Made by a program: the position numbers and the translations under genes. The notes under the pieces were generated by a model, which saw nothing but the letters and a program-made list of their open reading frames with translations, made no database searches and was not told the DNA's origin. A stretch of 52,387 bases of DNA from a virus: positions 1-52,387 of the IMG/VR virus record IMGVR_UViG_3300021378_000034, one strand, 5' to 3'. Each line of letters starts with the position of its first letter. Position 1 is the stretch's first letter. Shown in pieces: positions 1-52,387 of this stretch.

Positions 1-741
1 GTCGGGATCGGGACGACTTCGCCTGCTGCTGGTTCTCAATTAACATTAAGGTCAAGTGCTTCGACAGGTATGACAATATTGTCAGCATCTAACACTGGAG
101 AATGTTTTATTAATTTTAGCGATAATGATGATGCTAATGTAGGCCAAATATTTTATGGGCACAGCCCAGATAGAATGGCATTTAGAGTAGGTGATGATAC
201 AAGAATGACAATATTAGGTTCTAGCGGGAACGTCGGAATCGGAGCAACTTCGCCACAAGCTAGATTAGAAGTAAATGGCGCTCTAATAGTAGGGCCCGCT
301 AATCGAGATTCTGGTGTTACATTATCAGAAGTAGGTAATGATGTAAGTTTAGGCAACGAAGGTGGTTCCATTGAAGTTAATGTACCTATACAAGGAACAA
401 CAACAAATGGTTGTACTTTAACTTTTACTTATGCAAAAGCAAGTTGGGCATCTTGGATATTAGATTATGAATTTGCAAGTACAGATGGGATGGTAAAAGG
501 TGTTGTGGGAGGATATAATAACGGTAGTACTGGTAACGGTAAAACACAAATGTTAGCAAATTTTTCAACGTCTGTTGCGGTTAGCAATGGCGGTGCAGGA
601 AATCAGCATGTTATAGTTACATTTACTTTTTCTAGCGGTATGGGTATTCATCCATTTGCTAGATTTAAATATTCGCAAGGTGGCGGCGATGGTACACCTA
701 GAGCAGATAGAGTATCAGTAGTATATACTGAAGGAAGTTAA
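1..741 (+). CDS. Tail fibre-like protein, 5' end cut by the window
   Basis: The frame is open from base 1, so the N-terminus lies outside the window; the first in-frame ATG at 70 is not the true start. The visible 246 codons hold two copies of a VGIGTTSP/VGIGATSP element, the second followed by ARLEVNG. This signature is common in beta-helical stalks of phage tail fibres and in proteins carrying S74-type chaperones. The last 120 residues are Gly/Ser-rich and beta-prone (many alternating Val/Thr/Phe), which fits a compact trimeric head or receptor-binding tip. No S74 protease motif is present. It lies directly upstream of a small protein and a 1307-residue fibre, so it is probably one of two fibre or spike subunits. 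The tail fibre role is family-based inference; receptor specificity is unknown. Confidence 0.65.
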   Translation, partial: VGIGTTSPAAGSQLTLRSSASTGMTILSASNTGECFINFSDNDDANVGQIFYGHSPDRMAFRVGDDTRMTILGSSGNVGIGATSPQARLEVNGALIVGPANRDSGVTLSEVGNDVSLGNEGGSIEVNVPIQGTTTNGCTLTFTYAKASWASWILDYEFASTDGMVKGVVGGYNNGSTGNGKTQMLANFSTSVAVSNGGAGNQHVIVTFTFSSGMGIHPFARFKYSQGGGDGTPRADRVSVVYTEGS

Positions 742-762
742 AATAAATAAATAAATAAAATA

Positions 763-1095
763 ATGGCAAACACTTACAAATGGAGAATTAATGCGTTAGA
801 CGCAAAAATTTCCCACGATAGCAATGATAATGTTATCAACACAATTCACTGGGGATATTCCGCAGTAGACAACGACGATGCAACAAAAACAGCTTCATCT
901 ATAGGTACACACAGCGTTGTATACGATGCAGACAATTTCACTGCATATGCCAGCTTAGAAGAATCTGATATTGTAGCATGGTTAGAAGCTGGATTAGATG
1001 TTGCAGCTATGAAAGCTAGTTTAGATGCAAAAATTGCATTACTAAAAGCTCCAGTAGACATAACATTTTCAAATCCTTTCCCACCAGCAGAATAA
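763..1095 (+). CDS. Small conserved phage protein, paralogue of the gene at 5075-5416
   Basis: A 110-residue protein beginning MANTYKWRINAL. It has no signal peptide or membrane segment. A central NFTAYASLEESDIVAWLE stretch aligns by eye with NFTALASVTEADVISWAQ in the gene at 5075, and both begin with a short Tyr-Lys/Thr-Trp strand. The two are therefore paralogues placed on either side of the large tail fibre gene. Small proteins of this kind are frequent beside tail fibre genes of marine phages. A role in fibre folding or as a minor virion component is possible but not shown. The start is preceded by an A/T-only leader (AAATAAAATAATGG) with no Shine-Dalgarno, as for most genes here. Confidence 0.6.
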   Translation: MANTYKWRINALDAKISHDSNDNVINTIHWGYSAVDNDDATKTASSIGTHSVVYDADNFTAYASLEESDIVAWLEAGLDVAAMKASLDAKIALLKAPVDITFSNPFPPAE

Positions 1096-1105
1096 AAATT
1101 AAATT

Positions 1106-4100
1106 ATGGCATTAACTAAAGTAACAGGTGATTTTATAAAAGCGGGTTCAATAACCCAGGGACACTTACATTCAAGTCACGGTATAACAACTTCTCATAT
1201 TACTGAAGGTGATAAACTGTTCTTTACTAACGCCAGAGTAGACTCAAGAGTTGGAAGTTTAAGTACATCTAATTTATCTGAGGGTACTAATCTATATTAT
1301 ACTGATGCAAGAGCTAGAGCAGCAATTAGTGCTACTGGTTCTTTAAGTTATAATAGCACAACAGGTGTTATGTCATTTACAATGCCTGCTCAGAACACAT
1401 CGAATATTACCGAAGGTAGTAATTTATATTACACTGATGCTAGAGCAGATGCTAGAGTTGCTTTAATTGTAGACTCAGCACCTGGAACTTTAAATACATT
1501 AAATGAATTAGCAGCTGCTTTAGGAGACGACGCAAACTTTAGTACAACAGTTACAAATAGTATTGCAACTAAATTACCACTTGCTGGTGGTACTTTAACT
1601 GGCGCATTGCAAGCACAACCTTGGTTGTTTAGAAGTATGGCAAACCAGACTGAATATCATGTTTTAGACAATGGATCTTCAAATGGCCCAAGTTGGAAAT
1701 TTAGATATGATGGCTCTACCGCTAACAGATATGTTGATTTTGGATATAAAGACGGTAATGGAACTTATACTAGTGGTTTAAAATTATATAATAATCAAAC
1801 AGTAAGCTGGAGAGGAACTGATATAGTAAATGCCAACGGCCAATGGACGGGCGGCATTGCAAGCTCAGGATACAATGATTCAAACTGGAACACAGCTTAC
1901 GGCTGGGGCAATCACGCTAGTGCTGGGTACTTTACTAATAGTGGTTCTTGGCTTGGTGATTTAGGAAGTAATGGATATACTCGTGAAAATGGGTTAACTA
2001 TGACTGGTGGTTCTGAATTTGTAGTTTTATCCAAAAGTGGTCAAGGATCTGTTCTGGTAGATGGTCATTATATGGCTTATGAAAGTAATAATGGATTCTT
2101 TGGTACTTTTAATTCAGCCTATGGTAACTTAACAGGTATAAGAGCTAGTGCTGCTAATACATTAAAAGTAATGCAGCTTGATGGTGGTAATGCTATTTTA
2201 TTAGTAACACAAGATGTAAGAGCACCATTATATTACGATTCAAATGATACTGTTTATTATGTAAACCCAGCAAGTAGAAGTAATTTTGGTGATTTAGATT
2301 TAAACTCAGGTGCAGTTTGGGATGCTACAACGCAAGGTACATCTAAAGGTTCTTTGCATATAGACCCTAATAGCGGTACTGATCACGCGGGTGGTGCTAT
2401 AACTTTTGGTGCTTCGGATCACAATAATGGTCAATCTTCGGATGCCGGTATATATGTAAGATCAGATGGTAGTTACGGTACTAGGATGTATTTATCTACA
2501 ACTGATAGTTACGCTGTAGGCTCTAAAACGACTATAAGGCTAGAAGCTGCAGGAGGGCTATATGTTGATAGGGGGAATTTTTATGCGCCTATACTCTATG
2601 ATTTAAATAATACTTCATACTTTTTAAACCCATCAGCATCTGGAGGGAATGCATTGAAAACTATAGGTGATTGGAGACAAACCACTGATGCTTGGTCAGG
2701 TGAAGTTGGGGGGAAAATGCAATATCATGGTGATCATTGGTATTTACAAGCTACCGGATATGTACATTTTAGAAACGTTTCAGGTAGTAATACTTTTTAT
2801 GTTGATAGTGGTGGTACTGGTTACATTGCTAATCTTTTGACTGCTGCTAATTCATTAAGAGCACCTATATTCTACGATTCAAATGATACAAATCATTATT
2901 TAGATCCGGCAGCAACAAGTGTTGTTAATACACTTAAGTTTAGCGGTTCTAGTAACAATGGTAGATTTGATGCAGATGAATGGGGTGTTAGGTTTAAAAC
3001 AGATGCTGGGTACATATTATTTGGTCCTGCGAATACTGGCCACGCTCACATTTATACTGATAGAAGTAACTTCTATTTTGATAAACAAATAATACTAAAC
3101 GGCGGTAGTACAATAAACACCGCTGATATAAGAGCAAGTATATTTTATGATATAAATAATACCGCTTATTATACAAACCCCAATAGCCAAAGCAGCTTAT
3201 GGGGCGTTGCAATTAGAGGTGATAATGGTGCAACATCAACAGACAACCAAATATTTTTCTGGGGTTCTGGAAATACAACAACTTCAGCAATAGGATTTAA
3301 AGCTAATGGAGGTAATTTTACAAACCCAACAGGAAATGGAGATGGTTACAATACCTACCTAACTATGGATACAGATGGTAGAGGTTGGGTGTTTAGAAGA
3401 GGTACTGGCAGTAATAATTTTACCTCAGCTTACACTGCGGGGTGGATATTAAATAATGGGGTATGGCAAGCAAATGCTAGTATGCGAGCACCTTATTTCT
3501 ACGATTCAGACGATACAAATTATTATGTAAATCCAGCAGGGGCAAGTGTAGTAGATAGACTTAATAGAGCAAATCATCATACCGGCCATTTTGAAGGGTC
3601 ATATAACAATATTGGAAATAACTCCGCTAAATCAAATCCTATTTATACAATTGGGAGCAGTTATAATCCAAATGCAACTAATTTGGGGAGTATGTATGGT
3701 ATTGGTTATGCACATCCTAATTTATGGGGAAGTGGTAAAACAAGTGATTGGGGTATGTATATTGCAAATAATGGTAGTATTGATGCAACTATTGGAGATG
3801 GGTCGGTCACAGCTTGGTTTGCAAATCAAGTACACGCTGCTGGTGATTTTAGAGCTCCAACATTTTATGATTTAGATAATACAGGTTATTATTTAAATCC
3901 TAACGGAAATAGTGTATTAAGTACAGCAAATTTTTCTACAGTTCAAATATCTGCCGGGTCAAGTTATAATGAAAACATAAGAATGTTCCCTGGTAGTAAT
4001 GGCTATTCATCATTAATATTAGGCGCAGTTGCAGGATCGTCAGGAACTGGCACTGGGCAATGGACTTTAGTTAGATATCCCACCGCAACGCATTCTAATA

Positions 4101-5029
4101 AATTTACTATAAGACACAATAGCACTGATCACGTTACGATAGCAACAGCAGGTCATGTAACAAATCATGTTGATACTAGATCACCTATATTTTATGATTC
4201 AGGTAATACAGGCTATTATGTGGATCCTGCATCGACTTCTAAATTTAATGATATATGGACTACTGATGGAGGTAACAATGGAACGGCACCAAGATGGGAT
4301 ACTTCTTTTTATGTAGCTCAATCTCAACATTATTATGCGCATACTAGCACTCAGACTATGTATATTGGTGAATCTAATACTATTAATATAAGATCAGTTG
4401 GTATAGCTAGCGGATCACTTAGGGCTCCAATATTCTATGATTCAAATAATACTGGTTATTATACACATCCTGATGGAACTAGCGTTATTAATGGTTTGAC
4501 TATGGCTGGTGCTTTACAAACTGCAGGAAGTCATACGGTGGGCTCAGGTGGAACGTCTAATATATACATGGGTGGAACCTCTGGTAGCTTTTTTAGATTC
4601 CACACTCATGGGGGTGCCACTTATTTTGATATGAATGCTGGTAATATAAACTGGAGACAAGGTTCAAGTACGAGATTTATATTTTATAGTACCACCGCAA
4701 ACATGACCGTTTACGGAACCGTGACTCAGCATTCAGATTTAAGAATTAAAGACAACGTGGTTGAAATACCTAATTGTATAGACAAAGTTAAGTCTATAAG
4801 GGGTATTTATTACAATAGAACAGATTTTAACACGGAACCAACTAAAATAGGTGTTGTAGCTCAAGAAGTGGAAGTAGAAATGCCAGAATTAGTTCATGAT
4901 GAAGAAACTTCAGGTATTAAATCAGTTTCTTATACAGAACTTACTGCGGTTTTAGTAAACGCAATAAAAGAACAACAAACAATTATAGATGACTTGAAGT
5001 CAAGACTTGAAACTTTAGAAAATCAGTAA
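1106..5029 (+). CDS. Large tail fibre protein with C-terminal S74 intramolecular chaperone
   Basis: A 1307-residue fibre. Residues about 25-110 hold three copies of a (S/N)ITEGxNLYYTDARA element common in phage fibre shafts. Residues about 370-1125 carry eight copies of a RAPIFYDSNNTxYYxxP element, each separated by a variable 60-120 residue beta-rich insert. The C-terminus contains HSDLRIKDNV, with Ser1210 followed by Asp1211, then IGVVAQEVE and a heptad coiled coil ending in KSRLETLENQ. That is the peptidase S74 domain, which assembles fibre trimers and usually removes itself by autoproteolysis at that Ser. Trimeric host-receptor binding is inferred from the family. The inserts between the repeats probably form the exposed, variable part. 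Confidence 0.85.
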   Translation: MALTKVTGDFIKAGSITQGHLHSSHGITTSHITEGDKLFFTNARVDSRVGSLSTSNLSEGTNLYYTDARARAAISATGSLSYNSTTGVMSFTMPAQNTSNITEGSNLYYTDARADARVALIVDSAPGTLNTLNELAAALGDDANFSTTVTNSIATKLPLAGGTLTGALQAQPWLFRSMANQTEYHVLDNGSSNGPSWKFRYDGSTANRYVDFGYKDGNGTYTSGLKLYNNQTVSWRGTDIVNANGQWTGGIASSGYNDSNWNTAYGWGNHASAGYFTNSGSWLGDLGSNGYTRENGLTMTGGSEFVVLSKSGQGSVLVDGHYMAYESNNGFFGTFNSAYGNLTGIRASAANTLKVMQLDGGNAILLVTQDVRAPLYYDSNDTVYYVNPASRSNFGDLDLNSGAVWDATTQGTSKGSLHIDPNSGTDHAGGAITFGASDHNNGQSSDAGIYVRSDGSYGTRMYLSTTDSYAVGSKTTIRLEAAGGLYVDRGNFYAPILYDLNNTSYFLNPSASGGNALKTIGDWRQTTDAWSGEVGGKMQYHGDHWYLQATGYVHFRNVSGSNTFYVDSGGTGYIANLLTAANSLRAPIFYDSNDTNHYLDPAATSVVNTLKFSGSSNNGRFDADEWGVRFKTDAGYILFGPANTGHAHIYTDRSNFYFDKQIILNGGSTINTADIRASIFYDINNTAYYTNPNSQSSLWGVAIRGDNGATSTDNQIFFWGSGNTTTSAIGFKANGGNFTNPTGNGDGYNTYLTMDTDGRGWVFRRGTGSNNFTSAYTAGWILNNGVWQANASMRAPYFYDSDDTNYYVNPAGASVVDRLNRANHHTGHFEGSYNNIGNNSAKSNPIYTIGSSYNPNATNLGSMYGIGYAHPNLWGSGKTSDWGMYIANNGSIDATIGDGSVTAWFANQVHAAGDFRAPTFYDLDNTGYYLNPNGNSVLSTANFSTVQISAGSSYNENIRMFPGSNGYSSLILGAVAGSSGTGTGQWTLVRYPTATHSNKFTIRHNSTDHVTIATAGHVTNHVDTRSPIFYDSGNTGYYVDPASTSKFNDIWTTDGGNNGTAPRWDTSFYVAQSQHYYAHTSTQTMYIGESNTINIRSVGIASGSLRAPIFYDSNNTGYYTHPDGTSVINGLTMAGALQTAGSHTVGSGGTSNIYMGGTSGSFFRFHTHGGATYFDMNAGNINWRQGSSTRFIFYSTTANMTVYGTVTQHSDLRIKDNVVEIPNCIDKVKSIRGIYYNRTDFNTEPTKIGVVAQEVEVEMPELVHDEETSGIKSVSYTELTAVLVNAIKEQQTIIDDLKSRLETLENQ
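2218..4484 (+). repeat. Eight diverged protein repeats (xFYDxxNTxYYxxP) in the tail fibre
   Basis: The encoded element [AS]P(I/Y/T)FYDxx(N/D)TxYYxxPxxxS occurs eight times, starting near 2218, 2584, 2860, 3130, 3487, 3850, 4180 and 4423. Spacing is irregular (roughly 240-370 bases). The copies are diverged in DNA sequence, so this is an old protein-level duplication and not a recent tandem repeat. It probably sets the length and segmentation of the fibre shaft. Confidence 0.8.
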
Positions 5030-5074
5030 AACAAGTGATAATAAATTATAACACAAACAATTAAAAAATAAATT

Positions 5075-5416
5075 ATGGCAATTACTTACACATGGGCAAT
5101 CACGGCTATGAAAAAAGCACCCAGTCTCGACGGTTTGTCGGATGTGATTACACACGTAAATTTTAAATACGTGGGAACAGATAGTGAAAATGATTCCGAA
5201 GGCAATCCTTACACTGCAGAATTTTCAGGAGCGTGCCCTATTGGTGCGCCAGACTCTGAAAACTTTACCGCTTTGGCTAGCGTTACAGAAGCCGATGTTA
5301 TTTCCTGGGCTCAAGCTAATCACCCAGTTGATCACATGCAAGAAGTTATAACCAAAAATATTAGCGAACAAAAAATACCAAAAAACGAAGACGTCTCGGA
5401 AATGCCGTGGGCGTAA
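5075..5416 (+). CDS. Small conserved phage protein, paralogue of the gene at 763-1095
   Basis: A 113-residue protein beginning MAITYTWAITAM. It shares with the gene at 763 the N-terminal Tyr-x-Trp strand, the NFTAxAS motif and a following (E/T)xAD(V/I)xxW helix, so the two are paralogues. It has an insert around residues 25-45 (GTDSENDSEGNPYT) that the other lacks, and no signal peptide or membrane segment. It follows the S74 fibre by 45 bases and shares the AATAAATTATGGC start context. Association with the fibre is inferred from position only. The function is unknown. Confidence 0.6.
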   Translation: MAITYTWAITAMKKAPSLDGLSDVITHVNFKYVGTDSENDSEGNPYTAEFSGACPIGAPDSENFTALASVTEADVISWAQANHPVDHMQEVITKNISEQKIPKNEDVSEMPWA

Positions 5417-5451
5417 ATTAAATTAAGTTAAATTAAAATTAGATTAAAATT

Positions 5452-5736
5452 ATGGAAAACCAAGAAAACAAAATTAGCCAAGAACAATTAGAAGAACTAC
5501 AAGGATTTGTAGGTAAGCTTAATCAAGCTGCTTCTCAAATTGGAAACCTAGAATTACAAAAACACCAGCTTAACCACGCTGCAGCAGAAGTTCAACAAGA
5601 CTTGAACAAGTTGCAAGCTAAGCTAGAGGAAAAGTACGGAAAAATTAAAATTGATATTCAAACTGGAAACTATGAACCTATTGAAGAAGAAGGTGGGGAA
5701 GAAATCGTAGGTCCAGAAGTATTAAAGAAAGCGTAG
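5452..5736 (+). CDS. Small coiled-coil protein of unknown function
   Basis: A 94-residue, Gln/Glu/Leu-rich protein. Residues 8-65 have a continuous heptad pattern (LEELQGFVGKLNQ through LNKLQAKLEEKYGK) predicting a long coiled coil. The tail is acidic, with an EEEGGEE stretch. There is no membrane segment or enzyme motif. It lies between the fibre region and the packaging genes, two bases before the next gene. Small coiled-coil proteins here could be structural, scaffolding or chaperone-like. Nothing in the sequence decides between these. Confidence 0.55.
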   Translation: MENQENKISQEQLEELQGFVGKLNQAASQIGNLELQKHQLNHAAAEVQQDLNKLQAKLEEKYGKIKIDIQTGNYEPIEEEGGEEIVGPEVLKKA

Positions 5737-5738
5737 TA

Positions 5739-5957
5739 ATGTCTTTGGTAAGAAAAATTAGTATAGGTAGAGACTATAAGAACGACGCTATGCATTATGC
5801 TGTAGGCCAAGAAGTATATGGTGGCCATACAATATGTGATATAGTAGAAGGTGATGATAAGTTCTCTATTTACATTAAAAAGAAAAACGAAGTATTACCG
5901 TGGAAAGATTTTAATAAAAACATGGCAATAGCTGTGGAGTATAATTTAGAATATTAA
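5739..5957 (+). CDS. Conserved small phage protein
   Basis: A 72-residue protein (begins MSLVRKISIGRDYKND). It contains a mixed beta pattern with a conserved-looking GRDYKNDAMHYAVGQ segment and a C-terminal VEYNLEY strand. Its stop codon overlaps the ATG of the next gene by one base (TAATG), which suggests translational coupling with the GroES-like gene that follows. I recognise the general type as a frequent marine phage small protein but know of no function for it. Confidence 0.5.
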   Translation: MSLVRKISIGRDYKNDAMHYAVGQEVYGGHTICDIVEGDDKFSIYIKKKNEVLPWKDFNKNMAIAVEYNLEY

Positions 5958-6550
5958 TGCAAAGTTTATTTGATTTTATTATAAAACCAAAAAACGAAAG
6001 ATACGATAACAAAAAATATATAGATGGTCAAGAGCTTTTAGTTAATACTGAAATCTCTGATCATCAATATGTTAGTCGTACTGGAATTGTTTTAAATGTA
6101 CCTAAGTCTGAAAAAACTGAATTACAAATTGGTGATGAAGTTATTCTACATCACAATGTGTTTAGAAGATGGTACAATCAATACGGTGTGGAAAAAAATT
6201 CACGTGGCTATTATAAAGATAATCTTTATTTTGTTAAGTCAGATCAAATATTTCTATACAAAAGAGATAACAAATGGAACGCACCCAAAGGCTTCTGTTT
6301 TGTTAAACCAATCAAATCTACTGATATATTAAATAACGAGAAAGAACAAGCCCTAAGGGGCATTATAAAGCATGTTGACAAGGACATTAGCAGTTTAATA
6401 GAGAAAGAAGATTTAGTTGGGTTTACACCTAGCAGCGAATACGAATTTATTGTAGACGGTGAAAGAATGTATAGGGTATTAACTAATTCAATATCTATTA
6501 AATATGAACGTCAAGGAAACGAAAAAGAATATAATCCAAGCTGGGCATGA
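5957..6550 (+). CDS. Possible GroES-like co-chaperonin
   Basis: A 197-residue protein. Residues about 20-105 follow the GroES pattern: a start strand, a flexible segment (NTEISDHQYVSR) where the mobile loop would be, then GIVLNVP, then LQIGDEVILHHN, and a closing YFVKSDQIFLY strand. The second half (residues 110-197) may be a second, degenerate barrel with an extra loop. Phage co-chaperonins such as T4 gp31 replace host GroES for capsid protein folding. A place just before the packaging and head genes suits that role. The identification rests on pattern and context, so it is moderate; an unrelated beta-barrel protein is the alternative. Confidence 0.42.
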   Translation: MQSLFDFIIKPKNERYDNKKYIDGQELLVNTEISDHQYVSRTGIVLNVPKSEKTELQIGDEVILHHNVFRRWYNQYGVEKNSRGYYKDNLYFVKSDQIFLYKRDNKWNAPKGFCFVKPIKSTDILNNEKEQALRGIIKHVDKDISSLIEKEDLVGFTPSSEYEFIVDGERMYRVLTNSISIKYERQGNEKEYNPSWA

Positions 6551-6779
6551 AGCAGTCAAAGAACTTATTAAAGTTGCTAAAGAACCTATTGTTGAAACTG
6601 ATGATGACATCTCAGCCGATAGACTCAAGAACGCTGCAGCCACTAAAAAGCTCGCAATATTCGATGCATTTGAGATACTAGGTAGAATCGAAGAAGAAAA
6701 CGATATACTTAATAACAAGCCTAAAAAAGAAACTGAAGCAGAAGTGTTTAGTGGGTTTGCAGAAAGAAGATCTAAATAA
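6504..6779 (+). CDS. Probable small terminase subunit
   Basis: A 91-residue, mostly helical, charged protein. It overlaps the 3' end of the preceding gene by 47 bases, and its stop overlaps the large terminase ATG by one base (TAATG). Residues 10-30 (GHEAVKELIKVAKEP) could be a DNA-binding helical segment and residues 38-65 a helical oligomerisation segment. Small terminase subunits bind the packaging site on DNA and usually lie immediately upstream of the large subunit, as here. The assignment is mainly positional, because small terminases are poorly conserved. Confidence 0.45.
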   Translation: MNVKETKKNIIQAGHEAVKELIKVAKEPIVETDDDISADRLKNAAATKKLAIFDAFEILGRIEEENDILNNKPKKETEAEVFSGFAERRSK

Positions 6780-8986
6780 TGTACAAGCAGAGTTTATATA
6801 AGGTTATAGACCCCATTAAAATAACCACTATTAAAAGATTAAATAAATCTAAAAAGTGGGAGTATGGATACAACGAAGAGCATGATGTTGTTGTTATATC
6901 AAAGACAGGACAAATAGGCGAAGTGTATAGCATACAGAATTTAAAAATAGCACTGCCAAAATCAAACAACGTTGATACTCAAAATGATCAGTGGACTCCA
7001 CACGAGTATCCTAAAGAGCTTAAAACAATCAAGAGTATATTTGATTGGAAAGATTATCCGGATGAATTTAAACAAAGATGGCATGCATATATTGATAAAG
7101 AATTTACTAAACGTGATGAAGGGCATTGGTTCAAGAGCAAAGGGGTTCCCACTTATATTACTGGCACTCATTATATGTACTTGCAGTGGACCAAGATTGA
7201 TGTTGGGAGACCAGACTTTCGAGAAGCCAATAGATTATTCTTTATTTATTGGGAAGCGTGTAAAGCAGATAGACGGTGTTATGGAATGTGCTATCTCAAG
7301 AATAGACGTTCAGGTTTTTCGTTTATGGCATCCTCAGAGACAGTTAACTTGGCTACCGTATCTTCCGATGCACGGTACGGAATACTGTCCAAATCTGGAG
7401 CCGATGCGAAGAAAATGTTCACAGATAAGGTGGTACCAATATCGATCAATTATCCATTCTTTTTCAGACCCATCCAGGACGGTATGGATCGCCCCAAGAC
7501 AGAACTCGCGTACAGAGTACCCGCTTCGAAATTTACACGTAAAAGATTCGAATCAAAAGATAGAGCCCAGGAAATCGCTGGATTGGACACCACTATCGAC
7601 TGGAAAAATACCGGGGACAATTCATATGATGGAGAGAAACTCGCACTTCTCGTCCATGATGAAGCCGGCAAATGGGAACGCCCGGAAAACATTCTCAATA
7701 ACTGGAGAGTCACAAAAACCACGCTTAGACTTGGTTCGAGAATAATAGGTAAGTGTATGATGGGGTCAACGAGTAATGCTCTTGACAAAGGAGGTGAGAA
7801 TTTTAAAAAATTATATAATAATTCAGATGTTACGAAACGGAATAAAAATGGACAGACTCGTTCGGGACTATATTCTTTGTTCATACCTATGGAATGGAAT
7901 TTCGAAGGATTCATCGATTCTTATGGAATACCTGTCTTTAACACACCGAAAGAGCCTGTTACCGACAACCAGGGAGATAATATCAACGTCGGGGTTATTG
8001 AACATTGGGAGAATGAAGTAGATGGTTTAAAAGGAGATCAAGACGGTTTAAATGAATTTTATAGACAGTTTCCACGTACAGAGGAACACGCATTTAGAGA
8101 TGAAGCTAAGAATAGTATATTTAACTTAGCTAAGATATATGAGCAAATTGACTTTAATGATGATATAACAACAGAAGCAAATGTAACAACAGGAAGCTTC
8201 TCTTGGCAAAATGGCATTAAAGATACCAAAGTGCAATTTACACCAAATCCAAATGGAAGATTTAAAATAAGTTGGGTACCGGGTATTACATTACAAAATA
8301 ACATCATTAATAAAAATGGTATTAAATATCCTGGTAACGAACATATGGGCGCTTTCGGTTGTGACAGTTATGATATATCAGGAACAACAGATGGCAAAGG
8401 ATCTAAAGGTGCATTGCACGGATTAACAAAATTTAGTATGGAGGATGCTCCTCCTAATAGATTTTTTTTAGAATATGTAGCTAGGCCACAAACAGCGGAA
8501 ATGTTTTTTGAAGATGTTTTAATGGCATTAGTGTTTTATAGCATGCCAATACTTGCGGAAAATAATAAACCAAGATTATTATATTACTTAAGAAGAAGAG
8601 GGTACAGGGGATATTCTATGAATAGGCCTGATAGATTGTGGAATAAATTATCTGTTACTGAAAAAGAAATTGGTGGCATACCAAATTCAAGTGAAGATAT
8701 AAGACAAGCTCACGCTGCAGCAATTGAAACATATATTAACAGCCACGTAGGTATTACACCTAACGGAGATTACGGAGATTTATATTTTAATGAAACATTA
8801 AACGATTGGGCTAAGTTTGATATAAATAAAAGAACCAAGTTTGATGCGGCAATTAGTTCAGGGCTAGCAATTATGGCTTGCAATAAAAATAAATACAGAC
8901 CGAGTGCAGAAAAACAAAAATCAAAAGTTAACATTAACTTTTCGAGATACGAAAACAAAGGAATTACATCAAAAATAATTAATTAA
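6779..8986 (+). CDS. terL: Large terminase subunit (packaging ATPase and nuclease)
   Basis: A 735-residue packaging motor subunit that translocates DNA into the prohead and cuts concatemers. The ATPase region has an atypical Walker A at residues 175-181 (NRRSGFS), where the usual GK(S/T) lysine is replaced by Phe. Walker B is LALLVHDE (D294, E295). A MGSTSNALDKGG segment follows, as in the coupling motif region. The RNase H-like nuclease half contains FGCDSYDIS (D529, D532) and a late acidic residue near FDAAISSGLA. The N-terminal 120 residues form an extra domain. The stretch encoding residues about 160-405 (7250-8000) is much richer in G+C than the rest of the gene, which may mark intragenic recombination. 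Length and order (small terminase, large terminase, portal) support the call. Confidence 0.88.
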   Translation: MYKQSLYKVIDPIKITTIKRLNKSKKWEYGYNEEHDVVVISKTGQIGEVYSIQNLKIALPKSNNVDTQNDQWTPHEYPKELKTIKSIFDWKDYPDEFKQRWHAYIDKEFTKRDEGHWFKSKGVPTYITGTHYMYLQWTKIDVGRPDFREANRLFFIYWEACKADRRCYGMCYLKNRRSGFSFMASSETVNLATVSSDARYGILSKSGADAKKMFTDKVVPISINYPFFFRPIQDGMDRPKTELAYRVPASKFTRKRFESKDRAQEIAGLDTTIDWKNTGDNSYDGEKLALLVHDEAGKWERPENILNNWRVTKTTLRLGSRIIGKCMMGSTSNALDKGGENFKKLYNNSDVTKRNKNGQTRSGLYSLFIPMEWNFEGFIDSYGIPVFNTPKEPVTDNQGDNINVGVIEHWENEVDGLKGDQDGLNEFYRQFPRTEEHAFRDEAKNSIFNLAKIYEQIDFNDDITTEANVTTGSFSWQNGIKDTKVQFTPNPNGRFKISWVPGITLQNNIINKNGIKYPGNEHMGAFGCDSYDISGTTDGKGSKGALHGLTKFSMEDAPPNRFFLEYVARPQTAEMFFEDVLMALVFYSMPILAENNKPRLLYYLRRRGYRGYSMNRPDRLWNKLSVTEKEIGGIPNSSEDIRQAHAAAIETYINSHVGITPNGDYGDLYFNETLNDWAKFDINKRTKFDAAISSGLAIMACNKNKYRPSAEKQKSKVNINFSRYENKGITSKIIN

Positions 8987-8987
8987 T

Positions 8988-11411
8988 ATGGCTGAGTCAG
9001 TTATAAAAAGTTACTTCCCAAGCCAAACAGCTAGCGATGATGAAAAATTAGGATTGGATTACGGTCTTAATGTTGCTAGAGCTATCCAAAATGAGTGGTT
9101 TAAAAAAGATAGAGGATCAAATAGATTTTTTGTTAATCAAAACAATTATCACAAGTTAAGATTATATGCTAGGGGAGAACAAAGCATACAAAAATACAAA
9201 GACGAATTATCTATTAACGGTGATTTATCTTATTTAAATTTAGATTGGAAGCCAGTACCAATAATTCCAAAGTTTGTAGATATTGTAGTAAACGGTATTG
9301 CAGAAAGAACTTATGATATAAAAGCACATTCACAAGATCAGAATGGTGTTAACAAGAGGACACAGTATATGGAAGGCATCCTTGCCGACATGAGAACTAA
9401 AGAATTTGGTAACTACGTTCAAGAACAGTTTGGCCTTAACGTATTTAATAATGATCCTGCTACGCTACCGGATAATGAAGATGAATTGCAATTGCATATG
9501 CAGCTTAATTACAAGCAAGCAGTTGAAATAGCGGAAGAACAAGCAATACAAACTATACTCAATCAAAATCAATACGAATTAATAAAGAAAAGATTCTTTT
9601 ATGATTTAACTGTTTTAGGTATTGGCTGTGTTAAAACATTGTTTACACCATCAGAAGGCATTGTAGTTGATTATGTGGATCCTGCTAATATAGTTTATTC
9701 TTATACTGAATCACCTTATTTTGACGACATATATTATGTAGGTGAAGTTAAAACAATAACTATAAGTGAATTAAAGAAACAATTCCCTAATTTAACTAAC
9801 GAAGAGTTAAAAGCAATAACAGAGCAAGGTAATCAGGATTATAGTATTTACAATAAATACAACAGCCAACAACAAAATCAAGATAATAATTCAGTTCAAG
9901 TTATGTACTTTAATTATAAAACCTACATGAATGAGGTTTATAAAGTTAAAGAAGTATCAACAGGTGCTGAAAAAATTATTAAGAAAACAGATGCGTTTAA
10001 TCCTCCAATGGATAACAATTTAAGATTTGAAAGAATTGCTAAAAACATAGAGGTATTATACGAAGGTGTATTTGTTCCAGGTTCTAATAAATTATTAAAA
10101 TGGGAACTTGCGGATAACATGCTCCGTGAAAAGAGCGATGTTAATAAAGTTAAACTTAATTATTCTATTGTAGCGCCTAGAATGTATAATGGTAAAATTG
10201 AATCTTTAGTAAGTAGAGTTACAGGCTTTGCTGATATGATTCAATTAACACATTTAAAAATACAACAAGTATTATCAAGAATGGTTCCTGACGGTGTTTA
10301 TTTAGACGCTGATGGATTAGCTGAAATTGATTTAGGTAACGGTACAAACTACAATCCTCAAGAGGCATTGAATATGTTTTTCCAAACAGGATCGGTAATT
10401 GGTAGATCATTTACGTCTGAGGGCGATATGAACCCTGGTAAAATACCTATACAAGAAATAAGCAATAATGGCGGCGCTAATAAATTAGCCCAACTAATCA
10501 GTACATATAATTATTATATGCAAATGGTTAGAGACGCTACTGGTTTAAATGAAGCTAGAGACGGAAGCACACCTGATAAACACGCTTTAGTGGGTGTTCA
10601 AAAACTTGCTGCTGCAAATTCAAACACAGCAACAAGACACATATTGCAAAGTGGTTTATTTTTAACAGCTGAACTTGCAGAAAAAATATCATTAAGAATA
10701 TCAGACGTTATAGAATACTCGCCGACAAGAGATGCATTTATACAAAGTATTGGTGCTCATAATGTGGCTACATTGGAAGAAATGTCAGAATTACATTTAT
10801 ATGATTTTGGTATATACTTAGAATTAGCGCCAGACGAAGAAGAAAAACAATTACTTGAAAACAATATTCAAGTTGCAATTGCACAAAATAACATAGAGCT
10901 TGAAGATGCTATTGATATTAGAGAAATTAAAAATACTAAATTAGCAAATCAAGTACTTAAATTAAGAAGAAAGAAAAAGCTTGAAAGAGATCAGAAAGTA
11001 CAGCAGCAAAATATACAAGCTCAATCCCAAGCAAATGCACAAGCTCAACAAGTTGCTGCTCAAGCAGAAGTACAAAAACAACAGGCTTTAACACAAAGTC
11101 AAATACAATTAGCGCAAGCTAAATCACAATTTGAAATGCAAAGAATGCAAGGTGAAGTTGAAATGAAAAAACAACTTATGCAATTAGAATTTCAAATGAA
11201 TATGCAAATTCAGCAAATGCAAACACAGGCTAAGGACGCTGAAATGAATGCTAAAGAAGACAGAAAAGACGATCGAACAAAAATACAAGCTAGTCAACAA
11301 AGCGAGCTCATAGAGCAGCGAAACAGTAAAACACCCCCTAAAAAATTCGAATCCAGTGGAAACGATATATTAAGCGGTGATTTTGGCTTAGGTGCGTTTG
11401 AACCTAAGTAA
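8988..11411 (+). CDS. Portal protein
   Basis: An 807-residue protein directly after the large terminase, the standard portal position. The N-terminal part has FVDIVVNGIAERTYDIKAHS, a pattern typical of portal proteins of podovirus-like phages, followed by a long alpha/beta core. From about residue 640 the chain becomes a long Gln-rich helical region with many QAQ repeats and a charged end, which fits the portal barrel or crown. Portal dodecamers form the DNA channel at one capsid vertex and bind terminase, scaffold and the neck. The start at 8988 follows the context AATTAATATGG. Confidence 0.82.
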   Translation: MAESVIKSYFPSQTASDDEKLGLDYGLNVARAIQNEWFKKDRGSNRFFVNQNNYHKLRLYARGEQSIQKYKDELSINGDLSYLNLDWKPVPIIPKFVDIVVNGIAERTYDIKAHSQDQNGVNKRTQYMEGILADMRTKEFGNYVQEQFGLNVFNNDPATLPDNEDELQLHMQLNYKQAVEIAEEQAIQTILNQNQYELIKKRFFYDLTVLGIGCVKTLFTPSEGIVVDYVDPANIVYSYTESPYFDDIYYVGEVKTITISELKKQFPNLTNEELKAITEQGNQDYSIYNKYNSQQQNQDNNSVQVMYFNYKTYMNEVYKVKEVSTGAEKIIKKTDAFNPPMDNNLRFERIAKNIEVLYEGVFVPGSNKLLKWELADNMLREKSDVNKVKLNYSIVAPRMYNGKIESLVSRVTGFADMIQLTHLKIQQVLSRMVPDGVYLDADGLAEIDLGNGTNYNPQEALNMFFQTGSVIGRSFTSEGDMNPGKIPIQEISNNGGANKLAQLISTYNYYMQMVRDATGLNEARDGSTPDKHALVGVQKLAAANSNTATRHILQSGLFLTAELAEKISLRISDVIEYSPTRDAFIQSIGAHNVATLEEMSELHLYDFGIYLELAPDEEEKQLLENNIQVAIAQNNIELEDAIDIREIKNTKLANQVLKLRRKKKLERDQKVQQQNIQAQSQANAQAQQVAAQAEVQKQQALTQSQIQLAQAKSQFEMQRMQGEVEMKKQLMQLEFQMNMQIQQMQTQAKDAEMNAKEDRKDDRTKIQASQQSELIEQRNSKTPPKKFESSGNDILSGDFGLGAFEPK

Positions 11412-11442
11412 TATATAATGTATAATCATATAATATTTTATC

Positions 11443-12633
11443 ATGGCAAAAGAAATGAAAGCTAAAGCCGTAGAGACCGAAGAGTTATCTACTGCTGAAA
11501 AAGAACAAAAAGTACAAGAAAACGCTGGCGTCAAAATTGAAGACGGTGTTTACAAGGTGGATTTATCAAAACCACCAACAACAGAAGTTGAACCAGAACC
11601 AGAAGCGGTTGTAGAAGAACCAGCGGAGGAGGTAAAAGAAGAACCGGTATTAGAAGAAAGCACTGAAGAACCAGAGCAAGAAACTGAAGAGGTTGAAGAA
11701 ACAGTATTAGAAGAAGTAACAGAAGAACCTGAAGCTGAGAAGCAGGAAGAAGAAATTGTTGAACCCGAGGTTAAAAAAGAGGAAACAATAGAAGAAGAAA
11801 AAATAGATTATCCAGAAAACATTACAGAGCTGGTTAAGTTTATGAATGAAACAGGTGGGTCTTTGGAAGATTACGTGAAATTAAATAAAGACTACACAGG
11901 TTATGAGGACATGTCTTTGCTACGAGAATATTACGAAAAGGCGAAACCACATTTAACATCTGATGAAATAAGTTTTTTAATTGAAGACAAATTTTCATTT
12001 GATGAAGAAATTGATGAACCTAAAGATATAAAAAGAAAAAAATTAGCATTTAAAGAAGAGGTTGCTGATGCAAAAAAGCAATTAGAAAGTCAAAAAGCTA
12101 ATTATTATAAAGAAATTAAAGCTGGATCTAAGCTAACGCAAGATCAGCAAAAAGCGGTAGACTTTTTTAACAGATATAATAAAGAGTCTGAAGAATCGCA
12201 AAAAATAACACAGCACCAAAGAGCTGTATTTAACAATAAGACTGACAGTCTTTTTAACAATCAATTCAAAGGTTTTGAATATAAGGTTGGTGACAAGAAG
12301 TACAGATTTAATGTTAAGAATGTGAATGAGATTAAAAAATCCCAAAGCGATATTTCAAATTTTACTAAGAAGTTCTTAAACAAAAATAATGAAATGAGCG
12401 ATGCAAGTGGTTATCATAAATCTTTATTTACAGCAATGAATGCTGACGCAATTGCAAATCATTTTTATGAACAAGGCAAGACTGATGCTATTAAAGAATC
12501 AGTTAAGTCTGCTAAGAATATCAATATGGATCCGAGGTCGGGCCATAAAAATATTGAACCTAGCGGAATAAAAGCGAGAGTAGTTGGCGGTCTAGATTCA
12601 AAAAACCTTAAATTAAAACTTAAAAATTATTAA
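11443..12633 (+). CDS. Scaffolding protein (probable)
   Basis: A 396-residue protein between portal and capsid. Residues 35-125 are a Glu/Pro/Val-rich low-complexity acidic tract with repeats of the VEEPAEEVKEEP type. The rest is helical and Lys/Glu-rich with coiled-coil character and ends in a basic tail (LDSKNLKLKLKNY). An extended acidic, helical chain with a basic C-terminus just before the major capsid gene is the usual form of a phage scaffold, whose basic tail contacts the coat protein during prohead assembly. No protease motif is visible. The function is inferred from composition and position. Confidence 0.72.
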   Translation: MAKEMKAKAVETEELSTAEKEQKVQENAGVKIEDGVYKVDLSKPPTTEVEPEPEAVVEEPAEEVKEEPVLEESTEEPEQETEEVEETVLEEVTEEPEAEKQEEEIVEPEVKKEETIEEEKIDYPENITELVKFMNETGGSLEDYVKLNKDYTGYEDMSLLREYYEKAKPHLTSDEISFLIEDKFSFDEEIDEPKDIKRKKLAFKEEVADAKKQLESQKANYYKEIKAGSKLTQDQQKAVDFFNRYNKESEESQKITQHQRAVFNNKTDSLFNNQFKGFEYKVGDKKYRFNVKNVNEIKKSQSDISNFTKKFLNKNNEMSDASGYHKSLFTAMNADAIANHFYEQGKTDAIKESVKSAKNINMDPRSGHKNIEPSGIKARVVGGLDSKNLKLKLKNY

Positions 12634-12636
12634 AAA

Positions 12637-14067
12637 ATGGCAACAAACGTTTCATTTGCTGGCCCAGCGGCTGGCAGTATAATTAGCCCAAGTGCACAAA
12701 AACAAACACTTGCATCTAATTATTTAAATTTCCACGGTTCAGGTGGAGCAAATTGGTCACAACAATATTTACCTGAATTGTACGAACAAGAAGTAGAAAG
12801 ATATGGAAATAGAACTATATCTTCTTTCTTAAGAATGGTAAGTGCAGAAATGCCTATGGCTTCTGATCAAGTTATTTGGTCTGAGCAAGGTAGATTACAC
12901 TTATCTTATAATGCACAAATCAACCCTGTTACAGGTGTGATTGACGCTATCACAGGTATTGACTCTGGAACTACAGAAGCACACGCAGTAAGAAAAGGTG
13001 CAACAGTAGTAGCAGTAGTTAACAATGTAGTATTTAAAGCATATGTATCAGCCGGTATTGAAGCTGCAACTGACACATTAACTATTAAACCTTATGGTGC
13101 TGCAAACGTAGATGATTTAGCTGGTATCGCAGCAACTGACGATCAGGTTATTAAATTCTTTGTTTATGGTTCTGAATATGGGAAAGGATCTGCAAGCATG
13201 ACTGATGCTGTTGAACCAACCTTCAAGTCTTTCACTAATAAGCCACTTATTATTAAAGATCACTATGAAGTTAATGGTTCTGACACAGCTCAGATCGGAT
13301 GGGTAGAAGTATCTGGAGAGTCTGGACAAAATGGATTCTTATGGTATTTAAAAGCAGAAGGTGATACAAGAGTAAGATATGAAGATTACTTAGAAATGGT
13401 AATGATTGAAGCAGAGAAAAAAGATGGTGGAGACGCTATCGTTCCTGATGGATCTGAAGGATTATTTTCAGCTATCTCTTCAAGAGGTATCGTAGCAAGT
13501 AATCAATTTGACTCAGCTACACCAGCTGCTGATAAACTTCCTGAATTTGACTTATTATTAAAAGAATTAGACAAACAAGGATCAATTGAAGAGAACATGT
13601 TATTCTTAGATAGAGATGCAAATCTTTACTTCGATGATATGCTAGCAGGATTAAACCCGAATATTTCAGGTGGTTTATCATTTGGAGTTTTTGAAAACTC
13701 TCAAGATATGGCACTTAATTTAGGTTTCTCTGGATTTAGAAGAGGTTCTTATGACTTCTACAAAACTGACTGGAAATATCTTAATGATAAATCTACAAGA
13801 GGTTTAATAGGAGGTATAAGCGGACTTTTAGTTCCAGCTGGTACATCTTCAGTGTATGACCAACAATTAGGTAAAAATGTTAGAAGACCTTTCTTACACG
13901 TAAGATATAGAGCTTCTGAGACTGATGACAGAAGAATGAAATCTTGGATTACTGGTTCAGTAGGCGGTGCGCAGACGACTGGTGATGACAAAATGGAAGT
14001 TCATTACTTATCAGAAAGATGTTTAGTAGCACAAGCAACGAATAATTTTGTGTTATTTAACTCTTAA
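12637..14067 (+). CDS. Major capsid protein
   Basis: A 476-residue protein three bases downstream of the scaffold gene and followed by a hairpin terminator, as expected for the most abundant late product. The N-terminal arm (to about residue 60) is followed by YLPELYEQEVERYGNRTI, resembling the start of the HK97-type E-loop/spine region in podovirus coat proteins. Residues 110-200 look like an inserted beta-rich domain. The C-terminal part returns to an alpha/beta core. Codon use is more regular here (GGA, AGA, ACT), which fits high expression. There is no enzyme motif. The HK97 fold is inferred from family context, not demonstrated. Confidence 0.82.
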   Translation: MATNVSFAGPAAGSIISPSAQKQTLASNYLNFHGSGGANWSQQYLPELYEQEVERYGNRTISSFLRMVSAEMPMASDQVIWSEQGRLHLSYNAQINPVTGVIDAITGIDSGTTEAHAVRKGATVVAVVNNVVFKAYVSAGIEAATDTLTIKPYGAANVDDLAGIAATDDQVIKFFVYGSEYGKGSASMTDAVEPTFKSFTNKPLIIKDHYEVNGSDTAQIGWVEVSGESGQNGFLWYLKAEGDTRVRYEDYLEMVMIEAEKKDGGDAIVPDGSEGLFSAISSRGIVASNQFDSATPAADKLPEFDLLLKELDKQGSIEENMLFLDRDANLYFDDMLAGLNPNISGGLSFGVFENSQDMALNLGFSGFRRGSYDFYKTDWKYLNDKSTRGLIGGISGLLVPAGTSSVYDQQLGKNVRRPFLHVRYRASETDDRRMKSWITGSVGGAQTTGDDKMEVHYLSERCLVAQATNNFVLFNS

Positions 14068-14082
14068 TACTTAACGTAATTT

Positions 14083-14109
14083 TTACCCTCGTTGTTCTGA
14101 CGGGGGTAA
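14083..14109 (+). terminator. Hairpin terminator after the major capsid gene
   Basis: TTACCCTCG (14083-14091) pairs with CGGGGGTAA (14101-14109) around a 9-base loop; the only non-Watson-Crick pair is a G-T wobble. A T-rich stretch including TTTTTT follows at about 14122-14130. A strong hairpin right after the coat gene would set its transcript end or partly insulate the downstream neck genes. Confidence 0.7.
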
Positions 14110-14143
14110 TCATTACTCTATTAATTTTTTATTATATTATATC

Positions 14144-14932
14144 ATGGCAAAACAAGAAAAAGTAGCGGTAGCAGAACCGCAAGTAAAAGAAGTATTAACT
14201 TCTAAAGCCCCTAAATGGGAAATAAAAGATAGAATTTATGAGCTTAACTCTCAGAAAACACCTATCGTATTCATATTAAAAAGCAGAGGAGTGCTTTGGT
14301 TTGACGAAAAACTAGGGTATGAAAGAGAGATTAAATACTGCGAAAATCAAAAAACAGTATTTTTAGATGAAATGAAAGGTCCAGAAAGATTAAGTCACAT
14401 TATATTTAGAGATGGAAGGCTTTTTGTACCAAAAGAAAAAGTAACTTTACAAAAGTTTCTTTCACAATATCACCCTGAAAATGGCACAACATTTTCGGAA
14501 TTTAATCCGGTTCAAATAGCGGAAGATGATATTAGCTATCTTGAAACTGAAATAGAAGCTTTAAATTTAGCTCAACAAATTGATATTGATCAAACAGAAG
14601 CAATACTTAGAACAGAGTTAGGAAATAAGGTATCTACCATGACTTCTAAGGAGCTTAAAAGAGATTTGTTATTATTTGCTAGGAGAAATCCAGAGTTATT
14701 CTTAGAATTAGTTAAGGATGAAAATATACAAATTAGAAATGTTGGAATAAAATCAGTTGAAATGGGTATTGTTAAACTTTCAAGTGATCAAAGAACATTT
14801 AAATGGGCATCGAATGACAGGAAACTTATAACAGTTCCATTTGACGAAAATCCATATTCAGCTTTAGCGTCGTACTTTAAAACCGATGAAGGTATTGAAG
14901 TGTATCAAACTATTGAAAAGAAATTAAAGTAA
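14144..14932 (+). CDS. Virion-associated protein of unknown function
   Basis: A 262-residue soluble protein lying between the capsid gene and the neck genes. Residues 25-110 are beta-rich and residues 120-210 are helical, with a MTSKELKRDLLLFARRNP segment that resembles a small helical (SAP-like) fold. No signal, membrane or catalytic motif is visible. Genes at this place often encode head-tail adaptors or capsid decoration proteins, but I cannot choose between these. It has its own leader (TTATATTATATCATGG), similar to that of the scaffold gene, and lies between two hairpins, so it may be expressed at its own level. Confidence 0.5.
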   Translation: MAKQEKVAVAEPQVKEVLTSKAPKWEIKDRIYELNSQKTPIVFILKSRGVLWFDEKLGYEREIKYCENQKTVFLDEMKGPERLSHIIFRDGRLFVPKEKVTLQKFLSQYHPENGTTFSEFNPVQIAEDDISYLETEIEALNLAQQIDIDQTEAILRTELGNKVSTMTSKELKRDLLLFARRNPELFLELVKDENIQIRNVGIKSVEMGIVKLSSDQRTFKWASNDRKLITVPFDENPYSALASYFKTDEGIEVYQTIEKKLK

Positions 14933-14944
14933 GCAATTGTAGGT

Positions 14945-14967
14945 AAGGGCCTACTATTGTGGGCCTT
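14945..14967 (+). terminator. Hairpin between virion protein and neck genes
   Basis: AAGGGCCTAC (14945-14954) pairs with GTGGGCCTT (14959-14967) around a TATT loop, with one bulged G and one G-T pair. The hairpin is strong, but no clear T-run follows, so it could be a weak terminator, a processing site or an mRNA-stabilising end. Confidence 0.5.
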
Positions 14968-14987
14968 TAACCTATAATAAAAATAAA

Positions 14988-15680
14988 ATGAGTGTAAACA
15001 TAAATACTGTATACCAAGCAGTGTTAGCTGTGACTAACAAAGAACAACGAGGTTATATAACGCCTCAGGAATTTAATTATCTTGCAAATCAAGCTCAATT
15101 AGACATATTTGAGCAATATTTTTATGATATAAATCAATTCGGTAGACTTCCTGGCAACAGTACAGAATATTCTGATATGGTAGACATATTGAATGAAAAA
15201 ATAAGTTTATTTGAAAAAACTTCACAAGCCATAACTGGCGGAATAACTTTACCTAGCGATCTATATAGACTAGGCAGTGTTATATTTAATAACGCTGAAG
15301 CATCACAAGTTAAACAAAAAGATTGGATATATATAAAATCCACTCCTTTAAATCAACCAACAAACGATTTTCCTATTTTCATTAAAGATGAAAGTGGAGT
15401 TAAAATTTACGGCAAAGACGCAAGCGGCAATGTAGAACAAAAAACATCAGGTGTTACTTGCAACTACATAAAACAACCTGCAGTTGTATCTTGGGCTTAT
15501 AATTCTGTAACAGGAACTTACGATGCTAGCAATTCAATTAACTTCGAATTGCATCCCTCTGAAGAAACCGAGCTTATAATTAAAATATTAGGTTTAGCTG
15601 GTATAATACTTAAAGATAATTCTTTATATGGTATTGCTAGCGGCGAAGACGTAAAGAACACTCAACAAGAAAAATCATAA
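14988..15680 (+). CDS. Neck (ring/adaptor) protein of the podovirus type
   Basis: A 230-residue protein. The N-terminus (NTVYQAVLAVTNKEQRGY, then ITPQEFNYLANQAQLDIFEQ) is a helical signature that I associate with neck or ring proteins of Bacteroidota and marine podovirus-like phages. The second half is beta-rich with PSDLYRLGSVIF and ends in a helix. It is followed after three bases by a second neck-type gene. Such proteins bind below the portal dodecamer and close the head or connect the tail tube. The assignment is by pattern and gene order; the exact ring position is unknown. Confidence 0.6.
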   Translation: MSVNINTVYQAVLAVTNKEQRGYITPQEFNYLANQAQLDIFEQYFYDINQFGRLPGNSTEYSDMVDILNEKISLFEKTSQAITGGITLPSDLYRLGSVIFNNAEASQVKQKDWIYIKSTPLNQPTNDFPIFIKDESGVKIYGKDASGNVEQKTSGVTCNYIKQPAVVSWAYNSVTGTYDASNSINFELHPSEETELIIKILGLAGIILKDNSLYGIASGEDVKNTQQEKS

Positions 15681-15683
15681 TAA

Positions 15684-16550
15684 ATGGGGCTACTTAATCA
15701 AACACAACAACAATATCACGAAGGCGGAGATTTCGGAGGCTATCAATTTATAACGCTAAAAGACATTATAAACAACTTTATGTTGTCTTATGTTGGTGAA
15801 GATAAAATTATAGCTAAAATTAAAAGAACTAATGTAGCTTTCTATGCGCAAAGAGCATTGCAAGAGCTTAGCTACGATACCCTAAAATCTGAAAAATCTA
15901 GAGAAATAGACATACCACCTACATTAGTAATGGCGTTACCACAAGATTACGTGAATTATGTGAAAGTAAGTTGGGTTGATGTGAATGGTGCGGAGCATGT
16001 TTTAATTCCCGCATCACAAACAAGTAATCCAGAGGCTATTATACAGGATGACCAATACAACTTTACATTTGATTCGGATGGTAACTTATTAAAAGCGAAT
16101 GAATCTGAAACATGGAAAAAGTTTAAAGGCCAAAATACAGGATCTGATGCTGTTAATGATTTTTATTTAACAGAAACATTAGACGGTAAAAGATATGGAT
16201 CTAGCCCTGAAAATATGAATTCAAATGGATCTTTTTATATTGATCCTATAAAATCAAGAATACACTTTTCTGGCAACTTAACAGATAAAACTGTAACTTT
16301 AAAATACATAACAGATGGCTTAGCCACTGATGCTGAAATGAAAATACATAAACTAGCTGAAGAAGCAATGTATAAATGTATAGCATATTATATTTTAGAA
16401 ACTAAAATAAACACCCCCGAGTATCTAGTAATGAGATACAGAAAAGATAAATTTGCTTCAGTCAGAAAAGCAAAATTAAGGTTATCAAACATTAAACTTA
16501 GTGAACTCTCACAAGCTTTAAGAGGTAAATCCAAACAGATAAAACACTAG
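15684..16550 (+). CDS. Neck or tail tubular protein A-like
   Basis: A 288-residue protein. Residues 25-85 (FITLKDIINNFMLSYVGED, then the helix RTNVAFYAQRALQELSYDTL) are followed by a beta strand IDIPPTLVMALPQDYVNYVKVSW. This layout matches head-completion or tail tubular A proteins of podoviruses, which form the ring between portal and nozzle. A basic C-terminus (RLSNIKLSELSQALRGKSKQ) is present. It sits between the previous neck gene and the large nozzle-like gene, which supports a connector role. Confidence 0.6.
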   Translation: MGLLNQTQQQYHEGGDFGGYQFITLKDIINNFMLSYVGEDKIIAKIKRTNVAFYAQRALQELSYDTLKSEKSREIDIPPTLVMALPQDYVNYVKVSWVDVNGAEHVLIPASQTSNPEAIIQDDQYNFTFDSDGNLLKANESETWKKFKGQNTGSDAVNDFYLTETLDGKRYGSSPENMNSNGSFYIDPIKSRIHFSGNLTDKTVTLKYITDGLATDAEMKIHKLAEEAMYKCIAYYILETKINTPEYLVMRYRKDKFASVRKAKLRLSNIKLSELSQALRGKSKQIKH

Positions 16551-16553
16551 AAT

Positions 16554-19500
16554 ATGCCTGAAATTAAAAACGCTTTCCTCAAGGGCAAAATGAATAAAGA
16601 CCTTGATGAAAGATTAGTTCCTAATGGTGAATATAGAGATGCATTAAACGTGGACGTCGATTACTCAAGTAATAGTGACGTAGGCGCATTAAAAAACATT
16701 AAGGGTAATGCTATTATAGATTCTATAAATTTAGATTCAGCGGTATGTATTGGTAGTGTGGCGGACACGGAAAACAATAGAATATATTGGCTAATAACTT
16801 CCGCGTCTAAAGATATTATAGCAGAATATAACCAAGCCTCAGGATCAGTGTCAGCTGTTATTGTTGATACAGGGTCTGTATTAAACTTCAATAGTTCAAA
16901 TTTAATTACAGGTATAAATATATTAGACGGAACGTTATATTTTACTGATGATTTAAATGAGCCTAAGCAAATTGACGTAGCATACTGGAAAACACAAACT
17001 ACTGATTTTAATACAGGGACAACGGGTTTATCAGAAGAAAGAATTACAGTAATTAAAAAATCTCCTTTGCAAGCTCCTGCTTTAATTATGAGCAGCTCTA
17101 CAAAAGGCGGCGCAGGAACAATTGGAGGTAACGCTATAACTATTAATTTAGATTTATCTAAAACAAGTTCAGGTGCTATTCTTGAGGATTCTAGAGATTC
17201 TGGGTTTCTTATATCGGGTACTTTTTCAGCGGCCCCAAACTACGCTGCAGGAGAAATAATCGTATTAAAGCACGATTTTACAGAAACAGCATCTGGAAAT
17301 ATTATAAAAATTGAAGCAAGAATATTGTTGCCGGACAACTATACTTCTAGCGCAACAACTTTTTCAAATGCTGAAATTTTAACAATAAGTGAAACTGTAC
17401 CGGGTTCTACCGTACAATTCACAGCATTATTAGAGGAGGACGATCCTTTGTTTGAACTAAAATTTCCTTTATTTTCATACAGATACAAATACACAAACGG
17501 GCAATACAGTTGCCTTGCACCATTTTCAAAAGCAGCATTTTTGCCAGACCCAACTAAATTAGGCGATAATTTTGAATACGATTCAAAAAATGGTTATAAT
17601 TTAGCAATGACTAACAACGTAAGAAGTCTTACTGTTGCTAATTTAAATCATAATATAAGTTCAGATGTTACAGAAATTGATGTATTATATAAAGATTCTG
17701 TAAGTGCGAATGTATACATAGTAGAAACACTCAAGGGCGGTTCGTTGCCCACAACTTTTGAAATTAAAAATGAACAAATATTTAAAACAGTTGAGGCAAA
17801 TCAATTGTTAAGATTATTTGATAGTGTACCTAAAAAAGCAAAATCTCAAGAAATATCTGCTAATAGAATTATATATGCTAATTACACGCATCAATTTAAT
17901 TTACCAACTGCAAACCCTATTTTTAATATTAAAATAAAAAACAGATATAATTCAAGTAATACTCAATTATTATCTTTAAAGTCTAATAGAACTTATCAGA
18001 TTGGAGTAGTATATATGGACGCTTACGGCAGACAAACGCCGGTTCTTACAGATAAATCAGGAATCGTGAATGTTCCTTTTAGCCAAGCCAAAAACAATAC
18101 TCAATTTGAAATAAAACTAACTGGCAGTTTGCCAAGCGGTTTTACTAATTATAAATATTTTGTTAAAGAAATTTCCTCTACAACATACAATTTATGTGTT
18201 GATAGTTTTTATCAAGACGACGAAGGAGCGGTTTACATATCATTTCCTTCATCTGAAATAAACAAAGTTAAAGAAGATGACATTCTTTTATTAAAGAAAA
18301 AAGCAGGAAATAATATAAGTGAGGACGAAACTAAGTTTAAAGTATTAGATAAATTAACAACAGTTCCTAAGTTTTTAGCATATCCCTTAAGACCTGTTTA
18401 TACTCCTACGTACTTTCATTTTGGTAGACAATTTGATTTAGACAGCCCAGGATTTAACTTAGCCCCAACAACACAAGCCGAAAAAGACCTGTACAATGGG
18501 CAAACATCTTTGTCAAACACGTATGTGGGCGGTAGGGCTTGGTTTATGGAGCCGGGCGCAACACCTGTATCGAATCACAACACAGTTATTATAAGAAGCA
18601 TGCATAACATCGGTGATACCCAAATTGGTAATGCTGATGCTACTTATGGTAATAACGAAACTGGCGTTTCTAGTCAAGCAATGGATCAAATAATACCCGG
18701 TAAAAAGCTACGCTTTACCGCGGGTGACGCTAAAACAAAAGTTTATACTGTTGAAACAGTGCAATCTGGAACAAGTGGCCATGATGATGTAGAAGTGACA
18801 TTTGAGGAAGAATTTGGCGATGATGTTTTAGTGCTTTACGATAACAGTGAATATGCATCTGATCCTTTATATGACCCTTCTATAAAAACAGGTGTTAGTA
18901 TAGAGACTGTTGATTTTAAAGATGAATCTGGTAAAGCTGAATTTGACGGAAAGTTTTTTATAAAATTGCAAGCACAAAATAATTTATTAAATGAATTGGT
19001 TGATACTACTAATACGGATAATTTGCATGCTATTGGTACTATAAGTTTTGATGGTAAAGACGACGGAGGAGGAGCTAATCATCATAGACAACTACACACA
19101 AGATATGGCGGTAAAGCAGGTTATGACTCCTCAACAACATCCGGTCAAGCATTATCCCCATTTTTAGGAGGGTGGAATGACACATTTAATACGTTTTCTC
19201 CTCAACCAGTATTATCGGAGGGTTATCATTTTGCTTTAGAATCAGAAAAAGAATGGCAACACGGTCTTAGTAATTATGGCACAATTCCTTTTATTGAAGG
19301 GTTAAAAGAAGGTAATTATATAAGATTTAGCGGTTATAATCGTTTAAACTCTAGCGTAGGCAGATGGTTTGACCCAAAATATTATAAAATTGAAAAGATA
19401 TTTAAAAGCAATTGGACAGGAAGTCAAGCAGCTAAATTGTTTTTTATAAAGTTGACAGAGCCTTTAGATTACGATATAACTTTTAAAAGTGAATCAAGTG

Positions 19501-21068
19501 ATCCTAGTGGTAGGGGCTACACCTATGCTACTGTTTATGATTTTGACGCCGGAAAAAGCATTAATATAATTAATCCGCCAATATTTGAGGTAGAGCCTAA
19601 AGATGACGTAGACATTGATTTATATTATGAAACTCAAGAAATATTTGACGCTTCTAATTACGGCAATGCCAATACTTTAGAATATCATAACTGCTATAGT
19701 TTTAAAAACGGGGTTGAATCTTTTGTAATAAGAGACGATTACAATTCGCCCGCACTTGGCAAAGGCGTTCGCGTTTCTACTGTATTTGAAGACAACTATC
19801 AAGAGGAAAATGTTAAAAACGGCTTAATATATTCTCAAATATATAATGGAAAAACATCTATAAACAGATTAAATCAGTTTATAATAGCAGATAAAATAAC
19901 TAAAGACTTAAATCCTGAATATGGCAGCATACAAAAGTTATACGGCAGGGACACTGATTTATTAGCTTTTTGCGAGGATAAAATTATTAAAATTTTAGCT
20001 AATAAAGACGCTATATTCAATGCAGATGGCAATCCTCAATTAATTGCAAGCAATAGAGTACTCGGTCAAGCTATTATACCAGCTACATTTGGCTCATACG
20101 GCATCTCTAAGAACCCTGAAAGTTTTGTAGAGTTTACTTATAGATCTTACTTTGTAGATAAGGCTAGAGGCTGTGTATTGAGACTATCAGCAGACGGTAT
20201 AACTGAAGTTTCAAACTACGGAATGAAAGATTACTTTAGAGATAATCTTTCTGCACAAACCGGAGATATACATGGTACTTATGATTCTACAAAAAGTCAA
20301 TATAATTTAAGTTTGCCCACATCTGTGAACGCAACACTTTCGTTTTCAGAAAGTATAAACGGATGGGTAAGCAGAAAAAGCTTTATACCAGAAGGTGGTT
20401 TAAGTTTAAATAATAAGTATTATACTTTTAATCAAGGGCATTTATATGAGCATCATAACGGTGCTACAAATACTTTTTATGGAACTAAAACTGATTCGGA
20501 AGTTACTTTCTTATTAAACGAAGCACCTGCTAATGTTAAAAACTTTAGAACATTAAATTACGAAGGAGATGCAGGCTGGTATTGTGATTCTATAATAACA
20601 AACAAACAAGATGGTCAAATATCAACGTTTATTGAAAAAGAAGGCAAATACTTTAATTACATATCGGGTATTGAAGAAAACGAAAATACTATAGATACAA
20701 AAGCCTTTAACGTACAAGGGATAGGTTATTTAACTTCACAAACACTATCTGGTTCTAACAGAATACTTAGTTTTAATTTTGAATTAAATAAAGAAATACA
20801 ATTAAACGACAAGCTTTACTATGTAGATTCCTCCAGTGTGAAACAAGATTTAGGCAGTATAACCGCAATAGATAAAATAAATAAAACAGTAACAGTAGTA
20901 AATGGGAATGGTGTTCCACAAAGTAACGCGTACATGTTCTTCGCTAAAAATGCTAAATTTAATACTTCTGGCGTTTTAGGTTATTATGCTACCGTAAAAA
21001 TGAAAAACAATTCAACTACACCAAAAGAGCTTTACTCTGTTGGTTCTGAAATTAGTATAAGTAGTTAA
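16554..21068 (+). CDS. Large tail tube or nozzle protein (tail tubular protein B-like)
   Basis: A 1504-residue, strongly beta-rich protein. The N-terminus contains GKMNKDLDERLVPNGEYRDALNVDVDYSS, a pattern typical of the first propeller or platform strands in tubular B and stabilisation proteins (the protein that closes the podovirus tail). Further motifs include RIIYANYTHQFN, RTYQIGVVYMDAYGRQTPVL and KLYGRDTDLLAFCEDKIIKI. No signal peptide, coiled coil or membrane span is visible. The size is about twice that of T7 gp12, similar to muzzle or nozzle proteins of larger Bacteroidota podoviruses. Role and fold are inferred. Confidence 0.68.
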   Translation: MPEIKNAFLKGKMNKDLDERLVPNGEYRDALNVDVDYSSNSDVGALKNIKGNAIIDSINLDSAVCIGSVADTENNRIYWLITSASKDIIAEYNQASGSVSAVIVDTGSVLNFNSSNLITGINILDGTLYFTDDLNEPKQIDVAYWKTQTTDFNTGTTGLSEERITVIKKSPLQAPALIMSSSTKGGAGTIGGNAITINLDLSKTSSGAILEDSRDSGFLISGTFSAAPNYAAGEIIVLKHDFTETASGNIIKIEARILLPDNYTSSATTFSNAEILTISETVPGSTVQFTALLEEDDPLFELKFPLFSYRYKYTNGQYSCLAPFSKAAFLPDPTKLGDNFEYDSKNGYNLAMTNNVRSLTVANLNHNISSDVTEIDVLYKDSVSANVYIVETLKGGSLPTTFEIKNEQIFKTVEANQLLRLFDSVPKKAKSQEISANRIIYANYTHQFNLPTANPIFNIKIKNRYNSSNTQLLSLKSNRTYQIGVVYMDAYGRQTPVLTDKSGIVNVPFSQAKNNTQFEIKLTGSLPSGFTNYKYFVKEISSTTYNLCVDSFYQDDEGAVYISFPSSEINKVKEDDILLLKKKAGNNISEDETKFKVLDKLTTVPKFLAYPLRPVYTPTYFHFGRQFDLDSPGFNLAPTTQAEKDLYNGQTSLSNTYVGGRAWFMEPGATPVSNHNTVIIRSMHNIGDTQIGNADATYGNNETGVSSQAMDQIIPGKKLRFTAGDAKTKVYTVETVQSGTSGHDDVEVTFEEEFGDDVLVLYDNSEYASDPLYDPSIKTGVSIETVDFKDESGKAEFDGKFFIKLQAQNNLLNELVDTTNTDNLHAIGTISFDGKDDGGGANHHRQLHTRYGGKAGYDSSTTSGQALSPFLGGWNDTFNTFSPQPVLSEGYHFALESEKEWQHGLSNYGTIPFIEGLKEGNYIRFSGYNRLNSSVGRWFDPKYYKIEKIFKSNWTGSQAAKLFFIKLTEPLDYDITFKSESSDPSGRGYTYATVYDFDAGKSINIINPPIFEVEPKDDVDIDLYYETQEIFDASNYGNANTLEYHNCYSFKNGVESFVIRDDYNSPALGKGVRVSTVFEDNYQEENVKNGLIYSQIYNGKTSINRLNQFIIADKITKDLNPEYGSIQKLYGRDTDLLAFCEDKIIKILANKDAIFNADGNPQLIASNRVLGQAIIPATFGSYGISKNPESFVEFTYRSYFVDKARGCVLRLSADGITEVSNYGMKDYFRDNLSAQTGDIHGTYDSTKSQYNLSLPTSVNATLSFSESINGWVSRKSFIPEGGLSLNNKYYTFNQGHLYEHHNGATNTFYGTKTDSEVTFLLNEAPANVKNFRTLNYEGDAGWYCDSIITNKQDGQISTFIEKEGKYFNYISGIEENENTIDTKAFNVQGIGYLTSQTLSGSNRILSFNFELNKEIQLNDKLYYVDSSSVKQDLGSITAIDKINKTVTVVNGNGVPQSNAYMFFAKNAKFNTSGVLGYYATVKMKNNSTTPKELYSVGSEISISS

Positions 21069-21102
21069 CGTGTAATTATAAATATAACAAAAACAATATA
21101 AT

Positions 21103-21762
21103 ATGGATCCAACATTAGCAGCAGCAGCAGTAAAAGGCGCTGGCCAAGCGGTCGGCGGGGCGGTTAAAGCCATAGGCTCATTATTTGGCGGAGGTGCAAG
21201 AAGAAGAGAACAAAGAAGAGCGAAAGCAGAGCTCGGCCAAATGAAAGAAAAATACAACCAATTAGATACTTCAAATCCTTATGCTAACATAACAAACCCT
21301 TACCAAAATTTAACGGTAAATACTCAAGCTGCTGATTTTGCAGCACAACAAACTTCGCAAAATTCAGCTAATATAATGAGTGGTTTAGCTGCTGCCGCTG
21401 GGGGTAGCGGAATTGCTGCATTAGCGCAATCAATGGCAAACAGTCAAGCACAACAAACACAACAAGCATCTGCTAGTATTGCTCAGCAAGAATCTAAAAA
21501 TCAGATCATGGCTGCTCAAGGTGAAAATCAAAGACAAATAGCTGTGGCAAAAGGCGAAGAGAAATCAAGACAAATGGAAGCTGACAAAGTAAGTACGCAG
21601 TTGGGTATGGCACAATCAAGATTAACTGCTGCAAACGAAGCTAGAGCCGCTGCAAAATCTGATTTAGTTGGTGGGCTTGGCGAAATGGCTGGTGGCGGTG
21701 CAGCCGCTTATTCAGCCACGGATAGTGGTCAATCTATGCTTAAAAACCTGATTCCCGAGTAA
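21103..21762 (+). CDS. Internal virion (ejection) protein, small
   Basis: A 219-residue protein rich in Ala, Gln and Gly. The first 35 residues have an amphipathic AAAAVKGAGQAVGGAVKAIGSLFGGG segment (split here by Gly-Ala repeats) that could insert in membranes, followed by a basic cluster GARRREQRRAK. The centre is Ala/Gln helical (QTSQNSANIMSGLAAAAGG) and the C-terminal third again is Gly/Ala-rich. This composition matches small ejection proteins such as T7 gp14, which form part of the channel through the host envelope. It is the first of three consecutive ejection-type genes. Confidence 0.62.
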   Translation: MDPTLAAAAVKGAGQAVGGAVKAIGSLFGGGARRREQRRAKAELGQMKEKYNQLDTSNPYANITNPYQNLTVNTQAADFAAQQTSQNSANIMSGLAAAAGGSGIAALAQSMANSQAQQTQQASASIAQQESKNQIMAAQGENQRQIAVAKGEEKSRQMEADKVSTQLGMAQSRLTAANEARAAAKSDLVGGLGEMAGGGAAAYSATDSGQSMLKNLIPE

Positions 21763-21776
21763 ACAACATTAGTAAT

Positions 21777-22946
21777 ATGGCAACAAAAAAATCACAATCA
21801 CAATCAATAAACGCTCAATTAATAAAAGGAGCATATACATCAGCCAGGTCTGGAGGTTATCAAAAGTCAAATTTTAATTTAGATTTTAGTGGTATTGAAA
21901 AAGCTTTAAATGCACGGGCGGCAATAGTTGAGCAGCAAAAAGCAAAAATGGAAGAAGCATTAGACTTTCATCCAGCCCTTGGTAAAGTTGGTAAACAAGA
22001 TCAGGGTCCTTTGTTAAACTATTTTGGTGATGTTAAAAATCAAATTGCTGATAAAACTAGTCAAATGGAAGGTGCTGACCAAGAAACTAGAATTAAACTG
22101 CAAGGTGAAATAGCTAGATTAAAACAAACAGCAGTTACAGCAAATGAAACATTAACACAACGCGCTCAAATTTCTGAGGATTTTGCAAACAGCATTCCAG
22201 ATATAAGCGCTTCGATGGATCCTTACAGAATGGAGCAACTTAATAAGTTGCATGTTGAGAAAGATTACACCCCTATAATACAAGATGGAGAAATAGCTTA
22301 CCAATTACCAGACGGAAGTGTGTTAACAAATAAAGAGGCTAATGATTTTAAATTAAAAGCTTACGATCAGCAAAAAGCTATTACTGAATTATCTGAAAAT
22401 TTTTTTAAAGATGGTTTTCAAAATAAACCGCTGGGTCCAGATACATTAAATGCAACAACTCAAAGTTTAATGAAAAGCCTAGACAAAGATGCAATAGAAT
22501 CTTTAAAAACTGACAAATTACTTGGAGATCAAGATTTAATTATTGATGAAAAAGAGGAAATTGATGCTATTAATTTGAAATATGGCACAAGTTATAAGGT
22601 GGGAGACGAATTACCAGAAGAGCATGAGAAATACGGGGTTGCAAATAATATAGTTGGACATTTAAAAAATGTTCACGCAAAAGGTATGAGTGACTATCAA
22701 GCTCAGCAAAATCCAAATACTACGGGAAGTATACCTATAGACGGCACCCTTCCTTATATTGATACCAGAAATATGGGAGCTTACATATGGTACGAAGAAT
22801 TTGGAGCTTATGGGCCGGGTATAAAAAATCCAGCGGGAGGATTCCCTTTGAAAGATGAAAGTTTAAAGAAAGATGATAAATCATTAGTTAAAGATGCTCA
22901 AGCATTAAATAGCATGGCAGTTGGGACATCTGCGCCATTCAAATAA
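21777..22946 (+). CDS. Internal virion (ejection) protein, medium
   Basis: A 389-residue soluble protein between the small and giant ejection proteins. Residues 40-140 contain long helices (ALNARAAIVEQQKAKMEEAL; IKLQGEIARLKQTAVTANET). The rest is mixed, with a YIWYEEFGAYGPG motif near the C-terminus. Order and size parallel the gp14-gp15-gp16 series of T7-like phages, so this is most likely the middle component of the ejected core. No enzyme motif is recognised. Confidence 0.52.
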   Translation: MATKKSQSQSINAQLIKGAYTSARSGGYQKSNFNLDFSGIEKALNARAAIVEQQKAKMEEALDFHPALGKVGKQDQGPLLNYFGDVKNQIADKTSQMEGADQETRIKLQGEIARLKQTAVTANETLTQRAQISEDFANSIPDISASMDPYRMEQLNKLHVEKDYTPIIQDGEIAYQLPDGSVLTNKEANDFKLKAYDQQKAITELSENFFKDGFQNKPLGPDTLNATTQSLMKSLDKDAIESLKTDKLLGDQDLIIDEKEEIDAINLKYGTSYKVGDELPEEHEKYGVANNIVGHLKNVHAKGMSDYQAQQNPNTTGSIPIDGTLPYIDTRNMGAYIWYEEFGAYGPGIKNPAGGFPLKDESLKKDDKSLVKDAQALNSMAVGTSAPFK

Positions 22947-22952
22947 AATTTT

Positions 22953-25900
22953 ATGACTGATCCAAAATTAAAAGATCAATTACTGGAATTACAAAACCAA
23001 GTGGGTGCGCTAAACCCTATCGATAATTCTCAAGAAGCTATATTGCTCAGAAGACAATTAAAGAAAGTTGAAGCGCAAATTTTAGCATCGGAAACAACTG
23101 AAACTCAAGAATTAGAAGAGGTGGTGGTTACTGGTGAAGCGTCTAAGCAAGTTAAAAAAGCTTTAAAAGGCGCAGAAGACTTTAAGGCTATACCTGAAAA
23201 TACAACTGCAGAATCTGAAAAAACTAATATTGCTTTAAAAGAATTTAACTTAAAAAATATAGGGGGTTCACTGCAGCCACAGCTAAGCTACACGGATGCT
23301 GAAGGTAAGATTAAAGAAGGAAGGGAGCAATACTTTCCTGTAAAAAAAGATGCTCAGGGGAATGAATTAAGCTGGAGAGGCAAACCGATGAGAAGCGGCA
23401 AAGCTGAATTCAAAAACGATTATGATACAGATTTAAAACTTGCTTTTGGAAGTGAAGAAAAAGCAAATAGATGGAAAGGAATGGTTGCTGCCGCTAAAGC
23501 TGACGGCGTAACTTTAAATGAAGATAATATTGATGCTTATTTTGATTTAACTAAAGTTTCTGAAGAAACAAAAAATCAAGTTGTTTCAGAAGCTAAAAGA
23601 AAAAAGTCTGAAGTATTTTTAAGAGACTTTGATCCTAAGCAAAGAAATATAATAAAAAGAGAAACGCTACAGGGTAGAAATTTAAAATCAGAAGAAAAAG
23701 ATTTAACTAATCAGTACAATGTTTTTAAAAAAGACTACAACGTTTTTACAGAAACAAAAAACGTATTAGATAGCGACATTAAAAATTACAATAAAGAAAG
23801 AGAGCTACTTGAAAATAAAATTAAAAACTTTTCAATAAGCGACAACCCTACCGTAAAAGAAATCCAAACCAGAGCAGCTTTAAATCAAGAAATTAAAGAT
23901 TTTGAATCAAAAGATATATATAGCGAATTAAATAAAAGATGGGAAAATCTTAATGGTCAAAGAGCGGCTATTAATGAAAGACTTCAATTGTTAAACGATA
24001 AATCTACCGAACTCGGAGATTTAAATACTATGTCTACTGCTCTATCCAAATCTTATGAACTAGGCGATAGGTTTGGTTTAGCTATGGAAGAAGCTTTTTT
24101 AGGTGCGCCCGCTATGTTAGGTGGCTCTATACTAAAAGGTGTAGGAGATATAGGATTATTTTTTACAATGAAAGAAGGTTATTCTAAGGAAGCTTTTCAA
24201 GAGCATGCTACTAACACTAAATGGTATAGGGATTTAATAGGTGCAAAAACAGCGGCTGTAGATTACAACCAAAGGTTAGGAAATATAAGAAAAAATACAT
24301 TGCCTGAAAGATTAAAAACAGGTGAAGGAAAAGGAAGTGATTATTGGGGTGAAATGCTAATGGATAATTCGCCTTCTATTTTAACAGCCTTTGGAACTAT
24401 GGGTTATACTGGTTTAGCAACAGCTGGAGCTTCTGGAATAGCTAGGGCTACAGCAGTAAAGCAAGCAACCAACTTAGCAACGGGCGCTTTTTTTACTATG
24501 GAAGCTGGTGGGCAAATGTCTGCTTTAGAAATTGCACAAAGAGACGCTCCTAAAATTATAGCTAGCTTAGAAAATGAACTTAAGACAGCGAAAGGATCAA
24601 CACAAAAGAATGAAATTTTAAAACAAATAGAAGATCAAAAAAACTTGAAGAATCTTTCTCAATGGCAAAAATCCTTAAACAGTGTAGCTTACGGAGGTAT
24701 AGCATCGCTTGCAGAAAGATTTGGTACATTAAAATTTGTTAATGACTTTAATAAATATTCTAAAGCCATAGGAAGAACAAAGTTTGAAAGATTTGTTAGT
24801 CCTTCTGTAGCAAGAGTTGTTAGCAAAGGGCTTGGTGCTACAAAGGGTGTAGGGATTGGTGCTGGTATTGAGCTTATAGAAGAGGGCCCAATAACTCAGG
24901 TTGGACATAATTTTAGCGATATAGTTTTACTTAACCAAAACAAAAGCTTAATAGAAGGTATTGACAAAGAATTTGTTAAAAGCACTCTAGCTACATCTTT
25001 AGCAATTTCAGGGCCTAGCTTTAGTCAAAATTTATACTCGGCATTTGCAAATGAAGTTAAACTAAGAAGCGAAGCAAAAGAAGAGGGTAGGTTTAGAGAT
25101 GAACTTTTGTCAGTTGAAAAAGCTATGCAAGGCCTTGATAAAAGAACAAAACCTTACAAAGATCTTTGGAATAAGAAACAGCAAATAATAGCTGGAGCCG
25201 CCGCTTTGAATACTGATATAGTGTTAAAAGTAGAAAGAATGGAGGCTAAAGATATTGAAACTGTTTTTAACAATGGCGCAAGAATAAGAGAATTAATAGC
25301 TGAGGGGAAAGAATTAGGGGGTGATTTAAATATAGATGACTATACTAAATCTAGATCTGAGGACATTCAAAAAGAAGCCCAAACTTTATTTGATGCTAAT
25401 CAAAAAATACTAAACAAAGAGCAAGACGCTTTTGAAAAAATGTTTAAAGATGCTCCCAATAAAGTTGAATCTATAATAAACAAAACTAGATTTGAAAATG
25501 CTAAATCTTTAGTTAGGAACATGAAAGGCATTGATTTAATTGAAATAAATGATCCACAAAATCTAGAGGCTTTTATTAAAGAAAGTAATTTTTCGCCAAA
25601 ACAAGAAAAAAATGTAAAAGATGCTTTTAATAACGCTTCTGCTATAAATATTAATAACAAAGTTGTTGTGTTTAATACTAACGCCGATTTAGTTTTTCAA
25701 GCAGTGTCCGGGGTTGAGGCTAAAATAGCCTCTGTTTCAGTGCTTCATGAGGTTGGACATATACAAACTAGAAAAGCTGGTATTATTAAAGATAACAAAT
25801 TGGCTAAAGAAGGATCTAAGTTAGTTGAAAATATCATGTCTGACGTTAAAAATCGTTTAGCCGCTGGTAAACTATCTAAAGAAAATTATAAAATTTTTGA

Positions 25901-28900
25901 AGATAGAATGCAGCGATATAAAGAATTAAACGATGGGGAAGTCGATGCAGATGAATTGTTGCAATTAGTTGGAGATTTTCAATTTTTAAATATATTGCCA
26001 AGAAGTTCTTTTGCTGAAATACATAATGCAAAAACATTTATTAATTTATTATTAAAAAAATTTAATGGGGATAATGCATCTTTCTTTGGCGTTGAAACAG
26101 CCAGTGATGCTTATAACTTTGTAACCAGTTGGCAACAAAAAGCTATCGCACAAGAAACTACAGGTGCAGAAGAAGATGAAGAAATAAAAACTGTAAAATC
26201 TTCTATATCTTTATCTGAAGTAGACAGAAAAAGAAATATGGCCGCTCTTAATGAAATAAAAACAACTGAAGAGTTTTTATCAAGAAAAGGACAAAACACT
26301 GTTGCGGAAGGCCTTATGGGTATGGCAGCAGTCCAGGCTAATAAATTGACAGCGGATCAAGACACTAGAGAAGAATTAGCATCCGATATTGTTGCAAGAA
26401 CATTACAAGATATTTCTAAAAATGTTTATAAACCACAAAACGATCAAAGTAAATTATCGGGCTTTTTAAATCAAAGGGTTGGATTTGCATTGCAAAAAAT
26501 ACAAGTTGCAGACTACAAATTACCACCAGATCAAAGAAAGTATTTTGCAAAAACTACAGCGGCTCAGATAGAAGATTTTAAAACAACACTTAAAGATGAG
26601 GGCACACCTAGTGTTCAACCAAAGGTTGTTGAGTTTAAAAAAATAAAAGATAGCAAAATCTTTTCGCCAAGTGTTGTAACTAGTATTGAGAATAAATTAA
26701 TTCAAACAGTAAAAGTATTAAAGTCTAAATTTGATAGTAAAACAACTATAAATAAAAGTGTTAAACCTGTTATATCTGAAATTAAAAAAGAAATGGGTAA
26801 ACAAGCAGATATTGATATAAAGCAAGCATCTGGCACAATGGCTACGGGTCTTAAGAAAAACTTTTTAAAATCTAAAAAAGCTACGCTAGAAAACGCGCCT
26901 ACTACTTGGCTTGCCACGTCAATGCCCTTTGCAATTCAAAAATCTGTGGGTGGTGTGTTTACAGATCAAAACATAAAAGACCCAACAACCGGAAAAATTA
27001 TTGGAAAAGTATTTAAACCAAATTATGTTAGTAATTGGCAAGGTAAAAAAATTGATAGAGTTAAAACATCTACTGATGCGGCTGGCAATACTTCTGGAAA
27101 TCAATTTATAAGAAGAATGCCCAACGTAAATGAAAAAGTATCTAATGAGCAATTTATGTCTTATTTGCTTCCTGATGGTAAAAAACTAAAAGCTGGCCGA
27201 AAAGAATCTTGGTCTAAAATGATGGGCGAAGAAATTGCTTTTGAAATATTTGATGAAAAATTAAACGACCCAAATAGTGAATTGACGAAAGCGTTTGAAA
27301 AAAATCAAAAAGCATTGAGTGTTACTTTAGCGGATAATTATGTGGAGGTAATTCAAAAAGATATTGAAAGAGGCACGGTTAAAAGATCTATTGGGCCAAA
27401 ATTTATAGAGGGAACAAAGTATTTATTTAAGCAAGCACAAAAACACGGGGTTGAAGAAATTATAGATAGTAAGGGTAATTCTTTAATAGACTATCCCGAT
27501 GGTCGAGCTATAGATAAAGAAGCTGCCCAATATGTTAGGCAAGTTTTTGATAAAGGTTTAATACAGGATTTTAAAATATTAGCTTTTTTACAATCAATAA
27601 AATTTTCATCAAAAATTCCAAACAACATTAAAAATAAAGTTACAGGTGCATTAACTAAAAAAAGTGACAAAAATTTATTAGATGATTTTGCAAAAGATAT
27701 GCGCACCGTTGCTAACTTATTGGGTTCTGATGTTACCGATGTAATTAATTTTGATGGACTTGGATTTTTTAATAGATTATTAGACTCTGCCGAAACAAAA
27801 AAAGATGAAAAAGGAAATATAATACCGGGGGCTAAGGGTGATTATTTTGATTTTCTTAATAAAACTAAAAAAAATCAACCAAAAAGTTTAGACTTGCCAA
27901 GCAATTTAGATTTATCACTTGTAAGCCCCATAAATTCTAAGTTTGGTATAATGGCAAAAGTTGCTAGAATTTTAGAATCAAACACTAAGGCTGAAGAAAA
28001 ATTAAAAAAATACGAAAAATTAATTGGTGAAATTGACGCTGCTAATTTACATAATAAAATATTAGCGAAGCATATAATAAGTAAACTTGTTGATGCTGTT
28101 AAAACAAAAAAAATAAAGCCGGAGTCTTTGATATACATGTTACAGGCACAGACTAACGCCACTAAAGGACTGCGATCTCTCACTGGTTTTAAATATATAA
28201 CATTTAAAGATGGCCCGCAAGGTAATCAAAAAGGCGAACATTTAGCTGACAACGCTGGAACTATGTTTGAAATAGCCGAGCTTGCTTTTGTAGAAAGTAA
28301 TGAAGCAAAAACAAGTAATGCAATAGATGATATTCTTGAATTTCACGATCAATGGTTAGAGAATAGAGATTTATTAGATGTAATAGATATTTTTGGTAAA
28401 AACAATCCTTTTAAAGATTTAAGAATGATGCTCTTAACAGAAAATCAACTTAGAGATGTTTATACTCACGACGGAAAACTTGCTATTGAATTAATTGCCG
28501 AAAGAGAAGAGGCTATTAAGATTAAAGTTAGAGCACAAAAAAAATTAGCTGCTAAGCCTAAAAAAGAATCAGTTGTAAAATCTTCTATTGCGCCTGATTT
28601 AAGTAAAGGTTTAAATGAAATGATAGCTAGACAAAAGGGTGTTAAACCAGAAGCTGTATATTCTAAGGTTGTAGCAAGAAAAAAAGGCGTTAACAAGGGC
28701 AGATATAAATTCTTTTTACCTTCTACCGCTGAGGATTTTAGAGGATTAACACAATACACTTTTGCTGGTAAAGGAAAGCAAGGAGAAGCTGATCAAAAGT
28801 TTTTTGAAGATAATTTAGTTAAGCCTTATTTAAAAGGTATATCAGCTATGGAATCTCAAAGGCAAGCTTTAAAAAATGATTACAGGGGTTTACTTAAATC

Positions 28901-30782
28901 ATTTCCAAATGTTAAAAAAATATTAAATAAAGAAATTGCAGAGACTGGGTTTACAAACGATCAGGCCATAAGGGTTTACTTATATAATAAATCTGGGTTT
29001 GAGGTTCCTGGTATATCTAAAAGAGATTTAAATTCTTTACTTTCAGCTGTAAATAATTCTCCAGATCTTAAAGGATTTGCAGACACATTGCAAACAATAT
29101 CTCAAAAAGATGCTTGGGTTGAGCCATCTGAGTTTTGGGATGTAGGAAGTGTTTTAAAAGATCTTAATGAGCTTTCAGAAAACGTTAGTAGAAAAGACTA
29201 TCTTGAAGAATTTATAACGAATGTGGATCAAATTTTTAGCCCTGATAATTTAAATAAAGTTGAAGCGCTGTATGGCTCAAGACATAGAGAAGCGCTTGAG
29301 GATATTGTAAGAAGAATGAAAAGCGGAAGCAATAGACCTGGCAATCCTGATAGATTAACTGGGGCTTGGCTTGATTGGGTTAATAATTCTGTTGGTACTA
29401 TAATGTTCTTTAACAGAAGATCAGCCTTATTACAGATGTTGTCGTTTACTAACTTTGTAAATTGGTCTGATAATAATCCATTAATGGCTGCAAAAGCATT
29501 TGCAAATCAACCAGCCTACTGGAAAGCATGGGCAAAAATATTTAACTCTGATAAATTAAAGCAAAGAAGAGGAGGTTTAAAATCTGATGTTCAAGAGCAA
29601 GAGATAGCTAACCAAGCTAAGAATGCTAAAGATAAATACAGCGCGGCGGTTTCTTATTTATTAAAAATTGGTTTTACACCAACACAAATAGCGGATAGTA
29701 TGGCTATTGCAACTGGGGGCGCTACATTCTTAATAAATAGAACAAACACTTATATTAAACAGGGTATGTCAAAAGCGGACGCTGAAGCAAAAGCGTTTGA
29801 AGACTTTAGTGCAATATCAGACGAGACACAGCAGTCTGGGGACCCTATGCTAATATCTAAGCAACAATCAAGTCATCTTGGTAGATTAATATTAGCATTC
29901 CAAAACACACCCATGCAGTACACTAGATTAATGAAAAAAGCTGCACAAGATTTAATTAATAGAAGAGGTGATCCTAAAACAAACGTTAGCAAAATAATTT
30001 ACTATGGATTTGTGCAGAATTTAATATTCTCTACATTACAAAATGCATTGTTTGCTTTATTACCTGAGTTTGATCCAGACGATGAAGACGAAGAAAAATT
30101 CCAAAAAGTTATAAATACAAAACAAGAAAGAATTTTGAATAGTATGGTTGACACTATATTGAGGGGTAGTGGATTAGCTGGCGCCGTAGTATCAACATTA
30201 AAAAATACTATTAATGAATATTATAGACAAGAAAAGAAAGGCTCATTTATGGCGGATCATACGTACACCCTTTTACAATTAGCTAATGTGTCCCCTCCAA
30301 TAGGTTCAAAGCTTAGAAAAGTTTATGGAGCAATACAAACTAAGAATTTTGATAAAGATGTTATTAGCGCAAGAGGGGCCGCTCTTGATAGCCCCGCTTA
30401 TGAAATTATTGGTAATTTATTATCAGCTGGCTTAAATATTCCGCTCGATAGAGCTGTTGCAGAAATTAGGGGTATTACAGAAGCATTAGATGATAGGAAT
30501 ACTGCTTACCAAAGATTAGCTTTAGGTTTAGGCTGGAGAACTTGGGATGTAAATGCTAAGAATGAAGAGCACGAATTAATCAAGACTACCGCTAAAAAGA
30601 AAAGAAAAGAAGAGAGTAAAGTTAAAGCAGCTGAAACAAGAAAAGAAAATAAAAGATTAAAAACTGAAATTTTAGTTAAATTAAGCAAAGAAAACCAAAA
30701 AGAATATAAAAAATATTTAGGGCTATCTACTAAAGAAAAGAATGCTTTTATAAGAGAAGAAATAAAAAAACTTAAAAAATAA
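22953..30782 (+). CDS. Giant internal virion protein with metalloprotease motif
   Basis: A 2609-residue protein, the largest in the window, encoded at the end of the structural block. A TonB-box-like EEVVVTG occurs at residues 55-61. Hydrophobic or Gly/Ala-rich stretches around residues 385-410 and 475-520 could insert into membranes. The zincin motif VLHEVGHIQTR is at about 930-940 (H932, E933, H936), with acidic residues 50-70 residues downstream as possible third ligands. The C-terminal 500 residues include FQNTPMQYTRLMKKAAQDL and a hydrophobic IIYYGFVQNLIFS, ending in a Lys-rich tail. Size and position fit an ejected protein that enters the host with the DNA. No RNA polymerase or transglycosylase motif was found. 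The protease activity is inferred. Confidence 0.7.
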   Translation: MTDPKLKDQLLELQNQVGALNPIDNSQEAILLRRQLKKVEAQILASETTETQELEEVVVTGEASKQVKKALKGAEDFKAIPENTTAESEKTNIALKEFNLKNIGGSLQPQLSYTDAEGKIKEGREQYFPVKKDAQGNELSWRGKPMRSGKAEFKNDYDTDLKLAFGSEEKANRWKGMVAAAKADGVTLNEDNIDAYFDLTKVSEETKNQVVSEAKRKKSEVFLRDFDPKQRNIIKRETLQGRNLKSEEKDLTNQYNVFKKDYNVFTETKNVLDSDIKNYNKERELLENKIKNFSISDNPTVKEIQTRAALNQEIKDFESKDIYSELNKRWENLNGQRAAINERLQLLNDKSTELGDLNTMSTALSKSYELGDRFGLAMEEAFLGAPAMLGGSILKGVGDIGLFFTMKEGYSKEAFQEHATNTKWYRDLIGAKTAAVDYNQRLGNIRKNTLPERLKTGEGKGSDYWGEMLMDNSPSILTAFGTMGYTGLATAGASGIARATAVKQATNLATGAFFTMEAGGQMSALEIAQRDAPKIIASLENELKTAKGSTQKNEILKQIEDQKNLKNLSQWQKSLNSVAYGGIASLAERFGTLKFVNDFNKYSKAIGRTKFERFVSPSVARVVSKGLGATKGVGIGAGIELIEEGPITQVGHNFSDIVLLNQNKSLIEGIDKEFVKSTLATSLAISGPSFSQNLYSAFANEVKLRSEAKEEGRFRDELLSVEKAMQGLDKRTKPYKDLWNKKQQIIAGAAALNTDIVLKVERMEAKDIETVFNNGARIRELIAEGKELGGDLNIDDYTKSRSEDIQKEAQTLFDANQKILNKEQDAFEKMFKDAPNKVESIINKTRFENAKSLVRNMKGIDLIEINDPQNLEAFIKESNFSPKQEKNVKDAFNNASAININNKVVVFNTNADLVFQAVSGVEAKIASVSVLHEVGHIQTRKAGIIKDNKLAKEGSKLVENIMSDVKNRLAAGKLSKENYKIFEDRMQRYKELNDGEVDADELLQLVGDFQFLNILPRSSFAEIHNAKTFINLLLKKFNGDNASFFGVETASDAYNFVTSWQQKAIAQETTGAEEDEEIKTVKSSISLSEVDRKRNMAALNEIKTTEEFLSRKGQNTVAEGLMGMAAVQANKLTADQDTREELASDIVARTLQDISKNVYKPQNDQSKLSGFLNQRVGFALQKIQVADYKLPPDQRKYFAKTTAAQIEDFKTTLKDEGTPSVQPKVVEFKKIKDSKIFSPSVVTSIENKLIQTVKVLKSKFDSKTTINKSVKPVISEIKKEMGKQADIDIKQASGTMATGLKKNFLKSKKATLENAPTTWLATSMPFAIQKSVGGVFTDQNIKDPTTGKIIGKVFKPNYVSNWQGKKIDRVKTSTDAAGNTSGNQFIRRMPNVNEKVSNEQFMSYLLPDGKKLKAGRKESWSKMMGEEIAFEIFDEKLNDPNSELTKAFEKNQKALSVTLADNYVEVIQKDIERGTVKRSIGPKFIEGTKYLFKQAQKHGVEEIIDSKGNSLIDYPDGRAIDKEAAQYVRQVFDKGLIQDFKILAFLQSIKFSSKIPNNIKNKVTGALTKKSDKNLLDDFAKDMRTVANLLGSDVTDVINFDGLGFFNRLLDSAETKKDEKGNIIPGAKGDYFDFLNKTKKNQPKSLDLPSNLDLSLVSPINSKFGIMAKVARILESNTKAEEKLKKYEKLIGEIDAANLHNKILAKHIISKLVDAVKTKKIKPESLIYMLQAQTNATKGLRSLTGFKYITFKDGPQGNQKGEHLADNAGTMFEIAELAFVESNEAKTSNAIDDILEFHDQWLENRDLLDVIDIFGKNNPFKDLRMMLLTENQLRDVYTHDGKLAIELIAEREEAIKIKVRAQKKLAAKPKKESVVKSSIAPDLSKGLNEMIARQKGVKPEAVYSKVVARKKGVNKGRYKFFLPSTAEDFRGLTQYTFAGKGKQGEADQKFFEDNLVKPYLKGISAMESQRQALKNDYRGLLKSFPNVKKILNKEIAETGFTNDQAIRVYLYNKSGFEVPGISKRDLNSLLSAVNNSPDLKGFADTLQTISQKDAWVEPSEFWDVGSVLKDLNELSENVSRKDYLEEFITNVDQIFSPDNLNKVEALYGSRHREALEDIVRRMKSGSNRPGNPDRLTGAWLDWVNNSVGTIMFFNRRSALLQMLSFTNFVNWSDNNPLMAAKAFANQPAYWKAWAKIFNSDKLKQRRGGLKSDVQEQEIANQAKNAKDKYSAAVSYLLKIGFTPTQIADSMAIATGGATFLINRTNTYIKQGMSKADAEAKAFEDFSAISDETQQSGDPMLISKQQSSHLGRLILAFQNTPMQYTRLMKKAAQDLINRRGDPKTNVSKIIYYGFVQNLIFSTLQNALFALLPEFDPDDEDEEKFQKVINTKQERILNSMVDTILRGSGLAGAVVSTLKNTINEYYRQEKKGSFMADHTYTLLQLANVSPPIGSKLRKVYGAIQTKNFDKDVISARGAALDSPAYEIIGNLLSAGLNIPLDRAVAEIRGITEALDDRNTAYQRLALGLGWRTWDVNAKNEEHELIKTTAKKKRKEESKVKAAETRKENKRLKTEILVKLSKENQKEYKKYLGLSTKEKNAFIREEIKKLKK

Positions 30783-30788
30783 ATAATT

Positions 30789-30920
30789 ATGCCAAAAGAT
30801 GCGTGTTACAAAAAAGTTAAAGCAAGGTACAAAGTATTTCCCTCCGCTTACGCAAGTGGAGCTATAGCAAAGTGTAGAAAAAAAGGCGCTAGCAATTGGG
30901 GAAATAAAAGTAAAAAGTAA
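30789..30920 (+). CDS. Small basic protein, conserved in marine phages
   Basis: A 43-residue protein, MPKDACYKKVKARYKVFPSA at its start and ending in GNKSKK. Lys/Arg-rich, with two Cys (C6, C29). The sequence KVKARYKVFPSAYASGAI is a recurring element of small or large phage proteins encoded near the end of virion modules. It lies six bases after the giant ejection gene, and its stop overlaps the next ATG by one base (TAATG). It may be a DNA-associated minor virion protein. The function is unknown. Confidence 0.6.
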   Translation: MPKDACYKKVKARYKVFPSAYASGAIAKCRKKGASNWGNKSKK

Positions 30921-31195
30921 TGGCTGTAAGAAAAACAAAGAAGGGTGCTTCGCTAAAGCGCTGGTTTAAAGAAAAGTGGGTTGATGTAAGAACCGGTAAA
31001 GCTTGTGGCCGTAAAAAAGGCGATGGCAGAGGCGTACCTTACTGCAGACCAAGCAAAAGAGTATCAAGCAAAACACCAAAAACATCCAGCGAAATGTCTT
31101 CATCCGAAAAGGCTAAAAAAATCAGAGAAAAGAAAAGCTTAGGACAACCAAAAGGAAAACCAAGAAGGGTCAAATCAGTTAAAAGAAAAAAATAA
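30920..31195 (+). CDS. Small basic protein of the KRWFKEKWVD type (DUF5872-like)
   Basis: A 91-residue, very basic protein. Residues 10-52 hold LKRWFKEKWVDVRTG, then CGRKKGDGRG and PYCRPSKRVSSKTPKT. This is the family pattern I know as DUF5872-like, found in phages and giant viruses. The rest is a Lys/Ser-rich tail. The two Cys (C30, C43) and many Lys suggest nucleic acid or virion association. It forms a tight run with the 43-residue gene before it and the holin-like gene after it, with one-base overlaps on both sides. The function is unproven. Confidence 0.65.
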   Translation: MAVRKTKKGASLKRWFKEKWVDVRTGKACGRKKGDGRGVPYCRPSKRVSSKTPKTSSEMSSSEKAKKIREKKSLGQPKGKPRRVKSVKRKK

Positions 31196-31359
31196 TGAAT
31201 ACTCAAGATTTAAAAGTATTGATGTTAAATACATCGGCATTTACACTATCAATGACTTCAGTTGAAGATATACTTAAGATAGTTTTACTATTGGTTTCAA
31301 TAGGATTCACAGTTCAAAGATGGTATGAAGTACGTAAAAGGAATAAAGACAATAAGTAG
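31195..31359 (+). CDS. Holin-like one-helix membrane protein
   Basis: A 54-residue protein. Its ATG overlaps the previous stop (TAATG). Residues 25-41 (EDILKIVLLLVSIGFTV) form a single membrane span, preceded by an uncharged N-terminus and followed by a basic tail (QRWYEVRKRNKDNK). This is the form of small class II/III-type holins and of T7 17.5-like holins. It is the first gene of a region that ends with the endolysin, so a holin role is reasonable. The next gene starts 35 bases inside it. A structural membrane peptide is the alternative. Confidence 0.5.
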   Translation: MNTQDLKVLMLNTSAFTLSMTSVEDILKIVLLLVSIGFTVQRWYEVRKRNKDNK

Positions 31360-31789
31360 TTTGCTATTTTGCATTGTGATATCTGCACAAGATATTAAAA
31401 TAGACAATATAAAAAACTCAATTCAAACAGGTCCGTTGGTTAACAACAGGGATGTTGGTTTTGGGTTAAAAAACATTTTAGAAGAATTAGTTCAAGACTT
31501 GGATTATAATTTAAATGACAAGGCTGTTGATGCTTTGACTGTTGAATTACTTTATTTTGACGTAAAAAGAACACAATCAAATATTGCGTTGTATAGCAAA
31601 TCGTCAAGTCAAACAGAAATTATTGCATTAGCAAAATACAAAAAGAAAAAAGTAAAAGTAAAAGGCACAGCAAAAGACATTACAACTTCTTTAATTCTAT
31701 TAAATGAGCAAGGACAGTTCACACAAAACAGTGTGAGCGTTGCATTAAAAAAACTTTCAGAAAACATTATTAAGAAATTAAAACTATGA
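31325..31789 (+). CDS. Exported periplasmic protein of unknown function
   Basis: A 154-residue protein with a signal peptide (residues 1-21, hydrophobic SSLLFCIVIS) and predicted cleavage before Gln22 (SA|Q). The mature part has a repeated beta/alpha layout: VDALTVELLYFDVKRTQ, then the strand KKVKVKGTAKDITTSLILLN, and a final amphipathic helix (ALKKLSENIIKKLKL). This order loosely resembles YajG- or CsgG-like envelope proteins, but no family motif is certain. It overlaps the holin-like gene by 35 bases and the next gene by 4 (ATGA). It probably belongs to the envelope cassette that follows. Its role is unknown. Confidence 0.55.
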   Translation: MKYVKGIKTISSLLFCIVISAQDIKIDNIKNSIQTGPLVNNRDVGFGLKNILEELVQDLDYNLNDKAVDALTVELLYFDVKRTQSNIALYSKSSSQTEIIALAKYKKKKVKVKGTAKDITTSLILLNEQGQFTQNSVSVALKKLSENIIKKLKL

Positions 31790-33408
31790 AAAAACTATTG
31801 TTTTTATTATTACCATTATTCTGTTTAGCGCAAGATTTAAAACTTGATCACAGTTATACTAACGCTGAGGATTTTAAAGTAGGGGATACTATAACAATAA
31901 AGTTCAATACAATACAGGTAACGAATAATGCTGATCCTAACTTGTATATGTTTGATTACGAGTACAATAATAAATTGTTACAAAAAATTACACATCGGTT
32001 TAAAGTTGCGGATAACGAAGCTAACACGAACGCACAAACCTCATTAACGCATTGGGATGGTTTTAAGTTTAAAATTTTAAGTACTTACGATGAAGATAAT
32101 CTTTCTGCGCAATATTTACATGGTTGGCAAAACCGAACACAAGTACAAGGAGACACCAATTCTTATCCTACGGATAATGACTGGTCTGTTGAAAGAATAA
32201 CCATCCAAGACGGTGTTGGAATTACATATAACAATACATTAGTTGAAGTTGATTTTAAAATTAAAGATAAAATAAATACAAATTACAGTAATTATAATAA
32301 TGTAACGCATCTTAACTGGATGAAGGCACATGACAATTCTAATAACACAGCCTATGATGTTGATGCAATGCAACAAAAAATTACTTTAGCTGGTGTTGAA
32401 GGTGGTGACGCCGGGAGTGTCACTATAAATTTAAAAACAGAAAACGATAAACCAACGCATTATAAATATAACATATTAAGTAATAATAGTAGTGTAGCGA
32501 GTGGTAATTTTGACGCTAATTCACAGGCTATAGTTACAGGTTTAGAAAACGACGTTAAATATACTATTGATATAACAGTCGATAATGATGCTGCTAGCGA
32601 TTGGTTAGATGATGTTGTAACTGTTACGGATGTTTTTTTAGTATTTAAAGAAGCTATTAAAGCTGGCAGTAGTCCAGGTGGGCAAGCTAATACTTTTACA
32701 CATAGTATACAATTTTTATTAGGCGAAGTTAATAACAGCGGAAATGTAGATTTTGATGACTCTTACATCTTGCTGAGTCATATAATGAATGAAAACGTTA
32801 GTGAATGGTTTACAAGCTCTACAAACGGAGCTAAAAATGTTTGGGGCGAAAAAAATCAATATGGGTATTCCACAAATGATTATTACTTTGGACAAAGAAA
32901 AGATTTTACTCCTACTGATTCTAATAAGGTTTTTGATTTTGGTCATGGACTTATTGGAGATGTAGATTTTTCACATTCATTTGAACCAATAGTACAAAGC
33001 GAGAACAGTGGTGTCGCAAGAGGTGTTGTTCAGAATTCATCTGAAAATTTAAATTTAGATATTTCCACAAGTTTAGTTAACGATAAAGTTGAATTAGTAG
33101 TTGAGCTCGAAAAAGAAGATTTAGCGGGCATGCAATTTGTAATTCAATTTGACGATGCTTTATTAGAATTTGAAGAAGTTCAATTTGATACCGGCAACTT
33201 ATTAACTAATTTTGCAACAGAGCGAAACAATAAATTATATTTTGGTAGTCTAAGTGTTGAGAACCAAGAAAATATAAAACCTGGTAAACCGTATAAGATT
33301 ATATTTAATCCTAAACAAACAATAACTAATACATCCGGTTTAATTTATTTTCAAACCACAGACGCTGTAACAGAAGAAGGAACTAAAGTAATTTTAAAAA
33401 TACAATAA
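31786..33408 (+). CDS. Exported protein with dockerin-like and cohesin-like domains
   Basis: A 540-residue protein. The signal peptide ends at LA|Q16. Residues about 17-195 are beta-rich (cohesin-like strands, FDYEYNNKLL). Residues about 205-285 resemble a fibronectin-type sandwich. Around 311-333 is LLGEVNNSGNVDFDDSYILL, close to a dockerin calcium-binding repeat, with a second half-repeat (GLIGDVDFSHS) near 388. Residues 430-540 (LAGMQFVIQFDDALLEF, then KPYKIIFNP) follow the cohesin pattern. Dockerin-cohesin pairs tether secreted proteins to surfaces. Here both types appear in one chain. Overlap: the ATG overlaps the previous stop, and the stop overlaps the next ATG. An adhesion or surface-anchoring role is inferred. 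Confidence 0.58.
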   Translation: MKKLLFLLLPLFCLAQDLKLDHSYTNAEDFKVGDTITIKFNTIQVTNNADPNLYMFDYEYNNKLLQKITHRFKVADNEANTNAQTSLTHWDGFKFKILSTYDEDNLSAQYLHGWQNRTQVQGDTNSYPTDNDWSVERITIQDGVGITYNNTLVEVDFKIKDKINTNYSNYNNVTHLNWMKAHDNSNNTAYDVDAMQQKITLAGVEGGDAGSVTINLKTENDKPTHYKYNILSNNSSVASGNFDANSQAIVTGLENDVKYTIDITVDNDAASDWLDDVVTVTDVFLVFKEAIKAGSSPGGQANTFTHSIQFLLGEVNNSGNVDFDDSYILLSHIMNENVSEWFTSSTNGAKNVWGEKNQYGYSTNDYYFGQRKDFTPTDSNKVFDFGHGLIGDVDFSHSFEPIVQSENSGVARGVVQNSSENLNLDISTSLVNDKVELVVELEKEDLAGMQFVIQFDDALLEFEEVQFDTGNLLTNFATERNNKLYFGSLSVENQENIKPGKPYKIIFNPKQTITNTSGLIYFQTTDAVTEEGTKVILKIQ

Positions 33409-33767
33409 TGAAAAAACTATTTATACTATTATTATTTATAAGCTGTTCAGAAACTGTATATATTGAAAGACCTGTACAAGAAGTACCAGAATCTTTATTT
33501 ATGCAAGAGACTATAGGGCTTAAATTAGAAAGTTATATAGTGCAAGACAAGGTCAGAATAAACACAAAGTTACCATCAGATGGTAAATACAGAATTAAGA
33601 TATTAGATTTTTCAAATAAAATAATAAACCAAGAAATAATAACCGGAAGAGAGGGTGATAATATATTAAACATATACGTTAACTCACTGCCCGTAAGTTC
33701 TTATACAGTTGAATTGTATACTAATACAAATAGCTTTATAGGTAGACAAACATTTTCAATGAAATAA
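33408..33767 (+). CDS. Lipoprotein resembling a type IX secretion C-terminal sorting domain
   Basis: A 119-residue protein. The signal MKKLFILLLFISC has a lipobox ending at Cys13, so it is likely lipidated. The last 70 residues (VRINTKLPSDGKYRIKILD, then NILNIYVNSLPVSSYTVELY) match the pattern of type A sorting domains of the Bacteroidota T9SS: a strand, a (G)xYxIxIxD strand, a turn, then a L.L..LPxxxYxVxL strand. A free-standing domain behind a lipid anchor is unusual, because such domains normally end large secreted proteins. It might compete with, or dock to, host T9SS parts, or simply be an outer-membrane Ig-like lipoprotein. Context: part of the envelope cassette. Confidence 0.5.
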   Translation: MKKLFILLLFISCSETVYIERPVQEVPESLFMQETIGLKLESYIVQDKVRINTKLPSDGKYRIKILDFSNKIINQEIITGREGDNILNIYVNSLPVSSYTVELYTNTNSFIGRQTFSMK

Positions 33768-33768
33768 T

Positions 33769-33999
33769 ATGAAAGAATTAAAGAACCAAATAATAACAGC
33801 AATAGGATTAATTATAACTGCTGGGGCGGCTTTAATCATAGCTAATATGGAGGCTATATTTAGTCCTGAAGATGATTCACCACCGCCAATAATGGAGCAA
33901 ACAATAACAATACCACCAAGTATTGTAAAGGATACTTTGGTTATAACTAAAACAGTTGTACAAAAACCAAAGAAAGAAGAAAGAGAAATAGATTGGTAA
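33769..33999 (+). CDS. Small one-helix membrane protein, Pro-rich tail
   Basis: A 76-residue protein. Residues 7-26 (QIITAIGLIITAGAALIIAN) form one membrane helix. The rest is an acidic then Pro/Ile-rich extracytoplasmic or cytoplasmic tail (DDSPPPIMEQTITIPPS) ending in basic residues. There is no lipobox or signal cleavage site. It lies one base after the preceding lipoprotein gene and one base before the CsgG-like gene, so it is co-transcribed. It resembles i-spanin-like or envelope-spanning accessory proteins only in topology. The function is unknown. Confidence 0.5.
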   Translation: MKELKNQIITAIGLIITAGAALIIANMEAIFSPEDDSPPPIMEQTITIPPSIVKDTLVITKTVVQKPKKEEREIDW

Positions 34000-34000
34000 C

Positions 34001-34720
34001 ATGAAAAAATTTATACTATGTGCGATATTTGTATCGGCTGTGGCTTCTGCTCATAGCCAAGTAATTGGAAAAACAACCACCGAAGATTATGTCGGCAGCT
34101 TTGAATCAAGAGAATCTATATGGAGTGTACCAGAATATAATGGCGACCCTGTATCTGTAGCCTTGCTTAACATTGGTGTTACTGAGGAAATATTAAATCA
34201 GTATCCTGAATTAGGTGATTATAGAGTTGGATTAGGTTTAACTAATATAACTGTAGCGTTCTTAGATGAAACGTTTCGTTTTGAATTTGTAGAAACAAGA
34301 GACGAAATAAAAGATAGAATGATTAAGCAATTTAAAGCAAGCGAAAAAGGTTTCACTGCTAATGTTATTAACCCTATAGGTAAAATAGTATTGGCTAAAT
34401 ACTTTTGTTATATTGAGGTATACGATTTTAGTATATCGGAAGATGAAACTATTAATTTAAAAGATGGTATTAAAAATAAACTTGTAACACGATTAGGTTT
34501 GCAAGTTAAGCTTGTTGATTCAGAGTCTGGATTATATATGACGGGATCTGGTTTAGGTAAAGCTACAACGACAAGAGAATTAACTTTACTCAACAATGAA
34601 AATTTGGAAGATGTAAAATTTAACCAATCATCAATTGGAACATCGACTAAAAAAGCTTTAGAAACTGCGGTTGCTAAAGTGGTTAAACGAATGATAAGAA
34701 AAAAGATATTTGATCATTAA
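34001..34720 (+). CDS. CsgG-like outer-membrane secretion protein
   Basis: A 239-residue protein with a signal peptide ending AHS|Q20, not a lipobox. Segments follow the CsgG order: VALLNIGV near residue 51; YRVGLGLTNITVAFLDE; FEFVETRDEIKDRM; ANVINPIGKIVLAKYFCYIEV, like the (G)A(D)Y(V)(I)xG strand; LGLQVKLVDSESGLYMTGSG, like LRLVDVxTGEV; and a final amphipathic helix (TSTKKALETAVAKVVKRMI). CsgG forms a nonameric pore that exports curli subunits and is normally a lipoprotein; the missing lipid Cys is notable. CsgG-like proteins also serve other envelope roles (HfaB, LpoB relatives). No curli subunit gene (CsgA/B) or CsgE/F is recognised beside it. The fold is moderately sure; the export role is inferred. 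Confidence 0.6.
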   Translation: MKKFILCAIFVSAVASAHSQVIGKTTTEDYVGSFESRESIWSVPEYNGDPVSVALLNIGVTEEILNQYPELGDYRVGLGLTNITVAFLDETFRFEFVETRDEIKDRMIKQFKASEKGFTANVINPIGKIVLAKYFCYIEVYDFSISEDETINLKDGIKNKLVTRLGLQVKLVDSESGLYMTGSGLGKATTTRELTLLNNENLEDVKFNQSSIGTSTKKALETAVAKVVKRMIRKKIFDH

Positions 34721-36204
34721 TGAAAAAAATAATAATATTATTATTATTTTCCTCAAGTATATATTCTCAAACATTAGTACAAGCATTTGCAGATCGATGC
34801 ACTGGAGAGATTAAAACAGTTTCTATAAAGATGGAAGGATACACTACGGTATCTTTTTATAATAGAACAAAAACTTTTACTGCTAATGATTTTTACAGCG
34901 GTACATTAAGAACTTGGATGGAGCAAACGTATGCTTGGTGGTACGCGCTCTCAGCTTGCTCAACAGCACAAACTACACAAACTACAACACAAACATCCAC
35001 TTCAAATAGCAATAGTGGATCTGATTCTGGTGGTGGAGATTCCGGTGGAGATTCCGGTGGTGATACCGGTGGTGATACCGGTGGTGATACTGGTGGAGAC
35101 TCTGGTGGAGACTCTGGTGGAGATTCAGATGGTGGTGGTGGTGACGACGGAGGAGGTGATTCAGATGACGGCGGAGGTGATAGCGATGATGGAGGCGGTG
35201 ATAGTGATGATGATGGTGGAGGTGATAGTGATGACGATGGTGGAGGTGATAGTGATGACGATGGTGGTGGAGATGATGATGACGGTGGTGATGATTCTGA
35301 TGATTCTGATGATTCTGATGATTCTGATGATTCAGAAGAGGAAAAAGAAGAAGAGCAAGAGGAAGAAGAAAAAGAAGAGGAGAAAGAAGAGGAGAAAGAA
35401 GAGGAAGAGGAAGAAGAGGAGGAGTCTGAAGAAGAGTCTGAGGAGGAAGAGGAGGAAGAAGAAGAGAAAGAAAAGAAAAAGAAAAACACAAACCCAATAA
35501 TAATATCAGCCAACGTCATGCGTATGTCTGGATTAGACGGTGCTGCAAATCAAGTAATTGGCTTAGGCTTTGCACAATCATCTATGAACGGGGAATTTAA
35601 TTATTCCGCTAATATGATGATATGGGACAACTTAAAACAGTTTAGTTTAAGTGGATCTAGAGGTCATACATTTCATAGATACGATAAAAAAGTACCTGTA
35701 ATAATTAGAGAAGATGGTAAAGATTATGTGTTTGGTCATTATTATGATAAAGGTAGTATTGCCAACGTACAAACATTATCCGCTGGATTAATGTATATGT
35801 ATGGTGTTTATAATGCTTCTTTTGGTATTAGTAATGTATATATTGGACAAAAAGAAAATAAATGGAAAGGATTTGTAGGAGGTGTATCTGCTTCAGCAAA
35901 TGTATTATATAGCCAAGGCGATTGGAATGTAATGCCTGCATTTGTATTTTTTGGTACTAAGCCATTCCCTTTTAAACGTTTTACTGTATCACCTATGTTA
36001 GCTACCGCTTTAACACCAGTGAGTTACAGTACATTGGATAATGGTTTTGTTTTTAATGAGCATGCATTATTTGTAGGAGGTGCAAACTTTGATTTCGCTA
36101 TAACTAAAACATTTAGAATGAATTTAGGTTTTAATGTAGCTAAAAGCACAGATGCATTTCCATTAACATATTCAATAACAATTGGCGGTAAATTTAAATT
36201 ATAA
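34720..36204 (+). CDS. Outer-membrane beta-barrel protein with acidic low-complexity stalk
   Basis: A 494-residue protein. Signal peptide with cleavage YS|Q17. Residues 17-82 form a small Cys-containing domain. Residues about 83-100 are Thr/Ser/Gln linker. Residues about 100-206 are Asp/Gly/Ser repeats (DSGGD, then DSDDDGGG). Residues about 207-258 are Glu/Lys-rich. From about 262 to 494 the chain shows alternating hydrophobic strands and ends in Leu after ITIGGKFKL, fitting a transmembrane barrel. The Asp-rich repeats look like calcium-binding or flexible spacers. The gene overlaps the CsgG-like stop by one base and ends two bases before the endolysin. The tandem DNA repeats suggest length variation by slippage. 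The barrel is inferred from strand pattern. Confidence 0.6.
   Translation: MKKIIILLLFSSSIYSQTLVQAFADRCTGEIKTVSIKMEGYTTVSFYNRTKTFTANDFYSGTLRTWMEQTYAWWYALSACSTAQTTQTTTQTSTSNSNSGSDSGGGDSGGDSGGDTGGDTGGDTGGDSGGDSGGDSDGGGGDDGGGDSDDGGGDSDDGGGDSDDDGGGDSDDDGGGDSDDDGGGDDDDGGDDSDDSDDSDDSDDSEEEKEEEQEEEEKEEEKEEEKEEEEEEEEESEEESEEEEEEEEEKEKKKKNTNPIIISANVMRMSGLDGAANQVIGLGFAQSSMNGEFNYSANMMIWDNLKQFSLSGSRGHTFHRYDKKVPVIIREDGKDYVFGHYYDKGSIANVQTLSAGLMYMYGVYNASFGISNVYIGQKENKWKGFVGGVSASANVLYSQGDWNVMPAFVFFGTKPFPFKRFTVSPMLATALTPVSYSTLDNGFVFNEHALFVGGANFDFAITKTFRMNLGFNVAKSTDAFPLTYSITIGGKFKL
35025..35485 (+). repeat. Tandem low-complexity DNA repeats inside the barrel gene
   Basis: Nested short tandem repeats: 12-mers of GGTGATACCGGT and GGTGGAGACTCT type (about 35,035-35,125), three copies of a 24-mer GGTGATAGTGATGAxGATGGTGGx at 35,197-35,268, and four exact copies of GATGATTCT at 35,290-35,325, followed by a GAAGAGGAG-type purine tract to about 35,485. 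All unit lengths are multiples of three, so slippage would change stalk length without changing frame. Confidence 0.85.
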
Positions 36205-36206
36205 AA

Positions 36207-36665
36207 ATGATTAGTGAACACATTAGTAAAAAAGAAGCAACATTCAGCGCGACAGCAACAAGAAAAGGAATAGATAATATACCAGGCGAATACGAGCTAC
36301 AAAATATGGAACTCATTGCTGAAAAAGTATTTGAACCATTAAGAAAAGCTGTAAATGGCCCAATAAAAATTAATTCATTTTTTCGCTCAGAAGAATTGAA
36401 TAAAGCAATTGGAGGAAGCAGTCGATCGCAACATTGCCAAGGGCGCGCAATGGATTTAGATGACGTGTATGGGTATATGTCTAATAAAGATATGTACAAT
36501 TATATAAAAAATAATTTAGATTTTGATCAAATGATTTGGGAATTTGGCACAGAAGATAACCCTGATTGGGTTCACGTTAGTTATGTAGATGTTGATTCAA
36601 ATAGGCGGCGTTGTTTGCAAGCTTATAAAGATGAAAACAATAAAACTTGTTATAAAGAAATATAA
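36207..36665 (+). CDS. Endolysin, peptidase M15 type
   Basis: A 152-residue enzyme. SQHCQGRAMDLDD at residues 74-86 carries the zinc ligands H76 and D83, and DWVHVSYV holds H123, the third ligand. This is the M15 (D-Ala-D-Ala carboxypeptidase or L-Ala-D-Glu endopeptidase) pattern SxHxxGxAxD...WxH. It cleaves the peptide cross-links of peptidoglycan. There is no signal sequence, so release probably depends on a holin, and a holin-like gene opens this region at 31,195. It is the last gene of the plus-strand block and ends at the bidirectional terminator. Confidence 0.85.
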   Translation: MISEHISKKEATFSATATRKGIDNIPGEYELQNMELIAEKVFEPLRKAVNGPIKINSFFRSEELNKAIGGSSRSQHCQGRAMDLDDVYGYMSNKDMYNYIKNNLDFDQMIWEFGTEDNPDWVHVSYVDVDSNRRRCLQAYKDENNKTCYKEI

Positions 36666-36668
36666 AAA

Positions 36669-36691
36669 AAGGGGCCTTAAAAAAGCCCCTT
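36669..36691. terminator. Bidirectional terminator between convergent halves
   Basis: AAGGGGC (36669-36675) pairs perfectly with GCCCCTT (36685-36691) around CTTAAAAAA. The minus-strand reading is followed by seven T (complement of the A run at 36664-36670), an intrinsic terminator for the nrdA transcript. On the plus strand a weaker T-rich tail follows. It separates the late plus-strand genes from the minus-strand genes. Confidence 0.85.
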
Positions 36692-36746
36692 AATTATTTG
36701 GATCCCACCAACCACTCATTTCCTCACGCGCGCTTCTTCCAAATTT

Positions 36747-38468
36747 TTATCCGTCACAAGCTAAACAATTTTCATCCATTGCAGCTTCTGCAATATCACC
36801 TCTAAGAACAGATTCTGTTCTCATATAATATAAGGTTTTAATACCTTTCTTCCACGCTTCATAATGAACCTTATTAATCCACTTGGGTTCTGCAATACTT
36901 GGAAACGCTAAATTTAAACTAACAGATTGATCTATATACTGTTGTCTTATTCCAGCTTGATTAACTAATTCTAATTGATTAAGTTCTTTAAATGTTTTGA
37001 AAACTTCTTTAGCAGGTGTTTCCCATTTACCTACCGTAATATTATTAAGTTCTTTAACACCTTGAACTGAACCTCCATCTTTTAATATTTTATTCCAAAC
37101 CTTTTCATTATTAATTTTATGCTTTTTTAACAGCTTTAATAATGTAGGGTTCTTGCGAATGAAAGTACCCTTAGCACTTTGCTCCGTAAATACATTAGCG
37201 GCCCAGGGTTCGATACCGGGAGAAACATTGCCACTAAGTTTACTATTGCTAACAGTAGGAGCAATGGCACGGAGATGAGTATTCCTAAAACCTGAACCCC
37301 TACACCATAGAGGTTCACCAAATTCTTCTGCAAGTGCCATTGAAGCTCTCTCACTTTCAATTTTAATTTGTGAAAATATTTTTCTTGTTTCATATTGTGA
37401 TAATAATCCTTCAAACGGTAAACCTTGATCTTGTAAATAAGTATGCCAGCCAAGCACCCCTAATCCTAAAGCTCTACCTTTTTCAGCAGATCTTACAGAA
37501 TTATGAAAGCCAACTTTACCTTTAGATTTTTGTATAAATTCTTCTAACACGCCATCTAAAAACCATATACTATCGTATATTAGATTAGTGTTTTTCCACT
37601 CATCGTATTTGGCTAAATTCAACGATGATAAACAACAAACAAACGAATGTGATTCATCTGTGTGTAATGTTATTTCACTACATATGTTTGTCATATGTAC
37701 TTTTAACCCGTGCTTTCTGTATTGCTCTGGGTTATTTTTATTTGTATTGCCCTTAAATAAGATATAAGGCTCTCCAGTTGCTTTACGCTTTTGAAGTAGC
37801 TTTCCCCACTTCTTTCTAGCTTTAGCATCTCCACTTTCAACTCTTCGCATGAACTTGTCGCCGACCACAGCGCACTGGTGGAGGTTGAGCGATTGACGAT
37901 TAACGTCTCCTTTAGGTTCTCTAATCTCAAGCCATTCTTCAAAGTCGGGATGTTCAATATTGATGTTAACTGAAGCAGCTCCTCGTCTGACAGACCCTTG
38001 ATTAGTGGCCAGTATTGTCGAATCGTATATCTTACAAAAAGGGACAACTCCATCACTTGTTCCATTTCCCTTAATTTTGTCGCCAGCGGGTCTGATTTGA
38101 TTTATGCCAATGCCAACTCCACCGCCGTGCTTAGCGAGTAGCATCATCTCTAAATTTTTATTTCCAATGTCATATATTGAATCTGCCACATCCATGCCAA
38201 AGCATGATATTGGCAAACCCCTGTCTGAGCCAGTATTAGATAGCACAGGAGAAGCCAAACATAGCCAACCATTCCATATATATTCAAAAAATGTTTTAGC
38301 TAGTTCTGGGCGTCCTAAACGCTTCGCTACTGTTTCGCATACACGATTGTAGGCATCTTTTGGTGATTCGTCTTTAATTAAATATCCACCACCAATAGTT
38401 TTTTTATAAACATCAGTTTCACCCCAGGCAGGATAATCAATTCCTTTTTTCCAGTTATTGTTCCACAT
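36747..38468 (-). CDS. nrdA: Ribonucleotide reductase, large subunit, class I
   Basis: A 573-residue enzyme that reduces ribonucleotides to deoxyribonucleotides with NrdB. Catalytic residues are visible: C89 in PISCF, N261-C263-E265 in TNICSEIT, C278 or C279 in FVCCLSS, the radical-transfer Tyr pair in KTLYYMRTES, and the C-terminal redox Cys pair in CLACDG (C568, C571). The N-terminal ATP-cone of bacterial NrdA (about 90 residues or more) is missing, so dATP inhibition is probably lost, as in many phage enzymes. The gene is the last of the minus-strand run. Two segments near 37.2 and 37.9 kb are G+C-richer than the rest. The start overlaps the small gene upstream by 14 bases. Confidence 0.93.
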   Translation of the reverse strand: MWNNNWKKGIDYPAWGETDVYKKTIGGGYLIKDESPKDAYNRVCETVAKRLGRPELAKTFFEYIWNGWLCLASPVLSNTGSDRGLPISCFGMDVADSIYDIGNKNLEMMLLAKHGGGVGIGINQIRPAGDKIKGNGTSDGVVPFCKIYDSTILATNQGSVRRGAASVNINIEHPDFEEWLEIREPKGDVNRQSLNLHQCAVVGDKFMRRVESGDAKARKKWGKLLQKRKATGEPYILFKGNTNKNNPEQYRKHGLKVHMTNICSEITLHTDESHSFVCCLSSLNLAKYDEWKNTNLIYDSIWFLDGVLEEFIQKSKGKVGFHNSVRSAEKGRALGLGVLGWHTYLQDQGLPFEGLLSQYETRKIFSQIKIESERASMALAEEFGEPLWCRGSGFRNTHLRAIAPTVSNSKLSGNVSPGIEPWAANVFTEQSAKGTFIRKNPTLLKLLKKHKINNEKVWNKILKDGGSVQGVKELNNITVGKWETPAKEVFKTFKELNQLELVNQAGIRQQYIDQSVSLNLAFPSIAEPKWINKVHYEAWKKGIKTLYYMRTESVLRGDIAEAAMDENCLACDG

Positions 38469-38661
38469 CTCTTTTTTCTAATTCTTTAAGTTCTTCAACA
38501 AGCTTATCCCATTCCTCTTGCCCAATATGTAATTGAAAAGAAGTAAGGGTGCCCTGAGCTAACATTTTAACAGCATCTAAATCTTTTAATGCTCTTGTTA
38601 AAGCACCACCCAAAACTTCAACTTGTTCTTGTAATTGTTTTATATTTTTTTGTACTCCCAT
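38455..38661 (-). CDS. Small helical protein between nrdB and nrdA
   Basis: A 68-residue protein with heptad-like pattern in residues 3-35 (KNIKQLQEQVEVLGGALTR) and an acidic, Leu/Glu-rich C-terminus (KLVEELKELEKRDVEQ). It has no Cys, so it is not a glutaredoxin or NrdH. It sits 12 bases after nrdB and overlaps nrdA by 14 bases. It could be a small accessory or regulatory protein of the reductase, but that is only from position. Confidence 0.5.
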   Translation of the reverse strand: MGVQKNIKQLQEQVEVLGGALTRALKDLDAVKMLAQGTLTSFQLHIGQEEWDKLVEELKELEKRDVEQ

Positions 38662-38673
38662 AATTTTTAATTT

Positions 38674-39651
38674 TTACCAAACGTCTTCAAAATCTTCGCC
38701 TTCATTTGCTTTACTATAGTCAGTCGGCCTAATAGCGAAGAAATCAGTGTGAGTGTGACCCCCAGTAAGATGGTCGAACCAAGCCATTTTGTCAATTGAC
38801 TTTTGGTCATATTCGAATTTAAATTTTCCTTCTGCTTTATAGCCCAATTCTTTAATTTTATCACTTGTTCGTTTTTTAATAAAATGTTTAAGGTCATATT
38901 CTGTTATTCCTTCAATATCACCCATTTCAAATAACTTGCTTATGTAAGTCATTTCCGCATTGTGCATAGTTAATGCTGCGTCGTAAATGTGTTCTTTGCA
39001 TTCTTCTTTTAAACCAGGAATTTGCGAACACATATGTCTAAATAATTGGCATCCCATTTTAGAATGCAATGATTCATCTCTAACTGACCACTTCATTTGT
39101 TGGCCAACACCTTTTAATAAGTTACGCATTTGAAAACTGTATAGCACAGCGAATGCGGAATATAAACTAACGCCTTCTGCAAAAGCAGAAAATGTAGCTA
39201 ATGATTTACCTATACCTACAGGATCATTACCGTCATAAGCAACTAAGTTATCAAACCTAGCGGCCGTTGCAGGTTCATGTAAGAATGCTTCATAATCCTC
39301 TAAGCCTAATGTTTCATTTAAGTAACTATAAGCTACTGCGTGAATTGTTTCTTGTGAACCAAACATCATAGCCATTTGTTGTATTTCGTGCTTAGGAAAC
39401 CAGCCAACAACTTTTTGTGTCCAGTAATCTGATACAGCACATTCAGTTTGGGCAAAGCCTAATAATATATTGCCAACTAAGTTTTTTTCTTTGTCATTTA
39501 GTTTTTCGTTCCAATCTTTTAAATCACCTGACATAGGTATTTCAGTATGTAACCAAAATGCTTGCGCTTGCTTTAACCAACCTTCTGTATAATATTCAGG
39601 ATATTCAAAAGGCTTGTAAGGGATTCTTTCTGTAAATAAGGGTGCTTTCAT
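38674..39651 (-). CDS. nrdB: Ribonucleotide reductase, small subunit, class Ia-like
   Basis: A 325-residue ferritin-like radical subunit. Metal ligands in order: E70 (FAQTE), E101 and H104 (ETIHAVAY), E159 (FAEGVSLYSAF), E193 and H196 (DESLHSKMG). The radical Tyr is Y108, four residues after H104 (ExxHxxxY), so the diiron-tyrosyl type is complete. The first carboxylate is Glu in place of the Asp84 of E. coli, common in phage enzymes. The C-terminus (ANEGEDFEDVW) fits the NrdA-docking tail. It lies directly upstream of the small gene and nrdA in the same operon and is needed for dNTP supply in replication. Confidence 0.93.
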   Translation of the reverse strand: MKAPLFTERIPYKPFEYPEYYTEGWLKQAQAFWLHTEIPMSGDLKDWNEKLNDKEKNLVGNILLGFAQTECAVSDYWTQKVVGWFPKHEIQQMAMMFGSQETIHAVAYSYLNETLGLEDYEAFLHEPATAARFDNLVAYDGNDPVGIGKSLATFSAFAEGVSLYSAFAVLYSFQMRNLLKGVGQQMKWSVRDESLHSKMGCQLFRHMCSQIPGLKEECKEHIYDAALTMHNAEMTYISKLFEMGDIEGITEYDLKHFIKKRTSDKIKELGYKAEGKFKFEYDQKSIDKMAWFDHLTGGHTHTDFFAIRPTDYSKANEGEDFEDVW

Positions 39652-39652
39652 A

Positions 39653-39823
39653 TTAATGTTCTATTTCAATTGCAATATCTACAAAAGGTAGATAAAGTAC
39701 GTGTTGTGTGTGCGTTGGTCCTTCGTAGGTTCTGGCCCCGAATAATATTCCGGGGTAAGTTCCTAAAGCCATAGACCATTTGCTTTGTTTTTTATCCATA
39801 ACATTTAACGTTATATTGTTCAT
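39653..39823 (-). CDS. Small protein of unknown function
   Basis: A 56-residue protein (starts MNNITLNVMDKKQSK, ends DIAIEIEH). It has a Trp and a run GTYPGILFGARTYEG, mixed beta-like, with no membrane span. The stop lies two bases before the nrdB start, and its ATG is inside the 3' end of the next upstream mini-gene, which points to a coupled real gene. The function is unknown. Confidence 0.5.
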   Translation of the reverse strand: MNNITLNVMDKKQSKWSMALGTYPGILFGARTYEGPTHTQHVLYLPFVDIAIEIEH

Positions 39824-39965
39824 GTATCATTATAAGATCTTTCCATTTTAAATGTCCTCTTTTATTCACAGTCCATTTAATGTACGTGTCTATTTTACGT
39901 TCTTTATATTTCCTTCTAGCTAAATGCTTTCCGGAGACTTTATTAGTTCTATTACCTGATCGCAT
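39792..39965 (-). CDS. Small basic protein interlocked with the endonuclease gene
   Basis: A 57-residue, strongly basic protein (begins MRSGNRTNKVSGKHLARRKY). Its start lies 46 bases inside the endonuclease gene in another frame, and its stop is 32 bases inside the next mini-gene. It has two Trp (IKWTVNKRGHLKWKD), which argues for selection on this frame. High Lys/Arg content suggests nucleic acid contact. The function is unknown. Confidence 0.48.
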   Translation of the reverse strand: MRSGNRTNKVSGKHLARRKYKERKIDTYIKWTVNKRGHLKWKDLIMIHEQYNVKCYG

Positions 39966-40375
39966 TCTTTTTGATTTTGTGGTTTATATAAAGTGTAACC
40001 AGGAAACTGTTTAGTCATTAGATGTTTAAACAACTTCCATCGTATAGGGAAAGATTCATTTGGTCTGCCTTTTGTTTCTATTATAAAATTTTCGCCAATA
40101 AAATCTGGTGTATATTTAATCGGTAGTATTCTTTTACAGCCTCTATTTTTAAATATACCTTTGCTGTTAGCTTGTCTTTCATATACTTTGTTTTCAAAAT
40201 GAAAACCATTAATTAAAACAAAAGTTTCACCTTCGTATTTGGTTCTTATATTAGCAACTTTAAGAGCTTTATACATATATTTTTCTAAACCAGAAGCGAA
40301 GTGGATCCCGTCATAAATAACTTTCTTAGCTACAACAGGACCTCTTTTTCTTTTATATACTCTTTTCTTTCTCAT
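39920..40375 (-). CDS. Endonuclease I-like nuclease (Holliday junction resolvase type)
   Basis: A 151-residue nuclease of the PD-(D/E)XK class. The order fits T7 gp3: a Glu helix (FASGLEKYMYKAL), then YEGETFVLI, then YTPDFIGENFIIETKG with D and E-x-K catalytic residues, then a helix FPIRWKLFKHL. Such enzymes cut branched DNA and resolve junctions before packaging. The frame also allows an ATG 36 bases upstream (40411), but the start at 40375 (MRKKRVYKRKRG) reduces overlap with the upstream gene and gives a conventional basic N-terminus. Confidence 0.75.
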   Translation of the reverse strand: MRKKRVYKRKRGPVVAKKVIYDGIHFASGLEKYMYKALKVANIRTKYEGETFVLINGFHFENKVYERQANSKGIFKNRGCKRILPIKYTPDFIGENFIIETKGRPNESFPIRWKLFKHLMTKQFPGYTLYKPQNQKECDQVIELIKSPESI

Positions 40376-40571
40376 ATGTTTCTTTAGCTTTTTGTAAATA
40401 CAAAACAGCATCCATAAGTTCTTCTTGTAAATGATTTAGCCAATCGACTACTTTAGAAGGATCGTCTTCAAGTGTAATGCCATATTTTTCATAGCCTACA
40501 TCTGATCGCTGTTTAAATTTGTCTACGACTCGTTCAACAACAGGGTCTCTAAATTTACATTTACAGCTCAT
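40353..40571 (-). CDS. MazG-like small nucleotide pyrophosphohydrolase (probable)
   Basis: A 72-residue all-helical protein. It contains YEKYGITLEDDPSKVVDWL and HLQEELMDAVLYLQKAKE. The EExxDAxxY helix matches the metal-binding helix of all-alpha NTP pyrophosphohydrolases (MazG/dUTPase superfamily), which degrade dNTPs or (p)ppGpp-like nucleotides. It lacks a visible second ExxD helix, so the active site may need dimerisation. It is adjacent to a second MazG-domain gene (40561), so the two may act together on nucleotides. The start overlaps the next gene by 11 bases. Confidence 0.55.
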   Translation of the reverse strand: MSCKCKFRDPVVERVVDKFKQRSDVGYEKYGITLEDDPSKVVDWLNHLQEELMDAVLYLQKAKETYEKEKSI

Positions 40572-41337
40572 CTTTCACAAATGTTCCGTTAATCATTTTA
40601 CCAGTTCTTTTGCTGATAACATTGTAAGCCGCTTTAATGCAAGCTTCAATTTTAACACCTCTTATGTGTGCTAAATTAGTTAATACAACTACAATATCAC
40701 CAATAGCATCTATAACTTCTAACTGATCATTTTTTAATAATGCTTTAGCTAACTCACCAGCTTCTTCTTGAAGCTTAACATATTGAGTATTTTGATCACC
40801 TTTTTCATATAAGCCTCTTACTTTGGCCCATGTTCTAATATTATCAAATACTTGTGAGTCATCGTCTGTATTTACTTCAAGTGATTCTAAGCTGTTATGT
40901 TTACAATAAAATTCCCATAGAGCTTTATTATATACATAGCTTCTATCACTATTAAACATAGACGTATGGCTATTAGACGCAATCCATTGAGCTGTTTCAA
41001 CATCTAATAATATTTTGCCAAAGTCTGTTTTCCACACCATTCCTAAACCGTCCATTAATCTACCTTTCAGTTTATTAACTGGAACAGGAAATGTTGTTGT
41101 TTGTTCTGTTACGTTTACTTTCATTTTAAATAAATTTTTATAAGGTTTAATATCTACTTTATAGCCATAAGACGTTTGAAGTTCTAGCTCTCTCTTTGAT
41201 ATATAATCTATATCATCAGACTGATCTAAAACTTCGTATTCATTAGGCTTATAACCCTGCGTTTGCGTAACTCTCTTATTAAGATTACGTGTAACGCCGA
41301 TTTTTTTACCCGGAATGTGATATAAATAATACATCAT
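40561..41337 (-). CDS. Two-domain protein: GIY-YIG-like N-terminus, MazG-like C-terminus
   Basis: A 258-residue protein. Residues 3-25 (YYLYHIPGKKIGVTRNLNKR) look like the first strands and Arg of a GIY-YIG nuclease, here with Tyr-Leu-Tyr and Lys-Ile-Gly at the usual positions. No later Glu-containing GIY-YIG motif is obvious. Residues about 185-225 (LQEEAGELAKALLKN, VIDAIGDIVVVL) have the EExxE...ExxD motif of MazG. The middle part contains WKTDFGKILLDVETAQWIAS. Its stop overlaps the upstream mini-gene, and its start overlaps thyA's stop by 4 bases. Degradation of noncanonical or alarmone nucleotides is the likely C-terminal role. The N-terminal role is unproven. Confidence 0.6.
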   Translation of the reverse strand: MMYYLYHIPGKKIGVTRNLNKRVTQTQGYKPNEYEVLDQSDDIDYISKRELELQTSYGYKVDIKPYKNLFKMKVNVTEQTTTFPVPVNKLKGRLMDGLGMVWKTDFGKILLDVETAQWIASNSHTSMFNSDRSYVYNKALWEFYCKHNSLESLEVNTDDDSQVFDNIRTWAKVRGLYEKGDQNTQYVKLQEEAGELAKALLKNDQLEVIDAIGDIVVVLTNLAHIRGVKIEACIKAAYNVISKRTGKMINGTFVKDEL

Positions 41338-42182
41338 TTGCCAACATTTAATTTTGCTGGTATTGCAGGCAGCGGGTTATAATTAGATATGGTTATTAAT
41401 TCTTTACTCGGTATATACAATTCATTATCAATTATATCAATACCTCTTTGCAAATCTAAGTCAGGCAAATCGTTTGTTTCTTTTCTATAAGCATAACAAT
41501 TTGCTGCATCAATATGATTTTTATATATATGGCAATCACCTAATTGCGCTATTAGTTTACCAGGAGTGTAATCTGTTTCTTTACATAGTAGCTCCAACAA
41601 TAAACCGTACATAGCTATGTCATAAGGCAATCCTAAAAATACATCAGCAGATCTTTGCATCCACATTAAATCCATTTTACCATTGTTGATATAAACTTGA
41701 AAAGCATAATGACAAGGAGGTAAGGCCATGTCTTTTAATTGGCCAACATTCCATGCATTAACCATCAATCTTCTTGAGCTTGGGTTTTCTTTTATGTTTT
41801 TAACTAAGTTAAATAATTGATCTTCATAAATTGTATAATAACCATTAATTACTTTCCAGTTACGCCATTGCGCACCGTAGACAGGGCCTAACGTTCCGTC
41901 TGTTCTGCCTGATCTTTTATAATCAGCATCCCAATAAGTTACATTATTATCCTGTAAGTATTTCATATCTGTTTTGCCGTGTAAAATCCAAAGCAATTCA
42001 GTCCTTGCGGAATTGAAATACATTCTCTTATTTGTTAATAAAGGAAAGCCTAAAGACATGTCATGAACAAGTTGTCTACCAAATACAGATTTAGTTCCAA
42101 CACCTGTTCTATCGTCTTTATCAACGCCTGATCCTAATATACCAGACACTAATCCTCTATATTCATTTTCTATATTTATCAT
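41334..42182 (-). CDS. thyA: Thymidylate synthase
   Basis: A 282-residue ThyA that makes dTMP from dUMP with methylene-tetrahydrofolate. Catalytic Cys157 lies in ALPPCHYAFQ. Further motifs: SRRLMVNAWN (phosphate-binding Arg), QRSADVFLGLPYDIA, GDCHIYKNHID. The frame extends upstream to 42248, but a start at 42182 (MINIENEYRGL) aligns with the usual ThyA N-terminus and is preceded by TATTATTATG, so the longer form is rejected. It overlaps the next gene upstream by 20 bases and sits beside nrdAB and MazG genes, forming a dNTP supply block. Confidence 0.93.
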   Translation of the reverse strand: MINIENEYRGLVSGILGSGVDKDDRTGVGTKSVFGRQLVHDMSLGFPLLTNKRMYFNSARTELLWILHGKTDMKYLQDNNVTYWDADYKRSGRTDGTLGPVYGAQWRNWKVINGYYTIYEDQLFNLVKNIKENPSSRRLMVNAWNVGQLKDMALPPCHYAFQVYINNGKMDLMWMQRSADVFLGLPYDIAMYGLLLELLCKETDYTPGKLIAQLGDCHIYKNHIDAANCYAYRKETNDLPDLDLQRGIDIIDNELYIPSKELITISNYNPLPAIPAKLNVGK

Positions 42183-42438
42183 AATAATATTTACACATTC
42201 TATAATATTCTGGCCATAATGTTTCTTTATCGTATACGTGTGGAGCAAAGTTACACTTCTCTCCTTTTTTATACGGACCTAAGTTTATACATATTTTCCA
42301 TTGGCCATCTAATGGCATAGCCCAGGGTGATATTCTTATATTGTTTCTTGTACAATATAATTTCCAATCTTGTTCTTCTGGGGTTGGCATATACGGCGGA
42401 AGATAATTTGGTTTTCTTCTTTTGTATAAACTTTTCAT
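42163..42438 (-). CDS. Small Trp/Tyr-rich protein of unknown function
   Basis: A 91-residue protein with eleven Tyr and four Trp, three Cys (C29, C62, C82) and a YLPPYMPTPEEQDWKLYC segment. It could bind a metal or nucleic acid, but no known motif is complete. It overlaps the primase-helicase gene by 4 bases (ATGA) and thyA by 20, so it is in the same transcript. The function is unknown. Confidence 0.5.
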   Translation of the reverse strand: MKSLYKRRKPNYLPPYMPTPEEQDWKLYCTRNNIRISPWAMPLDGQWKICINLGPYKKGEKCNFAPHVYDKETLWPEYYRMCKYYYDKYRK

Positions 42439-44162
42439 AAATCCCAGGGCATAGGTTCATTTTCGTGTATAGCAAGTTGATGTGGTATAAAACAAACTGA
42501 TCTTGGTTCCCAAGTAAAATGAGCTTCAGCTCCATTCTCTCCAAGGTTTTGAAACTTAACTTTTAAAACTTTAGCTTTAACAGTTTTGTTTTCATAATCT
42601 CTGTGAACTAATATACCGTGGTAAGATGCATCATACCATTCGCCTCCTCCTTTAATATTATACATAGTTGGTTCTTCAATCTTACCATTACTATCTTTAT
42701 ACATTTTAGTTGGATGCGCTACTATAAACACTAATACGTCGTACTTTTTTGCAAATATTTCAATCTTAGTTAAGTATTCCATAGTATACCTATTAACATC
42801 TTCAGTCTTGCAATCGACGTCTCTGACTTTATTAAATGGGTCTATAACCAAACATTTAATACCTTTACGCTTAACTAGCTCAGCACCTTTTCTTAATACT
42901 GATTCTAAAGTATAGCGTTCCATATCGATAAAGTAAAAGTTATCATTAACGTGTTCCGCTACTTGATTCCATTTATCGCTACCAATATCTGTTTTCTTTG
43001 GCATGTCTTGCCAAACTTTTCTCATTAACTTATGAGCATGTAAATAAGTAGGAGCGTTCTCAGGAGATGCAAATGCTGTTTTCCATTGGTACTTCTGATT
43101 ATAACCTACTACCATCTGATCAACGAAATCTGACTTTCCGCTACTAGGTATCCCAGTAACAGTGATAAACTGACCAGTATAAGTACTAAAAATATCGTCA
43201 AAATTAGGTAAACCAATTTGATACCCACGTTTGAAACCATTTCGTACAAAGTCTGTAATTTCATCTTCTATATCTTTTAAAGTTGTTACATTTTCTAATG
43301 GAACCGGTCTTGCTCCTTCAATACGTTTAATTAATTTCTCTTTACCGTATTTTATTAGATATTCATTTGCGTCTTTACAATCTTCAAATGTAGCTATGTA
43401 ACAAACTTCTGCTCCGAGTCTTCTTATAAATTCTTGTTGTAGTGCCTGACCTGGTTCGTCATTATCTACGGCTAGTATTACTCTTTCTTTATTTTCAAAG
43501 TAATCTATGCAGTTATCCAAATAATCTAAGTTATTTGAATTAAGTGTTGCTCCGTTAGGAACTGATATTGCATTTTTAATTCCAGCTTCATGAAGCGCTA
43601 ATACATCTATTTCGCCTTCTGTTATTACACAATCGTCATAACCAACTATACTGTTAATGTTATAAAATATCTTCTCAGCACCTTTATATAATTTGAAATT
43701 CTTTCTGCCGTCTCTATATTTAACATTAATAAGTTCGTCACCCATAATGTAATTAAACTGAATTGTATTCTCGGACTTGCCGGTCTGAGGCATAAATTCT
43801 TTACCTTCTGTAACATTTAAGTCATCTAAAGTTTTTTGAGATATACCTCTTGTTTTAAACCATTCGTATACTTTAGAGCCTAATTGCTTAGGATCAACAA
43901 CATTTAACGCATCGGGCCTGACATAATCTTTTAAGGCAGACCCTTTACGTTCGTAAGTATGTAATTGAAATGATGAATCACAATGATGACAAGTACCCAA
44001 TCCTCTTTCCCAATCGTAAGAAGCACACTTCTGTTTTCTATTCTCAGGTTTTCTATCAGACGAACACAGGGGACAAATCCCCTGTGCTTTACCAACATCT
44101 AAATTGTGTTGGTTAAACTGGTCGATTAAAAAACCATTAATCTCCGTGTTGTTTACTTGCAT
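42435..44162 (-). CDS. Primase-helicase (T7 gp4-like)
   Basis: A 575-residue replicative enzyme combining primer synthesis and helicase. Zinc motif: CPLC (C30, C33) and CHHC (C58, C61). TOPRIM: VITEGEIDVL (E182) and LAVDNDEPG (D233, D235). RecA-like helicase: Walker A GIPSSGKS (337-344), Walker B KCLVIDPFNK (near residue 430) and VFIVAHPTK. No separate DNA polymerase is found in this window, so it must lie outside it or come from the host. It is followed immediately upstream by the SSB gene. All catalytic motifs look intact. Confidence 0.9.
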   Translation of the reverse strand: MQVNNTEINGFLIDQFNQHNLDVGKAQGICPLCSSDRKPENRKQKCASYDWERGLGTCHHCDSSFQLHTYERKGSALKDYVRPDALNVVDPKQLGSKVYEWFKTRGISQKTLDDLNVTEGKEFMPQTGKSENTIQFNYIMGDELINVKYRDGRKNFKLYKGAEKIFYNINSIVGYDDCVITEGEIDVLALHEAGIKNAISVPNGATLNSNNLDYLDNCIDYFENKERVILAVDNDEPGQALQQEFIRRLGAEVCYIATFEDCKDANEYLIKYGKEKLIKRIEGARPVPLENVTTLKDIEDEITDFVRNGFKRGYQIGLPNFDDIFSTYTGQFITVTGIPSSGKSDFVDQMVVGYNQKYQWKTAFASPENAPTYLHAHKLMRKVWQDMPKKTDIGSDKWNQVAEHVNDNFYFIDMERYTLESVLRKGAELVKRKGIKCLVIDPFNKVRDVDCKTEDVNRYTMEYLTKIEIFAKKYDVLVFIVAHPTKMYKDSNGKIEEPTMYNIKGGGEWYDASYHGILVHRDYENKTVKAKVLKVKFQNLGENGAEAHFTWEPRSVCFIPHQLAIHENEPMPWDL

Positions 44163-44173
44163 TAATTAACTAT

Positions 44174-44482
44174 TTAAAATGGTAAATCATCTGCTGGTGC
44201 CGGAGCAGCTACAGCTTGTGCTGGTTGGTCTGATCTTGGTGCAGCGCCAACATTATCTCCATTTGTCCAAACTACTTGAACATTACCTAAATAAACTTTA
44301 GGATTTTTAGCTTCTCTTTCCTCTTTGGATTGAGCAACTACAACCGGTCCTTGATTACCAAACTGATCTACTTCGTCATTTATTGTAATCGTAATAGGTA
44401 AATATTTACCCTTCTTACCAACAATGATCTTGTCCTTTGGTATCTCGTTAAGGTTGATACTTGTTTTAATTATACTAGCCAT
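44174..44482 (-). CDS. Single-stranded DNA-binding protein
   Basis: A 102-residue protein with a beta-rich core (KYLPITITINDEVDQFG, VYLGNVQVVWTNGD) and an Ala/Pro-rich linker ending in the acidic tip PADDLPF. This is like the DDDIPF tail through which SSBs contact replication proteins. It is shorter than E. coli SSB (178 residues), as many phage SSBs are. It lies between the primase-helicase and recombination genes and probably coats ssDNA in replication and recombination. Confidence 0.72.
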   Translation of the reverse strand: MASIIKTSINLNEIPKDKIIVGKKGKYLPITITINDEVDQFGNQGPVVVAQSKEEREAKNPKVYLGNVQVVWTNGDNVGAAPRSDQPAQAVAAPAPADDLPF

Positions 44483-44483
44483 A

Positions 44484-44702
44484 TTATACTGCTGTTTGAA
44501 ATAAGTTATTGAACATAGTTCTTAGCTCAGTAGTTCCTACTGTAGCTCCCGTAGCTTGTAATCTACGTCTGAAGTTATCAGCTTTTTTGCTATACGCATG
44601 CAATCCATCATTAGATGTTTTGTTAGCGTAAAACTCCGTTGTTGGAAATGTCATTCCAGTCATTGCACATAATTTAGTTGTTGCTTTTTTTCTTCTTGCC
44701 AT
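44484..44702 (-). CDS. Small basic protein beside SSB
   Basis: A 72-residue basic protein (begins MARRKKATTKLCAMTG). It has only one Cys, so it is not a zinc finger. Residues 28-58 form an Arg-rich segment (NDGLHAYSKKADNFRRRLQA). It starts from the AT-rich context TTATATTATGG. It lies one base from the SSB gene and 12 bases from the exonuclease gene. Nucleic acid binding is plausible from charge; the role is unknown. Confidence 0.5.
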   Translation of the reverse strand: MARRKKATTKLCAMTGMTFPTTEFYANKTSNDGLHAYSKKADNFRRRLQATGATVGTTELRTMFNNLFQTAV

Positions 44703-44714
44703 AATATAAGGGTT

Positions 44715-45446
44715 TTAAAGGGTTAAATTCATAAAGTATTGTGAAGGTTCAAATCCTTCGGTTTTAAAAAATAAGTCGTAAGCCTCAGTGGCTCTTTTAA
44801 CTTTAGCTTCACCTGACTTATAAAAATCTGGTGAACAATCAATAACTGCGATTTGATGAGTGTTCTTATCCATTACCATGAATACAAATTCGTAGCCAAA
44901 CAATTTACTGTAAATATATGCTTGACTATCGTAATTGTAACGGTAAGCGGAACGCCTGAAAGCGTTTATGTCGGACGTGGTTTTCAGGTCAATGATTAAC
45001 TGATCATCATGGTTTATGATGTCAGCTTTTCCTTTCCACATATTACCTTCAAGCTCCACTATACCTGGCTTCTCATACTCAACATCAATGCCACGAACTA
45101 ATCCGCGACATATATCGTTCTTCATTAATTTCTCGGTCATCAATTCTATCTTGTCAACTTCGTGTTGTAATAAACACAATTCGCCGTTAGATATTTCTTT
45201 GTAATGTTTTGTATTTCTTGTACTGCTCTCAACTATCTTAAACTTCTTAAGCTTATCCGGTTCGAGTATTGCAGTATGGAAATATCCACCTACAAGAAAT
45301 GCTGATGACATTTTTGATTGCTGTCCTAAAGCTAAAGGATTAGTAAGCAAAGTAGATATGTCACTGTTACTTAAGTATTGTTTACCAAACTTGCCGTAAT
45401 AATGTTCATCTTCTTTTAACTTTTCTAATACCTTTTCTTTGTTCAT
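44715..45446 (-). CDS. Recombination exonuclease of the PD-(D/E)XK class
   Basis: A 243-residue nuclease similar in motif order to RecE/YqaJ-type enzymes: GGYFHTAILEPD, then GKADIINHDDQLIIDLKTTS (the D...ExK-like acidic pair plus Lys), then YNYDSQAYIYSKL, the Gln helix. Such enzymes digest dsDNA 5' to 3' and hand a single strand to an annealing protein. The next gene upstream is exactly such a protein. The catalytic region is G+C-richer than the surrounding gene (about 44,940-45,010). It starts one base after the stop of the annealing-protein gene. Confidence 0.78.
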   Translation of the reverse strand: MNKEKVLEKLKEDEHYYGKFGKQYLSNSDISTLLTNPLALGQQSKMSSAFLVGGYFHTAILEPDKLKKFKIVESSTRNTKHYKEISNGELCLLQHEVDKIELMTEKLMKNDICRGLVRGIDVEYEKPGIVELEGNMWKGKADIINHDDQLIIDLKTTSDINAFRRSAYRYNYDSQAYIYSKLFGYEFVFMVMDKNTHQIAVIDCSPDFYKSGEAKVKRATEAYDLFFKTEGFEPSQYFMNLTL

Positions 45447-46022
45447 TTACAGGGTTGTTAATTCAATTAATTCTTTTTTAATGTTAGGAGTTAAATTATA
45501 CTTGGCTTCGATCACTGCCATTTTACCACCTGCTCTAATATAGTCTAAAGCTTTTTGAAATTTAGCGTCTTGATTAGACTTTATTTCAGCTTTGTTTGCG
45601 ACTGGTTTAGGCTTTGCAATGGTTGTTTTACCGTGATCATTTGATGCATCACTATCTTGTGTATCATCTATAAGTAACAAGTTGCCAAGTGCATACTTCT
45701 TACCATAACTCGAAGCGGACCCAAACTTTTGTGGAGTTTGCATACCCTTCTGATTTAAGTCTACACCAACTAATGCTGTAGCTTTTATTTCCATACCTTT
45801 TTCATCTTGAATAACAGCTGTGCTTTCAAGTATAGGCATAGGTTCAGTTGAGATTAATTTTTCTTTAATCCTTACCGATACTCCTAACTCTAAGAGATAG
45901 GGTTTAATTGCTTCGAGAATGTCTTCGGCTGATCTGAAGTTGTATTTGCCGAATGAGTTAAATCTACTTTTCTTCGATTTAAATTTTGTCTGAATGGTTG
46001 ACAGTTTTTGGTTTAGGGTCAT
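45447..46022 (-). CDS. ssDNA annealing protein, ERF type
   Basis: A 191-residue recombinase. KYNFRSAEDILEAIKPYL and the segment SSYGKKYALGNLLLIDDTQD are the ERF-family signature. The C-terminal part is Lys/Pro-rich and then helical (FQKALDYIRAGGKMAVIEAK). With the exonuclease it forms a two-gene recombination system comparable to lambda Red or RecET, used to join ends and repair breaks in replicating phage DNA. Confidence 0.8.
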   Translation of the reverse strand: MTLNQKLSTIQTKFKSKKSRFNSFGKYNFRSAEDILEAIKPYLLELGVSVRIKEKLISTEPMPILESTAVIQDEKGMEIKATALVGVDLNQKGMQTPQKFGSASSYGKKYALGNLLLIDDTQDSDASNDHGKTTIAKPKPVANKAEIKSNQDAKFQKALDYIRAGGKMAVIEAKYNLTPNIKKELIELTTL

Positions 46023-46039
46023 ACTAATATTATTACATG

Positions 46040-46075
46040 TTAATTGTTAAACTTAAGTTCTCTATTTACCGTAAC
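46040..46075. promoter_or_regulatory. Palindromic intergenic site upstream of the annealing gene
   Basis: The short gap between the sigma gene and the annealing gene holds TTAATTGTTAA (near palindrome, 46040-46050), the perfect palindrome AACTTAAGTT (46050-46059) and an inverted pair TTACC/GGTAA around the sigma stop. It is one of the few gaps in this run and could hold a promoter or operator. No consensus was recognised. Confidence 0.25.
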
Positions 46076-46840
46076 CTACAGGTAATCAAGCACTTGCGAG
46101 CTATCTACGTTATCGATTAAGGTTTGTATAGCATCACGTTTTATTTGTGAAATTCTTACATGAGCGGTACTCACGCTGATTCCAACTTGTGAAGCTATAT
46201 CATTTGCTGAATGCTTATCACAATCTAAACCGTAACTTAACCTCAATACATTATATTGTCTTTCATCTAAATGCGTTCGCATTAGACCTAGCAAATAAGT
46301 ATTTAATAAAGCTATGTTATATGGTTCAGACTTATCTATAACTTGATAAGCCATATTTTCATCATCATTAAGGCTTGCATCAATTGAGGAGAACACAGAA
46401 TTAAAAAACATTGCAACTAACTTTTCATCTTTTGGATTCTTACGTATTTCATTTAGTTTATGCTCTGGTATTCTTATCTCACCTCTATTCATATCAACAG
46501 CGCGTCTTATTGCACCCTTAATTCGTTTAGATAAAAATGATTTTAATGTTTTTTCTTGGTCTTCTGATTTAAGTAACAGCTCTCTATCTAATTTATTTAC
46601 TGCCGCTATTAAAGCATAATTACCGTCTTGTATAAGATCGAGTATAGACAGTATGCCAGAAGCTTGATTTGTTGTTGATTGTTTTCTCGCTATGTTTTCA
46701 ACTAGCGGTAAAAAGTTTATTATTAGCTCATCATTAGTTAATTTAGTATAGTCACCGTCAATTGGTTTATTAACTTCTTCAATTGCTTCTTCAACTTCTT
46801 CTTTATATTTTAAATATATTGGTATATTATATTTTTTCAT
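46076..46840 (-). CDS. Sigma-70 family RNA polymerase sigma factor
   Basis: A 254-residue sigma factor. Region 2: SILDLIQDGNYALIAAVNKLD, then SFLSKRIKGAIRRAVDMNR. Region 3.0-like: EIRIPEHKLNEIRK. Region 4: YNVLRLSYGLDCDKHSAND and the helix-turn-helix ASQVGISVSTAHVRISQIK near residues 215-235. It lacks the long region 1.1 of housekeeping sigmas. It would redirect host RNA polymerase to phage promoters, most likely of the late plus-strand genes, since no phage RNA polymerase is seen. Its start overlaps the HTH gene stop by 4 bases. Confidence 0.85.
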   Translation of the reverse strand: MKKYNIPIYLKYKEEVEEAIEEVNKPIDGDYTKLTNDELIINFLPLVENIARKQSTTNQASGILSILDLIQDGNYALIAAVNKLDRELLLKSEDQEKTLKSFLSKRIKGAIRRAVDMNRGEIRIPEHKLNEIRKNPKDEKLVAMFFNSVFSSIDASLNDDENMAYQVIDKSEPYNIALLNTYLLGLMRTHLDERQYNVLRLSYGLDCDKHSANDIASQVGISVSTAHVRISQIKRDAIQTLIDNVDSSQVLDYL

Positions 46841-47475
46841 AGTTCATTATTAAGTAGTTCTTTTTCTGTTTTCAATTGATTGCCCATATTTCTGTGTATT
46901 GTTCTTGTTGTACAACCTAATAACTTGGCTAATTTACTTATTGTTATTTTTTGTTTCTCATGGTTTAGGTCAAGCATGCATTGGTATATATCGTCTTCCG
47001 AAACTTTTTTACCCTTGCCTATTAACGTACCCACAATACTCAACTTTTGCGACAATGTTAACCCCGTGCCGTGTTTGAATATTACTTTACGTATTCTATT
47101 ACGAGGAGGTGTATCACCGATGCTAAGTACTTCATTAATCATATTGTCAAGTATTTTTTGCTTCATAAAAAATGTAACAAAACCGTTTTCTTTGTTTGCA
47201 ATAAAATTAAATATAGATCGCATATCATCATCAAGCGAAACGTCATCACCTTCGATGCCATCTGCATTTAAATAGTATAAAACTAAAAAATGCCACTTTA
47301 AAGATTTATATGTGGTTATCTTTGCTTTACTGCGAAATAGATTGTAGCATTGGAACGTACCTTCCGCGTAGTAATCATATAGATCAGTTGACTCGGTAGG
47401 CACATCAGTAATAGGATTGCGATAATATATCACTCTCTTATTATCTAGCCAATTTAATTTTCTATCTTGTGACAT
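46837..47475 (-). CDS. Helix-turn-helix regulator, probable
   Basis: A 212-residue protein. Residues about 175-200 (ITISKLAKLLGCTTRTIHRN) form a clear helix-turn-helix like the DNA-reading helices of sigma region 4 or response regulators. The first 150 residues are helical and Trp/Tyr-rich with no recognised domain. It overlaps the sigma factor gene by 4 bases (ATGA), so the two are coupled and may act together in switching transcription. It could be an anti-sigma, activator or repressor. Confidence 0.6.
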   Translation of the reverse strand: MSQDRKLNWLDNKRVIYYRNPITDVPTESTDLYDYYAEGTFQCYNLFRSKAKITTYKSLKWHFLVLYYLNADGIEGDDVSLDDDMRSIFNFIANKENGFVTFFMKQKILDNMINEVLSIGDTPPRNRIRKVIFKHGTGLTLSQKLSIVGTLIGKGKKVSEDDIYQCMLDLNHEKQKITISKLAKLLGCTTRTIHRNMGNQLKTEKELLNNEL

Positions 47476-47492
47476 TAGCTTGCTACTAATTA

Positions 47493-47606
47493 TTATTTAT
47501 TAGCTTTCGTCGCTCTTCTCGGCTTTTGAAATTTCTTAATTTTTGTTGCAATGTTAAAAACATTTGCATTCACTAAATGCTTTGCATTTTTTGTTGTTTT
47601 ACTCAT
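47493..47606 (-). CDS. Small basic peptide
   Basis: A 37-residue, Lys/Arg-rich peptide (MSKTTKNAKHLVNANVFNIA at its start, RATKANK at its end). Its start is 8 bases inside the 3' end of the 3D-domain gene in another frame, typical of the tight packing in this region. There is no membrane span. It could bind nucleic acid. The function is unknown and a chance frame cannot be excluded. Confidence 0.4.
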   Translation of the reverse strand: MSKTTKNAKHLVNANVFNIATKIKKFQKPRRATKANK

Positions 47607-47949
47607 TTAATTCAATTTTAATGTTAGTCCATTTTCCCATAGTGCCGACATTTACAAGGAAATCAATACGTTTAGTAAAACGTTTATTCATTCTGTCTTG
47701 TACAGTCCAGTCACCATCAAATTCTCTGCTTATGCCTTCTATGCAGACGCTAGCTCCAAACGTGTAACCCAACTTTTCAAGGTCTCTTGAAACTGCAATC
47801 CAGCGATGCCCAGCAGGGTTATCAGGATTAATTTGTTTCATGGAGGCAGTGACGAATGGAGTGCTGTCTGTCTGTTCAGGTACTGCGTGGTAAACCGTAG
47901 CGGTAACCCACGTCTTCAGGAATAGTGTTAAAAGTATAAGGTGTTTCAT
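47599..47949 (-). CDS. Exported 3D-domain (double-psi barrel) protein
   Basis: A 116-residue protein. A hydrophobic N-terminus (MKHLILLTLFLKTW) looks like a signal peptide. Residues 15-115 fit the 3D domain: TATVYHAVPEQTDSTP (D28), GHRWIAVSRDL, then GDWTVQDRMNKRFTKRIDFL (D85, D96). This domain occurs in lytic transglycosylase (MltA) C-termini and in resuscitation factors that act on peptidoglycan. A lone exported 3D protein in the early region is unusual and suggests cell-wall remodelling during infection. The start lies 74 bases inside the next upstream gene. Confidence 0.58.
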   Translation of the reverse strand: MKHLILLTLFLKTWVTATVYHAVPEQTDSTPFVTASMKQINPDNPAGHRWIAVSRDLEKLGYTFGASVCIEGISREFDGDWTVQDRMNKRFTKRIDFLVNVGTMGKWTNIKIELNE

Positions 47950-48385
47950 TTTTATTTACTATTTTTGCTTTTTCAATAATGTAATACGTCCAATACCCGT
48001 GTATAGCATTTGACCGTTTAAACTCGTCAGGCATACACTGAGGTGGTTCGTTAAATTCACCAGCCGGTATGTTAGGCGGATATTTAGATAACGCTTCTTT
48101 GCATTTAGTTATTGTTAGATGTTTTTTATTATAACGTGCGGTATATTCCTCACCTAAACCTAGCATGTGATTATATAACCATCTGTACTGGTTTTTGTTT
48201 TCACGACACCAAATACTTGATGGATGATTTAGGTGTGCAGTTTTATAAGGCACGTCTTCATTGCCATAGTATCTATGGGCCGTACAAAGCATTTGGGCTG
48301 ACTCTAAGATCATTTTAACTTTATGCTTATCATAAACATAGCTTGCCGCTTTATAAGGGTTCTTATGTAAATAAAATATATTCAT
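47876..48385 (-). CDS. Pyrimidine-dimer-glycosylase-like phage protein
   Basis: A 169-residue protein. The first half (MNIFYLHKNPYKAASY, then YDKHKVKMILESAQMLC) and NHPSSIWCRENKNQYRWLYN match the pattern of the phage proteins I associate with the pyrimidine dimer DNA glycosylase family. These resemble T4 DenV in a general way but the group is mostly uncharacterised. DNA repair is a possible role. Its start codon overlaps the stop of a 23-codon gene (ATGA), and its 3' end overlaps the 3D gene by 74 bases. Confidence 0.6.
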   Translation of the reverse strand: MNIFYLHKNPYKAASYVYDKHKVKMILESAQMLCTAHRYYGNEDVPYKTAHLNHPSSIWCRENKNQYRWLYNHMLGLGEEYTARYNKKHLTITKCKEALSKYPPNIPAGEFNEPPQCMPDEFKRSNAIHGYWTYYIIEKAKIVNKNETPYTFNTIPEDVGYRYGLPRST

Positions 48386-48453
48386 AAATTTTTGAATAAA
48401 GTTCTTACTGCGAAAGCAAGAAAGATAATTAATATAATTATAATACTATTCAT
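48382..48453 (-). CDS. Tiny hydrophobic peptide, 23 residues
   Basis: The frame encodes MNSIIIILIIFLAFAVRTLF plus three residues. Almost the whole length is one membrane helix. The stop overlaps the start of the glycosylase-like gene (ATGA), and the start is 8 bases inside the next upstream mini-gene, so it may be translated by coupling. It is too short to judge by composition alone. Confidence 0.35.
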   Translation of the reverse strand: MNSIIIILIIFLAFAVRTLFKNL

Positions 48454-48556
48454 ATTTTTTATTGTTTAATCGGTTATAATGTTGATCTAGTAATAGATTG
48501 GCAACTTCTATACTTATCATATTGTCGTTATACAATTGCCATACTAACTTATTCAT
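48446..48556 (-). CDS. Small peptide, 36 residues
   Basis: A 36-residue frame with a Trp (MNKLVWQLYNDN) and a LEU-rich centre (EVANLLLDQHYNRL), possibly helical. Its ATG is inside the 3' end of the gene at 48549, and its stop lies inside the tiny hydrophobic gene. The chain of overlaps gives modest support for it being expressed. The function is unknown. Confidence 0.35.
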   Translation of the reverse strand: MNKLVWQLYNDNMISIEVANLLLDQHYNRLNNKKYE

Positions 48557-48662
48557 AGTTATATATTTCTTCTAGTTCACACATTAACATTTCATCTATT
48601 TCTTCTATAGAATATCTATAAAAGTTTGGGTGTGTGTACGCTTTAGTCCAAGGATTATTCAT
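48549..48662 (-). CDS. Small acidic protein coupled to DNA ligase
   Basis: A 37-residue acidic frame beginning MNNPWTKAYTHPNFYRY and ending in IYNYE. Its ATG overlaps the ligase stop by 8 bases (ATGAATAA). A longer frame reaching 48755 would lie wholly inside the ligase gene, so this short start is preferred. The function is unknown. Confidence 0.4.
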   Translation of the reverse strand: MNNPWTKAYTHPNFYRYSIEEIDEMLMCELEEIYNYE

Positions 48663-49503
48663 AATTTCTAATAGTTTTAAATAGTGGATGTCTGTAACTA
48701 CCGGCTTGAGTACGTTCGAAGTAAGTGAAAGTAGCTCGCTGACCGATATAGTCATGAATGTTGTTTAGTATATTAGCTAAGTCTTTGTAGTTGTAGCCTT
48801 TACCGGGAGGGCAACCAAATTTGTTACCGTCATCGTCCATCATTAAGAACTTACCGAGGGTGCCTTCGCGTTTACCTTTACCAATTTCATAACCTACAAT
48901 AGTGGCTTCGGTGTCACTAAAGTCTTTAAACTTTTGTAAGTTGTAAGAACGTTTTTGTTCGTAAGGTTTATCTAGTCTCAATATGGAGCCTTCGTAACCA
49001 TTATTCAAATTGTATTGGTGTATGATGTTAGCAGCGTCTTTAGATAAAGCGTGTTTAGTTTCAACATATTTAACACAGTAAGAATACATATCACTCGTAA
49101 CAAGTTGATTCATTCTGTAACCGTATGGTTGATTCATTACGGTTTCTATGTAGTCATAGCAATGAAATTGTATCATTTTACTAGCCTCTGATCTGTCTGA
49201 GGCCGTTGGTTTTTGTTTTCTGACTAAGGATATGATTTTTTCGAAATCATCTTTTAGATCGTGGTTGTATAATTCACCGTCAAGTACAACATCAGGTTGT
49301 TGCGTAAAGAAATAGTGCAACGAGTTTGTAATGTGGGCTATGTTAAAAAATTGTTTACCTGTACGGGAGTGTGCTACAACTTCGTTGTTGTCATCGAGTT
49401 GTATAACACAACGTACGCCGTCAAGCTTAGGTTGTATAAATACATTCTCGGACCAGTCGACAGGTTTTTTGTCTACTTTGTATGCGAGCATTGGTTTTAT
49501 CAT
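48655..49503 (-). CDS. ATP-dependent DNA ligase
   Basis: A 282-residue minimal ligase. Motif I QPKLDGVR (K26 is the adenylated lysine), motif III-like VVLDGELYNHD, motif IV GYEGSILRLD, motif V QKFKDFSDTEATIVG, then a short OB domain starting GKGKREGTLGKF. It seals nicks in phage DNA during replication and recombination. It resembles the T7 type in length. The gene's start overlaps the UVR-motif gene stop by 4 bases. Confidence 0.9.
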   Translation of the reverse strand: MIKPMLAYKVDKKPVDWSENVFIQPKLDGVRCVIQLDDNNEVVAHSRTGKQFFNIAHITNSLHYFFTQQPDVVLDGELYNHDLKDDFEKIISLVRKQKPTASDRSEASKMIQFHCYDYIETVMNQPYGYRMNQLVTSDMYSYCVKYVETKHALSKDAANIIHQYNLNNGYEGSILRLDKPYEQKRSYNLQKFKDFSDTEATIVGYEIGKGKREGTLGKFLMMDDDGNKFGCPPGKGYNYKDLANILNNIHDYIGQRATFTYFERTQAGSYRHPLFKTIRNYE

Positions 49504-49757
49504 AATTCTTTTTTAATTTTTTCTATTCTTTTTTGTATGAGTGCTGCTTGTTCGTATTCTTCGTTAGCCTCATATTCTTTCATTACACCAGTTAAACTTT
49601 CTATTTCTTCAAGTAATAAATCGTTTGTACTATAGTGTTTAGAGTCCTGTTGTCGTACGACGTCAAGCCCGTAAGTTGCCGTTTCAGGATTTATAAATTC
49701 ATTATATAAATCGGTGCGTATTCGGCGGTATAGCATTTTGTATTCTTCGTCTGTCAT
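49500..49757 (-). CDS. Small protein with UVR-type motif
   Basis: An 85-residue helical protein. Residues 55-84 (LTGVMKEYEANEEYEQAALI and the following charged helix) follow the UVR motif ExxYExAAxxRDxI, a protein-protein helical hairpin first seen in UvrB and UvrC. Other parts are helical and charged. It overlaps the ligase gene by 4 bases (ATGA). A role in repair or as an adaptor is possible; evidence is motif only. Confidence 0.5.
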   Translation of the reverse strand: MTDEEYKMLYRRIRTDLYNEFINPETATYGLDVVRQQDSKHYSTNDLLLEEIESLTGVMKEYEANEEYEQAALIQKRIEKIKKEL

Positions 49758-49786
49758 ATATTGTTATTATACGTTTGTGTTCGTGT

Positions 49787-50158
49787 TTAGTCTGTGCTAT
49801 TTTCAATTTTATCTTGCACTTCAATGTACAGTTCATGAAGCATATCGTCTACATATAATTCATCGTAAATTTCTTCATCAATAAATATATCAAGACCGTC
49901 TTTAATACAACCTATAATTTCATCGGCCATACCTGTAGCATAATAGTATACGTTTTCAGGGTTAAAGCCGTAGTCATCATTAGCGTGTGCCCAATATACA
50001 TTATAAGAGTCTGCAGTGTATACAGATTCAAATATGTAGTCGCAAGTATTAGTACCCATATAATCAGTTGTGATTGTAGAGTTGTAATAGTCTAATATCC
50101 AAGTCTTTGCTTCATCAGGTGTAACGTCGTACACATCTTCTTTATATATCTTTTCCAT
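49787..50158 (-). CDS. Acidic protein of unknown function
   Basis: A 123-residue, very acidic and Tyr/Asp-rich protein (stretches such as FIDEEIYDELYVDDML). The high negative charge and lack of Lys/Arg clusters recall DNA-mimic proteins of the anti-restriction type, but no fold is recognised. It has no membrane span or signal. It is one of a row of small genes at the start of the minus-strand block, the usual place for early, host-takeover genes. Confidence 0.45.
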   Translation of the reverse strand: MEKIYKEDVYDVTPDEAKTWILDYYNSTITTDYMGTNTCDYIFESVYTADSYNVYWAHANDDYGFNPENVYYYATGMADEIIGCIKDGLDIFIDEEIYDELYVDDMLHELYIEVQDKIENSTD

Positions 50159-50159
50159 A

Positions 50160-50408
50160 TTAATCTAGTAATACCATGTAGGCTTTAGGGTTATTTGTTC
50201 TGAACCACGTTAAACCGTCTTGCCAGTTTTTGATGGTAGAATCATTTAAATTTGTTGAGGGCATCATTGCACACCCCATAACAAAGTCGTACATACTTAA
50301 TTCTAAGTTGTTAAGTTCGTAGCTTTCGCCAGAGAATGGATTTGTTACACTATCGCCTTGATTGTATACGGTTCCATTAAACCATTTAGGTAATTTATTT
50401 TCTTTCAT
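50160..50408 (-). CDS. Conserved small phage protein
   Basis: An 82-residue protein. The first half (KLPKWFNGTVYNQGD, then NPFSGESYELNNLELSMYD) is a pattern I recognise as recurring in marine phages, without known function. The second half contains WQDGLTWFRTNNP. No membrane span or enzyme motif. It lies one base away from both neighbouring genes. Confidence 0.5.
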   Translation of the reverse strand: MKENKLPKWFNGTVYNQGDSVTNPFSGESYELNNLELSMYDFVMGCAMMPSTNLNDSTIKNWQDGLTWFRTNNPKAYMVLLD

Positions 50409-50409
50409 A

Positions 50410-50889
50410 TTACGTTGTTAAATATTGTTCTTTACAAAATTTTTCTTGTTTCCATTGCGTGTATCCCATACCGGGTTCGCTGTATTTTTTAATTAAACTA
50501 TCAGGACTACCTACAAATATATTTTTATTTGTGTAATTATCCCAACAACTTATCCATACATCAGGTTTACCAACCCATATTATCCATGTGTATTGGTGCT
50601 CAATTGATTCAACACTAGGATATAGGTATTGACTGTTGTAGTGAAAGTCGTAAACTAAATGACTTGCAATTCTAGAACCATCACCAAACTGAGTGAAGCC
50701 TTGGTCTTTTTGCATATAGTTTACCCAGTTAGCTAATTCTACACCACGCCATGAAGGGTAACCGTCATGATGCATGTACATGTTTACATAGCTATCGTCG
50801 TTTACTTTTTTGGGTTCGACCGCAAAGCCTTGCTCAAATTGTTTCGCCGCTGACCGATTTACGATCATTGTAAGGTTTCTTGTGCTCAT
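50410..50889 (-). CDS. Conserved phage protein of the MSTRN type
   Basis: A 159-residue protein beginning MSTRNLTMIVNRSAAKQ. The MSTR-x start and the HHDGYPSWRGVELANWV segment match a widespread phage family (often starting MSTRS or MGTRN) that includes a (W/H)DGYP motif. Residues 90-120 hold many Trp (YTWIIWVGKPDVWISCWD). The family is common in phages of many hosts. Its function is not established. Confidence 0.55.
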   Translation of the reverse strand: MSTRNLTMIVNRSAAKQFEQGFAVEPKKVNDDSYVNMYMHHDGYPSWRGVELANWVNYMQKDQGFTQFGDGSRIASHLVYDFHYNSQYLYPSVESIEHQYTWIIWVGKPDVWISCWDNYTNKNIFVGSPDSLIKKYSEPGMGYTQWKQEKFCKEQYLTT

Positions 50890-51085
50890 TTAATATTAAT
50901 TTTAGTATATATTCGTATAATTCTTTTTCACGCTTCATGCTTTTAAGAACAGATTTGTGTAGATCAATAGGTATAAACCTAGTTGCAGTACCGTCATCTA
51001 TTTCTTTTTGTTTATCTGATACTTCCCACTCAAGGGCAAATATTTTTGCGCAGATTTTATCGTGTGCTCGTTCGTTTAACGTCAT
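50834..51085 (-). CDS. Small helical protein of unknown function
   Basis: An 83-residue protein with heptad-like helices (KICAKIFALEWEVSDKQKE, SMKREKELYEYILKLIL). It is charged and has no membrane span. Its 3' end overlaps the MSTRN-type gene by 56 bases in another frame, and its start overlaps the previous gene stop by one base. The overlap is longer than most here but both frames have sound amino-acid composition. Confidence 0.45.
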   Translation of the reverse strand: MTLNERAHDKICAKIFALEWEVSDKQKEIDDGTATRFIPIDLHKSVLKSMKREKELYEYILKLILNEHKKPYNDRKSVSGETI

Positions 51086-51309
51086 TATTTTTTGATAATG
51101 TTATCGCCGTATAGCACGGAATCAAGTGATCTGTCATAGAAGTCTGCCCAAGTTTGCAGTTGCCTGACGTCGTCAATAGTTAATTGATACCACGCTGTGT
51201 GACTCATTAATCTGTATTTTAGTTGTTTAGCGGAACCGTATTGTTTCGCATTTGCATTAAGATTTTTTTTCAATTCAGGAAATAATCTTTGATAAAGTGA
51301 TTTGTTCAT
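51085..51309 (-). CDS. Small basic protein of unknown function
   Basis: A 74-residue protein rich in Tyr, Gln and Lys (begins MNKSLYQRLFPELKKN). WYQLTIDDVRQLQTWADFYD is a predicted helix with two Trp. It has no membrane span. Upstream lies an AT-rich leader with TATAATATAAT, which may be a promoter -10-like element. The function is unknown. Confidence 0.45.
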   Translation of the reverse strand: MNKSLYQRLFPELKKNLNANAKQYGSAKQLKYRLMSHTAWYQLTIDDVRQLQTWADFYDRSLDSVLYGDNIIKK

Positions 51310-51358
51310 AGTTTATTAATTTATTATATTATACAATTAGATTCGTGTTTGTTTTGTG

Positions 51359-51514
51359 CTAAACCATTTCTTCAATTACACCGATTAACTCGCTGATTAT
51401 CAATACTATAGTTGCCGCTATTATGTTGAAAGGTATTAGCATATACCCGCCAATTCTTACTGTACTCTTCAGAATTGACACATAAAAATGTTTCGTTGCA
51501 TTCGGATATTTCAT
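51359..51514 (-). CDS. Small membrane protein, 51 residues
   Basis: A 51-residue protein (begins MKYPNATKHFYVSILKSTVR). Residues 22-46 (GGYMLIPFNIIAATIVLIIS) form one membrane helix, and the C-terminus is acidic (ELIGVIEEMV). The start lies three bases after the 3' end of the initiator-type tRNA gene. Such small membrane proteins are often early phage genes. The function is unknown. Confidence 0.5.
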   Translation of the reverse strand: MKYPNATKHFYVSILKSTVRIGGYMLIPFNIIAATIVLIISELIGVIEEMV

Positions 51515-51517
51515 TAG

Positions 51518-51589
<72 letters not shown>

Positions 51590-51607
51590 TTAAGTGGTGA
51601 CCAACCT

Positions 51608-51661
51608 GTGAGCAATGTCGTAAGCTTCTCACGGTGAATGCAACGTGTGACTAATTTCACC
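51608..51661 (-). other. Two adjacent hairpins between tRNA genes
   Basis: GTGAG (51608-51612) pairs with CTCAC (51628-51632), and next to it GGTGAA (51633-51638) pairs with TTCACC (51656-51661). They lie between two tRNA-type elements and may be processing structures or remnants of degenerate tRNA genes. No cloverleaf was found. Confidence 0.4.
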
Positions 51662-51670
51662 AGTCTGTAG

Positions 51671-51749
51671 TGGACGTGGCAGGATTCGAACCTGCGTTCA
51701 AGTTAGTGTGGCTTTCGCCTCCTATTTCTTGTCTTACCATTTCACGCCC
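51671..51749 (-). tRNA. tRNA-like element without a normal anticodon arm
   Basis: A 79-nt element. The acceptor stem (GGGCGTG/CACGTCC, one G-T pair) and T-arm (GCAGG TTCGAAT CCTGC) are complete. The D-arm is reduced to AAATGGTAAGA. Between them a longer irregular hairpin (outer pair CAAG/CTTG, then TAG/CTA, then GGC/GCC capped by a GAAA tetraloop) stands where the anticodon arm should be. No 7-base anticodon loop fits. It may be a tRNA mimic, a degraded tRNA or a class II tRNA with an unusual fold. Confidence 0.5.
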
Positions 51750-52011
51750 TTATGAGAGGCACCAGTTGTGGACAGGTAGTTAACTAGTATTGTCATTTAT
51801 CCACACTTTCTGTTTCGTACTGGTACAGTAGAACGCCATTTTTACTTGCCATTACACTATTGTACCGATCTACCTAACGTGACCTGTATGCCGCCGCCTC
51901 TCTGCCAGCTATTCACTTATGTGTGTGTAATACACTTCCGTACGTTCACATATGTCCGTCGACAGTCGACACCACATACACACCTAATTAAGCTACTCGT
52001 CTTGCTACTTT
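51750..52011. other. Gene-free, structured stretch
   Basis: No convincing protein gene. The stretch holds several inverted repeats: GGTACAGTAG (51822-51831) with CTATTGTACC (51857-51866), a 10-bp stem with one mismatch; TACTG/CAGTA near 51819; TATGTG (51918-51923) with CACATA (51947-51952); and a doubled GTCGAC at about 51959-51970. It could hold a structured RNA, tRNA remnants or an origin-like region. I recognise no known family. Confidence 0.35.
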
Positions 52012-52215
52012 TTACTTTCTACGCCAAGATCTGTGAACTCTGTCACTTAATTCTTGACTTACTATTTGTACTTCTAGTACTTGTTTGTTTGCAATAATAG
52101 GAATATAACTATATTGCTTTGTTTCGCTACAGTTTACACAGGTTGAATAACCTAGTGCTAGTCTGCCTGCTGGAATTTTATTGTTACATTTACATTTCAT
52201 ATTATTATTATCCAT
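52012..52215 (-). CDS. Small zinc-finger-like protein
   Basis: A 67-residue protein. The N-terminal CKCNNKIPAGRLALGYSTCV plus following NC gives a Cys-x-Cys...Cys-x-x-Cys pattern like small DksA/TraR-type or phage zinc ribbons. The rest is mixed, with QVLEVQIVSQELSDRV. An inner start at 52200 (MKCKC) is possible. The start overlaps the stop of the next gene by 8 bases. It may bind RNA polymerase or nucleic acid, as such fingers often do; this is inference. Confidence 0.55.
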   Translation of the reverse strand: MDNNNMKCKCNNKIPAGRLALGYSTCVNCSETKQYSYIPIIANKQVLEVQIVSQELSDRVHRSWRRK

Positions 52216-52333
52216 TAATAATCGTATTTAGTTTGTAATTGTAACGTCTAAACCACTCAATTTCTATACGTTCAGCGTCTTGCCTAGTAATTTTAAGTAG
52301 TTTAACGTGCTTATGTCTCCTTTTAGTCTTCAT
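52208..52333 (-). CDS. Small basic protein, 41 residues
   Basis: A 41-residue, Lys/Arg-rich protein (begins MKTKRRHKHVKLLKITRQ). A Glu/Ile/Trp helix (AERIEIEWFRRYNYKL) follows. It overlaps the gene before it by 11 bases and the zinc-finger gene after it by 8. The function is unknown. Confidence 0.45.
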   Translation of the reverse strand: MKTKRRHKHVKLLKITRQDAERIEIEWFRRYNYKLNTIING

Positions 52334-52387
52334 AATTATCTAAACCTGTATGTAATTTTTCTATTGTAGCACACATTATCATGTGCA
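52323..52387 (-). CDS. C-terminal end of a gene running off the window
   Basis: The frame is open from the window edge for about 20 codons (ends IEKLHTGLDNYED) and stops 11 bases inside the following gene. Only the tail is visible, so the product cannot be named. Confidence 0.35.
   Translation of the reverse strand, partial: HMIMCATIEKLHTGLDNYED

What the first reader, a model, noticed from the sequence alone, without database searches (positions are those of the whole stretch)
31325..36204. Six-gene envelope and secretion cassette inside the lysis region
Between a holin-like peptide and the M15 endolysin lie six consecutive genes, all coding for exported or membrane proteins: a small periplasmic protein, a dockerin/cohesin-like protein, a T9SS-CTD-like lipoprotein, a one-helix protein, a CsgG-like protein and an outer-membrane barrel. 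Gaps are 2 bases or fewer or the genes overlap, so it is one translation unit. I know of no such complete set in a phage. It may remodel the host surface, export a product, or exclude other phages.
Basis: partly seen in the sequence, partly recalled or inferred. Interest (0 to 1): 0.82.

Follow-up and report, generated by a model that had tools for sequence, protein, structure and literature searches.

The report
Phage-borne cell-surface export cassette
Hundreds of aquatic viruses of Bacteroidota bacteria carry the same small set of genes for proteins sent to the bacterium's surface, including a cellulosome-like scaffold and a predicted outer-membrane platform, apparently so that the virus can rebuild the surface of the cell it infects; no bacterium was found to own the set.

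Summary
In detail: six tightly coupled genes (31325-36204) lie between a holin-like gene and an M15 endolysin, and they are the only six of 28 plus-strand genes in the window with export-type N-termini. It is not a one-off. Of 126 viral loci with enough flank, all carry g2, g4, g5 and g6 and 120 carry g1, in phages of very different size. A genome scan and about 790 sampled Bacteroidota genomes gave one contig, itself a phage. Gene by gene: g5 has the CsgG fold (VIA Z 11-12.8, all top eight matches) but no CsgG sequence match and no membrane-type hairpins. g6 is a predicted disulfide head, low-complexity linker and barrel. g2 has a cohesin domain and dockerin-like motifs. In about half the phages g2 ends in a T9SS sorting domain; elsewhere that domain is the separate lipoprotein g3. 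Lectin-bearing g2 relatives and a secreted nuclease often accompany the set. Close relatives lack the cassette at the same site, and it evolves as a unit independent of its neighbours. Best reading: a phage-owned surface export and display unit, working like phage curli systems but built from other parts. Its purpose (blocking rival phages, clumping cells, or opening the outer membrane) is untested.

The parts
31195..31359 (+). holin-like one-TM peptide (54 aa), upstream border; probably not part of the cassette
   Evidence: Weak PHROG holin match 0.13; homologue lies directly before M15 in cassette-free relatives: elemo gp36/gp35 and L262
31325..31789 (+). g1: small exported protein, YajG/Lipoprotein_16-like (sub-threshold), shares a short motif with g5
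   Evidence: Pfam 0.0016 below cut-off; hhalign to g5 family P 2.5e-4 over 27 columns; present in 120 of 126 loci
31786..33408 (+). g2: exported scaffold/adhesin; N-terminal cohesin-like region, EF-hand-type loop and GDxDxSHS motif (dockerin-like), C-terminal cohesin domain
   Evidence: Cohesin 2e-5 over gathering score; profile vs PDB hits scaffoldin cohesin 0.015 and ScaH dockerin 0.049, weak; in 126/126 loci; fused to a T9SS CTD in type II loci
33408..33767 (+). g3: lipoprotein with a free-standing T9SS-CTD-like domain
   Evidence: hhalign to the CTDs fused to g2 elsewhere: E 6e-9, prob 96%; 19 of 27 members match Por_Secre_tail at E<=0.1; Cys in the lipobox region in 74/74; absent where g2 carries the CTD
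33769..33999 (+). g4: inner-membrane one-helix protein with periplasmic tail ending in Trp
   Evidence: KD19 peak 2.23; last residue Trp in 156/156 members; in 126/126 loci
34001..34720 (+). g5: CsgG-fold exported protein, most conserved member
   Evidence: AF2 pLDDT 73; top 8 VIA matches are CsgG, Z 11.0-12.8; no Pfam CsgG match; hairpins charged and poor in aromatics
34720..36204 (+). g6: predicted outer-membrane barrel with N-terminal two-Cys domain and long low-complexity (here acidic) linker
   Evidence: Cys pair in 149/154 full-length members; aligned C-terminal strand-rich region ending GxKhxL/F; no Pfam match to a barrel family, so the barrel is inferred
36207..36665 (+). M15 peptidase endolysin, downstream border
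   Evidence: Peptidase_M15_3 1.4e-15; phrog_894 endolysin 2.6e-29

Best explanation
The six genes are a phage-owned unit that exports and displays a modular protein on the surface of the infected Bacteroidota cell. Shown: the gene set, its conservation and co-inheritance, the predicted CsgG fold of g5, the cohesin domain of g2, and the homology of g3 with the T9SS sorting domain that other phages fuse to g2. Inferred: g5 forms a periplasmic ring or adaptor under the barrel g6, a pairing like LptE/LptD or PelC/PelB, or like the one-chain CsgG-barrel of Bacteroidota curli; g1 assists it; g4 ties it to the inner membrane through its tail with the invariant terminal Trp; g2 is placed on the outer face through its CTD (own, or supplied by g3, probably with help of the host T9SS), and there its cohesin and dockerin-like parts join head to tail or hold lectin-bearing partners. 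In this phage the position between holin-like gene and endolysin implies late expression. Most likely purpose: remodelling of the infected-cell surface against other phages and/or to hold neighbouring cells ('sibling capture'); I cannot separate these two.
For: Only these six plus-strand genes in the window look exported. Same set in other phages: 56 loci of type I (1-2-3-4-5-6) and 56 of type II (2+CTD-4-5-6-1, no g3) of 126. Cohesin and Por_Secre_tail over cut-off in g2 of L036 and L032, Por_Secre_tail over cut-off in L078. g3 matches those CTDs. Lectin_C in g2 relatives of L028 and L032. Secreted Endonuclease_NS gene near 31 of 126 cassettes. g5 fold CsgG. Within-cassette distance correlations 0.54-0.96 against 0.21-0.40 with neighbouring RNR on the same 18 loci. 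Precedent of phage CsgG systems.
Against: No export, ring, pore or cohesin-dockerin contact was shown. The g5 model has moderate confidence; g6, g2 and g1 were not folded. The dockerin assignment is motif-level. In this phage g2 itself has no CTD, so its route across the outer membrane is unclear. Cassettes are next to lysis genes often enough to keep the lysis reading alive.
Confidence: 0.6

Rival explanations
1. Lysis module: the cassette opens or weakens the outer membrane at the end of infection, in place of spanins; g3 (outer-membrane lipoprotein) and g4 (inner-membrane anchor with periplasmic tail) would bridge the envelope and g5/g6 form a pore that triggers or completes lysis.
For: Sits between holin-like gene and endolysin here and in L001-L010; an Amidase_2 endolysin and small membrane proteins lie inside the cassette in L022, L048, L058, L062; a lysis-timing role was proposed for methylophage CsgGF.
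Against: In immuto the cassette is far from its chitinase/holin genes; M15 or amidase genes were found near only 13 and 12 of 126 loci, RNR near 46 (flanks of 5-8 kb only); cohesin, lectin, CTD and nuclease parts have no evident role in lysis; cassette-free relatives manage with holin-like and M15 genes.
Confidence: 0.18
2. A true curli (type VIII) system that has diverged.
For: CsgG fold of g5; Bacteroidota CsgG has a C-terminal barrel-like extension on the same chain, as g5+g6 could be when split.
Against: No CsgG Pfam match in 22 members; profile comparison with 13 real CsgG not significant, P 0.09; g6 barrel versus CsgG extension not significant, P 0.07; no CsgA/B/E/F family hit in the six proteins.
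Confidence: 0.05
3. Nutrient or nucleic-acid scavenging: secreted nuclease plus outer-membrane channel feed the phage's ribonucleotide reductase pathway.
For: Endonuclease_NS near 31 and RNR near 46 of 126 loci.
Against: The nuclease is absent from most cassettes, including this one; cohesin, lectin and CTD parts unexplained; no inner-membrane transporter in the set.
Confidence: 0.07
4. Virion or tail/neck proteins misread as envelope proteins.
For: Lies downstream of virion genes on the same strand.
Against: No PHROG tail or neck match for the six window proteins apart from low-complexity noise; Sec-type N-termini; lysis genes on both sides.
Confidence: 0.03
5. Recently captured host operon.
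For: CTD and cohesin domains are typical of cellular proteins (established knowledge).
Against: One match in a genome-collection scan and one in about 790 sampled Bacteroidota genomes, the same 254-kb contig, which carries a terminase; more than 500 viral contigs.
Confidence: 0.02

Closest known systems
Curli/type VIII modules in pelagiphages and methylophage Melnitz (PMC7029224, PMC9599517, PMC9004378)
   Same: Multi-gene, order-conserved surface-export module with a CsgG-fold protein, carried across phage families, not found in the hosts
   Different: Those carry recognisable CsgG, CsgF and curlin repeats and group with Alphaproteobacteria; here no Csg sequence family is matched, the displayed protein is cohesin/dockerin-like with a T9SS domain, and the hosts are Bacteroidota
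Type IX secretion cargo with type A CTD (PF18962)
   Same: g2 of type II loci ends in a CTD; g3 is homologous to it
   Different: In this phage the CTD-like domain is a separate lipoprotein; no T9SS machinery genes were seen in the cassette
Cellulosome cohesin/dockerin scaffolds (PF00963/PF00404)
   Same: Cohesin domain over cut-off; dockerin-like calcium-loop motifs; relatives with an added lectin domain
   Different: No enzymes of a cellulosome; dockerin family not met; found in phages
PelC/PelB and LptE/LptD
   Same: CsgG-type fold protein paired with an outer-membrane barrel (fold matches Z about 9-10)
   Different: Pairing of g5 with g6 is inferred from adjacency and co-inheritance only
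Bacteroidota CsgG with C-terminal barrel-like extension (L167, L194, L195)
   Same: CsgG fold and barrel together
   Different: One chain there, two genes here; no significant sequence relation of either part

Membership tests
CsgG/HfaB (PF03783) | Profile match to the family | tested here: not met
   No hit in g5 or 22 members; hhalign vs 13 CsgG P 0.09
CsgG/HfaB (PF03783) | CsgG fold | tested here: met
   Top eight VIA rows CsgG, Z 11.0-12.8, 156-172 residues aligned, rmsd 3.4-4.9; the fold is shared with PelC, LptE and others
CsgG/HfaB (PF03783) | Two membrane-spanning beta hairpins that build the pore | tested here: not met
   Hairpin 1 34% charged with no aromatics versus 15% and 11% in CsgG; hairpin 2 lacks the FRF-type aromatics; sequence inference, no oligomer model
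Curli / type VIII system | CsgA/B curlin repeats, CsgE, CsgF | tested here: not met
   No Pfam match in the six proteins
Cohesin (PF00963) | Match above gathering score | tested here: met
   g2 25.2 bits against 24.1; 8 of 13 diverse members match at E<=1, best 5.3e-9
Dockerin_1 (PF00404) | Match above gathering score, two calcium repeats | tested here: not met
   None in window g2; one relative 0.067; motif pattern only
T9SS CTD (PF18962) | Match above gathering score at the C-terminus | tested here: not met
   g3 16.6 bits against 27; window g2 has none; but g2 of L036, L078 and L032 pass and g3 is homologous to them
T9SS cargo | Secretion through the host type IX machinery | not testable with these tools
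   Needs experiment
Spanin pair | Inner-membrane subunit plus outer-membrane lipoprotein subunit that fuse the membranes | tested here: inconclusive
   g3 lipoprotein and g4 anchor are adjacent, but g3 is a CTD-like domain and is absent in type II loci

The most novel reading that the evidence does not exclude
A phage-specific surface organelle: a cohesin/dockerin chain, anchored by T9SS-type domains and exported or held by a CsgG-fold plus barrel platform, that carries interchangeable lectins and nucleases on the infected cell and acts against rival phages or gathers new hosts.
Probability: 0.35. Interest if true: 0.87.

Novelty: new variant of a known kind. Interest (0 to 1): 0.72.

Why it matters
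It would be a surface-remodelling system used by very many viruses of one of the main aquatic bacterial phyla, with all parts owned by the phage and none found in hosts. It adds T9SS-type cargo and cellulosome-type modules to the phage repertoire, and one cultured system (Flavobacterium phage immuto) makes it testable. It also bears on the open question of what CsgG-type genes do in marine phages.

Tried and rejected
First AF2 model of g5 from 22 close sequences was too poor (pLDDT 50); the 56-sequence alignment improved it. Sequence links of g5 to CsgG, of g1 to CsgG and of g6 to the CsgG extension were not significant. PDB sequence searches with g5, g1 and g6 profiles gave only chance hits. 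NCBIfam gave nothing useful. No plasmid carries g5. No cultured phage other than immuto carries g5. Literature searches found no paper on this cassette. A phage-sheath search of the MAG genome was negative; the terminase search was positive. The small membrane protein tmB sits next to the chitinase and holin in immuto, so it may be a lysis protein; left open.

Full report
What is there. The window is a virus record of a podovirus-type phage: terminase and portal match PHROG head-packaging families, and the terminase is 63% identical to Podoviridae ctfjg026 and 44% to Flavobacterium phage elemo. A simple rule for signal peptide or anchor flags exactly these six of 28 plus-strand genes.

It is a widespread phage unit. 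A scan with g5 gave 31 viral loci; with alignments of it, 358 and at least 562 viral contigs encode a relative. In 126 loci with enough flank all have g2, g4, g5 and g6, and 120 have g1. There are two main arrangements: 1-2-3-4-5-6, and 2-4-5-6-1 without g3. The only cultured carriers are the Flavobacterium immuto phages. In cells there was one match in a genome scan (its two exact peptide patterns are narrow) and one of 395 and one of 398 Bacteroidota genomes by profile search, always the same 254-kb contig, which also encodes a terminase and so is most likely a phage binned into a MAG.

Unit and mobility. On the same 18 loci, distances between cassette genes correlate at 0.54-0.96, with g1, g5 and g6 closest (0.89-0.96), but at only 0.21-0.40 with the neighbouring ribonucleotide reductase (66 loci). 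Relatives with the same giant virion-region protein upstream and RNR downstream lack the cassette (for example L262, L246, L248, L209), and in phage elemo the holin-like gene directly overlaps the M15 gene. So the cassette is an accessory insertion between them. Purifying selection is strong, most so on g5.

The parts. g5: AlphaFold with 56 sequences gave pLDDT 73; the best eight VIA matches are all CsgG (Z 11.0-12.8), followed by the related folds of PelC, LptE and others at about 9-11; Foldseek agrees, and its best viral match is a phage CsgG. Yet no sequence profile links it to CsgG, and the two stretches that form the CsgG membrane barrel are charged and poor in aromatics. I therefore read it as a CsgG-fold ring or adaptor and not as a CsgG pore. 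g6 is the natural partner: adjacent, co-inherited, a predicted barrel with a two-cysteine head (149 of 154) and a low-complexity linker. In Bacteroidota curli, CsgG and a C-terminal barrel-like extension are one chain, but no significant sequence relation was found.

g2 has a cohesin domain over threshold, a cohesin-like N-terminal region and an EF-hand-type loop plus a GDxDxSHS motif that resemble a dockerin, though Pfam Dockerin_1 is not met. In type II phages it carries a T9SS sorting domain. In type I, as here, that domain is missing from g2 and the next gene g3 supplies it as a lipoprotein; the profile match is 6e-9. This fusion/fission ties g2 and g3 together functionally. g2-like relatives with C-type lectin domains (L028, L032) and secreted nucleases accompany many cassettes. 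g4 ends in tryptophan in 156 of 156 members. g1 is a small exported protein with a short motif in common with g5.

How it most likely works. Shown: set, conservation, unit inheritance, predicted fold of g5, cohesin in g2, homology of g3 with the CTD. Inferred: a g5/g6 platform, helped by g1 and tied to the inner membrane by g4, together with CTD-type anchoring, displays g2 and docked partners on the infected cell. Timing is probably late in this lineage. The purpose is most likely surface remodelling, either excluding other phages or retaining neighbouring cells as proposed for pelagiphage curli (PMC7029224). A lysis role, proposed for methylophage CsgGF (PMC9004378), stays the main rival because of the position here and the amidase inside some cassettes, but immuto keeps its cassette far from its lysis genes.

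Known or new. Phage-borne CsgG-based surface modules are known. This one works like them but is built of other families, in other hosts, and I found no description of it (open-access library only). I file it as a new variant of a known kind.

Noticed in passing
window 33769-33999 and homologues: The last residue of g4 is Trp in all 156 members found, an unusually strict C-terminal motif.
   Followed up: partly
L036 (G001 contig C291): A 254-kb contig in a Bacteroidetes MAG of the genome collection carries the cassette and a terminase: probably a large phage binned as host.
   Followed up: yes
phage record OR851715.1: A 1499-base record named Salmonella phage S.Kent 1-2-1 encodes a protein 95.7% identical to E. 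coli CsgG and has no annotation; looks like host DNA filed as phage.
   Followed up: no
L050, L051, L052, L054, L055 between g4 and g5; L077 after g6: Signal-peptide-bearing EndoG-type nuclease inside or beside the cassette; possible exclusion weapon or nucleic-acid scavenger.
   Followed up: partly
L028, L032, L071, L077, L078: g2 relatives that carry or resemble C-type lectin modules, candidates for docked binding modules.
   Followed up: partly
L031: Cassette copy with broken g2 and g5 reading frames: decaying copy or sequencing error.
   Followed up: no
window 47599-47949, minus strand: The only other gene of those checked in the window with a signal-peptide-like start.
   Followed up: no
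L066, L068, L139, L036: Second g6-like barrel without the usual head and linker inside or next to the cassette.
   Followed up: no
L167, L194, L195: Bacteroidota CsgG proteins carry a C-terminal barrel-like extension of about 165-190 residues.
   Followed up: partly
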